From NCBI GenBank assembly GCA_021776735.1, contig JAJFFH010000028.1:62001-126000 (forward strand): DNA of 64,000 nucleotides, read 5' to 3'. Origin of the DNA: Planctomycetota bacterium (lineage in GTDB: Bacteria > Planctomycetota > PLA2). The notes below the pieces were generated by a model. It made no database searches. It was not told the origin of the DNA and saw nothing but the letters and a program-made list of their open reading frames with translations. Of this stretch, positions 1 through 64,000 are shown in pieces. Numbering within the stretch: the first letter of the stretch is position 1; each line of letters begins with the position of its first letter. Made by a program: the position numbers and the translations under genes.

Positions 1-90
1 ATGCTGCAGCTCCTCGAGCGCACGCTGCACCGTGTCGAAAAGCTGGAGCGTCGGATCGCCGAGCTGGAAGAGCGCCTGCGCCAAAAGTAG
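1..90 (+). CDS. C-terminal end of a coiled-coil protein (possibly truncated by window edge)
   Basis: Open frame from base 1 ending TAG at 88-90: MLQLLERTLHRVEKLERRIAELEERLRQK. Confidence 0.45.
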   Translation: MLQLLERTLHRVEKLERRIAELEERLRQK

Positions 91-197
91 CTGCCTGCCT
101 GAATAGCCACCGTCAATAACAAGCCCCGGGGTGGGGAATCTCCCCGCCCCGGCCGATCTACTCCTTAGCGCCGCGTCATGCTGACCTGAGGAGAACT

Positions 198-1364
198 GTG
201 TTGAGTCGGACCGCATGGGACCAACGGTTCCGGGAACGAATGATGCGGTCGGACATGTCAGCGGAGCTGTTTTTTCCCATCGGCAACTCCGATTGGAAGG
301 ACGGCCGCTGGATCGTCCGGCGCGGCGAACGAGGCGAGACCCGCACGGACATCACCGGTGTCCGGCTGCGTCCCGCCGATCCGCGGGGCGAGGATCTCGT
401 CCCCGAGGGACAGGTCCGCACCGACCTCGTGAATCTGGTTGCGACCCTGCGCAAGGCGCGCGGGATCGAGGGCGGAAGCGGCCTTGTCTTGTCGTCGCGC
501 ATGCTCAGGCGTAGGCAAACGGACGGCGATACTCTTCACCGCATCCGGTTCGGGCTGCAAGACACGGGATCCACCGGGGAGGACTCGGCCGTTGCCGCGC
601 GGGCGTGCCATCGCCGCATTCGCCGCGCCGTCAGCAGGTCGGGGCTGGTCGTGGAGCACCCGCGGCGCTTTGATTCCGAGACGGGCCTTGCCGGACTCGA
701 GACGTGGGCGGGGCAGGTGAGGTTGCGCCGCCGTCGCCGCTGGTGGCTCTGGCTCTTGCCGCTGCTGCTCCTGCTGATTCCGCTCTGGAAGCCGGATCTG
801 GTCCGACCGGAGCGCTTTTTTGGCGTTGCGATCGAGACCAGGAGCCTTGTCATCCTGCTCGACAAGTCGTCGAGCATGGGCACGCATTTTGGCGCCGTGC
901 AGGGCGAGGCGCGCCGCGTTCTGACGAGCATGGCCGGGGCGGATGCCGCACATTTTTGCAACGTGATCGCGTACGACCAACACGCGCATCCCGCCCTGCC
1001 CGGGTTGCGTGCGGTCGATGCGGACTGCGAGAAGCAGTTGGCCCAGTTCCTGTCCCGGCTTCGAGCTGGCGGCGGCACAAACCTGCGCGCCGGACTCGAG
1101 GAGGCCGCGCGCCAGGTCGCCCAGCACGGCCGGCCGACAACGCTCCTGATCCTGACCGATGCGCAGGACTCGTCGATCCAGCAGATGCTGGCGGACAAGG
1201 ACAGCCTGCTCGCGCGTTTTGCGGGCGTGGGCATCGTCGGCAACGCGCTGACGCCGCGCCTGTTCGGGAAGGACGGCGAGGCGCGCCCGGTCGATGGACA
1301 CGAAAAAAACCTGGCGGCGCTCGCCGAGGCGCTCCACGGAAGGTTCGGACCCAATGATTCCTAG
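198..1364 (+). CDS. vWA-domain protein with central TM segment
   Basis: MIDAS motif DKSSSM (DxSxS), GGTNL, LTDAQD; TM stretch WWLWLLPLLLLLIPLW; GTG start. Confidence 0.8.
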   Translation: MLSRTAWDQRFRERMMRSDMSAELFFPIGNSDWKDGRWIVRRGERGETRTDITGVRLRPADPRGEDLVPEGQVRTDLVNLVATLRKARGIEGGSGLVLSSRMLRRRQTDGDTLHRIRFGLQDTGSTGEDSAVAARACHRRIRRAVSRSGLVVEHPRRFDSETGLAGLETWAGQVRLRRRRRWWLWLLPLLLLLIPLWKPDLVRPERFFGVAIETRSLVILLDKSSSMGTHFGAVQGEARRVLTSMAGADAAHFCNVIAYDQHAHPALPGLRAVDADCEKQLAQFLSRLRAGGGTNLRAGLEEAARQVAQHGRPTTLLILTDAQDSSIQQMLADKDSLLARFAGVGIVGNALTPRLFGKDGEARPVDGHEKNLAALAEALHGRFGPNDS

Positions 1365-3414
1365 CGATCTCGTCAACACACTCAACGACATTCGCGCCGC
1401 CTACATGGAGGCGACCGGGAAACTGCCGGAGATCGCCAGCTTCCGGTCGCTGATGGGCACGTCGTCCACGCTGCCCGCCGCCGTGCGTGAAATCCTCGCC
1501 GTCATGGAGCACCGTCATCTGAAGCGGCCCTGCGACGGGCGCGTCACGGTTGCCGTGATCGGCTCGAGCGGCCACGGCAAGACGACGATTCTCGACGAGA
1601 TGTTTCCGGGGCTCTCCGAACGCGGTTGGCTCGTGACGGACGTGACGGACACGACCTCGCAGTCGCTGCGTATCGAGTACGCACCGGACGGATCGCCCGC
1701 GCTCGAGGAGGTCGAGGTGCGTTCGTGGGATGTCGAGCAGATCAAGGAACTGCTGCATCTTCCCGCGGTGGAAGAGCAAAACCGAAACGACAACATTCGC
1801 GTCAGCTACCTGGAAGACGCGGTCATCGTCGATGGAACCGAGGCGCGCTTTTCCGATGCCGACCTGGGTCAGTTCCGGTTTCCGCGCCGTCTGCGTCTGC
1901 AGCCGTTTTCCGAGCCGTTTTCCGTGCCCGCCGAGCGCTCTTCGGAGCGCGCGTTCATTCGCGCGCTCACTGTCAAGGAGCAGTCTTCCGCCCTGTCGGC
2001 GGGGCCCGTGCTCAAGCAGGGCGGAGAGACCTACGATGCGCTGCAGTTGCGCGCGGTCGTCAAGGATGTGCGGTTGCGCGATCGGTTCGAGAACATTCGC
2101 CGCTGGAGCGGCCGGCCCGACGAGGAGGTCGCGCGGCTGACGTTCGTCGATACGCCCGGGCTGGCCGTGCAGGGCAGCGCGAAGGACGAGGTGCTGCGCC
2201 ACTGCCTTGAAAAAAAGAGCAGTCAGATCGCGCTGCAACTCTGGAAAGACGACGAACTCGACTTCATCGTGCATCTCGTCTTGTGCGGCCGCCAGTCCGA
2301 CTTCGCCGAGCTCTGGAAAGCAATCGAGTGCGAGTGCGGGCCGGCGGAACTCGCCGACCTGCAAGACCGCATGATCGTCGCGGTCAACGGGATGAACATC
2401 TACTTCACCAACCGCGACCTCAAGAAGAAATACGAGGATCCGGAGACCGCGCGCCGCGAGGGCGACCATTTCGCGACGACGCTCCTCGACAACGTCCTGC
2501 AGAAAATGAGCCCGCGGGGTCGCGTGCGGCCCGCGCGCGTCTGTTTTCTCGATTCGGCGTCGATCGTCGAGACCCTGACGACCGGCCAGTACGCCGACGC
2601 GTACCAAAAGTACCGTCCGATCATGGAGCGCTGGCTGGAGCCCGGCGGCGTCGGCCATACGACACTCAAGGAGCTCGACCTTCTCGAGTCGTTCCGTGAC
2701 AACGTCGATCCGCTCTGCGACCCCGAGGACCGCGGGCAAGGCCATCTTGTCCGACAGCTTCAGCAGGTCGTCGAGGAGCAGGGGCCGGCGCTGCTGCTCA
2801 AGAAACACCTTTGCAAGACCGGACTTTTGCGGGGCCTCGAGGGACTTCAGGAAATCCTCTCCTCGTACTACGACGACGAGGGCCGCATGACGCGGGAGGC
2901 CACGCAGCAGGCACTTGGGGCTTGTCTCGCCTTTTTGGACCGCAACGATCTCGATGGCGTCGAGCGCTTCGCGCGCGACCATCTCGACTCTCGGATCGAG
3001 GAGATCGTGCCGCGGCGCGACCCGCCCGATGGCTGGGTCCAGGAGAGTTTCTTTGCTCTATGCGACCTCATCAAGGAGAACGTTCTGTTCCACGGCGAGG
3101 CCGCGCCCGACGTCCAGGGCTCGTTTGCCCGCTACTTCGACGGCCAGGCCCGGACGTGGGCCCAGGACTGGGGTTACGCCGACGCGCAGTTGGCGCCGCC
3201 CGACAAGGGATTCGCGAACTCGGCGGATCTCGTCACGCACTGCCTCCGGCTCCACGCCCGCGATGTCTTGTATCTGCTCCTGGTCGAGGAGCGCGTGGCC
3301 GGAGTGGAGCAGGGCGACGACGATCGCGAACAGGTCGATGAGGTCTTGAGAATCCTGGAGCATGCGAGGCGCCGCGCCGCCGCCGCGTGCGCCGAATACG
3401 GAGTGGGGGTCTGA
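1354..3414 (+). CDS. Dynamin-like/SrfC-like P-loop GTPase
   Basis: Walker A GSSGHGKT, DTPG motif; ATG overlaps vWA stop. Confidence 0.75.
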   Translation: MIPSDLVNTLNDIRAAYMEATGKLPEIASFRSLMGTSSTLPAAVREILAVMEHRHLKRPCDGRVTVAVIGSSGHGKTTILDEMFPGLSERGWLVTDVTDTTSQSLRIEYAPDGSPALEEVEVRSWDVEQIKELLHLPAVEEQNRNDNIRVSYLEDAVIVDGTEARFSDADLGQFRFPRRLRLQPFSEPFSVPAERSSERAFIRALTVKEQSSALSAGPVLKQGGETYDALQLRAVVKDVRLRDRFENIRRWSGRPDEEVARLTFVDTPGLAVQGSAKDEVLRHCLEKKSSQIALQLWKDDELDFIVHLVLCGRQSDFAELWKAIECECGPAELADLQDRMIVAVNGMNIYFTNRDLKKKYEDPETARREGDHFATTLLDNVLQKMSPRGRVRPARVCFLDSASIVETLTTGQYADAYQKYRPIMERWLEPGGVGHTTLKELDLLESFRDNVDPLCDPEDRGQGHLVRQLQQVVEEQGPALLLKKHLCKTGLLRGLEGLQEILSSYYDDEGRMTREATQQALGACLAFLDRNDLDGVERFARDHLDSRIEEIVPRRDPPDGWVQESFFALCDLIKENVLFHGEAAPDVQGSFARYFDGQARTWAQDWGYADAQLAPPDKGFANSADLVTHCLRLHARDVLYLLLVEERVAGVEQGDDDREQVDEVLRILEHARRRAAAACAEYGVGV

Positions 3415-3418
3415 TCCG

Positions 3419-5830
3419 ATGCGTGCCACCAAGCAGCCCGCGAAAGCCGGCGTTTACCAGTTCATCGTGCTGCCGAACACCGGCATCCAGATTTGCCGCG
3501 GGTTTCCCGTCACGCCGGACGCCCAGCGCTCGATCGACGAGCTCTTCAAGGCCGCGAATCGGGCGGCGCAGGAATTCGAGAGCCACGAAGTCGTGCGGCT
3601 CGTCCGCGAGCACGTCGCCTGCAACCGGGAGCTCGAGGCAAGCGGGTGGGTCGCGTGCGACACGAACGAGTTCGTATTCTGGCGCATGACCCGCGCGGGT
3701 GCCGAGGTCCATCTCGATCTTGTCGTGGACACACGCAACGGAGCCGGCGCGCAACTCGGCAACAAGATCCCGGTGCAGGTCGGCAACGGCCTGTTCCGCC
3801 GCCGCACGCGCCTCGCCGACATCTTTGTCGAACGCCACGAGAGCGCGCGCAACGAGATCGGCACGCTGATCATGGACTTCGGCAACAGCGGCAGCTCGTT
3901 TGTGTTTTCGCGCAACGGCGCCGGACCGCTGCAGGCGCATGTCGTGCAGCCCACCAACCCGTTCGATCCGCGCTACAACGAACGGTCGGAGACCGAGCGC
4001 AACATCCTCAAGTCCAACATGATCGTCCTGCGCGTCGGACCACGCACGGAAGAGGCGCCGTGGATCGTTCTCGGCAAGCGTTCGGAAGAGCTGATCCGCG
4101 ACCATCCGCTATCGACCTACCTGTACGCGCCCAAAAAATACGTACGCCACTGGCCGGACCACCTCCGTGCACCCGAACCGACGATGAAGTTCCGGGGCAT
4201 CCTCGGGCAGCGCGACGGATTGCACCCGATGCTTCATTTCGTGCGGCACACGCTCGACGAGATGATGCAGCACGTGCTGGCGTCGCTCGCCAACCCGCAC
4301 GGCACGTCGGACGAACCGGAGTTCTATCCGCAGGTGGCGCGCTTGATGTGCACCTATCCGCTGACGTGGCGTGAGTCGGACCGCCGGCTCTTTCAGGAGA
4401 TGATGGAGGACGTGGCGAGCCGGCTGCTCGTTCACGAAGACCACGTGCGCGAGCAGTTCAAGGTCGAACTGATCTGTTCCGAGCCGGTCGCCGTCGCCGC
4501 GTTCGTCCTGTGGGAGACGTTTTTCCACTTCGGCACCAAGAACCTCGCCTTGGCGGCGAGCACCCTCGGCAACACGAAGGGCACGAATGAACTGCGCATG
4601 CTGGTCGTTGATATCGGCGGCGGATCCACCGACATTGCCTGTGTGGACATCGGCTGGAACGTGCAGCAGTTCGACGACTCGGTCGACGTGACCTTCAAGC
4701 TGCTCGAGTCCATGCGGTTCAACCGGGCGGGTGACCGGCTCTCGCATCTTCTCGCCGCCGCGCTCCGCGAACATCTCGCGCTCAAGTACGGCCTTACCGA
4801 GTCGCTCGACTTCCGGATCGAGTCCCGCAACCCGGCGTTCACGCGCGGGTACAAGCGGCTCGCCGTGAGCCGGATCGCGGAGCTGGCAGAGCACGCGAAG
4901 GCGGCGCTTTCCAGCAGCGACGGGACCTGGACGCTCGAGCCTGCGGACGAATTGGACCTGCTCCACTGCTTCGAGCCCCTGCTCGACGACACCGGGAACG
5001 CCGGGACTCCCGGCAACCTGGAGGATCGCGTCCGACGCGGGCCGCGTTTCTCGCTGGACCGTGCGACGTTCCAGGAGTGGGTCGAACATGACCGCCAGTC
5101 GCTCGAGACCAACGGCGAACCGGGCTTCATGGACATCTTCTTCTATCTTGAAGAGCTGCGCCAAAGCCTGCGCGAGAAAAACCGCGACCCGCACCTTGTC
5201 GTCTTGTCCGGTCGCTCGACACGACTGCCGTTTATCCGCACCATGGCCGCGCGCCGGCTGGGGCTGCCGCCGCATCGCGTTCGCACGCTCGCCGACATCC
5301 TGCCCGACTCGCTGAAACTCCAGGGCCACGAGAACATGGACAAGCTCGCCGTGGTCTGCGGGGCGCAACGGTTCCGCTTCGGCGATCACATCCGGTTTTC
5401 CGCGCTCGCGGACGCGCCGATTTTCAATCGCTACATCGGCACCGTGCGCGAGACGCCGACCGGTCTCAAGCTCAACCGCGTGCTGATCCGTCCTGGCGAC
5501 TCGTGCCCGCGCACGATCGACGTCGAGGTGCCGCCCGCGCGCGACATCCGCATCGGCCACGCGTTCCGCGAGGACGGGACCGCGCAGGTCGTGGCGAACC
5601 TGTCGAACCATTCGCACACGAAGGCGCACAAGGTGTCGCTTGATGTCCTGGACGACTACTCGATCCAGATGCCGTCCCACGAAGACGTCGTGTGTTCGGA
5701 GTGGGTGCCGGGCGGCAACGACATCGTGGTCGATAACTTCCACGACACCGGCCGGATCGACGGCGAGCCCGATGGCTTCCTGCGCCGGATCGTCCTGAAG
5801 AACCGTGAGGCCTGGCATCGCGATGCGTAG
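3419..5830 (+). CDS. SrfB-like actin/Hsp70-fold ATPase
   Basis: Phosphate loops MDFGNSGSS and VVDIGGGSTDIA; operonic position next to the GTPase. Confidence 0.65.
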   Translation: MRATKQPAKAGVYQFIVLPNTGIQICRGFPVTPDAQRSIDELFKAANRAAQEFESHEVVRLVREHVACNRELEASGWVACDTNEFVFWRMTRAGAEVHLDLVVDTRNGAGAQLGNKIPVQVGNGLFRRRTRLADIFVERHESARNEIGTLIMDFGNSGSSFVFSRNGAGPLQAHVVQPTNPFDPRYNERSETERNILKSNMIVLRVGPRTEEAPWIVLGKRSEELIRDHPLSTYLYAPKKYVRHWPDHLRAPEPTMKFRGILGQRDGLHPMLHFVRHTLDEMMQHVLASLANPHGTSDEPEFYPQVARLMCTYPLTWRESDRRLFQEMMEDVASRLLVHEDHVREQFKVELICSEPVAVAAFVLWETFFHFGTKNLALAASTLGNTKGTNELRMLVVDIGGGSTDIACVDIGWNVQQFDDSVDVTFKLLESMRFNRAGDRLSHLLAAALREHLALKYGLTESLDFRIESRNPAFTRGYKRLAVSRIAELAEHAKAALSSSDGTWTLEPADELDLLHCFEPLLDDTGNAGTPGNLEDRVRRGPRFSLDRATFQEWVEHDRQSLETNGEPGFMDIFFYLEELRQSLREKNRDPHLVVLSGRSTRLPFIRTMAARRLGLPPHRVRTLADILPDSLKLQGHENMDKLAVVCGAQRFRFGDHIRFSALADAPIFNRYIGTVRETPTGLKLNRVLIRPGDSCPRTIDVEVPPARDIRIGHAFREDGTAQVVANLSNHSHTKAHKVSLDVLDDYSIQMPSHEDVVCSEWVPGGNDIVVDNFHDTGRIDGEPDGFLRRIVLKNREAWHRDA

Positions 5831-6053
5831 CCTGACCAACCGCCAACTCCTGCTGGGGGTCGTCGTGCTCGCGGGGGCGGCGACCCTGTTCGGGCTTGTC
5901 GATGTGGTCCAGGGCGCGACGGCGCGCGGTCGCGAGGCAAAGCTGCGCGTGCGCGTGCAGGAACTCGAGCGCGATCTCGGCACGCTGCGGGCACGCATCG
6001 ATGCTCGGGAAGCGGAGCCGGGCCTGCTGGACCGGGTCCTGGGCCGGCCGTGA
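5823..6053 (+). CDS. Small TM plus coiled-coil protein
   Basis: LLLGVVVLAGAATLFGLV TM followed by coiled coil; overlaps flanking genes. Confidence 0.6.
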   Translation: MRSLTNRQLLLGVVVLAGAATLFGLVDVVQGATARGREAKLRVRVQELERDLGTLRARIDAREAEPGLLDRVLGRP

Positions 6054-6565
6054 GCTCGCTGGCACTGCTCTTCGCCGCGGGCCTGTTCGCCGGCGCGCTC
6101 CTGCTCTGGGATCGGTGGCGCGCCGAAGACATCGCCGTCCCGACGCTGCCTCAAGAGGCCCGCGACGCGGACCGCGTCTGGGCCGCCGACGCCCAAGGTG
6201 TCCGCGCGCTGCCGGTCCCGCACCGCGAAGTCCACGACCCGTACCGCACGATCGGCGAACTTCTCGCTGCGCTCGAAGGCCAACAGCTCGCAGAACCCGA
6301 GCGGCGCCTCAAGGCGCTCTACCAACTCGAGGGCGCGCTCGGTGTGGCTCCCACGGAACTCCACGCGGCGCAGGACGCCCTCGTCGGCCGCCGCGTGATG
6401 GACCAGACCATCGCCCGCATCGGCGTCATCGAGCCCGGCGCGCTCGTCGATCGCCGCACGATGCGTCCGCTCGGCCCCGGCAGCCGCGTGCGGCAACCCC
6501 TCGGCGCCATCGGCTACTCCGAGGACGGAAGGGTACTTCTGAAGGCGAAGGTCGTCACCGGTTGA
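6050..6565 (+). CDS. N-terminally anchored protein of vWA-GTPase-SrfB operon
   Basis: GTG start overlapping previous TGA; N-terminal hydrophobic segment. Confidence 0.6.
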   Translation: MSSLALLFAAGLFAGALLLWDRWRAEDIAVPTLPQEARDADRVWAADAQGVRALPVPHREVHDPYRTIGELLAALEGQQLAEPERRLKALYQLEGALGVAPTELHAAQDALVGRRVMDQTIARIGVIEPGALVDRRTMRPLGPGSRVRQPLGAIGYSEDGRVLLKAKVVTG

Positions 6566-8204
6566 CCGCGACCGGAACGATGACGTACCCGATCGCATCG
6601 AGGCGCGCGCGTTGGGCGTCGGTTAGCGCCAGTCCCGCGGTGAGAGCAGCGCTCAGGGAAAGCTGACGGACGGCGAGATCCTTGAGGTGTTTCGTCGGCA
6701 TGAGTCGCACGCCGTGTTTTGGGTCGGGGCCCGGCCGGGGCAACGCCGCGGCCCACGCGGCAACGAGAGGCCGGGCGCGCGCGGTCTGATCCGTATCGAG
6801 TTCGAGAACTCCGACAAGGTGCGCGAGGACCGCGCGGGCCGGTCCGGTTGCCGCGTCGTACGGGAGGGCGCGTGCGCGCGCACCCCACACCAGGCCCGGC
6901 CCGAACAGGTCTGTAATGCCCTGGCCGCGATACGTCTGCGGCCTCAGGATGTTGCGCTGCTTCGCCGTGAGATGTCGCTCGAGCCGCGCCAGGAAACGGG
7001 TGCGGTTTTGGAGCGAGGCGTGCACGCGAGCCAGGATCGGTCCGTCCGCGGCGAGTGGTTGTGGGTTCCAGTCGCGCAAGAGCGTACGGACGGCGATGCC
7101 TTGCGCCGGCGAGAGTGGGGCGCCCGCGCGCCGTAGCACCGCGCCGGCGAGGTTGGCGACGACGAGCGGATGCAGCAGCACCTCGTTCGGTGTCTCGCCC
7201 GGAATGCCTCGATGAGAAAGCGTAAGGGCCGCCTTGACCAACTCGCCGTTCCAGCGCTGGGCGAGCCCGGCTGTTTCGGGCACCGGGAACGTGCCATCCC
7301 CGGCACCGACGAGATCGGCGAGGAGCGGCCGCAGGATCAGGATTGCACGAGCGGCGAGATCCCAGTCGATGGCGCGCAACGCATCCTCGTGCGGCGCGAA
7401 CAGAAACGTCGGACGGCGCGGATCTTGTTGCGCAATTCTGGAACCCTCCTCCCTGGTGCGCGGTACGAGGGCGGCGAGCCTTCGGGCGATTTCCCTGCTG
7501 CGGGCGCGCGCGTCTTCGAGTTCACCCGTCACGCCTGCATGCGGTGCGGTCGCGAGTTCGGTGCTTGCCGGTGCATCGGGCGCGGTCGCGAGCGAATAGC
7601 CGGCGCCAAACGCGGTCAGCGCGATGGCGAGCGTGGCCGCCACGGGCAGAGCCGAACCGGTCGTGGAGCCTGCAAGTGCGAGCAGGCCGAAGCGCCACGT
7701 ACGGGGATCTTCGCGATAGGCATCGTCAAGCGCGAGCCGGAGTTTTTGCAGGGCGCGGCGGAGCCGCGTGTCGACGGTCTTGACCGGCACGTCCATGACG
7801 CGCGCGATCTCGCGCGGCGGCCGATCGTCGAAGAATCGATGGACGATCGTCGTCCGATAGGGCTCGGGGAGCTGATCGACCGCGTTCACCACGCGCCGTT
7901 GCACCTCGATGCGTTCCGCGACGGATGCGGTCGAGGCGAGAGACTCGGGGAGGGCGGCGGCGCGCTCCCGTTGCCGCCGCCGACTCTCGCTACGCCGCGT
8001 CTTGTAGGCGAGGTTGCGGGTCACCCCGGCCAGGAACGCGCGCAGGCGCGAGGGGTGGCGGGGCGGTTGGACCAGCGCGACCGCGAGGGTGTCTTGCACC
8101 ACGTCGTCGGCCTCGGCATCGTCGAATAGAAGGCTGCGGGCCAATCCGCGCAAGAACCCGACGTGTTCAAAGAGCGCTTCGGGATTGATTCGCGGCGGCA
8201 GCAT
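6555..8204 (-). CDS. ECF-type sigma factor fused to TM segment and C-terminal domain
   Basis: Region 2 (DDAEADDVVQDTLAVAL) and region 4 (YRTTIVHRFFDDRPPREIARVMDVPVKTVDTRLRRALQKL), then TM and about 300 aa C-terminus. Confidence 0.85.
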   Translation of the reverse strand: MLPPRINPEALFEHVGFLRGLARSLLFDDAEADDVVQDTLAVALVQPPRHPSRLRAFLAGVTRNLAYKTRRSESRRRQRERAAALPESLASTASVAERIEVQRRVVNAVDQLPEPYRTTIVHRFFDDRPPREIARVMDVPVKTVDTRLRRALQKLRLALDDAYREDPRTWRFGLLALAGSTTGSALPVAATLAIALTAFGAGYSLATAPDAPASTELATAPHAGVTGELEDARARSREIARRLAALVPRTREEGSRIAQQDPRRPTFLFAPHEDALRAIDWDLAARAILILRPLLADLVGAGDGTFPVPETAGLAQRWNGELVKAALTLSHRGIPGETPNEVLLHPLVVANLAGAVLRRAGAPLSPAQGIAVRTLLRDWNPQPLAADGPILARVHASLQNRTRFLARLERHLTAKQRNILRPQTYRGQGITDLFGPGLVWGARARALPYDAATGPARAVLAHLVGVLELDTDQTARARPLVAAWAAALPRPGPDPKHGVRLMPTKHLKDLAVRQLSLSAALTAGLALTDAQRARLDAIGYVIVPVAVNR

Positions 8205-8404
8205 GTCTTGTCGTACCCGCGGGCGTGCGATTCCCTTCAGCGCGACTCCGATATCGCGGCGGGGGAACCCTTCGCTGCACGCGGGTTTCGGAAAGCAATG
8301 TAGAGTTTTTGCGACATGACATCGGAATTCCGTCTCACGGTCCGAAAACAAGGGTACCCGTCGGGCGTTGTTCCCGCCTAGCATGAACGCCAGGAGTCGG
8401 GTCC

Positions 8405-8542
8405 ATGGTCAAACTAGTCGCACTATCGCTGGCGGTTCTCTTTGTCGTCGCCATCCTGGCGCTGTTCATCGTCCTGCCGATTCGGCAGGGCATAGTGGAA
8501 CGTCGTCATACGGGCGGGCGATACGGACCACCGCGCCGCTGA
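8405..8542 (+). CDS. Possible 45-aa single-pass TM microprotein
   Basis: ATG..TGA: MVKLVALSLAVLFVVAILALFIVLPIRQGIVERRHTGGRYGPPRR; below size cutoff of supplied ORF track. Confidence 0.4.
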   Translation: MVKLVALSLAVLFVVAILALFIVLPIRQGIVERRHTGGRYGPPRR

Positions 8543-8555
8543 CGTCGAGCAACGC

Positions 8556-9731
8556 TCACCGCCGGTACGGCACCAGAATGCCGGAGCTCGCGCGCAACGT
8601 CTTTTTCTGCGCGTCCGTGAGCGGCACCGTCGCCAGGATCGCGCGCTGGAGTTCGATCTGGTTCGCGCCGGCCTGTCGGATGCGGTCGGTGCGGTGAAAC
8701 GCCTTTTGCTTGACGGCGAGGAACTCGTCGTCGAAACGCTGGGCCCAAACGCGCACCGCGTTCTCGAGTGCCGGTCGGGCGTCGTCGCCGAGGCCCAGCG
8801 CCTTAGCGAATCGGGCGGTCGTGTTTTTTTGTAGATCGGCGCGGGTCTTGAACGGGACCGGGCGCGCGAGCGGACCGAGCATGACGCCGTCGGAGACGAT
8901 GTCGATCATCGCGTAGCCGCGGAGCTCCTTCGGCCGCAGCTTGTTCACCTGACCCGTGCCTAGAACCTTTTCCAGATCATCGACAAGCCGCGCCTTGAGC
9001 GCCGCTTCCTCCATCACGCGTTCGAGTGCCGGGACGTCGTCCGCGTATCCCTCCTGGCGCGCCTTTTCCTCGACCGTGAAACGCCGGCCCAACTCCTCCA
9101 GGGCCGCGTCTTGGTTCTCGCTCAACGGCACGTCGGACTGGCGCAGCGCGGACGCGACGAGGTTGACTGTCATGGCTGGATGGCTGAACGAACCGTTGAC
9201 GCCCGTGCCCTTGACGCCGGCCTGCATCGCCGTGAGCGCCTGCGTCACGAGCGGGCCGTTCCAGCGCTGGATCTCGCCGGCCTCCGGCGGGTACGGCTTG
9301 CCCGCCAAGAGCGCCTCGGCCAGTTTCACGAGGAGCGGCGGCAGGTGGTCCACGGACTGGCCGACGCTGTTCCAGTCGATCGCGGCCAGAGCCTCCTCCA
9401 TGCCTTCATAGACAAACGTCGGCTTCCTGGGATCGACCGCCGGCGCCTCGGGGACATCGCCGTCCGTCGGCTTTTCTTGCGGGGGCTCTTCGTTGTGCTT
9501 TTCGATCGCCGCCAATGCCGCGTCCAGTTTCGTCTGGAGCTTGCCGAGTTTTTCCTTCTCCCGCCCGAGTTCCTTGCGCAATTGTTCGACGTGCGCGCGC
9601 GGAACCGTGTCATTCCGGGACGCCGCGGCGCGCGCCGGTTCGGCTCTCGCCGACCGGCCCACTCCCCAGCCGAGAAAAAAGCCGGCGATGCCGACGAGGA
9701 GTGCCAGGGCGAGGGAAAGAGGGGAGCGCAT
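8556..9731 (-). CDS. Membrane-anchored paralog of the ECF sigma C-terminal domain
   Basis: N-terminal TM, coiled coil, then RKPTFVYEGMEEALAAIDWN...IQRWNGPLV matching RRPTFLFAPHEDALRAIDWD...AQRWNGELV of 6555-8204. Confidence 0.75.
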   Translation of the reverse strand: MRSPLSLALALLVGIAGFFLGWGVGRSARAEPARAAASRNDTVPRAHVEQLRKELGREKEKLGKLQTKLDAALAAIEKHNEEPPQEKPTDGDVPEAPAVDPRKPTFVYEGMEEALAAIDWNSVGQSVDHLPPLLVKLAEALLAGKPYPPEAGEIQRWNGPLVTQALTAMQAGVKGTGVNGSFSHPAMTVNLVASALRQSDVPLSENQDAALEELGRRFTVEEKARQEGYADDVPALERVMEEAALKARLVDDLEKVLGTGQVNKLRPKELRGYAMIDIVSDGVMLGPLARPVPFKTRADLQKNTTARFAKALGLGDDARPALENAVRVWAQRFDDEFLAVKQKAFHRTDRIRQAGANQIELQRAILATVPLTDAQKKTLRASSGILVPYRR

Positions 9732-10008
9732 GATGTTTCGTACCCGGTGAATCGGGTTTCCCTTCAAGCAATCTCCGTGGTTTCCGATAAACCCTGCATG
9801 CCGCAAACGGAGGGTACCAAGACCGAGGCTCCGCCCGCGCGCCGGGAGATCGATCTCGTGCGCTTTGACGCCGAGCAGCTCGATTCCGGGCTGTACCGGC
9901 ACCGCCAGACGAAGTTCGTCTTCGAGCTTTCGCGTCCCCCGTCGGGTTAGGGGATCAGGGCGGAGGCAGCGTACGGACGGCGATGTCCGTGCGGCCCGCA
10001 TGCCGTGG

Positions 10009-10503
10009 CTACTGCGGCGGCCTGAGCTTTTGGGGTGGCTCGGGTAGATCCGGCGCGTCGGGGGACGCGATGCGGCCCTCTTCCTTGGCCTTTTCGAACC
10101 GGTAGTGCTCGTGGCGTTCCAGGTCGAAGGCAGGCAGTCGACCGATGTTGTCGAACCCGCGGTGGTGCGCCTTGCAGCGGTGGCAGATGCCGACGTCGGG
10201 CAGGGTGACGTAAAGCACAAGGTCGATGAGGGCGGCGACGCCGAGGGGCCAGTAGGGCCACACGAAACACAGACCGGCGCCGACGGCGATCAGGAGCAGG
10301 CCCATCTTCTGGTTGAAGTCCCGATGGCGGTAGATGTGTTCGCAGCCGCAGGCGAGGCATTTTTCGAGGTCGTTGCCCGCCTCGGGTACCGGAGTCTCGG
10401 CATCGCAGTGACGGCACGTGAGCGTTTCGCCCGGTGCGCCCTCGATGGCGCGGCCGCACTTCGAGCAGCCGAACTCCACGGAAGTCTTGATGGATTCACT
10501 CAT
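10009..10503 (-). CDS. Zinc-ribbon TM protein
   Basis: CSKC..CRHC, CLACGC, CHRC plus two hydrophobic segments. Confidence 0.65.
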   Translation of the reverse strand: MSESIKTSVEFGCSKCGRAIEGAPGETLTCRHCDAETPVPEAGNDLEKCLACGCEHIYRHRDFNQKMGLLLIAVGAGLCFVWPYWPLGVAALIDLVLYVTLPDVGICHRCKAHHRGFDNIGRLPAFDLERHEHYRFEKAKEEGRIASPDAPDLPEPPQKLRPPQ

Positions 10504-11189
10504 GCCGCGATGCCGCGCTCCAGACGCAGGTAGACCGCGATCAGCTCGCCGAACACGAAGACCAGGACGGTCATCGCGTACAGGATGCCGGTCGCGGATT
10601 GGTTGGATTCGATCTTCACGCACTGCAACACCATCCAGCCCAGCACGAGGGGCAGGAACAGGCCGAGCGCGAACCGCATGGACAAAAACACCATGTCCAT
10701 CATCGCCATGGGTTCGAAGAACACGGGTACCACCGTGATCGCGCGCGCCAGCAGGATCACAAAGAGGATCCACGCCATGCGCTTGAGCGGCTCGAACGAT
10801 AGTCCGCGCGCGATCAGATAGCTGTGGCCCAGGAGCATCGCGCCCAACGTGCCACCGAGCGCGATGGCGCTCGCTCCCGCGGAAAAACCGGGGGGCCATT
10901 CGTTGGCCGCCGCGAGCCAGACCGCGCACGGTGTCGCGAGCCAAACCGCCGAGCCCGGGATCTTTACATCGAAGGCCAAGAGGCGCTCGACGAGCAACGC
11001 GACGACCGCGGTCGCGATACACGGAACCGTCGGTGCGTCGGTTGCGAGCGCGACGACTGACAGCGCGGCGATCGTGAACAGGCTCACGCGGCGCCACGTT
11101 CCCGTGACGACCTGCGGGCCAACGAGACCGAGCAGCAGGCCGTAGCCACCGACCAGGCGCGTGAGAAAAACCGACAGAATCGTGGTCAT
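10500..11189 (-). CDS. Multi-pass membrane protein
   Basis: Several TM helices; overlaps downstream start (coupled). Confidence 0.6.
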   Translation of the reverse strand: MTTILSVFLTRLVGGYGLLLGLVGPQVVTGTWRRVSLFTIAALSVVALATDAPTVPCIATAVVALLVERLLAFDVKIPGSAVWLATPCAVWLAAANEWPPGFSAGASAIALGGTLGAMLLGHSYLIARGLSFEPLKRMAWILFVILLARAITVVPVFFEPMAMMDMVFLSMRFALGLFLPLVLGWMVLQCVKIESNQSATGILYAMTVLVFVFGELIAVYLRLERGIAA

Positions 11190-11199
11190 GGTGCGCGCG

Positions 11200-11895
11200 T
11201 TACCCCGTGCGTGCCGGGCATTGGTCCTCGAACACGCATCCCGCGCACAGCGGCTTGCGTGCGTTGCAGACCTTGCGTCCGTGCCAGATCAGCAGGTGCG
11301 ACACGTCGATCCAGTCTTTTTGGGGCAAGAGCGCGACCAGTTCGCGCTCGATTTTCTTGGGGTCGGTGGCGCCGACGAGGCCGAGTCGGCCGGTGATGCG
11401 TCCGACGTGGGTATCGACCACCACGCCCACGGCGATGCCGAACCAGACTCCGAGGACCACGTTCGCGGTCTTGCGCGCGACCCCCGGCAGGGTCAGGAGC
11501 TCGTCCATCGTGTTCGGAACCTGGCCCCCGAACTCCTCGACGACCCGCTGGGCCATGCCCTGGATGTTTTTGGCCTTGTTGCGATAAAACCCGGTCGAGT
11601 GGACGAGCCGCTCGACGGTGCTGCGCCGGCCGCGGGCGAGTTTTTGCGGCGTCGGGTAGCGCCGAAACAGGGCGGGCGTCACTTTGTTCACCATCTCGTC
11701 GGTGCACTGGGCAGAGAGAATCGTCGCGACGGTGAGTTCGTAGGCGCTCTTGTGCAACAGCGCGCACTCCGCGTCGGGGTACGCCTTGCGCAGGCGCCGC
11801 ACGACCGTGCGCGCCCAGTTTCTTTTTGCCGGTTCCGCTTCCGGTTTCTGGGATGTCGGCTGTTGGGACGTTCGCTTTTGGTGAGCCGGGGTCAT
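11200..11895 (-). CDS. nth: Endonuclease III
   Basis: LPGVARKTANVVL HhH, VDTHVGRITGRLGL, C-terminal Fe-S CNARKPLCAGCVFEDQC. Confidence 0.92.
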   Translation of the reverse strand: MTPAHQKRTSQQPTSQKPEAEPAKRNWARTVVRRLRKAYPDAECALLHKSAYELTVATILSAQCTDEMVNKVTPALFRRYPTPQKLARGRRSTVERLVHSTGFYRNKAKNIQGMAQRVVEEFGGQVPNTMDELLTLPGVARKTANVVLGVWFGIAVGVVVDTHVGRITGRLGLVGATDPKKIERELVALLPQKDWIDVSHLLIWHGRKVCNARKPLCAGCVFEDQCPARTG

Positions 11896-13499
11896 CGCAA
11901 GAACTCCTCCCATGATCCGGTGTTGGGCACGTCCTCGGCACGCAGACCGCCGTGGCGCGCGGCCAAGACACCCCAGTGAACGTCGTCCATGCCTTCGCAC
12001 GAGTGTGCGTCCGGATTGATCGGCACCCCGATCCCGAGTTCGACGGCACGCGCGTGCCAAGCGGGATCGAGGTCGAGGCGCCAGGGACTCGCGTTCAGCT
12101 CGACCAACGTGTTCGACGCAGCGCACGCGCCCAACACGCGCTCCACATCCACGGCGGACGGCTCGCGCCGCAGGCGCAGTTGTCCCGTGAGGTGGCCCAG
12201 GACATCGACGTGCGGATCGTTCACCGCGCGCACTATGCGCGCCGTCATCGTCTCCTCGTCCTGGTCGTGCACCGAGTGGATCGACGCGATCACGAGGTCG
12301 AGTTCGGCGAGGACCTCGTCGGGATAGTCGATCGCGCCGTCGTGCAGGATATCGACCTCGGTGCCGCACAAGACACGCACGGGCCCGCCGCGCTCGTTGA
12401 ACGCGCGGATGGCCGCACCCTGCTCGAGCAACCGCTCGACGGACAAGCCGTTGGCGTAGACCGCAAGCGGGCTGTGGTCGGTCACGACAAGGTACGAAAA
12501 CCCGCGCTCGCCCGCGGCGGCCGCCATCTCCTCGATCGAGGCCGTGCCGTCCGACCACGTCGTGTGCGCGTGAACGAGTCCTTTCAGGTCCGCGCGCTCG
12601 ATCAGACGCGGAACCGCCTCGGATCCGTCGCAAGCGTGGCGGCGCTCCGGCGGCACGAAAGAGAGTCCGCGCGACCGGTAGATCTCAAGTTCATCGCCGT
12701 CCGTTCCTGTCTTTGCGAGGACAGCTGCGACGTGATCGGCCGGCCCGGTCTCCTCGAACAGGGCCCGGGCGAACTTGTCGGATCTTTCCAGGCGGACGCG
12801 TACGGACGGCGATGTTTCGGTCGCGGGCTCCTCGATCAGCGCGGGTTCGCCGGCGGCCACGATGGAAATGCCGGATACCGTCGGCTCGCCGCGGCGCAGA
12901 TCGCCGGCAATCACCGCGTCCTTCAGGCCGAGCCGCTCGATGACGGCCTGTGCGGCGGCCCATGCGTCGTGCAGGCGGGCGCGGCCGTGCAGGGTGCGCA
13001 GGAACGCGATGCCTTCCCGCACCTTGCCCGCGGTCTTTTGCCCAAACCCCTTGAGTGCGGCCAGCCGTCCGTCGCCCGCAGCTTCTTCGAGCCCGTCAAG
13101 GGTGTGGACCCCAAGCTCCTTGAGGACCGTGTGGACCCGGCGCGGGCCGAGGCCGGGGACGCGGAGGACGTCGCGGGTTCCTGCGGGCAGCCGGGCCACG
13201 AGTTGTGCGTGAACCTCGCAGTCGCCCGTGACAACGATTTCCTGGATCGCTTTTTGGACTTTTTCGCCGAGGCCCTTGATCTTGGTCAGTTGGCCATGGG
13301 CGGCGAGGTCGGCGGCGGACGGGCCGAGGGTCTCCAGGATTCGCGAAATGCGTCCGTAGGCGATTGCACGGCCCCTCGGCTCGCCGAGAACCTGCATCAG
13401 GATCTCGATCTCCTTGAACACCCCGGCGAGCGCCTTGTTCGTCAGACCGGCCACGGCGGCATGGTACCGACCGGCGGCGGGGGCGCCACGGTTTGACAC
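11892..13499 (-). CDS. polX: DNA polymerase X family with PHP domain
   Basis: HhH motifs, PHP motifs HAHTTWSDG, VTDHSPL, GTEVDI, IASIHS, NPDAH. Confidence 0.88.
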   Translation of the reverse strand: MSNRGAPAAGRYHAAVAGLTNKALAGVFKEIEILMQVLGEPRGRAIAYGRISRILETLGPSAADLAAHGQLTKIKGLGEKVQKAIQEIVVTGDCEVHAQLVARLPAGTRDVLRVPGLGPRRVHTVLKELGVHTLDGLEEAAGDGRLAALKGFGQKTAGKVREGIAFLRTLHGRARLHDAWAAAQAVIERLGLKDAVIAGDLRRGEPTVSGISIVAAGEPALIEEPATETSPSVRVRLERSDKFARALFEETGPADHVAAVLAKTGTDGDELEIYRSRGLSFVPPERRHACDGSEAVPRLIERADLKGLVHAHTTWSDGTASIEEMAAAAGERGFSYLVVTDHSPLAVYANGLSVERLLEQGAAIRAFNERGGPVRVLCGTEVDILHDGAIDYPDEVLAELDLVIASIHSVHDQDEETMTARIVRAVNDPHVDVLGHLTGQLRLRREPSAVDVERVLGACAASNTLVELNASPWRLDLDPAWHARAVELGIGVPINPDAHSCEGMDDVHWGVLAARHGGLRAEDVPNTGSWEEFLR

Positions 13500-13534
13500 G
13501 GCGCGGAATTGGGGTTGAATAGCGCCCTTACGAC

Positions 13535-13610
13535 GCCCTCCTAGCTCAATCGGTAGAGCAGCGGATTCTTAATCCGGAGGTTCTTGGTTCAAGTCCAAGG
13601 GGGGGCACCA
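13535..13610 (+). tRNA. tRNA-Lys(CTT)
   Basis: GCCCTCC/GGGGGGC acceptor pairing, T-arm CTTGG-TTCAAGT-CCAAG, anticodon loop TTCTTAA, encoded CCA. Confidence 0.9.
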
Positions 13611-13901
13611 AACCTCCGCGTCCGGGAAGTCCCGGGTGCGGTCAACCAGACGAGCCCAGGGCGACTCGCATGTCGGCCCGATCGATCTTCGGTCGCCTGC
13701 GTCACCCTGTCGCATGTCGGGCCAACTCGGGCCACTCGGGCCAGAGCGAACGGACGGCGATGTCTTCGAGCCGGAAGTAGCCGGCGCGATTGCCTCGGTG
13801 TCTCGTGGGCGCTGACCTGCGTCGGCCAAGATGTACAAGCCCGCCGGCGCGGACGCCGGCGGGTGAAGAGCGATCAAGGCTTCCCGTTTGCGAGCAGCCT
13901 G

Positions 13902-16900
13902 CTACGAGCAGCCGCTCGTGGCGCCGCAGGTCATGCATTTCAGGCATGTGCCGTTGCGGACCTGCGTGAATTGGCCGCAGTCGCCGCAGGGGTCACCTTC
14001 GTAGCCCATCAAGCGGGCGTGTCGGATGCGGTTGGCCGTCTCCGTTGCCGCGCCGCCTCGCTTGATGGAGGTCCGCCCGATCGCTGGCTGCCGCACTGCC
14101 TGGGCGGTCCGACCGCTTGACGGGCCCGGCACAGCTTCCGAGACGGCGAAGCCGGCCTCCACCGCGGATCCCTTGGAGCCGGATCCCCTGGATCCAGCGG
14201 GAGCGGTTCTTGCCGCGGCTTGCTTCCCGTAGCCCCCGTTTCCCGCTCCATCCCCACGGTTCTCTCTACGGTCATCTTCACCGTCATTTCTACCGTGGCC
14301 GTCGTTGTGTTGCGGATTTCCGTTCTTACTGGCGACCGCAATCGAGGTTGTGCGGGTCGGCATGGTGCCGTCATCGACGATCTCCTCCTCGACATACTCC
14401 GGAGTGACGCCGCCCGAGTCGTCCGGGCTCTTTCCGCCCATTGCCTCGGGGCGAAGATCTTCCGGGGTCACTTGGCCCAGGTCGTTGCGGCCAAGATAGG
14501 TGATGGCGAGCTCGCGGAAAATGTAGTCGATGATCGAGGTGGCCATCTTGATGCGCTCGTTGCCGCTCACCGGGCCGTTGGGCTCGAAGCGGCTGAAGAC
14601 GAACGCGTCGATGTACTCCTCCAGCGGTACGCCGTACTGGAGTCCGAGCGAGACCGAGATCGCGAAGCAGTTCATCAGGCTGCGGAAGGCGGCGCCCTCC
14701 TTGTGCATGTCGATGAAAATCTCGCCGAGGGTTCCGTCCCGGTACTCGCCCGTGCGGAGGTAGACCTTGTGCCCGCCGACGACGGCCTTTTGGGTGTAGC
14801 CCACGCGGCGTTGCGGCATGCGCCGCCGCTTCGCGAGATAGCGGTAGACGATCCGCTCGACGACTCGCTCCATGACCGCGGGCTCGTCGGTCTCGAAGAC
14901 GGAGAAGTCCTCGTCCTCCGCCGTGACGTTGAGCGGCTGGCTAAGCTTGGAGCCGTCGCGGTAGAGCGCGTTGGCCTTGGTGCCCAGCATCCACGAGAGC
15001 TGGTACGCCGCCTGGACATCTTCGACGGTGGCGTCGCCGGGCATGTTGATCGTCTTGCTGATGGCGCCGGAGATAAACGGCTGTGCCGAGGCCATCATCC
15101 GGATGTGTGACTCGACCGACAAGAAGCGCTGCCCGTCGCGACCGCAGCGGTTGGCGCAGTCGAAGATGGGATAGTGCTCCTCTTTCAGGTGCGGCGCGCC
15201 CTCGAGCATCATCGTCCCGAGGCAGTATTCCGACGCCTCGCGGATTTCCTCCCCGGTGAAGCCGAGCGCGACCAACAGGTTGTGACGCGCCTGTTCGAGC
15301 TGGCTGTCGGAAACACCCAGCGTGTCACGTACGAACTCATCGCCCAGAGTGCCTGTGTTGAGCACGAACGACAGGTCGAACGCGGTGCCAAGCGCGCTCT
15401 CCACCAGGGCGAGTTTCTCGTCGGTGAAGCCCTTGGCGCGCAGCGAGCCGGGGTTGACATGCGGTGCGCCGTCCAAGGATCCCGCGCCACGGCCGTAGCG
15501 CACGATTTCCTCGATTTGCTCGGGAGTGTAGCCCAGACGCCGCAGCGCCGGCGGGATCGACTCGTTGATGATCTTGAAGTAGCCGCCGCCCGCGAGCTTC
15601 TTGAACTTGACGAGCGCGAAGTCCGGCTCGATGCCGGTGGTATCGCAGTCCATGACGAGCCCGATCGTGCCGGTCGGGGCGATGACGGTCGTCTGCGCGT
15701 TTCGATAGCCGTGTTTTTTGCCGAGCGCGAGCGCTTCGTCCCAGGCGCCGCGGGCGGCCTCGAGCAGGTAGTTGGGCGTGTGCCGTTCGTCGATCGCGAC
15801 CGGAAGCACGGAGAGACCCTCGTACTCGTCCGGCTGGGTGCCGTATGCGGCGCGCCGGTGGTTGCGGATGACCCGCAGCATGTGGTCGCGGTTACGCGCA
15901 TAGCCCGGAAACGGACCGGCCTGCGCGGCGATTTCCGCGCTCGTCGCGTAGCTCGTGCCGGTGAGCAGCGCCGTGATGGAACCGCAGATCGCGCGGCCCT
16001 GCTCGGAGTCGTACGGGATGCCAGCCACCATGAGGAACGTGCCGAGGTTGGCGTAACCGAGGCCGAGGGTGCGGAACTCATACGAGAGACGCGCGATTTC
16101 GCGGCTCGGAAACTGCGCCATCGCCACCGCCGCCTCGAGCGTGATCGTCCAGAGACGGCAGGCGTGGCGGAACGAGTCGACGTCGAAGCGTGCCGTCTCG
16201 GGATCGGCGAACCGCATCAGGTTAAGCGACGCCAGGTTGCACGCCGTGTCGTCGAGGAACATGTACTCGCTGCACGGGTTGCTGGCGCGGATGCGACCGT
16301 CGGTCGGGCAGGTGTGCCATTCGTTGATCGTCGTGTCGAACTGGAGGCCGGGATCGGCGCACGACCATGCGGCGTGGGCGATCTCTTCCCAGAGTTCGCG
16401 GGCGGGAACGGTTTCCTGGACCTGGCCGTCCGTGCGCCGGGTCAAGGACCAGTCGTCGTCGCGCTCGACTGCCTTGAGAAAGGCATTCGTGAGACGAACC
16501 GAGTTGTTCGAGTTTTGGCCCGATACCGTCAGGTACGCCTCGGAGGTCCAGTCGGTGTCGTAGGTCGGGAACTCGATCGAGGTGTAGCCCTGACGCGCCA
16601 ACTGCGCCACCCGGCGGATGTAGTTCTCCGAAACCTCCGCGCCCCGGGCCGCCGTGATTGCTGCGGCCAGCGGGGAGTTGTGGCGAGCCGAAAAACGCTG
16701 CTCGTCTTCGGCCGAGAAGTCCTCGGACGGCGCGCACGCCTTCATGATGGCGTTCAGGTGTTTTTCGGCGAGCCGTGAGCCGGCGACGAGGGCCAGAACC
16801 TTTTGCTCCTCGCGGACCTTCCAGTTGATGAACTTGCGGACATCGGGGTGGTCGATGTCGCAGATGACCATCTTGGCTGCGCGGCGGGTCGTGCCGCCCG

Positions 16901-17735
16901 ACTTGATCGCCCCCGCGGCCCGGTCGCCGATCTTGAGGAAGCTCATCAGGCCGCTGCTGCGGCCCCCGCCCGAGAGCGGCTCGTTTTCGCCGCGGATCGA
17001 CGAGAAGTTCGTGCCCGTGCCCGAGCCGTACTTGAACAGGCGCGCCTCGCGGACCCACAGGTCCATGATGCCGCCGTCACCGACCAGGTCGTCCTTGACG
17101 CTGGAAATAAAGCAGGCGTGCGGCTGCGGCCGGGAGTAGGCGTCCTTGCTCTTGTAGACCCGGCCGGCCTTGGCGCCCCGCGACTCCACGAAATAATGGC
17201 CCTGGGCCGGGCCGTTGATCCCGTAGGCCCAATGGAGGCCCGTGTTGAACCACTGCGGGCTGTTGGGCGCGGCCATCTGGCGGACGAGCATCGCGCACAT
17301 CTCGTCGTAGTAGGCGCGTGCGTCCTCTTCAGAGTCGAAGAGGCCTTCCTTGAAGCCCCAGTAGGTCCAGCAGCCGGCCATCCGGTGAAAAACCTGCCGG
17401 CAGTCCTTTTCCATCCCGTACCGCTCTTCGGGCGGGAGTTGGGCCAGTGCCGTTTCGTCGGGCACGGCGCGCCAGAGCCACTCCGGCACGCCTTTCTCGC
17501 GCACGCGTTTCAACGCCGCCGGCACCCCCGCCTTGCGGTAGTACTTCTGGGCAAGCACGTCCGTCGCGACCTGGCTCCAAGCCTCGGGAACCACGATCCC
17601 ATCACAAGAAAAGATGACGCGACCATCGGGCTCGACGATCTTCGACGAGCGCTCCACAAAGCGAATCCCGTCATAGGCGCGAGTCCCATCATGGGGACGA
17701 CTACCAGCGGTGGTGAAACGGCGCTCGATTTTCAT
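13902..17735 (-). CDS. nrdJ: Adenosylcobalamin-dependent (class II) ribonucleotide reductase
   Basis: Long NrdJ-like sequence incl. [22 protein letters not shown]-terminal Cys cluster [21 protein letters not shown]. Confidence 0.93.
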
Positions 17736-17800
17736 TCACGACTCCCAGCCGCCAGCGCAGTCGCGCACTGGCCCAACGTGCGTCCAGCACACGCGTGCCC

Positions 17801-17827
17801 GACACGACGTGTCCGACACGACGTGTC
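17801..17827. promoter_or_regulatory. Tandem 13-bp dyad (GACACG-A-CGTGTC)x2 between divergent nrdJ and 18088 gene
   Basis: 17801-17813 and 17815-17827 identical, 14-bp period, each a 6-bp inverted repeat; partial third copy GACAC at 17829. Confidence 0.55.
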
Positions 17828-18087
17828 CGACACTGTCTTGTACAGAACGAAGCCCCCGGCACAGCATCGCCGAGGCGCGGAACCCAAAGAACCTGAAACC
17901 ACAACATCTAGTGGTGTCTATCGGACGAAAGCGCAATATCTGCTACCCACTAGAGCGGCTGGGCATTGTGCAAAGACGGTCCGACAGGATTTGGAACGGC
18001 ACGCTGGAGGCTCCCGTGCGTATTCCCACGCGAGGCTCTCGGAGGGCTATCTGTGGGGTCCTTGGGGCCCGAACAAGGCGAGCTAGA

Positions 18088-19980
18088 ATGCGGAACTTCA
18101 TGCAAAACATCGCCGTCCGTGGGCTTTTTGTGGCAGCGTCTTTCGCCCTGCTCCTTTGGGCGTGCGGCGGTCCTGATCCTGCCCCGAAAAAAAAAGAATT
18201 GCCCCAGCGCGATGATCGGGCGGACGGTCCCGTGGAGAGCGGCGGTCCCTGGTTTGTGAACGAGGCGAAAAAGCGCGGGGTCGACCTCTTGAACCGTACC
18301 GGGAAGCCGGGCCGGAAGGAGTTCATTCTGGGGGCGGTGGGGCCCGGGGCCGCGGTGTTCGACGCCAACGGGGACGGTCGGCTCGACGTTTACATCCCAA
18401 ACGGGAACTGGCTGGTCGGCGACCGTCGGACCGAGTTTTACGGAGGTGACGACCGGCCACGCAACGCGCTCTACATTCAGCAGGCGGACGGGACCTTTCG
18501 CAACGAGGCGAAGGAGCGCGGGGTCGATGACGATGCGTGGGGGTTTGGTGCGGTGGCGGCCGACCTCGACGCGGACGGCGACCAGGATCTGGTCGTTTCG
18601 AACCTCGGTCCGAACCGGCTCTACATCAACGACGGAAAGGGCCGGTTTGCCGACGTAGCCGTCGCGGCGGGTGTGGCGGGGCCATCTGAGCGCGGGAAGT
18701 GGCAGTGGTCGACGGGCATTGCTGTTGCCGACTTCGATCGCGACGGGGTTCTCGACCTCTACATCGCCAACTACGCGGACATGTTCAAGTGGATGCGGGA
18801 ATACGAGAAGATCAAGCGCGACGACCAGGGGCGGATCATTCAGGCGCGCGTTTGTGACTGGCAGCGGCTCAAGGTGTACTGCGGCCCGCTCGGCCTGCCC
18901 GCGCAGCAAGATCACCTGTTTCGCGGCAAGGGCGGCGAAAACGCGGCGATTCGGTTCGAGGACGTCTCTCAACGAACCGGAATTCACCGGCCCGAGGACG
19001 ATGGTGGACCGAAGTATGGATTCCAGGTCCTGTTCACGGATGTCAACCTCGACGGCTGGCTCGACATCTATGTTGCGAACGATTCCGTCGAGTCGTTCCT
19101 GTTCGAGAGCCGCGGCGATGGCACGTTCGAGGAGCGCGGTGGCGCGTATGGGGTCGCGGTCGGGCGCAACGGCGACGATCAGGCGGGCATGGGGGCGACG
19201 ACCGTCGATATGAACGGCGACGGCTACCCGGACCTGCTCAAGACCAACTTCAGTCTTCAGACCAACAACCTCTACCTGTCGGCCCGGCTGCCCGACGGCC
19301 GGATCGTGTACGGCGACTCGTCGGAGCGCACCGGCCTGCGAGCCGCGGTCTACACCGCGCTCGGGTGGGGGGTACTCTCGTTCGACTACGACAACGACGG
19401 CGACCGCGACATCTACTACGCGAACGGTCACGTCTACCCCGAGGTGGACACGCCCGCCGCCGCCGGACTCAACACGAGTTTCGAGCAGCTCAACATCCTG
19501 TTCCGCAACGACTCGACCGACACCAACGGCCGGCGGCGCCTCCGCTACAAGGAGCAGCGCGACGCGGGGCCGGGGCTATCTGTCCGCAAGTGCTCACGCG
19601 GCGCGTCGGTGATCGATTTTGACAACGATGGCGACCTCGACATCGTCGTCATCAACCTGAACAACACGCCGGACCTCCTCGTGAACCACCGCGGGGCCCG
19701 GGAGGGCGCGTGGGTGAAGTTGCGGCTGACCGGCGATCCCCGAAAGAAAGTCAATATCGAGGGCATCGGCAGCCGCGTCACCGTGACCGCCGGCAACAAG
19801 TCACAGCTCTTCGAGACGCACCGCGGCGAGGGATTCCTGGGCTGCGGCGATCCGCGCGTCCATGTCGGACTCGGCCGGCACAAGGGCCCAATCGATGTCG
19901 AAGTGATCTGGCCGAACGGTCAAAAGCGAACCTACAAGATCACCAATCTGCGCCAGACCGTAGAGCTCAAGTACGAGTAG
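18088..19980 (+). CDS. CRTAC1-like lipoprotein with FG-GAP/VCBS repeats and ASPIC/UnbV C-terminus
   Basis: Lipobox LLLWACGG; repeated DxNxDGxxD motifs; C-terminal GIGSRVTVTAGNKSQLFETHRGEGFLG. Confidence 0.85.
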   Translation: MRNFMQNIAVRGLFVAASFALLLWACGGPDPAPKKKELPQRDDRADGPVESGGPWFVNEAKKRGVDLLNRTGKPGRKEFILGAVGPGAAVFDANGDGRLDVYIPNGNWLVGDRRTEFYGGDDRPRNALYIQQADGTFRNEAKERGVDDDAWGFGAVAADLDADGDQDLVVSNLGPNRLYINDGKGRFADVAVAAGVAGPSERGKWQWSTGIAVADFDRDGVLDLYIANYADMFKWMREYEKIKRDDQGRIIQARVCDWQRLKVYCGPLGLPAQQDHLFRGKGGENAAIRFEDVSQRTGIHRPEDDGGPKYGFQVLFTDVNLDGWLDIYVANDSVESFLFESRGDGTFEERGGAYGVAVGRNGDDQAGMGATTVDMNGDGYPDLLKTNFSLQTNNLYLSARLPDGRIVYGDSSERTGLRAAVYTALGWGVLSFDYDNDGDRDIYYANGHVYPEVDTPAAAGLNTSFEQLNILFRNDSTDTNGRRRLRYKEQRDAGPGLSVRKCSRGASVIDFDNDGDLDIVVINLNNTPDLLVNHRGAREGAWVKLRLTGDPRKKVNIEGIGSRVTVTAGNKSQLFETHRGEGFLGCGDPRVHVGLGRHKGPIDVEVIWPNGQKRTYKITNLRQTVELKYE

Positions 19981-20004
19981 CGAAATCCGCAAAGCGGATT
20001 TTCG
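19981..20004 (+). terminator. Hairpin CGAAATCCGC-AAA-GCGGATTTTCG directly after stop
   Basis: Self-complementary arms; related hairpins at 30009 and 30186. Confidence 0.5.
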
Positions 20005-20013
20005 TCGGGCGTT

Positions 20014-21246
20014 TCAGCGACACCGGGGTCTCCCCTGATGGTCGTACTTCTGCTTCTGGTCGAAGTCGCGCTTCTTGGCTGCGAACAGGCGGTCGTAATA
20101 GAGCTCCTGCTTGTGATCCCCCAGGAGTTGCAGCAAACGGCGCAGGCGGTAGTACACCCCCGGGCATTCGGGCCGGTGATCCGCCTCGGTCTTGAGGGTC
20201 TGCACCATCTCCAGGAGGAGCGGGCGGTGGTTCGCCGCGTCCGCGGGCTGGACCTTTTCGAGGGCGAGGTCCGCGAGCAGCTTGGCGAGGAAGTAGCGAT
20301 CCCGCTCCGGGAACTTCTTCATCGCCTCGCGGATGTAGCGCAGCGCGTCGTCCATGACGCGACCGTCGGGCGCGCGCATGGCGAGCTTGTAGCGCATCAT
20401 GCAGCGCGCGGCGGTGACCTCGGGATGCGTCGTTTCCCGGCCCAGTTCATGCAGGATCTTGCGGCCCTCATCCATGCGTTCGAGGTTGAACAGGATCAGC
20501 GCGATCGATGCCGTTAGTTCCTCGGTGAGGGCACGATCGTCGTTGAGCTCGATGCACTTCTTGAGGTGCTTGATTGCATTGTCGTAGTTCGCGATCTGCT
20601 CGCAGGCGACGCCGAGCCGCCGTTCAAGCAGCGCACGAATCGAGCGCGATCCCTGGAGCTTGTCGAGCCCCTGGTTCGCCTTCTGGAGCACCGGCAGCGA
20701 CTTCGCGAATTCGCCGTTCGTCATCATGCGGCCGGCCAGGCGCAACGAGGCCTGGGCGAAGGCCATCTTGGCGTTGTCCGCGAGCTGCAGATCCTGATAG
20801 CGGGCCAACATTGGCCGCGGCGCTTTCATCACCCGACTCAGCGTGCGATAGGCCTGCTCGTCCCGGCTCTTGGCGCTCATGATCACGCCGCGCAGATACA
20901 GGTACATCGGATCGGTCATCCGCGTTCCCGCGCGTTTCGGCAGGTCGGACGCGATCCGCCCGGCCTGTTGCAACAACCCCATGCGCCGGTCCGGCTCGGT
21001 TTCCTCGACGGCGTCCTGAATGTGAGCTACAGCCTGAAAGGCATGGCCCCGCCAGTCGGTGGGCACGAGTTCACGCGCCCGCCGGAATATCTCGGCCGCC
21101 TCCGACCACTTTCGCGCGTTGAGCAGCTTGCGCCCCTGGCTCAGGAGTTGAACGTACTTGTCGGTCTTGCTGTCGCCCGCGTCCGCGGGGAACGCGCCGA
21201 GCAAGAGGGCCAAGAGGGAGATGGCGATGGAGAGAGGTCGAATCAC
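20014..21246 (-). CDS. Secreted TPR-like protein
   Basis: Signal peptide, TPR-like repeats; GTG start overlapping upstream stop. Confidence 0.65.
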   Translation of the reverse strand: MIRPLSIAISLLALLLGAFPADAGDSKTDKYVQLLSQGRKLLNARKWSEAAEIFRRARELVPTDWRGHAFQAVAHIQDAVEETEPDRRMGLLQQAGRIASDLPKRAGTRMTDPMYLYLRGVIMSAKSRDEQAYRTLSRVMKAPRPMLARYQDLQLADNAKMAFAQASLRLAGRMMTNGEFAKSLPVLQKANQGLDKLQGSRSIRALLERRLGVACEQIANYDNAIKHLKKCIELNDDRALTEELTASIALILFNLERMDEGRKILHELGRETTHPEVTAARCMMRYKLAMRAPDGRVMDDALRYIREAMKKFPERDRYFLAKLLADLALEKVQPADAANHRPLLLEMVQTLKTEADHRPECPGVYYRLRRLLQLLGDHKQELYYDRLFAAKKRDFDQKQKYDHQGRPRCR

Positions 21247-22511
21247 GGTGCGATGTTGGTGAGTTGGATCACGCGCAAGCCGCCCCGGTCGCCGGCGCAG
21301 ACCAGGAGAAACTGCCCGCGTACGGTGGAGTGGAAAACGAGGCTGCGGACGACGAACGTGCCGGGAAAGCTGAAGGCGTTGGCCCGCTGGAACTGACCGC
21401 CGAATCCGGAAAAGAGCTGGGCGGCGTCGCCAACCGCGGCGGCAATCGTCTGGCCGCTTGCGGCGATGCCGATCGTGTCCTCGCCCGTGTTCTCGATCTC
21501 GTTCAGCAGCGTGGGGCCGACCGGGTTGGTGACCGCGAAGACGAAGATGGAGTCCTCCCCGGTCACATAGAGGGAGAGACCGTCCAGGGTCAAGTCGAGC
21601 GGCATGTTGCCCGGCCCGACCACGACCTGCTCGAGGAGCCGATCGAACTGACCGCTGATCGGAAGCGAGACCGGCGGCGCGGGGACGAAGTCGGGATGGC
21701 CGAGAGCCACCACGGCGAAGCCGCCCGTCGTTGTCTCGACGGACACGTAGATCGCGATCTGCTGGTTCACGACGACGTTGATCGTGTCGGCTGTCGTCGC
21801 GGTCAGGGGGAGAGCGGCGGCTCGCGCGCTCCATTCCGCCGCGACCGGATCGATGTCGGCGGCAAACAGCGTCGGACCGCCGCCAGCGACGAAAAAGACG
21901 AGGTTGGCGCCGGACACGCCGCCGCCATTGCCGCGGGCGTTGCCGGGCGCGGGAATAGCGGAGCCGGCCGCGGGCGGAATGAAGGCGCGTGACACGTCGG
22001 CCGTGGTGCTGACCGCGTCCTCGATCAGGATGTCGATGTCGAAGACCGTGACCGCGTTGACCGCACCGCTGCCGATGGCGACGCAGACGAGGAAACGGTT
22101 GTCGACGACCGTCACGGCATCGACCCGCCCGCCGGCGATCGCCGCCGGAGCGGTGAGCACGCCAGCGTCGAGCGTCGTGATGACGTCGGTTTGCGTCAGG
22201 AGTTCGGGGCTGGAGACATCGACGACATGGACGCCGCTGGTCCCGGCCGCCAAGAAGGCGATGGTGCGATCGTCGGCGAGTTGGGCCAGGGCGATGTTTT
22301 TGACATCGCCGTCCACGCCCTGGCTGCCCGCGACGGCTGCGACCTCGCCCGCAACGAAGTTGTCTCCGCCTCCGCCTCCGCCGCCTCCGCCCCCTCCCTC
22401 GAACGCCTCGGGCGGAAAGGCCGAGAAGAGATCCCCGATGTTGCCGCCCCCGCATCCGAGTGCGAACGCGACGACGAGGGTCGGAAGGAGGATCGGCAGA
22501 TGACGCTTCAT
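21243..22511 (-). CDS. Secreted beta-propeller-like lipoprotein with poly-Gly linker
   Basis: Lipobox ALGCGGG; 11-Gly run; repeated LVIVD-like blocks. Confidence 0.6.
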   Translation of the reverse strand: MKRHLPILLPTLVVAFALGCGGGNIGDLFSAFPPEAFEGGGGGGGGGGGDNFVAGEVAAVAGSQGVDGDVKNIALAQLADDRTIAFLAAGTSGVHVVDVSSPELLTQTDVITTLDAGVLTAPAAIAGGRVDAVTVVDNRFLVCVAIGSGAVNAVTVFDIDILIEDAVSTTADVSRAFIPPAAGSAIPAPGNARGNGGGVSGANLVFFVAGGGPTLFAADIDPVAAEWSARAAALPLTATTADTINVVVNQQIAIYVSVETTTGGFAVVALGHPDFVPAPPVSLPISGQFDRLLEQVVVGPGNMPLDLTLDGLSLYVTGEDSIFVFAVTNPVGPTLLNEIENTGEDTIGIAASGQTIAAAVGDAAQLFSGFGGQFQRANAFSFPGTFVVRSLVFHSTVRGQFLLVCAGDRGGLRVIQLTNIAP

Positions 22512-22612
22512 GTGGATTCGACGATCATTCTAGCGTCACCCTTCCCCCTTGGCGGCTCCTTGCCTTTTTGGTCGCGTGGGCTACCTTCTGTGATCGCGGC
22601 TTGTATCTCGTC

Positions 22613-22690
22613 GGTGGGTGTAGCTCAGTTGGTTAGAGCACCAGATTGTGGTTCTGGGGGTCGCCGGTTCAAATCCGGTCACTCACCCCA
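22613..22690 (+). tRNA. tRNA-His(GTG)
   Basis: G-1:C73, acceptor GTGGGTG/CACTCAC, anticodon loop TTGTGGT, T-arm GCCGG-TTCAAAT-CCGGT, CCA encoded. Confidence 0.93.
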
Positions 22691-22728
22691 AGCGGAATCC
22701 GGTTCTGCCGGATTCCGCTCTCTTTTTG
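22691..22728 (+). terminator. Rho-independent terminator of tRNA-His
   Basis: Perfect 12-bp stem AGCGGAATCCGG-TTCTG-CCGGATTCCGCT followed by CTCTTTTT. Confidence 0.92.
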
Positions 22729-22768
22729 GCTCAGTCTGAGCACGCTTGAACGAACCAAAAGGACAGCT

Positions 22769-23248
22769 TTACGACGGCGATACACCCTCGTCCTCGGAGG
22801 CATCGCCGTCCGTCTGCTCCCTTGCGGCGTGCTCCCCGCTCTCGGACTCGCCTGTGTCAGAATCTCCGGCTTCATCGACTTCGGAGTCCTCACTGGCTCG
22901 CCGTTCGTCGGAAATCTGACCCAGGATTTCGTGAATCCGGGCGGCGCCGGCCACTGACTCGTCGAAGTGAAACACGAGATGCGGTGTCGTGCGCGTCTGG
23001 GTCGATCCGGCGACGGCCGCCTGGAGGAGACCGCGTGCGTCCTCGAGCGCGTGCGCGGCCTTGCTGCGGTCCGCCGGCGTCCCGATCATCGACCAGTTGA
23101 CTCGGGCGATGGCGAGATCGCGGCTCAGGCGGATGCGCGTCACCGTGATCATCTGGAGACGCGGATCGGCCAGGCGCTGCGAGACGAGCGGCGCGATCGC
23201 CTGGTAGATGGCTTTTTCGAGGCGCTTGATGCGGCGTGCGTCGGCCAT
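22769..23248 (-). CDS. rbfA: Ribosome-binding factor A
   Basis: Position after infB/DUF503; DPRLQMITVTRIRLSRDLAIARV; acidic C-terminal tail. Confidence 0.85.
   Translation of the reverse strand: MADARRIKRLEKAIYQAIAPLVSQRLADPRLQMITVTRIRLSRDLAIARVNWSMIGTPADRSKAAHALEDARGLLQAAVAGSTQTRTTPHLVFHFDESVAGAARIHEILGQISDERRASEDSEVDEAGDSDTGESESGEHAAREQTDGDASEDEGVSPS
22771..22813. repeat. Inverted pair of the dispersed 12-mer (one copy degenerate)
   Basis: GACGGCGAT at 22773-22781 vs ATCGCCGTCCGT at 22802-22813, overlapping the rbfA 3' end. Confidence 0.6.
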
Positions 23249-23584
23249 TTACAAAATCTCCAACTGGTGGTCGATGACGCGGGCGACGGGGTGCAGTTTC
23301 AGGTGGTTCAGGACTTGCTGGAGCTGGCCCCGCACATAGTCGGCGTCGCCGCTCACGGCCGCGAAGCCGAGGCCCGCGCGCTGCCACTTGTCGAGGTCGC
23401 CGACCTCGGCAGCACTCACGTTGAAACCGGCACGGACCCGCGCGAGGACGGATCGGACCGTCTGGCGCTTCTCCTTGAGCGATCGCGCCTTGTCGATCGC
23501 GAGGTCCACCTGGAGTACGCCGACGTGCACGATTCCGTTCGCTTGGGCCGCTGGGCCCTCAAGTACGTGCTTGCGGGAGCCCAC
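23249..23584 (-). CDS. DUF503 family protein
   Basis: GVLQVDLAIDKARSLKEKRQTVRSVLARVRAGFNVSAAEVGDLDKWQ. Confidence 0.85.
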   Translation of the reverse strand: MGSRKHVLEGPAAQANGIVHVGVLQVDLAIDKARSLKEKRQTVRSVLARVRAGFNVSAAEVGDLDKWQRAGLGFAAVSGDADYVRGQLQQVLNHLKLHPVARVIDHQLEIL

Positions 23585-25776
23585 TACAGGGTCCGCTTGC
23601 GCTCCTCAAGGATGTAGAACTCGAGGATATCGCCCTCCTTGATGTCTCCGTAACTGGCGATCATGACGCCGCACTCGAAGCCCTCCTTGACTTCCTTTGC
23701 GTCGTCCTTGAAGCGGCGCAGGGACTCCAGTTCACCGTTGTCGATGATGACCCGGCTGTCGCGAATCAGGCGCACGTGTGCGTCCTTGCGCGCCATCCCG
23801 TCCGTCACCATGCCGCCACCGATGTTGCGCTTCTTGTGCTTGAAGAGCGTGCGGATCTCGAAGTGGCCGATGACGACCTCTTCGGTGTCGCTCGGAAGCA
23901 TGCCCTCGGCCAGCAGGGTCATGTCCTCGAGGAGCTTGTAGATGATCTGGTAGGTGCGGATTTCAACGCGGGCTTCGTCCGCGACCGCGCGCGCCTTGGC
24001 GCCGGCGACAACGTGGAACCCGAGCACGACCGCTTCGGACGCCTGGGCGAGCAGCACGTCCGACTCGGTGATGCCGCCCACGCCCGCGTGGAGCAGCTTG
24101 ACCCGGACCTCTTCGTTGCCGATCTCGTCGAGCTTGGCGCGGAGCGCCTCGATCGAGCCCTTCACGTCGGCCTTCAGGACGACACGAAGTTCCCGCATGT
24201 CGGTCTCGCCGATCCGGTGCATGAGCCGCTCGAACGATGTGCTCTGCTTGCTGGCGATTTCCTTTTCGCGCTGGCGGTGCGATCGGTCGGCGGCGACCTT
24301 TTTCGCGAGACCCTTGTCGAGGATGACCTGGAAACGCCCACCTGCTTCGGGCACCACGTCGAGGCCGGTGACCTCGACCGGTGTCGCCGGCGGGGCCGTA
24401 TCGACACGCTTGCCGGTATGGTCCGTGAGCGACTTGATCTTGCCCTGGCACGCGCCGCTCAAGAGGAAGTCGCCCTTCTTGAGCGTGCCGTCTTTGACAA
24501 GCATCGTGGCCACCACGCCTCGGCCGGTCTGCTTGCGCGCTTCGACTACGAAGCCCTCGGCGGGACGGTCGGGTGTCGCCTTCAGGTCGAGCAGTTCCGC
24601 CTCCAGCGCGATACGCTCGAGCAGGTCGTCGATGCCCATTCCGGTGATGGCGGAGATCGGGATCATCGCCGTCGTGCCGCCCCATTCCTCGGGAGCGAGA
24701 TCGGCGGTGGCGAGCTGGTGTTTGACTCTCTCCGGATCCGAATTCGGCCGGTCGCACTTGTTGATCGCAACGACGATGGGGCAGCCCGCCGCCTTCGCGT
24801 GAGCCAGTGCTTCCAAGGTCTGGGGCATGACGCCGTCCTCGACGGCGACAATCAGGATCACGATGTCCGTGAGTTGCGCGCCGCGCGCGCGCATGGCCGT
24901 GAACGCCTCATGGCCCGGGGTGTCGAGGAAGGTGATCTTGCGCTTGCTCTTCTTTCCGCCCAAGGTCACCTGGTAGGCGCCGATGTGCTGCGTGATGCCG
25001 CCGGCTTCGCCGGCTGCAACGCGCGCCTTGCGGATGTAGTCGAGCAGCGACGTCTTGCCGTGGTCCACGTGGCCCAGCACCGCGACGACCGGCGGACGCG
25101 AGGACTTGTTGGACTCGTCGACCTCGTCGTGCGTATCCAGGAGTTCGTCGAGCTTGTCCTCGATGGTCAGCGCGGCCTCGATCTCGACCGTGCGGTTGAA
25201 CGCCTCCGCGAGCACCAGCACCATCTCTTCGTCGAGACTGGTGTTGGGGTTCGTCATGACCCCTTCCCGCATCAGGTGAAGCTGAAGCCGGCTCGTCTTG
25301 ACTCCGATTTCCTGGCTGAACTCCTTCAGGGAGAGGGGCACAGTGATCGGAATCGTCCGGTTGGTAAGGAGTTCTTCGGCGCGCAGCTTGTCGTCACGAG
25401 ACTTCTGACGGGCCTCTTTTTGGCGGAAGATCTTGATGCCGCGCCGCTGGGGCTGGCGTTGCTGCCCGCCCGGATACCGCCGCTGGCCGGGAGCACCGGG
25501 ACCGCTGGGGCGCGCACCGGGCCGCGAGACCGGATGGATGGGCCGTGCCGGAGCGGGAACGACGGGCGGCGGGAGCTTGAGTTCGCTCATGCCCGGGGCG
25601 GGCTTGGCCGCGATCTCCAGACGACCGGTCGCGACCTGGCGCGCCTTCTCCGTCTCCGAGTCGTCCATGACGGACATGACGGAGGGGATTTTCATGCCGC
25701 GGTTGCCCAGCAACGTGAGCAGCTCGCTGCTCGCGACATCGAGTTCAGACGCGAGGTGATAGAGCCGGATTGCCAT
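23584..25776 (-). CDS. infB: Translation initiation factor IF-2
   Basis: [28 protein letters not shown]2_N domain. Confidence 0.97.
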
Positions 25777-25835
25777 GTTCGTTTTCTGTTCCGTTCCTTC
25801 TGAGGTCCTGTGCTGGAATCCCTGCGGGTTGTCCG

Positions 25836-26918
25836 CTAGCGGGGCTTGTCGCGAGCCTCCGGGTCATCCGTGAAGTCCTGCGCACCCGTGAGGCCCGCGC
25901 CACCGAGCTCCATGTCGTCGTCAAAGCGGCCGATGCGGTCCGGGGACTCCTCGAGTTCCCCGCCGTCGGTCTCGGCTTCCTCGTCCGTCAGGATGCTGAT
26001 GTCCCACTTGCAGAGCTTGGCCGCCAGACGCACGTTCTGGCCGCGGCGGCCGATTGCGAGCGAGAGCTGGTCGTCCTCGACCACGACCTTCGCGCGCATG
26101 TTTTCCGAGTCGAGTGTGATCCAGCGAACCTGGGCGGGCTTGAGGGCGTTGCCGATGAAATCCTCGGTGCTGTCGCTCCAGCGGATCACATCGACCTTCT
26201 CGCCCTTGAGCTCGTCGAGAACGTTCTTGATTCGCGTGCCACGCACGCCGACACAGGCTCCGATCGCGTCGATCTTGCCGTCCATCGACTGCACGGCCAT
26301 CTTGGTCTTGTAGCCTGCCTCGCGCACGAGGCCGCGCACTTCGATGAATCGCTCCGCCAGCTCCGGAACCTCGAGTTCGAACAGCTTCTGCACGAAGTCG
26401 GGGTGGGTCCGGCTCAAGATGATCTTCACCTTTTGGCCGGCCTTCTTGACCTCTTGGACAAAGCCGCGCACGCGGTCGCCGATCCGGTAGTCCTCGCCGC
26501 GCATCTGTTCGGACTTGGGAAGGATCGCTTCGGTGCGGCCGAGGTTGACGATAATCGTGCCGCCCTCGAAACGCTGCACCGTACCGGTCAGGATCTGGCC
26601 GAGATGATGGTCGTACTCGTCGTAGATCACATCGCGCTCGGCCTCCCGAATGCGCTGGATGATCACCTGCTTCGCCGTCTGTGCCGCAATGCGGCCCAGA
26701 TCAAGCGGGACCGTGACCTGACCGTCCGGGGTTTCCTCGTAGCAGCGAATACCGCCGGTTGTCCTGTCGATCTGGACGTTCAGATCCCCGGTGGTCCCGT
26801 ACTGCTTGCGCGCGGCCGTCAACAGGGCCTGCTCGATCCCGTCGAACAGGGCCTCCTTGTCGATGTCCTTTTCGCGGTGGATCATGTCAACGATCCGAAG
26901 CAGTTCGGCACCCTCCAT
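25836..26918 (-). CDS. nusA: Transcription termination/antitermination protein NusA
   Basis: S1/KH motifs, GVRGTRIKNVLDELKGEKVDVIRW, position before infB. Confidence 0.95.
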   Translation of the reverse strand: MEGAELLRIVDMIHREKDIDKEALFDGIEQALLTAARKQYGTTGDLNVQIDRTTGGIRCYEETPDGQVTVPLDLGRIAAQTAKQVIIQRIREAERDVIYDEYDHHLGQILTGTVQRFEGGTIIVNLGRTEAILPKSEQMRGEDYRIGDRVRGFVQEVKKAGQKVKIILSRTHPDFVQKLFELEVPELAERFIEVRGLVREAGYKTKMAVQSMDGKIDAIGACVGVRGTRIKNVLDELKGEKVDVIRWSDSTEDFIGNALKPAQVRWITLDSENMRAKVVVEDDQLSLAIGRRGQNVRLAAKLCKWDISILTDEEAETDGGELEESPDRIGRFDDDMELGGAGLTGAQDFTDDPEARDKPR

Positions 26919-27242
26919 CGGGACTCCTTTGGTTTTTTCAAAAAAAGAAGTGGGCCGCGGTGCCCACCTCGAAGCTGCCAGGCTGCGCTCGCCGGCCAAC
27001 ACGCCATCTGTGCTTCCCGATGGGAGCACCCCCGAGCATGACAACCCCACGGGGGGCCGAAATGCGAAGGGCTACGGTGTGAAGGCAGTCTCGCGCGAGG
27101 CTACATGCTATTCGGGATCGCGTTTCTGTCAAAGGCCGGCTGGCCCGCAATTCGTATCACGCCCTGGGAGTCGCCGCGCTGCGGTATCGCGTCCGAGGCG
27201 ACGGAACTCGTTTTTTCCCAGTAGTTTGTGACCGATTCCGCC

Positions 27243-28556
27243 ATGCCTCCTCCTCAAAAGCAGCAGGAGAACCGTGCCAAAACTGCACGATATCGTGCGG
27301 ATTCTTGGGCGGCTGCCCCGGGTCGGGTCGTCGGGGCGGTCGGTATCGGGCTACTCGTGCTCGGCATCGGCACTTACTGGGGCACGATGACTCTCCAACG
27401 TGAGCTTGTCGAGGATGCACTGGCCGAACAGGGCCGGGCCGTGGAGGACCACATTGAGGCCCTCATCGAGCGCTACTCGGTCAAGTCCGAGTCACTCGCG
27501 GATCTCGGCTCCCGACTGGTTCGGGCGGCCGAAGTTCATCCCGCCATTCGCGATCTGGTCATCGCGGACGACGCCCGCCGGATCGTGGCGCGCTATCCCC
27601 GGGACGCCGGCCGGCTCCCGTGCCTCCCCGTCCGACCCGCCGGCGCGGCCGTTCGTCATGAGCACTCGGCGGGCGAGTTGGAGACCGCACCGGTCGCCTG
27701 CACGATGCTGCCCGTCAAGCTGGCTGACGATTCCTCCGGAGTCGTCTTGTTCCACGCCGTCCGGGACTGGCGGATGGAGGGCGCACGAGCCCAGCGCTGG
27801 CTCATGGCCACGACCCGCCGACTCGCGCCGCTGTTCGCGGCGTTTTACCTCCTGCTCGCCGGGCTTTTGTTTTGCGCGGCGCGTGCAGCCCAGCGCTGGC
27901 GTCGCCGCGCCGAGTCGGCCGGGCGCGTCCAGGCTCTCGGTGCACTGGCGGCCGGGATCAACCACGAGATCAAGAACCCCCTCAACACCGTGGGGCTTTC
28001 CCTTCAATACCTCGCTCGGCGTCATGATGACCCCGAGACCCGCGAGGTTGTTGCCTCCGCCGAGCGGGAGGCCATTCGTATCGGCGAAACGCTCGACGAG
28101 TTCGTACGTTTTACCCGCGTGTCTCGGCTCGACACGCGGGAAGTCTCGCTGCGCGAACAGGTCGCGGCGTGCAACGGCCGCGAGGCTGCCGGAGGCGATG
28201 GTCCGGTATCCATTGATGGCGATGCGCGCGTTCGTATCGACGTGGACAAGATGCGCGACGCGCTCGCAGCAATCCTTGGCCCGATCTGGTCCGGACCGGT
28301 TGAGGTCACGCTGACCGGTCGGCGCGACCGCTGGACCGTGGTCGTGCGAGGGCGTCCGAGCGACCCGGAACTTGCCGTGGATCGGCTGTTCGATCCGTAC
28401 GTGCGGCCCCGTCCGCGCGACATCGGCCGCGGACTGGCGCTTGCGCGCGCCGTATTTCAGGCGCACGGCGGCGATCTCGATGGCCGCCTCAAGGGCGAGT
28501 GGCTGGTGTTGAAGGGAGAAGCCCTCAAGACCCCCGTGTCTTCAGAATCCCAGTGA
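27243..28556 (+). CDS. Membrane sensor histidine kinase (degenerate ATPase domain)
   Basis: H-box INHEIKNPLNTVGLSLQYL; two TM segments; weak N/G1 boxes. Confidence 0.8.
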   Translation: MPPPQKQQENRAKTARYRADSWAAAPGRVVGAVGIGLLVLGIGTYWGTMTLQRELVEDALAEQGRAVEDHIEALIERYSVKSESLADLGSRLVRAAEVHPAIRDLVIADDARRIVARYPRDAGRLPCLPVRPAGAAVRHEHSAGELETAPVACTMLPVKLADDSSGVVLFHAVRDWRMEGARAQRWLMATTRRLAPLFAAFYLLLAGLLFCAARAAQRWRRRAESAGRVQALGALAAGINHEIKNPLNTVGLSLQYLARRHDDPETREVVASAEREAIRIGETLDEFVRFTRVSRLDTREVSLREQVAACNGREAAGGDGPVSIDGDARVRIDVDKMRDALAAILGPIWSGPVEVTLTGRRDRWTVVVRGRPSDPELAVDRLFDPYVRPRPRDIGRGLALARAVFQAHGGDLDGRLKGEWLVLKGEALKTPVSSESQ

Positions 28557-28569
28557 GAGAGAAACAACA

Positions 28570-30006
28570 ATGAGCCGCGAAACACAGATCAAGCCCAAGC
28601 AAAAGATCCTCATCGTCGATGACGACCGGACGCAGGCCGAGACCCTTGCGCGCGTGCTCCGGCTGGAGGGGTACGAGGCCGTCGTCGCCGAGAGTGGCCG
28701 CGAGGCACTCGGCGAACTTGCGGTTGGGGTGTTCGATCTCGTGCTCACCGACTTCAAGATGCCCGGGATGGACGGTCTTGAGCTGTTCCGCAAGGTCCAT
28801 GAGGCACATCCGGAATTACCGGTGCTGATTATCACCGCGCACGGCACGATCGAAACCGCGATCGAGGCGGTGCGCGCGGGCGTGGCCGACTTCCTCCAAA
28901 AGCCGGTGTACGCCGAAGAGCTCATGCACCGATTCGAGAAGGTCTTGCGCGAGCGAGCGCTCCAGACCGAGAACGCGGAGCTCAAGAAGCGCCTGCTGCA
29001 CCGTGACCGGGGCGACGCGATGCTCGGTGCAAGCGACGTGATGTCGCGGCAGCGCGAAGAGATCCGGCGCGTGGCGCGTACCGAAGCCACGGTGCTGATT
29101 CTCGGCGAGTCCGGGGTCGGCAAGGAACTCGTGGCGGACGCGATCCACTACGGATCCGCTCGCGCCGATGGACCGCACGTCAAGCTGAACTGTGCGGCCA
29201 TTCCCGAGAACCTGCTCGAGGATGAGCTGTTTGGCCACGAGCGTGGCGCGTACACCGGTGCGAGCCAACGGCGCCAGGGACGCTTCGAACTCGCCCACGG
29301 GGGCACGCTGTTTCTCGACGAGATCGGGGAGCTTCCGCTGGGCCTGCAGGTGAAGCTGCTGCGTCTGCTCCAGGAACGAAAGTTCGAACGCCTTGGCGGC
29401 AGCGAATCGATCGAAGCCGACGTGCGGATCGTGTGTGCCACGAACCGGGATCTCGAGGCGCACGTGCGTGAGGGAAAGTTCCGCGAGGATCTCTACTACC
29501 GCATAAACGTCGTGCCCATCCAGGTACCCCCGCTACGTGCCCGCGGCGACGACATCGTTCTGCTCGCCCGCCACTTCGCGCGGGAAGCCGGTGCCCGCAA
29601 CGGTCGTCCGATCGAGGCCCTGGCCCCGGTTGCCCTCACGTCGCTGCGGAACCACTCGTGGCCCGGCAACGTGCGTGAGTTGCGCAATGTCGTCGAGCGC
29701 GCCGTCATCATGGGAAGCGGGAGCACTCTCACCGAGGGCCACCTGTCGATCGGCCCGGCGCTTGTCGCCGGAAGCACCAATGGCTCGGGACCGGTAACCG
29801 ATGCGGACGCGGCTCTCATCCGCGAACTCATGCAGTCCAAGATCGGGTTCGAGGAGTTCGAGCGGGAGCTGCTGGTCCGCGCGCTTGAGCGCAACCGCGG
29901 CAACCAGTCGCGCGCCGCCCGGATGCTCGGCATGACCCGTCGGACCCTGCAGTACAGAATCGACAAGTTCGGCATTGATACGGCTTCCATGCGGGCGAGT
30001 TCCTGA
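28570..30006 (+). CDS. NtrC-family sigma54-dependent response regulator
   Basis: REC (VDDDRTQ, LTDFKMP), GESGVGKE, GAYTGA, FLDEIGELP, Fis-like HTH. Confidence 0.93.
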   Translation: MSRETQIKPKQKILIVDDDRTQAETLARVLRLEGYEAVVAESGREALGELAVGVFDLVLTDFKMPGMDGLELFRKVHEAHPELPVLIITAHGTIETAIEAVRAGVADFLQKPVYAEELMHRFEKVLRERALQTENAELKKRLLHRDRGDAMLGASDVMSRQREEIRRVARTEATVLILGESGVGKELVADAIHYGSARADGPHVKLNCAAIPENLLEDELFGHERGAYTGASQRRQGRFELAHGGTLFLDEIGELPLGLQVKLLRLLQERKFERLGGSESIEADVRIVCATNRDLEAHVREGKFREDLYYRINVVPIQVPPLRARGDDIVLLARHFAREAGARNGRPIEALAPVALTSLRNHSWPGNVRELRNVVERAVIMGSGSTLTEGHLSIGPALVAGSTNGSGPVTDADAALIRELMQSKIGFEEFERELLVRALERNRGNQSRAARMLGMTRRTLQYRIDKFGIDTASMRASS

Positions 30007-30008
30007 CG

Positions 30009-30210
30009 CGAGAATCCGCAGGGCGGGTTTTCGTCAGCGCGTGCCGGGGTGGTGGCTTGGGCCGCCCGGCCGGCCCCAAAGGAACATGAGTCGAACGTTC
30101 GCGTGCGTGCATCTCGCTCGCGCTATGTTCCTGCTCCATGTGGGCCGCGGGGCGCGGCGAAGCGCCGACACCCGACCCCGGCCAACGAAAACCCGCTATG
30201 CGGATTCTCG
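30009..30210. repeat. Palindromic element: two hairpins in inverted orientation bracketing an inner inverted repeat
   Basis: CGAGAATCCGC-AGG-GCGGGTTTTCG (30009-30033) and CGAAAACCCGC-TAT-GCGGATTCTCG (30186-30210); inner AGGAACAT...ATGTTCCT. Confidence 0.6.
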
Positions 30211-30229
30211 GAGGGCATAATGATCGGGC

Positions 30230-31513
30230 ATGCCGTCGCTGCAGCTCGCCCTCGACTTCGTGGATCTTCACCGTGCCCTCGGGGTCTTGCGCGAGGCGCT
30301 GCGTGGTGGCGTGGACTGGGTCGAGATCGGGACGCCGCTGCTCAAGGCGGAGGGGCTCGATGCGGTTCGCGCGGTGCGCAAGGAGTGTCCGGGGCTGACG
30401 GTTGTCTGCGACACCAAGACGATGGACGCGGGACGGACCGAGATGGAGGCAGCCGCGAAGGCCGGGGCCGACGTGGCGACCGTGCTCGGCGCCGCGTCCG
30501 ACGCGACGGTTCGCGAGTGCATCGAGGCCGGCCGGAACTACGGGATCAAGGTGGCGGTCGATCTCGTCTCGGTGCAAGACCCGGTGGCGCGCGCGCGCCA
30601 GGCGGCCGAGTGGGGCGCCGCGGTCGTCGGCGTGCATTGTCCCATCGATGAGCAGATGAAGGGCAAGGACCCGTTCGCGACCCTGCGCGCCGTCGCGGAG
30701 GCCGTGGACATTTCGGTGTCGGTCGCTGGCGGCATCAACAGCGAGACGGCGGGCCTGGCCGTCGCCGCGGGTGCGTCCGTCGTCGTCGTGGGGGGCGCGA
30801 TCACCAAAGCCGAGGACGCCTGCGCGGCCGTGCAGCAGCTACGGCGCGTGATGGAGTCGGGCGTCGCCGAGCACACCGAGCTGTTTCGGCGGGGCGGTGA
30901 GGCCGACCTGCGGGAGCTGCTGGCGCGGCCGTCCGTGCCGAACGTTTCCGACGGCTACCACCACATGCCGCCGATTCCCGACCTGATCCCGATCGTAGCG
31001 GGCCAGAAGCTGGTCGGCCGCGCGGTCACGGTGCGCACCTACCCGGGCGACTGGGCGAAACCCGTCGAGGCGATCGATCAGGCGGGCGAGGGTGACGTCA
31101 TCGTGATCGATGCGGGCGGCGTGCCGCCGGCGATCTGGGGCGAGCTGGCGACGCACAGCGCGGTGCAGAAAAAACTCGCCGGGGTCATCATCTGGGGCGC
31201 GATTCGCGACACTCCCGAAATCCGCGCCCTCGGTTTCCCCGCGTTTGCCCGCCACGTCACGGCGCGCGCGGGCGAGCCGAAGGGCTTCGGAGAGATCGGC
31301 GTGCCCATCGAAATCGGCGGCCAGTCCATCGAACCCGGCGACTGGATCGTCGGCGACGATGACGGCGTAATCCGCCTGCCCAGGCGCCACGCAGTCGAAA
31401 TCGCCAACCGGGCGATGGACCGCATGGAAATGGAAAACCGCGTGCGCAAGGAAATCAAGGCGGGCTCCACCCTGGCGCAGGTCGCCGATCTGTACAAATG
31501 GGAGAAGCGGTGA
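30230..31513 (+). CDS. Fusion: hexulose-6-phosphate synthase domain plus RraA-like domain
   Basis: [35 protein letters not shown]-terminal RraA-like [36 protein letters not shown]. Confidence 0.85.
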
Positions 31514-31710
31514 TTGTTTGCCTGAACGGCTCCAACGTGGAGTTCGAGGCGGGTGCGACTGTGGCTGGGGCCGTGGAGCGCGTCGTCGAAGACAGTTCGC
31601 GCGTGGCCGTGGAACAGAACCGGGCGATTGTCCCGCGGGCCGCATGGAATCAGACAGAGCTGACGGACGGCGATGTCTTGGAAGTCGTCACGCTCGTGGG
31701 CGGCGGCTAA
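31498..31710 (+). CDS. thiS: Sulfur carrier protein ThiS
   Basis: Ubiquitin-like, C-terminal VTLVGGG. Confidence 0.88.
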
Positions 31711-31736
31711 GCCCGGTAGTCAAAGAGGAGATCGTG

Positions 31737-32546
31737 ATGGTGGCAGGCCTGAACCGGACGGACGATGTCCTCCGCATTCGCGACCACGTGTTTGCGAGCC
31801 GACTCTTTGTGGGCACCGGCAAGTATGCGAGCCACGAACAGACTGCGGCGGCGCTCGAGGCGTCGGGGACGGACTGCGTCACCGTCGCGCTGCGCCGGGT
31901 GGATCTGAACCCCGCGAAGGCGGAGAAGAACCTGCTCGACGTGATCGATGCGGAGCGCTACACGATTTTGCCGAACACCGCCGGGTGCTACACCGAGGAT
32001 GACGCGCTGCGCACGGCTCGGCTTGCGCGCGAGCTCGGACTCGGTGATCTCGTGAAACTCGAGGTGATCGCCGACGAGCAGACACTCCTGCCCGACACCG
32101 GCGCAACGATTTCGGCGACGCGGACCCTGGCAGCCGAGGGCTTCACCGTGCTCGCCTACACCAACGACGACCCCGTCGCGGCGCGCGCCCTCGAAGAGGC
32201 TGGTGCCGCGGCGGTGATGCCGCTGGGGGCGCCCATTGGCTCCGGACTCGGGATTCTCAACCCGACCAACATCCGCATCATCCTCGATCGCGCGAAGGTG
32301 CCGATCGTCGTGGATGCGGGTGTCGGAACGGCCAGCCACGTCGCTGCTGCGATGGAGCTCGGCGTGGACGCGGTGCTGCTCAACACCGGCATCGCGCTGG
32401 CGCAAGACCCCGTCCGGATGGCGCGGGCGATGAAGCACGCGTGCCTGGCCGGCCGCGAGGCGTTTTTGGCCGGGCGCATGGCGGGCCGCATGGTCCATGC
32501 ACCCGCGAGTCCGAGCAGTCCCGTGCAAGGACGCTTCACGAGTTGA
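31737..32546 (+). CDS. thiG: Thiazole synthase
   Basis: [37 protein letters not shown]. Confidence 0.95.
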
Positions 32547-33301
32547 TCGCGAGCGCGATTCTCGGTGCGATTCTCGAGGCGTGGCAGCAGGCGCCGGTCA
32601 CGTTTGTACTCGCGGTGACCGGCATCGTGCCGCTGGTATACTTTGCGCGCTGGCGCAAGCCCGCGTTCTCGTCGATCGGGTTCGAGCCGCCGGAGATCGG
32701 CCTTGCCTTCGCTGTCGGGTTCTTCGTCGCCTATGCTGCCGTCGGACTTGCGATCTTCCACGGAGCGGCCCTCATTCGCGGCCTCGGTTTTCTGACCGCC
32801 GCGATCGTCGCCGTCGGTGGTCTCTCGCTCCTGTCGCGTCACGAGCGTCCCCGCGGCACGCGCAGTTGGCGGCTTCTGGCCGGTCTTGTCGGGCTGTGGG
32901 CGGCACTGCCGGTGATCTACGGAATCGCCACCGTGATCGCGATCATTCGTCCGGACCTGCCGGTCCAGGCGGCGGTCGAGACGATCCACTCAAGGGATAC
33001 CGGGTGGATCCGGATCGTGTTTACCGCTGTGCTTGTCGCGCCAGTCTTTGAGGAACTCGTCTTCCGCGGATTCCTGCAGGCATCGTTGCGCCAGTTCTGG
33101 ACCCCGCACGCGGCGTGCGTCGTCTCCGCGCTGGCGTTCGCCCTGATCCACGAGCACGCTGCCAAGGCGCCGATGTTCGCGTTCGGCTACGCGATCGGCA
33201 TGGTTCGCGACCGAACGGGCTCGGTCGTGCCGTGCATCGTGGGACACATCGCGTTTAACGCGCTCACGATCGGCCAGCTACTCGTCCTGTCGCCCTCCTA
33301 G
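32543..33301 (+). CDS. CPBP-family intramembrane metalloprotease
   Basis: [25 protein letters not shown] motifs; TM rich. Confidence 0.82.
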
Positions 33302-33324
33302 CGGGGTCAGGGGCCGAGTCCGAC

Positions 33325-33474
33325 CTAGAAGTCCGCTTCGCGCAGGGCGGTGTCGCGGAAGGGCACCCTCGCGCGCCGGAACGAACCGTTCACGAAGTCG
33401 AGGTCGATCTTCTTGCCGCCGACGGCTACGACGCGGGCGCGGCGCAGCTCGAGGTTGATCGTGACGGAATCCAC
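33325..33474 (-). pseudogene. Possible gene remnant
   Basis: Minus-strand 49-codon frame VDSVTINLELRRARVVAVGGKKIDLDFVNGSFRRARVPFRDTALREADF, no convincing start, stops just upstream. Confidence 0.25.
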
Positions 33475-33527
33475 GCCTTCCAGGCGGGCGCCCCCTCAAT
33501 CGGGTCCGCAAGGGACTATGATCCGTC

Positions 33528-34043
33528 ATGCCCAAACGAGCGATGGAGCGCGCCGGGGAAGCCTTGGTGGCGTCCACGGCGGTAGTCGAGGCTGACGTCA
33601 CACTGGGACCGATGGTCAGCGTCTGGTGGAACTCCGTCCTGCGGGGCGACGATTCCCCGCTGGTGATAGGGGTTCAGACCAACGTCCAGGATCTGGTGAT
33701 GATCCACCCCGACGTGGGCGAGCCGATGGCGATCGGGGCTCGGGTCACGATCGGCCACCACGCCGTACTGCATGGGCGCGAGGTCGGGGACGAGGCGTTG
33801 ATCGGAATCGGGGCGATCGTTCTGGCGGGAACCACGATCGGGGCCGGCGCCATCGTGGCCGCCGGGGCGGTCGTGCGGGAGCGGACCGAAGTGCCGCCCA
33901 ACGTGCTCGTGGCAGGGGTTCCGGCGCGCGTCATCCGCGACGTGACGCCCGACGAGCGGGCCCAGGCGGCCTGGCGGGCGGCCAAGTATTGGCGCGAGGC
34001 GTGTCAGCGAGCAGGCTTGCCCCCGCCGCCGTCCGTGCCGTAA
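33528..34043 (+). CDS. Gamma carbonic anhydrase-like left-handed beta-helix protein
   Basis: Hexapeptide repeats; VWWNSVLRGD, QDLVMIH, TIGHHAVLHG. Confidence 0.88.
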   Translation: MPKRAMERAGEALVASTAVVEADVTLGPMVSVWWNSVLRGDDSPLVIGVQTNVQDLVMIHPDVGEPMAIGARVTIGHHAVLHGREVGDEALIGIGAIVLAGTTIGAGAIVAAGAVVRERTEVPPNVLVAGVPARVIRDVTPDERAQAAWRAAKYWREACQRAGLPPPPSVP

Positions 34044-34057
34044 GGTGCCGCGGTTCC

Positions 34058-35578
34058 ATGGAACGGCTGGCCTCGCTCTTCGGCATCTTCGCCCTGCTCG
34101 GCATCGGGTACGCGTTCTCGACCGCTCGCCGTGCCATCCCTTGGCGCATCGTCGTCGTCGGGATCGCGCTCCAGGTCTACCTGGCCCTGTTCATTGTCCG
34201 TCCGGAGACCGTCCCCATCGTGCTCACCCTCGCCGCGGGAATCTGCGCCTTGCTGTCGGTCGGCGCTCTGGTGCGAAAGCTACCCCCCGGGGCGGTCGGC
34301 GCCGCCGTGGGCCTGGGGCTGCTCGGCCTGTTCACGACCATCGTAAACCTGGCGACCCAGGCATCCGGGTGGTGGCTCCTGCTCCTCGTTCCGCTGCCGT
34401 TTCTGCGTGGTCGCCTGCGTCACGCCGCAGGCATCGCGGGCAACCTCGGCGTGCTCGGGGCGCTATGGCTCTGGAGCCTGCCGCACGACTTCGTGTTCCG
34501 CGGCATCTCGGGCGTCGGCACGGGCGTGAAATGGGTGATTGGATTCACGGGCGAAGGGACCGAGTTCGTCTTCGGGCACATCGCGGGCAGTGGGTTTGTC
34601 TTCGCGATAAACGTCGGCGCGATCATCATCTTGTTCGGCGGCCTGATGTCGCTGCTCTACTACGTGGGGATCATCCCGTGGCTCGTCGGGTTGATGGCGC
34701 GCGTGATGCACCGGTCTCTGGGCGTGAGTGGCGCCGAGTCGCTGGCCGCCGCGAGCAACGTCTTCGTGGGGCAGACCGAGGCGCCACTCGTGATTCGTCC
34801 CTATCTTGCCTCCATGACGCGCAGCGAAGTCATGGCGCTCATGACCGGCGGGTTCGCGACGATTGCGGGCAGTGTTCTTGGAGCCTACATCGCGATGTTC
34901 GAGCGGGCGGGTCTCGCGGTCGGGGCGACGCATCTGATCTCCGCCTCGGTGATGAGCGCGCCGGCTGCGTTCGTGTTTGCCAAGCTGTTCGTACCGGAAA
35001 CGGAGACCTCCCAAACGGCGCAGGGCGCCAGCATGCCCCGCGACGCCGTGGGGTCCAACGCGCTCGACGCGCTGACCAGCGGCGTGACCGCCGGTCTCAA
35101 GCTCGCGGTCAACGTCATGGCGATGCTGCTCGTGTTCGTCGCCCTGACCAAGATGCTCGACACATCGGTCTCCTGGGCTTGCGATGCCATCTTCGGGCGC
35201 CCGGACGTCAATTTTCGCACGATCTACGCTTGCGTCTTCGCGCCGTTCGCGTTCCTGATGGGTGTGCCGTGGGATGAGTGCGTCGCGGTGGGCATGCACC
35301 TCGGCACGAAGACGATCTTCAACGAATTCCTGGCCTACATCCACCTGACCGGCGCAATCGCGGCCGACGCGCTCTCCCCGCGCGCCGCGATCTTATCGAC
35401 CTATGCACTCTGCGGCTTCGCGAACTTCATGTCGATCGGCATCCAGATCGGCGGCTTGTCGCAGCTCGCGCCCCGGAAGCGGTCCGTCTTTTCAAGCCTC
35501 GCCGTACGCGCGATGGTCGGCGGCGCCTTGGCCTGTCAACTCACCGCCTGCATCGTCGGCGTTCTGGGCAAATTCTGA
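34058..35578 (+). CDS. Concentrative nucleoside transporter (CNT/NupC)
   Basis: NVFVGQTEAPLVIRPYL, MTGGFATIAGSVL, TM rich. Confidence 0.9.
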   Translation: MERLASLFGIFALLGIGYAFSTARRAIPWRIVVVGIALQVYLALFIVRPETVPIVLTLAAGICALLSVGALVRKLPPGAVGAAVGLGLLGLFTTIVNLATQASGWWLLLLVPLPFLRGRLRHAAGIAGNLGVLGALWLWSLPHDFVFRGISGVGTGVKWVIGFTGEGTEFVFGHIAGSGFVFAINVGAIIILFGGLMSLLYYVGIIPWLVGLMARVMHRSLGVSGAESLAAASNVFVGQTEAPLVIRPYLASMTRSEVMALMTGGFATIAGSVLGAYIAMFERAGLAVGATHLISASVMSAPAAFVFAKLFVPETETSQTAQGASMPRDAVGSNALDALTSGVTAGLKLAVNVMAMLLVFVALTKMLDTSVSWACDAIFGRPDVNFRTIYACVFAPFAFLMGVPWDECVAVGMHLGTKTIFNEFLAYIHLTGAIAADALSPRAAILSTYALCGFANFMSIGIQIGGLSQLAPRKRSVFSSLAVRAMVGGALACQLTACIVGVLGKF

Positions 35579-35776
35579 CCGTGAACTCCGACTGCGATCT
35601 CCGACGTGATTGAAGGGGGCCCGGGGGCAGCAACCGCCCGTCCGTTTGCTTCAGGCTCGGTTTGAGAATCCGGTCGGCTTCGGTCGGCTGCGCCATGTCG
35701 CTCGCCTGCGGCTCGCGCCCCGGGGTCCGCTGCGCGGCAGTGCTGTCTGGCCTGACATCTGACGATCCGTGTCGGA

Positions 35777-36259
35777 TCACACGACCATGCCGATGATCGT
35801 GCTTTCAAACACCATCGTCCCGCGGACGAAGCCCTGGCAGGAGAAGATGGCCCGGCGCGGCTTGAGCGATGTCATCTTGCCGACGATGACCAGCCGGTCG
35901 CCCGGAACGACGGTGCCGCGAAACTTCGTATCGTTAATGCCGCCGAACCCGAAGAAGCGCTCTTCGTTCGGGAACTGCACCCGCCAGTAGAAGCTGCAGA
36001 GTTGCGCTGCCGTCTCGACCATCAGGACGCCGGGAAAGAGCGGGCGTCCGGGGATGTGGCCGCGGGCCCAAAACCCGTCGTCCTTGGCGTCGTGAAATCC
36101 GGCGATGAGTCCGTTCTCGGGGTGCCGGAAGAACACGCCGTGAAGCAGTGCGAATTCGTGGCGGTGGGGATTGTGCTTTTGGATCTCGTCGGGTCCGAAC
36201 TGCACATGCTCCAAGTCGAGCGAGTCCAGGTCGGCCAAGAGCTTCGGCGGCATCCGCAT
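35777..36259 (-). CDS. FabZ-like hotdog-fold hydroxyacyl-ACP dehydratase
   Basis: GHIPGRPLFPGVLMVETAAQL. Confidence 0.82.
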   Translation of the reverse strand: MRMPPKLLADLDSLDLEHVQFGPDEIQKHNPHRHEFALLHGVFFRHPENGLIAGFHDAKDDGFWARGHIPGRPLFPGVLMVETAAQLCSFYWRVQFPNEERFFGFGGINDTKFRGTVVPGDRLVIVGKMTSLKPRRAIFSCQGFVRGTMVFESTIIGMVV

Positions 36260-36353
36260 ACACTACTCGTGATCCAAAGCGGACTCTGCGGATGCGGCGT
36301 CCGGCGTTGGCCCCCGGGGCTACGATTGAGGTGCGCGCCGCACCGAGAGACCC

Positions 36354-37088
36354 ATGTCTAAATCCGATCTCCGCTCCATGATCGAGGAGGGCGAGCGGCT
36401 TCGCCGTTCCAACCCGGCGATGGCGGCCTTTCACCTGGTGCTGCCGTGCGCGGTCCTGATCGGAGTGATTGCCGTACTGATCGTGTCGGGCGCGGCAGCG
36501 CGGGTCGGTGCGGCGGCAGTGACGGCGTTCTTCTTCCTGGGGAAGCTCATCATCCTGAACGGGGGTATCGACAACCCGTTCGAAATGACGACGCTCCAAT
36601 TCGCGGTCATGGTCTTTTTCCTGGATCTGTGGGTGGCCTACACCGTTGGCTACAACCTGCACCACATCTACCGCATCCCCCGGCTCGGTCCGTGGCTGGA
36701 ACGCCTCCAGAACTACTGCCGTTTCTGGATCGTGCGCAACCCCTGGATGAAGCGGTGGGCGTTCACCGGCGTCGCGCTGTTCGTCCTGTTCCCGCTCACC
36801 GGCACGGGCGCACCCGGCGGCACGATCCTCGGGCGCCTGGTCGGGCTCCGGCCGCGGACCACCCTGATCGGCATCGCGGTCGGTTCGGCGCTGGGCTGCG
36901 GCATGATGGCAGCGTTTGCCGAGCAACTCCGGCCGTATTTCGAACGCGTCCAGGGCGAGTGGTGGTTCAAGGCCCTGGGGGTCGTCATTCTTGGTATCCT
37001 GCTGCTGCTCCTGTATCGCCTCGGCCAGCGTATTTCGCGTGCTTCCGACGAGTACGCACGGTCCGACGCAGCGGGAGGTGACGCATGA
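36354..37088 (+). CDS. Small multidrug export (COG2426-like) membrane protein
   Basis: FPLTGTGAPGGTILGRLVGLRPRTTLIGIAVGSALGCG. Confidence 0.65.
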   Translation: MSKSDLRSMIEEGERLRRSNPAMAAFHLVLPCAVLIGVIAVLIVSGAAARVGAAAVTAFFFLGKLIILNGGIDNPFEMTTLQFAVMVFFLDLWVAYTVGYNLHHIYRIPRLGPWLERLQNYCRFWIVRNPWMKRWAFTGVALFVLFPLTGTGAPGGTILGRLVGLRPRTTLIGIAVGSALGCGMMAAFAEQLRPYFERVQGEWWFKALGVVILGILLLLLYRLGQRISRASDEYARSDAAGGDA

Positions 37089-37906
37089 AGAAACTGCTCG
37101 TTTTGGCCCTCGGTGTCGCCCTGTTCCCGGCACCCGCCGTCGCGGAGGATCCCACGGAGGCCCCCAAGGAGGACTCCAAAGAAAACAAGGAGGACGCGGA
37201 GAAGGCTCCCGAGAAAATCACCCCTGGGGGGATCGAACCGGGTGAGCCGGCCACCGCAATCGAGGACTCGTCGTCCGCCCGACGGCAGGTCGCTCGCTTC
37301 CAGAAGGAGTGGAAGGAAGCCAAGAGCAATCAGGACCGACTCAAGGCACTCGAGCGTCTCGGGAAGTGGGACCACGGCGAGGTCTTAAAGGCGGCCCAAA
37401 GACACACCAAGCACAAGGACCACAATATCGCCACCGCCGCGGTCGTGGTTTGCGCGCGCCAGTTATCGGTCAAGAAAAAGGCGGCCAAGGCCGTCTTGGG
37501 GGTGCTGCGGCGCGAAAAGCGGACGAACGTTGTCTGCGCCGCAATGCTCGGACTCGGCTGGCTCGGATGCGACAAGAAGGCCGCCGTCAAGGAGGCGAAG
37601 AAGCTGTTCCGCAAGGACTGGCGGGAGCTGCACAAGGCGGCGACGCGGTATTTCGGCTACATCAAGTACAAGCCGGTCTTTCGGTTGCTCGCCGAGCAGC
37701 TCGACGAGCCCAGACCGGCCAACCCCAACGACCCCAACAACCCGCCCGCCTCGTATTGGAAGGAACGTTGGCACGCCTGGAACAAGAACGTGAAATGGAC
37801 CCGGTGGGCCCTGGCCCAGATGGTCCCGGGCGAGACCTTCGACGAGAAATCGGAAGCGAAGGCGTGGGCGGAGACCGAGGGCAAGAAGCACGGCATCGAG
37901 TGGTAG
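37085..37906 (+). CDS. Secreted HEAT-like repeat protein
   Basis: Signal peptide; alpha-helical repeats; ATG overlaps upstream stop. Confidence 0.6.
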   Translation: MKKLLVLALGVALFPAPAVAEDPTEAPKEDSKENKEDAEKAPEKITPGGIEPGEPATAIEDSSSARRQVARFQKEWKEAKSNQDRLKALERLGKWDHGEVLKAAQRHTKHKDHNIATAAVVVCARQLSVKKKAAKAVLGVLRREKRTNVVCAAMLGLGWLGCDKKAAVKEAKKLFRKDWRELHKAATRYFGYIKYKPVFRLLAEQLDEPRPANPNDPNNPPASYWKERWHAWNKNVKWTRWALAQMVPGETFDEKSEAKAWAETEGKKHGIEW

Positions 37907-38025
37907 CCCTCGCCGTCGCGAACCTGCATCGCCGCCCGTTTGCGATTTCGGTCCGGTGACCCGGCCCAACAAGATTGATTGAAGCTGGTCCGGGGGACGC
38001 GCGGCGCTGCCGGTCCTCGGCTACC

Positions 38026-39585
38026 ATGGCCGCCGTGCGAGGGTTCTTGCTCCTGCCTCTTCTGCGATCCGTTTTCTTGGGGCGATCACCGCTCTTTGGC
38101 CTGGCGTTGCTCTTCGGGGTGGCGGCCTGCTCGGAGAGCGGCCCCACGCCGCCGACCGACTCTCCGGCGGTTTCGTCGAGCGTAAACCCCACGAACGTTC
38201 CCGCGAACCCCGGGGAATGGTGGAAGGCGGCGACCGTGCGGGCGTCGGGCCGCGAGCGCGTGCTGGCGCCGCGGGAACTCCGCGCACTCCTCGACGAGGG
38301 GCGGAACCGTGGTTTTGACCGCGACGCGGACTGGTGGAGCAAGCACGTCGCGTGGGCGCATGCGCGCATCCTCGAAGTGGACCCCGAGGATCCCGACGCG
38401 AATGCCGGGGTCGGCAACAAGACGCTCCAGGAGATTCCGGGCTTTCGCGAGATCTGGGAAAAGATGTTGGCGGCGGATCCGACCGAGGAGATTTCGGAGT
38501 TGCTCGACGACTACGAAGTCCAGGTGACTGCCGGCCGGGCGGTGTATCTCGATGAGCAGGAGTTTGCGCTCCTTACGCAGCGGTTTCGCAAGGCCCAAAC
38601 GCATCTGGAGCGGGTGGCGGCGGACCCCGAATATGTGGCCCTGCGCCGCGCCCTGCGCCAGGTTCGCCGGGGTGCGGTGTCGGACTATCCGTTCGTCTAT
38701 GTGAAGAGCGGCCCGTTCCTCGTCTTTTTTACCGCGCGGGATCTGCAGATGATTTCCGGCGAGGACGAGGCGCTGGAGCGGCAGCGGCTCACGGCGCGGC
38801 GCGCGTTCTATCGCAAGAGTCTCGAGAAGTGGGTGGGGGTGTATTCCGAACTCGTCGCGGATCTGGCCAAGGCGTATCCCCAACTCTGGAAGCAGCGGCG
38901 GCCGGGCAAGGGCGACCTCTTTTGCCAATGGGTCTTCGGCGAGCGCGAGTGGTACGTCTCGTTTGCGGAGCGGGTGCGCAAGGACGGGGCCGAGGCACCG
39001 TACCGGTGCGGCTTCTATCACGGCGGGACGGGCTGGGCGTACCTCTACGACCCGGAGGCGGCCGGTGACAAAGACGGCCGTGCGGACGCGGCCGAGGTCC
39101 GCCGCGAGTCCGCCGCGTACCTGGCCGCGACCCAGCTTCTGCGCCATTGGGGGGACGACCCGAACGATCGGACGATGAACCGCCTCGACCGCTCGCGGGC
39201 CTATTGGCTCAAGGAGGGCTGGCCCGCCTACATCGCCACGCGGCAGATGAAAACACCGATCGTAGGCCGTGTCTTTCAGACGAAGTGGACGTTGCCTCCT
39301 CTTCGTGATGTCATCCAACGACGCAGCCGACTGGATCGCAGCGCGTTGTTGCAGCGGCAAGGCGACGCGTGGGACGGGCGGACGCTTCCCGGCGGCGGTT
39401 ACACCGATCTCGCTTGCCATGTCGTGCGGTGGCTCCACGAGCACAAGAAAGACGCTCTTCTGCGGTTTCTCGAGTCCCAGACCGGCGGGGGCAAACGCGG
39501 GATCGCCTGGTTCGAGGAGTGCTTTGGGATCGGCAAAGCCGGCTGGGGCAGGTTCGAGAACGGCGTGTACGCGGGTCTCCGGTAG
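38026..39585 (+). CDS. Secreted peptidase-MA-like protein lacking HExxH
   Basis: Lipobox-like GVAACSES; YWLKEGWPAYIATRQ resembles gluzincin third-ligand segment; paralog of next gene. Confidence 0.5.
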   Translation: MAAVRGFLLLPLLRSVFLGRSPLFGLALLFGVAACSESGPTPPTDSPAVSSSVNPTNVPANPGEWWKAATVRASGRERVLAPRELRALLDEGRNRGFDRDADWWSKHVAWAHARILEVDPEDPDANAGVGNKTLQEIPGFREIWEKMLAADPTEEISELLDDYEVQVTAGRAVYLDEQEFALLTQRFRKAQTHLERVAADPEYVALRRALRQVRRGAVSDYPFVYVKSGPFLVFFTARDLQMISGEDEALERQRLTARRAFYRKSLEKWVGVYSELVADLAKAYPQLWKQRRPGKGDLFCQWVFGEREWYVSFAERVRKDGAEAPYRCGFYHGGTGWAYLYDPEAAGDKDGRADAAEVRRESAAYLAATQLLRHWGDDPNDRTMNRLDRSRAYWLKEGWPAYIATRQMKTPIVGRVFQTKWTLPPLRDVIQRRSRLDRSALLQRQGDAWDGRTLPGGGYTDLACHVVRWLHEHKKDALLRFLESQTGGGKRGIAWFEECFGIGKAGWGRFENGVYAGLR

Positions 39586-39683
39586 GTTTTTTTTGGTCCG
39601 CGGATAGATTTCGGCTCGACAACAGACTCCAGTCCAGAACAGACTCCGGGATATCCCGGGACTTCGGCCAAAGGTAGATCACG

Positions 39684-41618
39684 ATGCGACGACAACAGTG
39701 CAGTCAGTGCGGGACGATGCTCGATGTTTCGAACCTCGAGAAGGAGGCGAGATTCGCGTGCTCGAACTGCGGCGCGATCCTCGTCGTGGGTGCGGCCGTC
39801 GCCGTGAAGCGCTCCTTGAAAGAGGGGACCGGATTCCAGCGGAAGTCCCAGGACGGCGATGCGCCGGCGCCCCAGGTAACGAGTCGCCGCCGCCGCGCTG
39901 CCGGCACGGGCGGCACCGGAGGCACGGCGGCTGGCGCCGGAGATTCCGGCGAGCACACCGGTCGCGGTCGTTCCCGGGAGCGCGCCGAGGCGGGGGGCAA
40001 GTCCAAGCTGCCGCTGCTTATCGGGATCGGCGTGGTCGCCGTGGTCGGGGCCATCATCGCGATTTCGTCGATGGGTAGCGGCCCTGCGAAAGAGACCAAG
40101 GCCCAGCGCGCCAATCGCTGGTGGATGAACGTCGGCATGATCCGGGGGGGCGAGAAGGGCCGGCTTGAGGAGATTTTGGCCGAAGCCAAGACCGAGGGGT
40201 ACGACCAGGACGCGGCGTGGTGGGCGCCGAAGCGCAAGGACGTGATGGACGCCCTGTTTGCGGCCGACCCCTCCCACGAGCTGGCGAACCGCGAGCGGGG
40301 CCGCAAATGCCTGAACACCGATGTGCCGGGATTCGCGAGGATCTTTGAGCAGATGAACGATGCGTATGCCGACGCACCCGACAAGTTCAAGAAGTTCGTG
40401 GACCGGTACACCTCCAAGGTCGATCGCAAGAAGAAGGTGTGGCTCTCCACGGGGCGGTTCGAAGCGGCGCAAGGACTGCTCGGCGAGTTCGCGGCGTGGA
40501 AGAAGAAGCGCGACGCAAACCCGGCGGGGCGGTTCGTAACCAAGGCCATCGCGGCGGCCAAGCAGCTCTTTCGAGGCAAGGAGTTCGCCCATGCCGTCGC
40601 CGGCCCGTGGATCCTCCTGACTCCTTTCGACGCGGATCCGGCGGGCGCGGATGGCACCGCGACACTGCGCAAGGACAAGTCCGCTCACGCCGCGAAGGTC
40701 GCCGCCGTGCTGCCCGTCGCTCTCGCGCAGTGGACCGCAAAAATCGCCAAGCCGCTGGGCCTTCCCGCTTTCAGGAAGGACTACTACTTCAAGGTGCTGC
40801 TCTGCGAGACGCCGGCCGGTCTCGCGACCTATCTACGTAATCGTCGCGCCGAGGACACGGCTGCCGGCGGCCAAATCGGACCCGAGCTTGTCGGTTTCTT
40901 CCGCCACGACACGAAGTGGGCGGGCGCGTCCGCGATCGACGACGAAGCGCTCAAGCCGTATGTTGCGCAGGATCTGGCGCATGTGGCCATCCACCAACTC
41001 CAGCAGTACCACTCGCAGGATCCGAAGGACAAGTATGAGAACTGGTTCGACGAGTGGAACACGAAGTGGCTCAACGAAGGGCTCGCGGAATGGCTGGGGG
41101 GCGGCGTGCAACTCGACGCCGCAAGCGGCAAGGCGACGTTCACGGGATACGCAAAACGGAGGATCGAGTTCCTGCGTCAGATGAAGGACAACGGTGTACC
41201 GCTGATGCCGATCCGCGACATCGTGCAACTCAACAGTCTTGAGGATTGGGGCAGCTTCTACGCGACTTGGGCCGGCACGCTCCGCGGCGACGATGACATC
41301 GGTGAAGCGACGGTGACTTGGCTCAACGGGTTGCGCGGGGGGACCCGCAAGTGCTTTTACGCGCACTCCTGGTATCTGGTCCACTTCCTCCACGAGGGCA
41401 AGGACGGCAAGTACCGCGAGCAGTTTCTCGCGTTCGTCAAAACGGCGCTCCGCGGAAAGTACAAGCCCGAAAAGTACGCCAAGAGGCCGCGCGACCGCTG
41501 GATCAACCCGTTCGACGCGTTCCAGGACATCTTCGGCCTAAACGATGCGGCGCAATGGGAGAAGCTCCAAAAGGACTACGCGCGCTACCTCAAGCGAATG
41601 CTGCGCGACGCCGAGTAG
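39684..41618 (+). CDS. Zinc-ribbon, TM, degenerate gluzincin-like protein
   Basis: CSQC..CSNC; TM; LAHVAIHQLQQ and WLNEGLAEWLGGG. Confidence 0.6.
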   Translation: MRRQQCSQCGTMLDVSNLEKEARFACSNCGAILVVGAAVAVKRSLKEGTGFQRKSQDGDAPAPQVTSRRRRAAGTGGTGGTAAGAGDSGEHTGRGRSRERAEAGGKSKLPLLIGIGVVAVVGAIIAISSMGSGPAKETKAQRANRWWMNVGMIRGGEKGRLEEILAEAKTEGYDQDAAWWAPKRKDVMDALFAADPSHELANRERGRKCLNTDVPGFARIFEQMNDAYADAPDKFKKFVDRYTSKVDRKKKVWLSTGRFEAAQGLLGEFAAWKKKRDANPAGRFVTKAIAAAKQLFRGKEFAHAVAGPWILLTPFDADPAGADGTATLRKDKSAHAAKVAAVLPVALAQWTAKIAKPLGLPAFRKDYYFKVLLCETPAGLATYLRNRRAEDTAAGGQIGPELVGFFRHDTKWAGASAIDDEALKPYVAQDLAHVAIHQLQQYHSQDPKDKYENWFDEWNTKWLNEGLAEWLGGGVQLDAASGKATFTGYAKRRIEFLRQMKDNGVPLMPIRDIVQLNSLEDWGSFYATWAGTLRGDDDIGEATVTWLNGLRGGTRKCFYAHSWYLVHFLHEGKDGKYREQFLAFVKTALRGKYKPEKYAKRPRDRWINPFDAFQDIFGLNDAAQWEKLQKDYARYLKRMLRDAE

Positions 41619-41621
41619 GTG

Positions 41622-42014
41622 CTACTTGCCCTGCGGCACATAGAAGTCATAGCCCGGGATCTTCTCCCGTACCCGGGCCAGGGCGTCCTCGTCCTCGGCT
41701 TCCGTGTACGCGCGGAACCCGTCGCGCCAACGGCCCGCGGCTTCGGCGGCTTCGCCCGCGCGGAGCCAATGGTCCGGCGTGACCTCGTGGCCATCGCGCC
41801 GTAGTGAGACCAGGAGCCACGGGAGGCCGTTTTTTTGGGCCAGTTCGCGCATGCGGGCGATGCTGTTTTGGTCGTCGGCGAGGATGAACAGTTCCAGGGC
41901 CTCCGCGAGTCGCCCTTCCCTGAGAAAGAGCTCACCGGTCGTCACGCGGAGTTCGTTCGTGGTCTTCTCGCCGTACTTGATTTCGCGGAGTTCGAGCGTG
42001 TCGGGCAGCGCCAT
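41622..42014 (-). CDS. Hypothetical TPR-like protein
   Basis: 130-codon ORF between convergent genes. Confidence 0.55.
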   Translation of the reverse strand: MALPDTLELREIKYGEKTTNELRVTTGELFLREGRLAEALELFILADDQNSIARMRELAQKNGLPWLLVSLRRDGHEVTPDHWLRAGEAAEAAGRWRDGFRAYTEAEDEDALARVREKIPGYDFYVPQGK

Positions 42015-42171
42015 GGCGCGAGTTTATCCGGTCCCGCTAGCGAAACGGCGTGAATTCGCGTAACCGATTGATACTGCTCCGGTTACGCCCAAAACTCGCT
42101 TCCGGCGCGGGTTTTGAGGGTCGAAACGGTCGTAAACGCTTGCGGCAAAGGGGGTTCGGCCAAAAAAAGCG

Positions 42172-42199
42172 GTTGACGGCGTGCCAACCGATTCTAGAT
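42172..42199 (+). promoter_or_regulatory. Sigma70-type promoter of HU gene
   Basis: TTGACG - 16 nt - TAGATT in a locally AT-rich intergenic region. Confidence 0.5.
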
Positions 42200-42209
42200 T
42201 CGGTGTCGT

Positions 42210-42248
42210 AAGAGCCGATGTACAAAGGGAATAAGACGATCGGCTCTT
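42210..42248 (+). promoter_or_regulatory. 5' leader hairpin upstream of HU gene
   Basis: 10-bp perfect inverted repeat AAGAGCCGAT / ATCGGCTCTT with 19-nt loop. Confidence 0.6.
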
Positions 42249-42266
42249 CGGACCCAGCGAAAGGAC

Positions 42267-42641
42267 ATGACCATGATCGGCGAGGACAAGGAACTCGACT
42301 TTCTCGGTCAGACGACCGCGACTTCAACCCCCGGCGGTTTCGGGAACTCGTCTGAGCCGCGAACGGTGACCAAGAAAGAACTGGTCAGCCGGATCGCGGA
42401 GGAGACGGGCCAGACCAAGGTGGTGACCAAGGACATCATTCAGATGTTTTTGGACCAGATCATCACGGAATTGGCCCTCGGCAACCGCCTGGAGTTCCGG
42501 GAATTCGGGGTGTTCGAGATTAAGGAGCGCGCGGCGCGCAAGGCCCAGAATCCGCGAACCCTGGAGAAGGTGGACGTTCCGGCCAAAAAGGTCGTGAAGT
42601 TCAAGGTCGGTCGGCTGATGAAGGAGCGTGTCTGCGACTAG
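42267..42641 (+). CDS. HU/IHF-family DNA-binding protein with N-terminal extension
   Basis: VTKKELVSRIAEETG...LEFREFGVFEIKERAARKAQNPRT. Confidence 0.92.
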   Translation: MTMIGEDKELDFLGQTTATSTPGGFGNSSEPRTVTKKELVSRIAEETGQTKVVTKDIIQMFLDQIITELALGNRLEFREFGVFEIKERAARKAQNPRTLEKVDVPAKKVVKFKVGRLMKERVCD

Positions 42642-42843
42642 GGGAAATCTGTCCGGGTCGAGAGTCCCGAAGTTGTCCGGGGCCGTGGGGCCGAACACAT
42701 TTCCCGAGTAGGAGTTGGCGCGCCCGAAGGCCCGCCAGCGGGCTGGAGCCAGAGCGAGACCGATTCACGACCGCCCTCGGCGGCAGGTGTATCAGAGGGC
42801 GTTCTCGGCAGCGGGCGCTCCGGACGCGTTTATAATCTCAAGT

Positions 42844-43974
42844 ATGACCGATACGCGCCCCGAGTCCGACATCGAGCTTCACTTCTGCCAGGCGTGCGGC
42901 GTGTCGATTCCACAGTCGGCGATCGACACCGGGTTGGCCCGTCCGCAACCTGATCAATGCGCCTTTTTGGCGGCGCCCGAGCGCTGCCCGATCAAGTTCA
43001 ACCAGCCCCCGGCCCCGGCGGCGCCGCCGCCCGCCAAGGAGACCGGCACGCGGATCCTGACCACGTTCGCGCTCCTCTATGTGGTCGGTGTGACCACGTT
43101 CCTGCTGGTCCGCGAGATGCGGCGCGAGCAGCCGAAGATCGACCTGCGGTCGGTCGCGAAGATCGAGCATGTGGAAGAAGTCGATCGAAAGATCGGCAGC
43201 CTCAACCACGATTTTCGGGTGGCGCTCGGCGATCTCGAGACCAACGACGGCGAGCAAAGCAGAAACATCGCAGCGCTCGACGGGCGCGTTGTCGAGCTGG
43301 TCAAGGCCGACAAGAACCTCGCCCACCGTGTCGATTCTCGCGCGGACGAACTCGGCAAGGTCATTTTGGATCTCGCCGAGCGCACGGTCGGCCTCAAGGG
43401 GGGTATGGAGTCCGTGCTCAGCGAGCTGCGCGAACTCGGTGGCCGGATCGACAATGTGGCCAGAAAGGGAGGGGGCGCGCAAAGTCCGAATCCCAAAAAA
43501 GGGGGGGCGGGGGCGCCACCGACCCCGAAGAAGTCGAAGCAGGATCTCGACAACGAGCGGCTGCTCACGGAGTACATCGCCAAGCTCACGGACAAGCGTG
43601 CGACGGATCAAACGCGATACAACGCCGCGGTCCAACTCGGCGACCTGCGCTATCCCGAAGCGGTCGAGGCGCTCGCGGACGCCCTGGAGAACGACAAGAA
43701 CGATCTCGTGCGCCGTGCGTGCTCGTGGTCGCTCGGCAATCTCGGCAAGCTGTCGGTTCGGGCAATCCCGCGCATCATCGCGCAGATCGGCGGCAAGCAG
43801 GAATACGTCGGCTACATGTGCGAGCGCGCCCTTGGCGACATCACGAAGGCCGTCCTCGGCCAGGCGGTCACGTTCAACTTCGACCCCACGCTGAGCGCGC
43901 GCGCGCGCAAGAAGGTGCAGGGCCAGTGGGAAGCGTGGTGGGAGAAGAACCAGAAAAAGCTTCTGCCGAACTAG
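42844..43974 (+). CDS. Zinc-ribbon, TM, coiled-coil, HEAT-repeat protein
   Basis: N-terminal Cys ribbon, TM, HEAT-like YNAAVQLGDLRYPEAVEALADALENDKNDLVRRACSWSLGNLG. Confidence 0.65.
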   Translation: MTDTRPESDIELHFCQACGVSIPQSAIDTGLARPQPDQCAFLAAPERCPIKFNQPPAPAAPPPAKETGTRILTTFALLYVVGVTTFLLVREMRREQPKIDLRSVAKIEHVEEVDRKIGSLNHDFRVALGDLETNDGEQSRNIAALDGRVVELVKADKNLAHRVDSRADELGKVILDLAERTVGLKGGMESVLSELRELGGRIDNVARKGGGAQSPNPKKGGAGAPPTPKKSKQDLDNERLLTEYIAKLTDKRATDQTRYNAAVQLGDLRYPEAVEALADALENDKNDLVRRACSWSLGNLGKLSVRAIPRIIAQIGGKQEYVGYMCERALGDITKAVLGQAVTFNFDPTLSARARKKVQGQWEAWWEKNQKKLLPN

Positions 43975-44054
43975 GCCAGAAGTGCCGGGCCACCAGAACT
44001 AGCCCGGCTCGCGGTCGGAGGACGGCCCATAGCATCGCCGTCCGTCAGCTTCCC

Positions 44055-44639
44055 CTACGGTTTCGGCTCGTCCTTCTTGGGCTTCGTCTTTTTTTTCGCC
44101 GGGCTCTTTGAGGGCTTCTTCGGCTTGGGGGTCCAGCCGCGCAGCACCGGATCCTTGGGGGAGAGCTTCTTGAGTTTTTCCCAGGCGGGGGCGTCTTTGG
44201 TCTTGTCGTGGTGCTGGAGAAAGCCCAGGATCGCGAGGGCGTCCAGGTGAGCTGAACCCTTGGTTTTTTTCGCGCGGCGCGTGAGGTCGGCCGAGAGCAG
44301 GCGGAGGGCCTTCTTGCCGGGCAGCAGCTTCGCGAGATCGAAGCGGAAGTGACGTCCCTTCGGCAGCGCACGGTGGGCGGCCCGGAGCAGTTCGGCGGTC
44401 TCTTTGCCGGGGCGATCCTCGGCTGCGGATGCGAGTGCCAGGAGCGCGAGGGGGACGGGTTGACGGGGAGCCCGCACGAGGCTCTCGGAGAACGCGGCCC
44501 GGGATGCCGAGAAAAAGCCCTTCTTCAGGTAGTCGATTCCGACTTCGAAGTAGTCGTCGGCGGGGGCACCGATGGCGTCGGTCGTGGCAGCGGTGACTGC
44601 CATGGTGACGAGGAGCGGGACGATGCGGACGCGCACCAT
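44055..44639 (-). CDS. Secreted TPR-like protein with Lys/Pro-rich tail
   Basis: Signal peptide; TPR-like; KKKTKPKKDEPKP end. Confidence 0.55.
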   Translation of the reverse strand: MVRVRIVPLLVTMAVTAATTDAIGAPADDYFEVGIDYLKKGFFSASRAAFSESLVRAPRQPVPLALLALASAAEDRPGKETAELLRAAHRALPKGRHFRFDLAKLLPGKKALRLLSADLTRRAKKTKGSAHLDALAILGFLQHHDKTKDAPAWEKLKKLSPKDPVLRGWTPKPKKPSKSPAKKKTKPKKDEPKP

Positions 44640-44753
44640 TCCATGATACTACGCACCGGGACACCGGCCGATCCCGGGGACGTGCACCGGCGCGGCAAAG
44701 GGCCGACGCGACCGCGAGACCCCGGGCCCCCGGTCCGCTATCATGCGGGTCGG

Positions 44754-45179
44754 ATGATCCGTCAGCGTCTCGGTCTGCTCGCGGTCGCGGCCTTTTTTGT
44801 CGCGGCCCGGTTCGTCGTGGCCTTGCCTGCCGTGATTCTGGCCGCGATTCTGGTGGGGTGTGCCGGTACGACCACGGCGTACTCGTATCCCGATGACCTG
44901 ATGCATCCGAACTACGTGAAGCGGTCCAGGGCCGTCCGTGAGTTCGCCGAGCGAGGTGACGAGGCGCGGTTGCCGGGTGCTTTTCGGTTGCTCATGGACG
45001 ACCAGGCACATATCCGGGCGATCGCGGCAGACGTGCTGCGGGAACTGACGCCGGGCGGCCGGGACTTCGGCTACCGTGCGCATCTCCCCTTGCGTGACCG
45101 GGCCGGGATCACGGCTCGCTGGCGCGCGTTCTGGTTGGCGGCGCGCGGCGGGGAACGCAACAACAAGGAGCGTCCGTGA
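44754..45179 (+). CDS. Lipoprotein with HEAT-like repeat
   Basis: Lipobox AILVGCAG; HEAT-like sequence. Confidence 0.55.
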   Translation: MIRQRLGLLAVAAFFVAARFVVALPAVILAAILVGCAGTTTAYSYPDDLMHPNYVKRSRAVREFAERGDEARLPGAFRLLMDDQAHIRAIAADVLRELTPGGRDFGYRAHLPLRDRAGITARWRAFWLAARGGERNNKERP

Positions 45180-45637
45180 GCGGCTGGCAGGGCATCAAGT
45201 TGTCGCTCATCTCGGATAAGCGCTACCTCGCGCCGGTGCGGGCGCTGGTGCGCGAGTCCGCTACGATCGTGGGATTGGAACAGGGCGATGTCGAGAAGGT
45301 TGTGCTCGCGGTCCAAGAGGGGCTCGCGAACGTCATCCGCCACTGCTACAAGGATCAGCCGCACGAGCGAATCGATGTCTGGGTGACATTCGACGACCAC
45401 GAGTTCGAGATTCAACTCAAGGACTACGGAGAGTTCGTGGATCCAATAACCATCAAGAGCCGCGATCTCGAGGATGTCCGTCCGGGAGGCCTCGGCGTCC
45501 ATCTCATGCAAACGGTGATGGACGAGGTCAAGTACGAGAAAAACGAGGCCGGCGGGACGACCCTGACACTGCGCAAGCGCGTGCCCGATCAGCCGCCGCA
45601 GTGTGAGCAGGGGGAGCACGACTCTTCGGAGTTCTAG
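45176..45637 (+). CDS. RsbW/SpoIIAB-like serine kinase (GHKL)
   Basis: VVLAVQEGLANVIRHCY, IQLKDYGEFVDP, GGLGVHLMQTVMDEV. Confidence 0.85.
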   Translation: MSGWQGIKLSLISDKRYLAPVRALVRESATIVGLEQGDVEKVVLAVQEGLANVIRHCYKDQPHERIDVWVTFDDHEFEIQLKDYGEFVDPITIKSRDLEDVRPGGLGVHLMQTVMDEVKYEKNEAGGTTLTLRKRVPDQPPQCEQGEHDSSEF

Positions 45638-45679
45638 GAGCTAGGAGACAGAGGCCCGAAACGGGTCCGGAGGAGCATC

Positions 45680-46015
45680 ATGGCGATCGAGCTCAAGCGC
45701 GAAGAGATCGGCGACGCGTATGTCGTGTCTATCCAGGGAAGCGTCGATATCTACAGTTCTCCCGAACTGCGGGGCGCCCTGAAGGCAGGCCTCGACAAGA
45801 AGGCCGCGCCGTTGGTCGTCGACATGGGCGGGGTGTCGTTTGTCGATTCGTCCGGACTGGCGACGCTGATCGAGGCGTTGCAACGCGTCAACGGGTATGA
45901 CGGGCGTCTCGTGCTGTGCAGCCTGTCCGAGAATGTGCTCGGCGTGTTTCAACTCGCCAATCTCGACAACATCTTCACCATTGCCGACAACCGCGACGCG
46001 GCGCTCGGTTCCTGA
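45680..46015 (+). CDS. STAS-domain anti-anti-sigma/MlaB-like protein
   Basis: LVVDMGGVSFVDSSGLATLIEAL. Confidence 0.88.
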   Translation: MAIELKREEIGDAYVVSIQGSVDIYSSPELRGALKAGLDKKAAPLVVDMGGVSFVDSSGLATLIEALQRVNGYDGRLVLCSLSENVLGVFQLANLDNIFTIADNRDAALGS

Positions 46016-46072
46016 AGAACAGCGAACGGTGAACGGACGGACGGCGATGCTTCGTGAGTCGGTGCGAACCCG

Positions 46073-46861
46073 ATGACAGCGGCGCTTGCGAGCCTTGGGC
46101 GTTCGGGACTCGAGATCATCGGGTTCATCGTCGGGTGCGTGCGACTGCTCGGGGAAGCCGCCTACTGGCTGCTGGTTGGCCCGTTCAAGGGCTACAAGCT
46201 GCGGGTCGGCGAGATCTTGCGCCAGTCCGTCCGGATCGGGGTCAACGCGGTCCCGATCGTGTTTCTGGTCAATTTCTTCGTCGGCGTGACGTTGGCGGTG
46301 ACGGTTGCCGACATCCTCAACATCTTTGGCGCGCCCGAGTTCACGGGTGCCGTAATGGGTGTGGGTTTTTGGCGCGAGTTGGCGCCGCTGCTCACGGGCA
46401 TCGTCATGGCCGGTTTCGCGGGCGCGTCGCTGGCCGCGGAACTCGGCACGATGAAGGTGAACGAGGAACTGATGGCGCTCGAGGCGATGGCCCTCAACCC
46501 CGTGCGTTACCTGTGCGTGCCGCGACTGGTGGCGATCCTTGTGATGGTCCCTGTCCTCACGCTGCTGGGATCGGCGTTCGGCATCTTTGGCGGCTACATC
46601 GTATTCACGGCGCTCCTGGACTTCAGTCCGAAGGCGTACTACGACAAGATGGTCGAGGCGATGGCCTACAAAGACATCTGGGTGGGCTGCATGAAGGCGG
46701 GGATCTTCGGCACCATCGTGGGCCTTGTCGGCCTGGTTCAGGGATTTTCGGTGCGTGGTGGTGCCGAGGGTGTGGGACGGGCGACGACCAACGCCGTGGT
46801 GTATTCGATCATCCTCATCATCGGGACGGACTGCGCGCTGACCATCGCGCTCTATTTTTGA
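46073..46861 (+). CDS. mlaE: MlaE-family ABC permease
   Basis: MlaE-type sequence: MAGFAGASLAAELGTMKVNEELMALEAMALNPVRYL. Confidence 0.93.
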   Translation: MTAALASLGRSGLEIIGFIVGCVRLLGEAAYWLLVGPFKGYKLRVGEILRQSVRIGVNAVPIVFLVNFFVGVTLAVTVADILNIFGAPEFTGAVMGVGFWRELAPLLTGIVMAGFAGASLAAELGTMKVNEELMALEAMALNPVRYLCVPRLVAILVMVPVLTLLGSAFGIFGGYIVFTALLDFSPKAYYDKMVEAMAYKDIWVGCMKAGIFGTIVGLVGLVQGFSVRGGAEGVGRATTNAVVYSIILIIGTDCALTIALYF

Positions 46862-46874
46862 GAGGCGTTCTGAC

Positions 46875-47765
46875 ATGAGCGAACAGCAGCCGCCTCCCGC
46901 TTCCACGGCCTCCCCGAGCCCCGGTTCTGAACCTGGGCCCGGTGCGGATCGCGACGCCGCCTTCCAGAAGGGCGACGTCATCATTCGCGTGCGCAACATC
47001 AAGAAGAGTTACGGCGACCGCGAGATTCTCCACGGGATCAGCTTCGATGTTCGCAAGGGCGAGACCGTGATCATCATGGGCGGATCCGGGCACGGCAAGA
47101 GCACGATGCTGCGGCTCATGATCGGCGCGGAACTTCCCGACAGCGGGACGATCGAGCTGTTTGGCAAGGAGATCACCGGCCTCGCCGAGCAGGAGATGTA
47201 TCCGCTCAAGAAACGATTCGGCGTGCTGTTCCAGCATGGCGCGTTGTTCGCCTCCATGACCGTGGGCGAGAACATTGCGCTGCCGCTGCGCGAGCACACC
47301 GATCTCGACGAAAAGATCATCAGCATCATCGTCAAGCTCAAGCTGGAGCTGGTTGGCCTGAGGGATTTTGAGGATCTCGTGCCGTCGCAGCTCTCCGGCG
47401 GCATGAGAAAGCGCGTCGGCTTGGCGCGCTCGATCGCGCTCGACCCCGAGATCATCTTCTACGACGAGCCGGGAGCGGGTCTCGACCCGGTCATGCTCGC
47501 CGTGATCGACGAACTCATCACGGGGTTGAGCGACAAGCTCGGAGTAGCGTCCATCGTCGTGACCCACGAGATGCAGTCCGCGTTCCGAATTGCCGACCGA
47601 ATGCTCCTGATGCACGGCGGCAACATCCTGGCGGAGGGCACGCCCGAGGAAATCCGCGCGTCGGACGACCCGGTGCTGCAGCAGTTCATCAACGGAAAGG
47701 CGGAGGGACCGATCCCTCTGCGGCTCTCCAGCCGCGATTTCGCCGAAGACCTTTTGGGAGGTTGA
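46875..47765 (+). CDS. mlaF: MlaF-family ABC ATPase
   Basis: GGSGHGKSTMLR, LSGGMRKRVGLARSIALDPEIIFYDEPGAGLDPV. Confidence 0.93.
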   Translation: MSEQQPPPASTASPSPGSEPGPGADRDAAFQKGDVIIRVRNIKKSYGDREILHGISFDVRKGETVIIMGGSGHGKSTMLRLMIGAELPDSGTIELFGKEITGLAEQEMYPLKKRFGVLFQHGALFASMTVGENIALPLREHTDLDEKIISIIVKLKLELVGLRDFEDLVPSQLSGGMRKRVGLARSIALDPEIIFYDEPGAGLDPVMLAVIDELITGLSDKLGVASIVVTHEMQSAFRIADRMLLMHGGNILAEGTPEEIRASDDPVLQQFINGKAEGPIPLRLSSRDFAEDLLGG

Positions 47766-47768
47766 TCC

Positions 47769-49046
47769 ATGGCCAAGGGCAAACGCGGTGTCGAGGTTCA
47801 GGCTGGGCTGGTCGTACTGGCCGGGCTGGTCGTACTCGGCGTGTTCTTCTACTGGGTGAGCGGCGGCAAGGCGCAGTTCGAGGACAAGACGACCTATATG
47901 GTCCTGTTCCGGCATGGCGGCGGGATCGACGACGGAGATGTCGTACGCCTCGACGGCCGCAAGGTCGGCAAGGTCGATGACGTGGGCCGCAAGGTCGTTT
48001 CGTCCGAGGAGGGCACGATTCGCTATGTGGCCGTCAAGATCATCATCCTGGCCAGCGAAGAGGTTCCTGTCGATTCGAAGATCACCGTATCGAAGACGGT
48101 GACCGGCACGACGACGCTCGATATCGCTTCCGGCACGTCGCCCGATCTCGCGAACGACAAGACCGAGTTGCCCGGCGAAAAGCTGGACTCGTTCGAGGAC
48201 GCGATCCACAACGCCTCGAAGCTCATGGCGGATGTGCGTCAGGTTGTCCAGCACGTTGATGGCGTGGTCGGCCACGCGGATGAGGTCGTCCTCCTGATCA
48301 AGGATGAGGTTGCAAAGATCGATCTCGGACGCATCCAGAGCAAGGTCGAAGCCATTCTCGACGAAACACGGGGAGGCGTCGGCGACGCGCGCGCCATCAT
48401 TGCGGACGCACGCGAGCCGGTTCGTGAGACGCTGGCGAGCATTCGCAGTGGAGCGGCCGAGGCTGACGGGTTCGTGAAGGATCTTCGCGGGGACTGGCGC
48501 GGGATGAAGCCCAAAGTGCATGGGATTCTCGACGACACCCGTGCCGCGACGACCAACGTGAAGGGGATCATCGAGGAGAACCGCGAGCCGGCAAAGACGC
48601 TGATGCAAAACATCAAGGACGCGTCGTTCCGGATCGGCCCCGCCCTGGTGAAACTCGAGACGCTGGCATCCGAGCTGCGCGACACCGTGTACGAGGCGCG
48701 GCCGAAGATCATCCGGACGCTCACGCATGCCGAGAAGGCGCTCGCAAACATCAAGGCGACGACGGAAGACCTCAAGACCGCACCCTGGAAGCTCGTGCGC
48801 AAGGGGTCCGAGGCCGAGGCCACGGCGCTGGCGCTGTTCAACGCAGCACGGCTCTACGTCGAGTCGGCGGAGTCGATCGGCAAGCTCGTGGGTGAGATCG
48901 ACACGCTGCGGCGCCTCGACGCGCTCAAGGATCCGAAGCGACAAGACCAGATCGACGACGTGATGCGCCGCCTTGCGCGGTCCCTCGAAGACTACGACGG
49001 GCGCGAGAAGAGGCTCGTGGAGCTCTTGAAGGAGAAGACCAAGTAG
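47769..49046 (+). CDS. MCE/MlaD-domain protein with long helical C-terminus
   Basis: N-terminal TM, MCE domain GGGIDDGDVVRLDGRKVGKV, follows mlaF. Confidence 0.88.
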   Translation: MAKGKRGVEVQAGLVVLAGLVVLGVFFYWVSGGKAQFEDKTTYMVLFRHGGGIDDGDVVRLDGRKVGKVDDVGRKVVSSEEGTIRYVAVKIIILASEEVPVDSKITVSKTVTGTTTLDIASGTSPDLANDKTELPGEKLDSFEDAIHNASKLMADVRQVVQHVDGVVGHADEVVLLIKDEVAKIDLGRIQSKVEAILDETRGGVGDARAIIADAREPVRETLASIRSGAAEADGFVKDLRGDWRGMKPKVHGILDDTRAATTNVKGIIEENREPAKTLMQNIKDASFRIGPALVKLETLASELRDTVYEARPKIIRTLTHAEKALANIKATTEDLKTAPWKLVRKGSEAEATALALFNAARLYVESAESIGKLVGEIDTLRRLDALKDPKRQDQIDDVMRRLARSLEDYDGREKRLVELLKEKTK

Positions 49047-49406
49047 GCACGTAAGATTGCCTGCGGCGCCCTTGCTAAGGCTCAGGGGCGGCGAGTTTCG
49101 GGGATGGCGCGTGCCGTTGGCCCATTCTCGTCTGGTTCGGGGTTGCTGGCGTGGCGAGCGACGGCTCGCGGGATGCGAACCACGGATGGCGAGATCGGGC
49201 AGCTTGGCCGTCGGTTCTGCACGCGGCGGCAACCTGAACCTCCGGCCAGGAACATTACGATCGCTTGGGCGACTCCTTGAGCGTCGTCCGTCAACATCGC
49301 CGTCCGTTCGCCCTTTTCACAGTCCGGGCGATCCGTTGTTTCGAGCGGTGGCGCACTCGCGCTGCCGGTGCCCTTGAAGACTTGAATCGGAAGAGACAAT
49401 TGAGCC

Positions 49407-50336
49407 ATGCACAAGGTGACCGTAATCGGGGCGGGCAACGTCGGTGCGACGTGTGCCTACCAACTCGCTGATCGCAACATCGCGAACGTGACGATGATCG
49501 ATATCGTCGATGGCATGCCGCAGGGCAAGGCGCTCGACATGGCCCAGTGCGGGGCGATTTTTGACTTCGACGGCAGTATCGAAGGCAGCAATGACCTGAA
49601 GGGTGTTGCGGGCAGCGATGTCGTCGTCGTCACGTCGGGCATTCCGCGCAAGCCGGGCATGGATCGGATGGACCTGCTCAAGACGAACACGGGCATCCTC
49701 AAGGAGGTCTCGGCGGCGATCAAGGAGCACGCCCCCGGCGCGATCGTCATCGTCATTACGAATCCGCTCGACATCATGGCCTACGTTGCGCTCCAGGAAA
49801 CCGGTTTTCCGCGCGAGCGCGTCATGGGGATGGCCGGGGTTCTCGACGCCGCCCGTTATCGCCGCTTCATCGCGTGGGAACTGAACTGCTCCGTGCGCGA
49901 CGTCGCCGCGATGGTGCTCGGCGGCCACGGCCCCCAGATGGTTCCGCTGCCGCGCTTCTCCACGGTCAACGGCGTTCCGATCACCGAGCTGATCCCGGCC
50001 GACCGGATCCAGGCGCTCGTCGATCGCACCCGCACCGGTGGCGGCGAGATCGTGAAGCTACTCAAGACCGGCAGTGCGTTCTATGCCCCGGCCGGCTCGG
50101 CTGCGGTCATGGTCGAAGCGATCCTCCGCGACACCGGCCACATCGTGCCCGCATGCGCGTTCCTCCAGGGTGAGTACGGCTACGAGGGGTTCCATCTCGG
50201 CGTTCCGGTGAGGCTGGGCAAGGGCGGCATCAAGGACATCATCGAGTTGGAACTCTCGGCCGACGAGAAAGCAGCGCTCGATGTGTCGGCCGAGGCCGTA
50301 CGAAAGGGCGTCGCGGACGTAGCGCGGTTCCTGTAG
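49407..50336 (+). CDS. mdh: Malate dehydrogenase
   Basis: IGAGNVGATCAY, TSGIPRKPGMDRMDLL, NPLDIMAYVA. Confidence 0.95.
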   Translation: MHKVTVIGAGNVGATCAYQLADRNIANVTMIDIVDGMPQGKALDMAQCGAIFDFDGSIEGSNDLKGVAGSDVVVVTSGIPRKPGMDRMDLLKTNTGILKEVSAAIKEHAPGAIVIVITNPLDIMAYVALQETGFPRERVMGMAGVLDAARYRRFIAWELNCSVRDVAAMVLGGHGPQMVPLPRFSTVNGVPITELIPADRIQALVDRTRTGGGEIVKLLKTGSAFYAPAGSAAVMVEAILRDTGHIVPACAFLQGEYGYEGFHLGVPVRLGKGGIKDIIELELSADEKAALDVSAEAVRKGVADVARFL

Positions 50337-51446
50337 CCGTTCGCCAGGTCTAGCCGTCTCGGACAACGCAGCCACAGGCCCTGCCTCTGCAGCAGCGCGG
50401 GTACGCTGCTGCGGCGCAATTCGAAGCCACGTGCGTGTGTGGCGGCCTCGATCGTGTCCTCCGTGCGGACACAAGCCGCACGCTCGCCACAAGCCCGCCT
50501 TGGAACTACGCCGAGAACGACCACTGCATGGCGCCATCGTGGCTGTCTTCCATGGCAGCGGGAGTGGATCAGGGCGGCCCCCGGCCATTATGGTCATAGC
50601 ACGCCCACTCCCATGCGAACGTGCCGCGCGACGGCGATAGGGCGGCGCGCGCTCGCGCACCTCGGATGCGCCGGCAGCGCCGCCGTCGGCTCCTGAGTTG
50701 GGCCCCGGTGTCCCCGGAGACTCGGCCCCGAGCCATCGAACCCCGAATGTTCGAACCGCGCTCGGCGTCCGGCGCAGGCTCGACATCACGGGAGCGGCGA
50801 TCGGCCTCGATTTTCATGACTAGCCCACCCGGGCTACCGGCTACTCGTGCACAAGCCGTACCTCGGTCCGGACTTGCACCAGTCGGACATCGACGCCGTT
50901 TGGCAGGTGGCCCGAGCCACTCAGAACCCGCCCCCAAAAGGCGCACGTCGCGGAACGCCGCCGCATGACCTTCGCGCGCTACGGACTCACGCCGCGCCCG
51001 AAGCCCGCGCGTTCGAAGGACACACGCCCTGCCCCTTCACCCCGACTCCGACCAGGTAAGCCCTGCAATACGTCGTCGATGCCGCCGGCAACTGGACGAT
51101 GAACTGTTTCGTCCGCACGGCGGACGCATCAGCGCGACCACGGTGGCGGGTCGGCCGAACGCCCATGCTTGCGAGCGCCGGCCGGGCGGACTCACGCGCC
51201 GGCTTGTTGTTCCCGCGCCTGTTGGCAGGATCGAACGACCGCGGAATCAGCGAGGAGCAAGACGAAAACGCGGACGGCGAGCGAGGACCACGAAGAAGAT
51301 GCATGAGGGTCCATGCGCCGTGCCCGGTCCTGCTCGTGTATCGTGGAAAACCGTTCCAGGTATGGCCTTGGTGCCGGGAGTAGGTCCGGTCCAGTGCGAG
51401 GCGGACAGCGAATACCGGTCTGGCCGAGCGGGTAGGGAGAAACGAC

Positions 51447-51800
51447 ATGAAGCAAGACGACGTGAATCGGAGAGAGAAAGTGCTGCGCGCATTGGCTGAC
51501 GGGCTGGCGGATCTCGGTGGGACCGAGGCGGCGAAGGAGCGACCGGGCACGTACAAGTTGGCCGTGCGGGTGGTCATGGAGGTCTTCGGGCTGTCCGTCC
51601 CTGACAGTTCGGTATCGCAGGACGAAGCGACGCGGGCGTTTGGCTCGCTCGCGGATGTTCCCGACGAGACCGGTCGCGGGCAACTGCACAATCACGAGCT
51701 CATAGCTTGGCTGACACGCCTCGCCAACCCCGAAGGAAAGCCCAAAAACTCCGCGGATGAAGCGCGCGAAGACTCCACAGGCGAACGGTCGGATTCTTGA
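51447..51800 (+). CDS. Small accessory protein of CHAT system
   Basis: Stop overlaps start of next gene; no recognised domain. Confidence 0.6.
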   Translation: MKQDDVNRREKVLRALADGLADLGGTEAAKERPGTYKLAVRVVMEVFGLSVPDSSVSQDEATRAFGSLADVPDETGRGQLHNHELIAWLTRLANPEGKPKNSADEAREDSTGERSDS

Positions 51801-53164
51801 CCACCTCGGCGACAGAGTTTCGGGATCCGGCGGTTTTTTGCTGGGTGTTTCCGTTGCTCCGGACGGACGATCCCCCCGCGAAAGCCCGCCATGTGGAATG
51901 GGAACAAGGACTTGCACAAGAACTGCGTGCCGAGTTGATCCGCCGCGCCGCATCGAGCACCGTTGATGAGATCGAGCGATCGCAGCAGCAGCCGGGCAAT
52001 CCGTTTCGCCGGGTCAAAAGGTGGTCCCTGCGGAGCGCGAACGATGGGAGCGGGCATCCCATTTGGCAGGCCCGGTTCGAGGAGGCTCCCGAAGGCAGTA
52101 TCGGCTACCTCTCCTGTCGGGTGGAGCAAGGAGGGCCGGCCGATCAACAAGCCGTTGGGTCCATCAAGCAGGAGGCCCACGAACTGTTCGAGTCTGTCTT
52201 CGATGGGCGGACCCCACATTACGAGGGGGCGACCTGTGTCTGTGTCGAGTTTTCGGGTGACGCTGCGAAATGGAAAGGTGATCCGACCCTCCGGGCCACG
52301 GCCGCGTCGTCGATCGGCCATGATGCGACGACTTCTTTGAAGTGGATTCCGGTCGAGTTCGGGTGGCTGGGCCTGCGGGACGAGGAGGCACCGATTCCGC
52401 CGTCCATTGTGGTTTATCGGAAGGGCTGCGACGAAAGGGCCATCCACTTCCTCCAACGGATCGTGGGCGATCTTGTGCTGCTCCAAAACAAGCTCGTCAG
52501 GCTCCACGAGGCCTATGCCGCGACGCGACATGAAGTCCGGAAAAAGGAGCCGAAAACGATCCGGTCGCTCGACCCGGAGGCGCTGTCCGACATCTCCTTG
52601 ACCGCGATCGAAAAGGCGACCCAGAACGTCTCCAAGTTCATGAACGAGTTTTCGACAGCACTGGCGGATCAAGAGCGGATCCTGATCGCGACCAGAACCA
52701 GCCTCGCCAACGTGGAGTACGTTGCGCTTGAGGCGCCTAAGCCGAGGGAAACGGGAGTCCCCGAAGACGCCGACGAGCTGCCTTTGACGCATCTAACCCG
52801 GTCTCTGACGCGAGACTTGCGGCACCTGGCCGAACAGATCGAAATCGACCTCAGCTATGGTGCAGCGACCCTTTCCGACGGGGACCGTACGATCACGGCC
52901 CTGCATGTACGCGCGCAGATCATCGACGCGCGCGCGACCCGCCGGAACACGGATCAGGCCTTTTGGCTCGGACTCATAGTCGGCCTGGCTTCCCTGCTAG
53001 TCGGCCTGACTCAGATTCTCCCCGAGAACGGGTGGCCGAGTTGGCGAACCCCCCGCACCGTACTGGGGGCGTCGGTTGCTGCTGTTGTCGTGATCCTGTT
53101 GTTCGTGCTTTGGCGAGGGAGGGCAGAGTGCCGCCGCCGCACCAGCGATCGAAAGGGCAAGTGA
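51797..53164 (+). CDS. Coiled-coil protein with two C-terminal TM helices, CHAT-associated
   Basis: TM segments FWLGLIVGLASLLVGLTQIL and TVLGASVAAVVVILLFVLW; TGA overlaps ATG of TPR-CHAT. Confidence 0.7.
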   Translation: MTTSATEFRDPAVFCWVFPLLRTDDPPAKARHVEWEQGLAQELRAELIRRAASSTVDEIERSQQQPGNPFRRVKRWSLRSANDGSGHPIWQARFEEAPEGSIGYLSCRVEQGGPADQQAVGSIKQEAHELFESVFDGRTPHYEGATCVCVEFSGDAAKWKGDPTLRATAASSIGHDATTSLKWIPVEFGWLGLRDEEAPIPPSIVVYRKGCDERAIHFLQRIVGDLVLLQNKLVRLHEAYAATRHEVRKKEPKTIRSLDPEALSDISLTAIEKATQNVSKFMNEFSTALADQERILIATRTSLANVEYVALEAPKPRETGVPEDADELPLTHLTRSLTRDLRHLAEQIEIDLSYGAATLSDGDRTITALHVRAQIIDARATRRNTDQAFWLGLIVGLASLLVGLTQILPENGWPSWRTPRTVLGASVAAVVVILLFVLWRGRAECRRRTSDRKGK

Positions 53165-56100
53165 TGGAGAAGCCGGAGAAGTCAACCATACTGACCGATA
53201 CGTTCTGGGCGCGAATTGACCGCCAACTTGCAGAGACGCCGCGGAACGAGGCGACGCTACAGCAGATGATGGCCGCAGGTGTGCAGGCCTACCAGAAGGC
53301 CGAATACGAGCCAGCTACCCGGTCTTTTGCCGCAGCGGGTAGGCTCGCGACAAACCTCCGCGACCCCGAGCACCCGGACACGCTGACCACCATGGACAGC
53401 CTGGCGACGACTCTCTTGGCGCGGGGTGACCTTGCGGGTGCGGAGGGGCAGCAGAGGACGGTGCTGGAGTCGCGGCGCCGCGTGCTGGGCGCGGAGCACC
53501 CGGACACGTTGACCAGCATGAACAACCTGGCGGCGACTCTCTTGGCGCGGGGTGACCTTGCGGGTGCGGAGGGGCAGCAGAGGACAGTGCTGGAGTCGCG
53601 GCGCCGCGTGCTGGGCGCGGAGCACCCGGAAACGCTGACCAGCATGAACAACCTGGCGCTGACGCTGATGACGCGGGGTGATCTTGCGGGCGCGGAGGGG
53701 CAGCAACGGACGGTGCTGGAGTTGCGGCGCCGGCTGCAGGGCACGGAGCACGTGGCCACCCTGATCGCCATGAACAACCTGGCAGAGACGCTGCGGGCAC
53801 GGGGTGATCTTGCGGGCGCGGAGGAGCAGCAGCGGACGGTGCTGGAGTCGCGGCGCCGCGTGCTGGGCGCGGAGCACCCGGACACGTTGACCAGCATGAA
53901 CAATCTCTCGGGGACGCTCAAGGCGCGTGGGGATCTCGCGGGTGCGGAGGGCGTGCAGCGGACGGTGCTGGAGTCGCGGCGCCGCGTGCTGGGCGCGGAG
54001 CACCCGGACACGTTGACCAGCATGAGCAACCTGGCGCTGACGCTGATGGCGCGGGGCGACCTTGCGGGTGCGGAGGGGCAGCAGCGGACGGTGCTGTAGG
54101 CGCGGCTCCGGCTGCTGGGCGCTGAGCACCCGAACACGCTGACCGCTAGGGGCAACTTGGCGGTGACGTTGAAGGCGCGGGGCGACCTTGCGAGCGCGGA
54201 GGAGCAGCAGCGAACGGTGCTGGAGGCGCTTCGCCATGTGCTGGGCGCGGAGCACCCGGACACGCTGACCGCCATGGGCAACCTGGCACGGACGTTGAAG
54301 GCGCGGGGCGACCTTGCGGGCGCGGAGGATCTGCTGGCCGAGTCGCTCGATGGTGTTGAGCACCTCCGCGGCCAAGTGGGCGGGGTACTTGAACGGGCGC
54401 GGCTGTCTGGCGCATTCCACACGGATGTCATCAGCGTAGTGTTGGCGGGCGTCCTGGTCCGCAGGAAGAAAACGTCTGTGGACGTTGTGGAGGCTTTGGA
54501 GCGCGGGAGCGGGCGGACGACCCTGGATGTTCTCAGCCGAGGTGGGCTCGACCCGCTCATTCTTGCGCAGAACCGTCTGGATCAGTCGGATTTACTGGCG
54601 TACGGGAACGCTTTGCGTGATGTTCGCCGATTCGAACGGAGCGTTGCCGAGTTCAAGTTCAAGTTTCGAACGGTGCCGGATTCGGAGCAGGACAGGAAGC
54701 GGTTGTCGGACGATCTTGCGCAGGCGCGTTCGGACTTACGTGAAGCGGGCGGACGTTGCTTCGGGTTCGAACGGAAGGTCTTCTCGGCGGCACAGCCGCT
54801 GGGGCTCGAGAGAATTCGAGGTGCGCTCTGTGCGGGCGAGCGGCTCGTCGTGTTCGGTTGGAGCTGGGTGGCCGCCGTCGCCGCCGTCGTGTCGGAAGAC
54901 GCCCACGGCGCAACTGACACGACGCACCTGCTCAGCGAGGACCGCGATGAACTCGCGAGGGGCGAGGCCCTGACGCAACTTGTAACGATGGGGATCGAGC
55001 CCGAGTCTCACCAGGCCCCGCGGCTCGAGGCGGCGCTGGCCCAGGTGGAGAGCCTGCTCACGGCCGACGCCTTGGCGGACTGTCGCGATCGGGTCGCGCG
55101 GCTGCGGGCCAACTACGACGCGGTCTTTGGCAGGGGGCCCGAGGCCAAGCTCCTTGCCGTGCCGACGCTCCCTTGGGAAACGCTCGGGGTCTTGGCGCGT
55201 GCACTGCTGGACATCATCCTGCCTGCGGACCTGCGGGCGGAGCTGGCCAAGGCGCAACGGCTCGACGTGGTTCCGTCGGGTCCGCTGCAGCGGCTTCCGC
55301 TCGAACTGCTGGTGGAAATGGCCGGCGTCGCGGAGCTAGCGGGCAAGCCGATCACCTACGTGCCGTCCGGGACGGTCCTTGCGTTGCAGCGGGCCAAAGC
55401 GCGCACGGGCGCGGACACGAGCGGCGCGACCCTCGCGGGGGATCCGGCCTATCCGCAGCCCGGGGACGGCGGCGCCGAGCGCTCGTTGGCCGAGGTGGCA
55501 CCCTGGAACCTGGGCTATTCAGGTGGAGTGGTGGCTCCGCTGCCGCGCACCCGCGACGAGGTGGAAGACATCGCCGGCCTGTTCGAGCGCTGCGGACACA
55601 AGGCCCGGACGCTGCTCGGCGCCGAGGCGACGGTGGCCGCGGTGCGCGAGCACACCGCCGGAAAGCGGTATCTCCATCTTGCCGCGCACGGTCTGCTCGC
55701 GGGCTCCGACCAGCCGATGGACTCGGCGGTGGTGCTGGCTCCCGCGGCGCCGTCCGGTCGGCCCGAGGGTCGCGTTGGGCGGAACGACGGGTGCTTGCGC
55801 CTGTCCGATCTTTTGGGGGACTGGGGCGACCGGCTTGCGGGCTGCGAACTGGTGACGCTGTCGGCGTGCCGGACCAGCCGGGGGGTGGCGGTCGGCGGCA
55901 GTCTGATGGCGCTGCCCCTGGGACTGTTTCACGCCGGGGCGCGGTGCGTGCTCGCAAGCCTGTGGAAAGTGCCCGACCTTGCGACCTGGCTGCTCATGCG
56001 GCGGTTTTACGAGAATCTGCTCGGGATCGCGCACGGTGACGAGACCGCGGTCTCGCGCGATGTTGTTGCACTGCCGATGCACGGGGCCCTGCGCGAGGCG

Positions 56101-56250
56101 CAACAGTGGTTGCGTGAATTGTCGCGGGACAACATCATGGGGATCCTGGCGGACGCTGGTGCCCAGGACGAGTACTCCAATGTGCCCAAGGATGCCTTCG
56201 TCCATCCTGCCCACTGGGCGGCGTTCGTGCTCATCGGGGATGCGGGGTAG
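53164..56250 (+). pseudogene. TPR-CHAT (caspase-like) protease gene interrupted by in-frame TAG at 54097-54099
   Basis: Same frame before and after TAG; CHAT dyad HLAAHG and LSACRT present. Confidence 0.75.
53368..54340 (+). repeat. 126-bp (42-aa) tandem repeats coding for TPRs, 7 full units plus partial
   Basis: Unit start GAGCACCCGGACACG at 53368 and again exactly 7x126 bp later at 54250. Confidence 0.9.
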
Positions 56251-56327
56251 GGCCAACGGCGGAGCACGAAGCATCGCCGTCCGTTTGCTTTCTTTGCGTC
56301 GGGCCGGCGCCAGCTGCGGCCAGCGCC

Positions 56328-57869
56328 CTACTCGTCGTCGCCGGGTTCGACGATGATGACTTGGCGGTGGCCGATGCTGGCGTCGAGGGGGAGGCCGCCT
56401 GTGATCCAGATGGCGCCGTTGGGGCCGCGCTTGGCCGCGTGGTGGCTGGTCGGATTTGTCAGGGTTGTGTCCGGGACGCGGAACAGCTTGCCTGATTGGC
56501 CGATCGGGAACCACACGTCCATCGTGGTTTGCAGCAGCGCCGGCGACTTGCTGAAGTCTGTGCCGCCGACGATCAGGACGCGGCCGTCTTCGAATGCCGT
56601 CGCGGTGGCGAACGCGCGCTGGTTGCGCATCGTATTGATCGAGCCGACGAAGCCGAAGCCCGGGTCGTAGACCGAAACACCGAGGCTCCCGACGCCGCCC
56701 GCGACCAGCAGGCGGCCGTCGTCGAGGACCGTGCCGGCGGCCAGAAAGTGCACGAAACTCGGCGGCGTGAAGTTGTCCGCGAACGATTCGGTGGCCAAGG
56801 TGAAGCGTGCGCCGCTCGGTGCCGAGGATGTTCCGCCGACGATGACGGCGTCGCCTCCGGCCAGGGTGACCGAGAAGTGTGTCGCGCGGCCCTGCTCCAT
56901 CGTGTTGGCGACCGGCGTCCAGGTGTCGGTGTTCGGATCGTAGATCTCGGCGTCGTCGCGAAAGATCAGGTTGCCACCCGCGTCGAGGTCCTGCCCGCCG
57001 GTGACGAGTACGCGGCCCCCGGGGAGCAGCGTGGCGTGCGCGAACGAGCGCCGCTCGTTCATCGAGGCGGCGGAGTTAAACGTAAACGTCGTCGGATCAA
57101 AGATCTCGCACCCGGAGATCGGCAGGAACGGGTCGTTCGAGACCTCGCCGCCCGCGATCAGGATGCGTCCGTTCGCGAGCGTGATCTGAACGTGCGCCGC
57201 GCGCGCCCGGCGCATCCGGTTTTGGATCACGAAGCTCTGGCGCGAGAACACGACCAGGTTCTCGGCCTGGTCGGTCACGCCGTTGGACGTACGATAACCG
57301 CCGGTCACGATGAAGCGCCCGTTGGGCAGCAACGTCATGCGGTGCAGCCACCGGCCGAGGAGCAGACCGCCCGGAAGTTGCGTGATGTCGTCCGCCCCGG
57401 GAAGGACCGGCCCCTCCTCCTCCGTCTGGAACTTGAACTCGTAGTCGCGGTCCAGCGGACGTCCGTTGAGGTCGAGAACCCCTCGGGTCACGCGGATCGT
57501 GTGCACCGCAAACGGGAAGTACCCGGGCTGCGGCAAAAAGCGCGCGATCGACCGGTTGAGAAACGGAATCGACCGCGACCCGAACACGCGGTCGCCGCTC
57601 TCGGCGATGACCTGGAACGTGTCGGGCGTCAGCGTTGCCGGATCGATCTCGTCGGAGAACACGACGTTTATCTCGGTCGTGAGCGCGATGTCCTGGGAAA
57701 GATCGTTGGGGGTGACCTGGGTCACCTGGAAGGTGACAACCGGGCCGCCGCCGCCCCCGTTGGAACCGCCGCCGCCGCAGGCGCCGAGCGTGGCGACGAA
57801 GACGACTGCGGTCAGAGCGAAGCTGACGCGAGCAACAAGGGACGGGAAACGGAAAGAAAGAGAATCCAA
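56328..57869 (-). CDS. Kelch-type beta-propeller lipoprotein with N-terminal Big_5-like domain
   Basis: Lipobox TLGACGGGG; repeated GGRVLVTGG motifs. Confidence 0.8.
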   Translation of the reverse strand: MDSLSFRFPSLVARVSFALTAVVFVATLGACGGGGSNGGGGGPVVTFQVTQVTPNDLSQDIALTTEINVVFSDEIDPATLTPDTFQVIAESGDRVFGSRSIPFLNRSIARFLPQPGYFPFAVHTIRVTRGVLDLNGRPLDRDYEFKFQTEEEGPVLPGADDITQLPGGLLLGRWLHRMTLLPNGRFIVTGGYRTSNGVTDQAENLVVFSRQSFVIQNRMRRARAAHVQITLANGRILIAGGEVSNDPFLPISGCEIFDPTTFTFNSAASMNERRSFAHATLLPGGRVLVTGGQDLDAGGNLIFRDDAEIYDPNTDTWTPVANTMEQGRATHFSVTLAGGDAVIVGGTSSAPSGARFTLATESFADNFTPPSFVHFLAAGTVLDDGRLLVAGGVGSLGVSVYDPGFGFVGSINTMRNQRAFATATAFEDGRVLIVGGTDFSKSPALLQTTMDVWFPIGQSGKLFRVPDTTLTNPTSHHAAKRGPNGAIWITGGLPLDASIGHRQVIIVEPGDDE

Positions 57870-58020
57870 CAGGTTAGCCGAACTGAGCCCGCCGACATTC
57901 TACCGCTTATTGCGGTCGTGTTCTCGGGCGTTTCCGGGCCTTGTTCGCCGTGTTCCGAATCCTCTTCGGCGGTCTCTTCCGGGATCCCTTTCGGGGGCCT
58001 TTCCGAGCCCGTTCCGGCGC

Positions 58021-59016
58021 CTACTTCGAGTCCTCTTTGGAGGCGGGCTCCGCGGAAGCCTCGGCAGCGCCGCTCGCGAGGATCGTCTTCAACGCCTGCT
58101 CCATCTCGTCGACCTTGAAACCGCGCGGCCCGCGATCGCCCCGATACGCGATCTTCGCGTCCGCACCGAGGATGAACAACCGGTCCGGCATCCCGTGATA
58201 GGCCGTCGCCACGGTGTTTTTCATGTCATCGACCAGGAGGGGCAGGTGCAGCTTCAGCTCGGACGAGCAGGCCTGCGCCACTTGGAGGCGCTCCTCAATG
58301 GTCCTGTGGTGCGCGAGTTTCTTGTGCCGCGCGGGCCGCGCGCTGTCGGTGGCATGCGCCTCGCGCGGATAGATCCAATAGAAATCCGCCTTGTTCTTGT
58401 AGGTCTCGTAGACCTCTTGCAGGCGCCCGGCCTGCCGCGTGAACGGGCCTCATGTCCACGACCCGAACACAAGCACGGTCGGCCGCGTGATCCGCCGCAG
58501 ATTGACCATCTTGCCCGTTTTCGCGTCCTTCGCCTTCACCGCCGGCGCGTCCGCACCCTTCTTGGGCGCGGGATCGCGAAGCGATCGCCCCGAAAGCGCC
58601 GCGGTCATCTCGTCGCCGTCGAGCACCCCGTCGCCGTTCTTGTCGGCCGTCTCAAAAAAGGCACCCCACTCGTCCTTATCGACCTTGCCGTCGCTGTTCG
58701 CATCAAAACGCTTCAGCATGCGTCCGCTGGACTGCCCGCGTCCGCCACGCTCGGCACCGCGCCCACGCCCGCGCATCCCGGCGGCCGTCTTCTTGACCTC
58801 ATCCTCGGTCACCGTGCCGTCGCCGTCGCCGTCGAGGCGATCAAACATCCGCGCAGGCCCCTGGAACTCCTCGCGCGTCACCTTGCCGTCGCCGTTGGCG
58901 TCGTTGCGGCTGAGGCGCTTCCACATCCGCGCGGCGCGATCCCCGCCGCCTCCACCGCCCTGCGCGAAAGCGGGCAGTCCAAGAAACAAGGCGAAGAGCA
59001 GGGCGAGATAGCGCAT
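58021..59016 (-). CDS. EF-hand plus iodothyronine-deiodinase-like protein, predicted selenoprotein (Sec at TGA 58450-58452)
   Basis: Four EF-hand loops; PTVLVFGSWT-U-GPF...DFYWIYPREAHATDSARP...LPLLVDDMKNTVATAYHGMPDRLFIL; one continuous frame apart from the TGA. Confidence 0.85.
58419..58435 (-). promoter_or_regulatory. Candidate bacterial SECIS hairpin for the deiodinase-like gene
   Basis: 14 nt after TGA: GCAGGC-CGGGC-GCCTGC, G-containing apical loop. Confidence 0.65.
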
Positions 59017-59080
59017 GAACCATCAAACCCGACGGAGCCGCTCAGGTTTCGCAAGTCCGGACCGACCCTTGAAAAAGCAG

Positions 59081-59121
59081 ACGGACGGCGATACACGTGG
59101 CCGGGCTACATCGCCGTCCGT
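59081..59121. repeat. Perfect inverted pair of the dispersed 12-mer, terminator-like
   Basis: ACGGACGGCGAT (59081-59092), 17-nt loop, ATCGCCGTCCGT (59110-59121), downstream of the 59144 gene stop. Confidence 0.85.
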
Positions 59122-59143
59122 ACCTACTGCAGGTGTTTGTGCG

Positions 59144-60166
59144 CTACCGCGCGTGCTTCATCGCTTTGTCGATCGACTTGAGCAGTGCGTCCGCGCGCTT
59201 GGCGGCCTTGAGTCCCGTGTTCTTTGCGATGAACTTCTCGATCTTTTTGCGAACCGCCTTCAGCTTCTTGGCGCTCCGCCCGGCGTCGGACTTGGCTTCA
59301 TAGAGGCGGACGAGCTTCTTCGTCGCCTTCAGTTCTTTCTTGACCTGCTTGTCGACCTTGAGCGATTTCAGTTCGTCTTCGGCGGCATCCGCGGCGCGCG
59401 TGCCCGCGAAGTGCTTCTTGATCTTGGCCAAGCCGTCGAACGCGTCTTTGTACAGGCCCACGCGCACCGCGGTTTTCACGCCGCTCTGCCAGGCGTCGAG
59501 GGTCCGCTGGACTTGGCCGATGATGTAGTCAGCGTCTTCCGTGGCCGTGCCTGCTTCTTTCACAGCCTCGGCCTTTTGGCGTGCCTCGCCGAGCTTGCCG
59601 CGCTTGAAGGCGCCCGCCGCGGCCTTGAGTACCGGTGCGACCTTGCGGAGGTAGTACGGCTTGGCGCCCCGCATGGCGTCCTCGATCGTTCCGTTCGAGA
59701 GGCTGTGGGGATTGCCCTCCCAGACGATCTTGCCCTTGGGGTTGATCAGGTACGCGTGCGGGATGCCGCCGCTGCCGTATCCGCCCGCGGCGTCGGCGCT
59801 GAGTCCGACCGTGTAGGTGATGCCGCGCTCGGCCATGAACGACGCGACGACATCTTCCTTTTCGCTCGTGATGGCGAGAATGCGCAGGCCCTTTTTCTCG
59901 TAGCTCGCACGGAGCTCGTTCAAGTGCGGAACCGCACTTACGCAGGGTCCTCACCAAGTGGCCCAGAACTCAAGGAGGATCGCCTTGCCGCGGAAGTCCG
60001 AGACCGTGGAGCCCTCCGAGGGGTTGAACCACTGCGAGACCTTGAAGTTGGCCGCGTCCCGTCCGACGAGACTCTTCCACTCCGCGCTGCCGGCGGATGT
60101 GAGGCTGAGCACCACGGCGAGCGTGGCAGCGAATCCGATGCGTTTCATGCGTTTCTCCGGTGCCAT
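59144..60166 (-). CDS. Secreted TlpA/thioredoxin-like protein, predicted selenoprotein (Sec at TGA 59951-59953)
   Basis: ILLEFWATW-U-GPCVSAVPHLNELRASYEKKGLRILAITSEKED...GGIPHAYLINPKGKIVWEG; one continuous frame apart from the TGA. Confidence 0.88.
59922..59939 (-). promoter_or_regulatory. Candidate bacterial SECIS hairpin for the TlpA-like gene
   Basis: 11 nt after TGA: AAGTGCG-GTTC-CGCACTT, 7-bp perfect stem. Confidence 0.7.
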
Positions 60167-60181
60167 TCTACCGGAACGAAT

Positions 60182-61593
<1,412 letters not shown>

Positions 61594-61597
<4 letters not shown>

Positions 61598-62616
61598 GCG
61601 AAGTACCTCTTGATCGTTTCGCCGTACGCGGCGACGCCTCGTTCGAGCTGATCGATCTCGACCCACTCGTCCGCCGCATGGCTCTGCTCGGGACGGCCCG
61701 GGCCCATTACGACGGCCGGGACATCGCGCACATGAAAAAAATCGGACACGCCGCCGAACGCTTGCGGCTCGTCGTTGCCGGTGGCGGCCAGCGCGGTCTG
61801 CACGATCGGTTCGTCGGTGGCGGTATCCACCGGCACGAACCGGTCGCTCACGAGTTCGACTTCGCTCTCGAGGATTTCGCGCACGCGCGCGGTCAGGGTC
61901 TGGTTGTTCAGCGCCGGGATCGTTCGCGCGTCGATCTCCATCACGCAGGCGGGCGGTACGACGTTGGTCTTGATGCCGCCCTGAACCATAGTGACCTGAA
62001 GCGTGGCCGGTCCGAGCAGTGGGTGCGTGGGCAGTTCGAGTTCCGCCAGCCGCGTGATGTCGCGCGCCGCCTTCTCGATCGCGTTCTCGCCCTGCCACGG
62101 TCGCGCGGCGTGCGCGCGCTTGCCGTGGGCGTGCAGCCGCAGACGCAGCAGGCCGCGCTGGCACGAGCAGACCTTCAGCGTCGTGGGCTCGCCGATGATC
62201 GCCGCATCGAGCCGCGGCAGTTCGGGGCGCAGCACGCCGAGCCCGTCGCCGCCGATTTCCTCGTCGCACGTCGCGGCCAAAACGAGACGCGCGTGCGCGG
62301 GCACGTCGGCCGCCAAAAAAGCGCACACCAGAGCGGCGAGCGGCCCCTTGGCGTCGTTCGCCCCGAGCCCGTGAATCTTGCCGTCGCGCAGCTCGCCTGC
62401 GTGCGGGTCGTTCGTCCACTCCGGCGAAGTCGGGACGGTGTCGGTGTGCGAATTCAGCAACAGCGTTTTGGGCCCGTCGCCCCGCACCGCAAAGATGTTG
62501 CGGCCAGAAATCACGGCGTCAGGAAAAAGTCCGGCGAGCAGATCGACACAGCCCTGTTCGCTGCCCGAGACCGACGGGATGCGGACGAGGTTGCGGGTGA
62601 GTTCGACGACGTTCAT
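61594..62616 (-). CDS. M20-family N-acyl amino-acid deacetylase (ArgE/DapE-like)
   Basis: LLLNSHTDTVP, GLGANDAKGPLAA, ATCDEEIGGDG. Confidence 0.9.
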
Positions 62617-62636
62617 CGGTACGGGGTTACCCCACG

Positions 62637-63554
62637 CTACTCGTCGAGGTAGCGCTTCTCCTCGTCGCGGGTCGTCACCATCGTGCCCGTGCCGTCTTTG
62701 GTGAACAGCTCAAGGAGAAGCGCGTGCTCCTGTTTGCCGTCGAGAATGTGGCCGCGCGCCACCCCGCCCCGCACCGCTTCGATGAGCGTGGTCAGCTTCG
62801 GGACCATCCCGCCGCGAATCGCGCCGGTGTCGAGCATCTTCTCCGCGCGTGCCGCGCTGATGTGCGAGATCAGGCTTTCGCGGTCGTCCGGGTCCGCGAG
62901 CAGGCCCGGGGCGTCGGTAAGCAGTACCAGCTTGTCCGCGTTCAGACTCGTGGCGAGGCGCGCGGCGACCGTGTCGGCGTTGATGTTGTAGATGTTGCCG
63001 CGATCGTCGGCGCCCAGCGACGCCACGACCGGTGTGTAGCCCTCGTCGAGCAGCGTCGAAAGGAGTGCCGACTCGACCCGCACGATGTCGCCGACGTGTC
63101 CGAAGTCCACTCGACGCGTCTTGCCGGTTTTGGGATCGCGCATCTCGGTCTCGGGCCGGCGCACGGCGTGGACCATCCCGCCGTCCACGCCGCTGAGGCC
63201 GACCGGACGCAGGCCGTGGCGGCGCAACGCGCCGAGGATGTTGGTGTTGATCTGGCCGCGAAACACCATCTTGGCGATTTCCAGGGTCTCGTCGTCCGTG
63301 ACGCGCCGGCCGTCGATCACGACCGCCTCGTGCCCGAGCCGGCGAGCCATCTCGGTGGCCTGCGGGCCGCCGCCGTGCACGACCACCATGCGCAGCCCGA
63401 CGTGCGCGCACAGCGCTGCGTCCTCGGCCAAGAGACCGAGGGCCAAGCGATCGCGCGCGATCTCGCCGCCGCACTTCACAACGACGGTCGCGCCCTTGTG
63501 CCGCCGGATGTAGGGCAGCGCCTGCAAGAGAGTACCGATGTCGGATCCGTTCAT
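62637..63554 (-). CDS. argB: Acetylglutamate kinase
   Basis: VVKCGGEIA, VVVHGGGPQATEMARRLG, LSGVDGG. Confidence 0.93.
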   Translation of the reverse strand: MNGSDIGTLLQALPYIRRHKGATVVVKCGGEIARDRLALGLLAEDAALCAHVGLRMVVVHGGGPQATEMARRLGHEAVVIDGRRVTDDETLEIAKMVFRGQINTNILGALRRHGLRPVGLSGVDGGMVHAVRRPETEMRDPKTGKTRRVDFGHVGDIVRVESALLSTLLDEGYTPVVASLGADDRGNIYNINADTVAARLATSLNADKLVLLTDAPGLLADPDDRESLISHISAARAEKMLDTGAIRGGMVPKLTTLIEAVRGGVARGHILDGKQEHALLLELFTKDGTGTMVTTRDEEKRYLDE

Positions 63555-63567
63555 GATCGTCTCGCGC

Positions 63568-64000
63568 CTACAGCAGTTCGTGCAAAACGGCGGCTTGGGT
63601 CCACATGCGCGCTTCGGCCTGTTCAGCGACCCACGACAGCGGGCCGTCGATCACGTCGTCGGTCACGACCACGTTGCGGCGCACCGGCAGGCAGTGCATG
63701 AAACCGGCGGGCGCACCGAGCGCCTGGCGTCGGGAGTCGATGATCCAGTCGCGGTAGGCGTCGGGTGCAGGCGCCCCGCCGCCGCGCCCCCGCCCCCCCC
63801 AAGACTTCGCATAGATCGCATCCACGCCGTAGAGCCCGTCGTCGAGATCGTGGTGAATCGAGAAGCGGCCCTGCGAGGCGCGCCGCGCCGCAAGCATGAC
63901 TTCGTCGTCGAGCTCGAAGCCGGGCGGATGAATCAGGCGCACGCCGTAGCCTGCGCGGGCGAATGCCACGAGCGCGGTGTCGGCGACAGCGGTGGGGAGC
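63568..64000 (-). CDS. N-acyl-ornithine carbamoyltransferase-like, N-terminus beyond window
   Basis: FMHCLPVRRNVVVTDDVIDGPLSWVAEQAEARMWTQAAVL; open at window edge. Confidence 0.8.
   Translation of the reverse strand, partial: LPTAVADTALVAFARAGYGVRLIHPPGFELDDEVMLAARRASQGRFSIHHDLDDGLYGVDAIYAKSWGGRGRGGGAPAPDAYRDWIIDSRRQALGAPAGFMHCLPVRRNVVVTDDVIDGPLSWVAEQAEARMWTQAAVLHELL

What the first reader, a model, noticed from the sequence alone, without database searches (positions are those of the whole stretch)
51447..56250. CHAT-protease/TPR three-gene system with a two-TM coiled-coil partner
Three tightly overlapping genes: a small protein with no recognised domain, a 455-aa protein ending in two TM helices, and TPR-CHAT with catalytic His (HLAAHG) and Cys (LSACRT) retained. 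The layout resembles predicted conflict systems in which a CHAT/caspase-like protease is coupled to a membrane partner (e.g. CATRA-type, bacterial gasdermin-type logic). The TM partner is not a recognisable gasdermin. Protease-triggered membrane disruption is inference. It sits beyond a 1.1-kb ORF-poor gap after mdh, as expected for an inserted island.
Basis: partly seen in the sequence, partly recalled or inferred. Interest (0 to 1): 0.75.

Follow-up and report, generated by a model that had tools for sequence, protein, structure and literature searches.

The report
Inserted protease–membrane-protein gene trio, interrupted
A bacterial chromosome carries an inserted three-gene cluster that pairs a separase-like (TPR-CHAT) protease with an unfamiliar membrane-anchored protein, probably a self-destruct or defence module, but the protease gene as assembled contains a premature stop codon and the two partner proteins have no detectable relatives.

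Summary
The three overlapping genes are real: g1 51447-51800 (117 aa), g2 51797-53164 (455 aa, C-terminal two-TM hairpin) and g3 53164-56250 (eight 42-aa TPRs plus a CHAT domain, Pfam E 1e-51, His/Cys dyad conserved in 20 aligned CHATs). As assembled, no full-length TPR-CHAT is made. The "inserted island" guess is confirmed: in two same-family genomes mdh and the following convergent kelch-type gene are 88-145 bp apart, against 5,991 bp here. g1 and g2 match no Pfam, PADLOC, NCBIfam or PHROG family, including Pfam CATRA-N, and have no detected relative in up to 392 genomes of the phylum, plasmids, phages or viral contigs. The closest CHAT proteins elsewhere are not seen with such a partner. 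So "CATRA-type" is not supported and "gasdermin-like logic" stays an analogy. Best reading: a horizontally acquired cytosolic protease plus membrane-anchored substrate/effector module, probably immunity or cell death, now probably inactivated or split in this lineage. Mechanism is inferred; the layout occurs once in what I could search.

The parts
50337..51446 (.). Non-coding or decayed stretch at the left end of the inserted segment, after mdh
   Evidence: Negative coding score in all six frames; no Pfam or Rfam match; GC 0.68
51447..51800 (+). g1: 117-aa protein, probably helical with an acidic, Ser-rich tail; Shine-Dalgarno-like TAGGGAG upstream
   Evidence: ORF, coding score positive only in this frame, no family match, single-sequence model helical but pLDDT 50
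51797..53164 (+). g2: 455-aa protein; mixed alpha/beta N-terminal part, helical middle, C-terminal two-TM hairpin with both ends predicted cytosolic
   Evidence: ORF, coding score, hydropathy and flanking charges, no family match above cut-off
52964..53113 (+). g2 TM helices (residues 390-408 and 421-439), short outer loop; basic C-terminal tail GRAECRRRTSDRKGK follows
   Evidence: sub-threshold Phage_holin_2 similarity over 389-447, 18.1 bits against cut-off 32
53164..56250 (+). g3: TPR-CHAT gene, interrupted reading frame
53362..54369 (+). Eight tandem 42-aa (126-bp) TPR units
54097..54099 (+). In-frame TAG where units 1-5 and 7 have GAG (Glu)
55060..56247 (+). CHAT domain; catalytic His codon 55687-55689, Cys codon 55867-55869
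   Evidence: PF12770 E 3.5e-52; invariant columns H206, H210, C270 in alignment A1; profile matches Craspase TPR-CHAT chains

Best explanation
A horizontally acquired, cotranscribed three-gene module. g3 is a cytosolic TPR-CHAT cysteine protease (separase/Craspase fold family), whose TPRs would bind a trigger or partner. g2 is a membrane-anchored protein with a cytosolic body and a two-TM hairpin, and is the most likely substrate or effector of the protease. g1 is a small adaptor or regulator. The likely mode of action is that a trigger (phage or other stress) activates the CHAT protease, which cleaves g2 and alters or releases its membrane part, stopping growth or killing the cell. Shown: gene layout, overlapping start/stop codons, insertion, catalytic residues, TM hairpin (by hydropathy). 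Inferred: trigger, cleavage, membrane action, defence role. In this genome g3 has a premature stop, so the module is probably non-functional here, or works as two polypeptides, unless the stop is an assembly error.
For: Overlapping start/stop codons tie the three genes together. CHAT dyad intact and profile-related to Craspase TPR-CHAT structures, whose protease cleaves a protein encoded next to it (PMC9729208). g3 has no signal-peptide-like segment, unlike many of the closest CHATs of the phylum. g2 hairpin with basic flanks on the inner side. The whole block is an insertion: mdh and the next gene are adjacent in G001 and G004. g1/g2 have lower GC3 (0.72-0.73) than neighbours (0.82-0.87), fitting foreign origin.
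Against: In-frame TAG in g3. No second instance of the trio in any collection searched. No recognised defence genes nearby; neighbours are Mla-type transport, mdh and arginine-type genes. No experimental data. CHAT proteins also serve non-defence roles, and this genome has about seven other CHAT genes without such a partner.
Confidence: 0.45

Rival explanations
1. [quoted passage not shown]
For: Same number and kind of genes: small protein, a protein with an about 200-residue alpha/beta N-terminal part, and a TPR-protease. The CATRA name and its caspase dependence are from PMC8195603 and PMC12657218; the component layout is from memory.
Against: CATRA-N PF20269 gives no match to g2 even at E 10 nor in the own genome; no genome of the phylum sample over cut-off.
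Confidence: 0.15
2. A regulatory, non-lethal module: the CHAT protease releases a membrane-tethered cytosolic factor (regulated proteolysis, as Craspase does with Csx30-RpoE).
For: g2 is mostly cytosolic body plus anchor, so cleavage near residue 380 would free it; Csx30 cleavage precedent.
Against: No DNA-binding or sigma-factor domain recognised in g1 or g2.
Confidence: 0.2
3. A decaying insertion with no present function: nonsense-mutated protease gene plus orphan partners.
For: TAG in g3; 1.1-kb non-coding stretch; no conserved relatives.
Against: No frameshift or other stop anywhere in about 4.8 kb, codon signal intact after the TAG, CHAT dyad intact: any loss is recent, or the stop is a short-read error inside a repeat array.
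Confidence: 0.15
4. g3 is naturally expressed as two polypeptides: a TPR-only protein and a short TPR-CHAT started by reinitiation at about 54157 after AGGGGC.
For: AGGGG lies 4 nt before an in-frame TTG, 57 bp past the stop.
Against: Weak start codon, short spacing; the site arises in a degenerate copy of the repeat.
Confidence: 0.05

Closest known systems
Craspase TPR-CHAT (Csx29) with Csx30, type III-E CRISPR
   Same: TPR repeats fused to a CHAT protease with His/Cys dyad; substrate encoded beside it; profile match E about 4e-10
   Different: No CRISPR, gRAMP/Cas7-11, Csx30, Csx31 or RpoE gene recognised beside it; g2 is membrane-anchored
Bacterial gasdermin operons (caspase-like or CHAT protease plus bGSDM)
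   Same: Protease gene next to a gene for a membrane protein
   Different: g2 is 455 aa with a permanent two-TM hairpin and matches no family; bacterial gasdermins are short and are activated by cleavage about 20 residues from the C terminus (PMC9612521)
CATRA ternary conflict systems
   Same: Three genes with a TPR-protease and a small protein (layout of CATRA from memory)
   Different: No CATRA-N match
Canu (caspase-nuclease) antiphage loci
   Same: Three-gene protease-plus-proenzyme logic, TPRs in some loci (PMC12799240)
   Different: No MBL-fold nuclease; membrane protein instead
TPR-CHAT proteins of the same phylum
   Same: Closest by CHAT sequence, 37-47% identity for the best hits
   Different: Mostly single genes, many with N-terminal signal-like segments, some with a PDZ domain; none beside a C-terminal two-TM protein

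Membership tests
CHAT protease (PF12770) | CHAT domain match above cut-off | tested here: met
   176-178 bits against 24
CHAT protease (PF12770) | His and Cys catalytic residues | tested here: met
   Invariant H210 and C270 in alignment A1
CHAT protease (PF12770) | Intact reading frame of the whole TPR-CHAT gene | tested here: not met
   TAG at 54097-54099; the CHAT part itself is open
CATRA system | CATRA-N domain in the partner | tested here: not met
   No match at E 10; none in genome. Profile-profile comparison not possible
CATRA system | CATRA-associated small protein | tested here: inconclusive
   g1 matches no Pfam or NCBIfam model, but remote similarity in 117 aa is easily missed
Bacterial gasdermin | Gasdermin N-terminal fold | tested here: inconclusive
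   No family match; single-sequence model unusable, pLDDT 42, no PDB fold match at E below 0.001
Craspase / type III-E CRISPR | Adjacent Cas7-11/gRAMP and CRISPR array | tested here: not met
   No cas-like large gene among the ORFs beside the trio; repeats found at 49000-57500 are TPR and kelch units
Genomic island / insertion | Empty site in relatives | tested here: met
   mdh and kelch-type gene adjacent in G001 and G004
Anti-phage defence system | Protection against phage | not testable with these tools
   No experiment possible; no PADLOC match

The most novel reading that the evidence does not exclude
A new protease-activated membrane-effector module: a TPR-CHAT protease with a previously unseen two-TM effector/substrate family and a new small adaptor, distinct from gasdermin, CATRA, Canu and Craspase.
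Probability: 0.3. Interest if true: 0.65.

Novelty: new variant of a known kind. Interest (0 to 1): 0.42.

Why it matters
If the trio works as proposed, it adds another membrane effector controlled by a separase-like protease and broadens the parallel with pyroptosis beyond gasdermins. The demonstrated insertion site and intact CHAT dyad make it a concrete candidate, but the interrupted gene and absence of relatives mean a second, intact example is needed first.

Tried and rejected
Weak g2 hits in G163, G288, G318, G067 and G040 were rejected as chance: four of the five loci (L080-L083) were read out and hold no similar gene order, the fifth is a 29-residue match across stop codons. PF20269 hits in six phylum genomes are all below cut-off. 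Sub-threshold Phage_holin_2, DUF308 and DUF5671 hits cover only the TM region. AlphaFold on g2 and g1 without an alignment gave pLDDT 42 and 50; the PDB fold search gave nothing significant. GTDB genome scans with g2 and with the CHAT half found nothing, but they need exact 8-residue stretches and miss distant relatives. The opposite-strand ORF 51692-52792 was rejected by coding score. A Streptomyces plasmid CHAT with a small upstream gene (L084) and other plasmid CHATs were inspected and are not this trio. Gap frames have no Pfam or Rfam match. A CATRA-N reference sequence could not be obtained for profile-profile comparison.

Full report
Observation. The three genes exist where stated. g1 (51447-51800), g2 (51797-53164, TTG start) and g3 (from ATG 53164) overlap by a few bases at each junction. 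A codon-usage score trained on 41 genes of the same genome is positive for g1 and g2 in the stated frame only, and highest in the stated frame for both halves of g3; the opposite-strand 366-aa ORF is thereby rejected. A 455-codon open frame of this composition has a chance of about 1e-6.

The stop codon. Translating 53164-56250 shows one internal stop, TAG at 54097-54099. In the array of eight 126-bp TPR units, units 1-5 and 7 have GAG at this position, so one base difference explains it; the changed unit begins at 53992 and is the sixth. There is no other stop or frameshift, codon signal persists past the stop, and pN/pS between units averages 0.51. The stop is therefore recent, or an error of a short-read assembly in a repeat array. 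As assembled, the cell makes a 311-aa TPR protein without protease. Reinitiation at TTG 54157 after AGGGGC is possible but weak.

The CHAT part. PF12770 matches with 176-178 bits. In an alignment with 19 other CHAT domains (from the phylum and from the same genome) the second His of HLAAHG and the Cys of LSACRT are invariant. A profile from this alignment finds the Craspase TPR-CHAT chains in the PDB at E about 4e-10 and another CHAT structure at 7e-11; the dyad H585/C627 is the catalytic one in Craspase (PMC9729208).

g2 and g1. g2 has two hydrophobic segments, 390-408 and 421-439, separated by about 12 residues, with basic residues before the first and after the second, predicting both ends inside. 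The single-sequence model suggests an alpha/beta part in residues 1-190 and helices in 213-347, but its confidence is too low to use. g1 looks helical with a disordered-looking tail (low confidence). Neither has a match above threshold in Pfam, NCBIfam, PADLOC or PHROGs.

Relatives. g2 has no relative in 149 closest genomes, 392 genomes of the phylum (five weak hits examined and rejected), plasmids, phages, GTDB contigs or viral contigs. g1 has none in 382 genomes, plasmids or viral contigs. The stretch between TPRs and CHAT has only two weak relatives. The nearest CHAT domains (37-47% identity for the best hits) belong mainly to single, apparently exported proteins; three that were checked carry a PDZ domain. 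For the two closest, the contig ends inside or just before the CHAT gene, so their upstream neighbours are unseen. Of 28 CHAT loci read out, none has a same-strand neighbour with two C-terminal TM helices. The class holds only 17 genomes, so sampling is thin.

Insertion. In G001 and G004, of the same family, mdh is followed after 145 and 88 bp by the convergent kelch-type gene, with matching genes on both sides. In the window these are 5,991 bp apart (50337-56327). The trio and the 1.1-kb non-coding stretch before it are thus an insertion (or, less simply, a loss in the ancestor of the two relatives, which share a genus). No tRNA, Rfam element, terminal repeat or mobile gene marks its ends. 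g1 and g2 have lower third-position GC (0.72-0.73) than neighbours.

Mechanism. A cytosolic CHAT protease coupled to a membrane-anchored partner most simply suggests that the partner is cleaved, since substrates of such proteases are commonly encoded next door (statement in PMC9729208; gasdermins in PMC9612521). Whether the outcome is membrane damage or release of a soluble factor cannot be decided; I prefer a death or growth-arrest module at 0.45.

Known systems. It is a CHAT protease by sequence. It is not a CATRA system by the available test (no CATRA-N), though remote homology could not be excluded. It is not a type III-E CRISPR locus. Gasdermin membership is unproven and lacks any supporting match. 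'Works like' remains open for both gasdermin and Craspase logic.

Verdict. Interest 0.42.

Noticed in passing
L011, L018, L020 (CHAT genes of other genomes in the phylum): A PDZ domain lies directly before the CHAT catalytic core in several apparently secreted TPR-CHAT proteins.
   Followed up: partly
G000 contigs C20, C31, C39, C51, C63, C65, C68: The same genome carries about seven further CHAT genes, several of them long single genes ending in a shared FWAAW-x-LWG-type motif; one (C68) appears broken into pieces.
   Followed up: partly
L087, Rhizobium ruizarguesonis plasmid pRlX4: A CHAT gene overlaps a 767-aa hypothetical gene and is flanked at a few kb by two caspase-family genes, a possible protease cluster.
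   Followed up: no
window 50847-51059: Short frame VHKPYLGPDLHQSDIDAVWQVARATQ in the otherwise non-coding gap may be a relic of a gene; no Pfam match.
   Followed up: partly
G077 C159 346176-347018: A CHAT match in another genome of the phylum runs through four stop codons, so broken CHAT genes may not be unique to this window.
   Followed up: no
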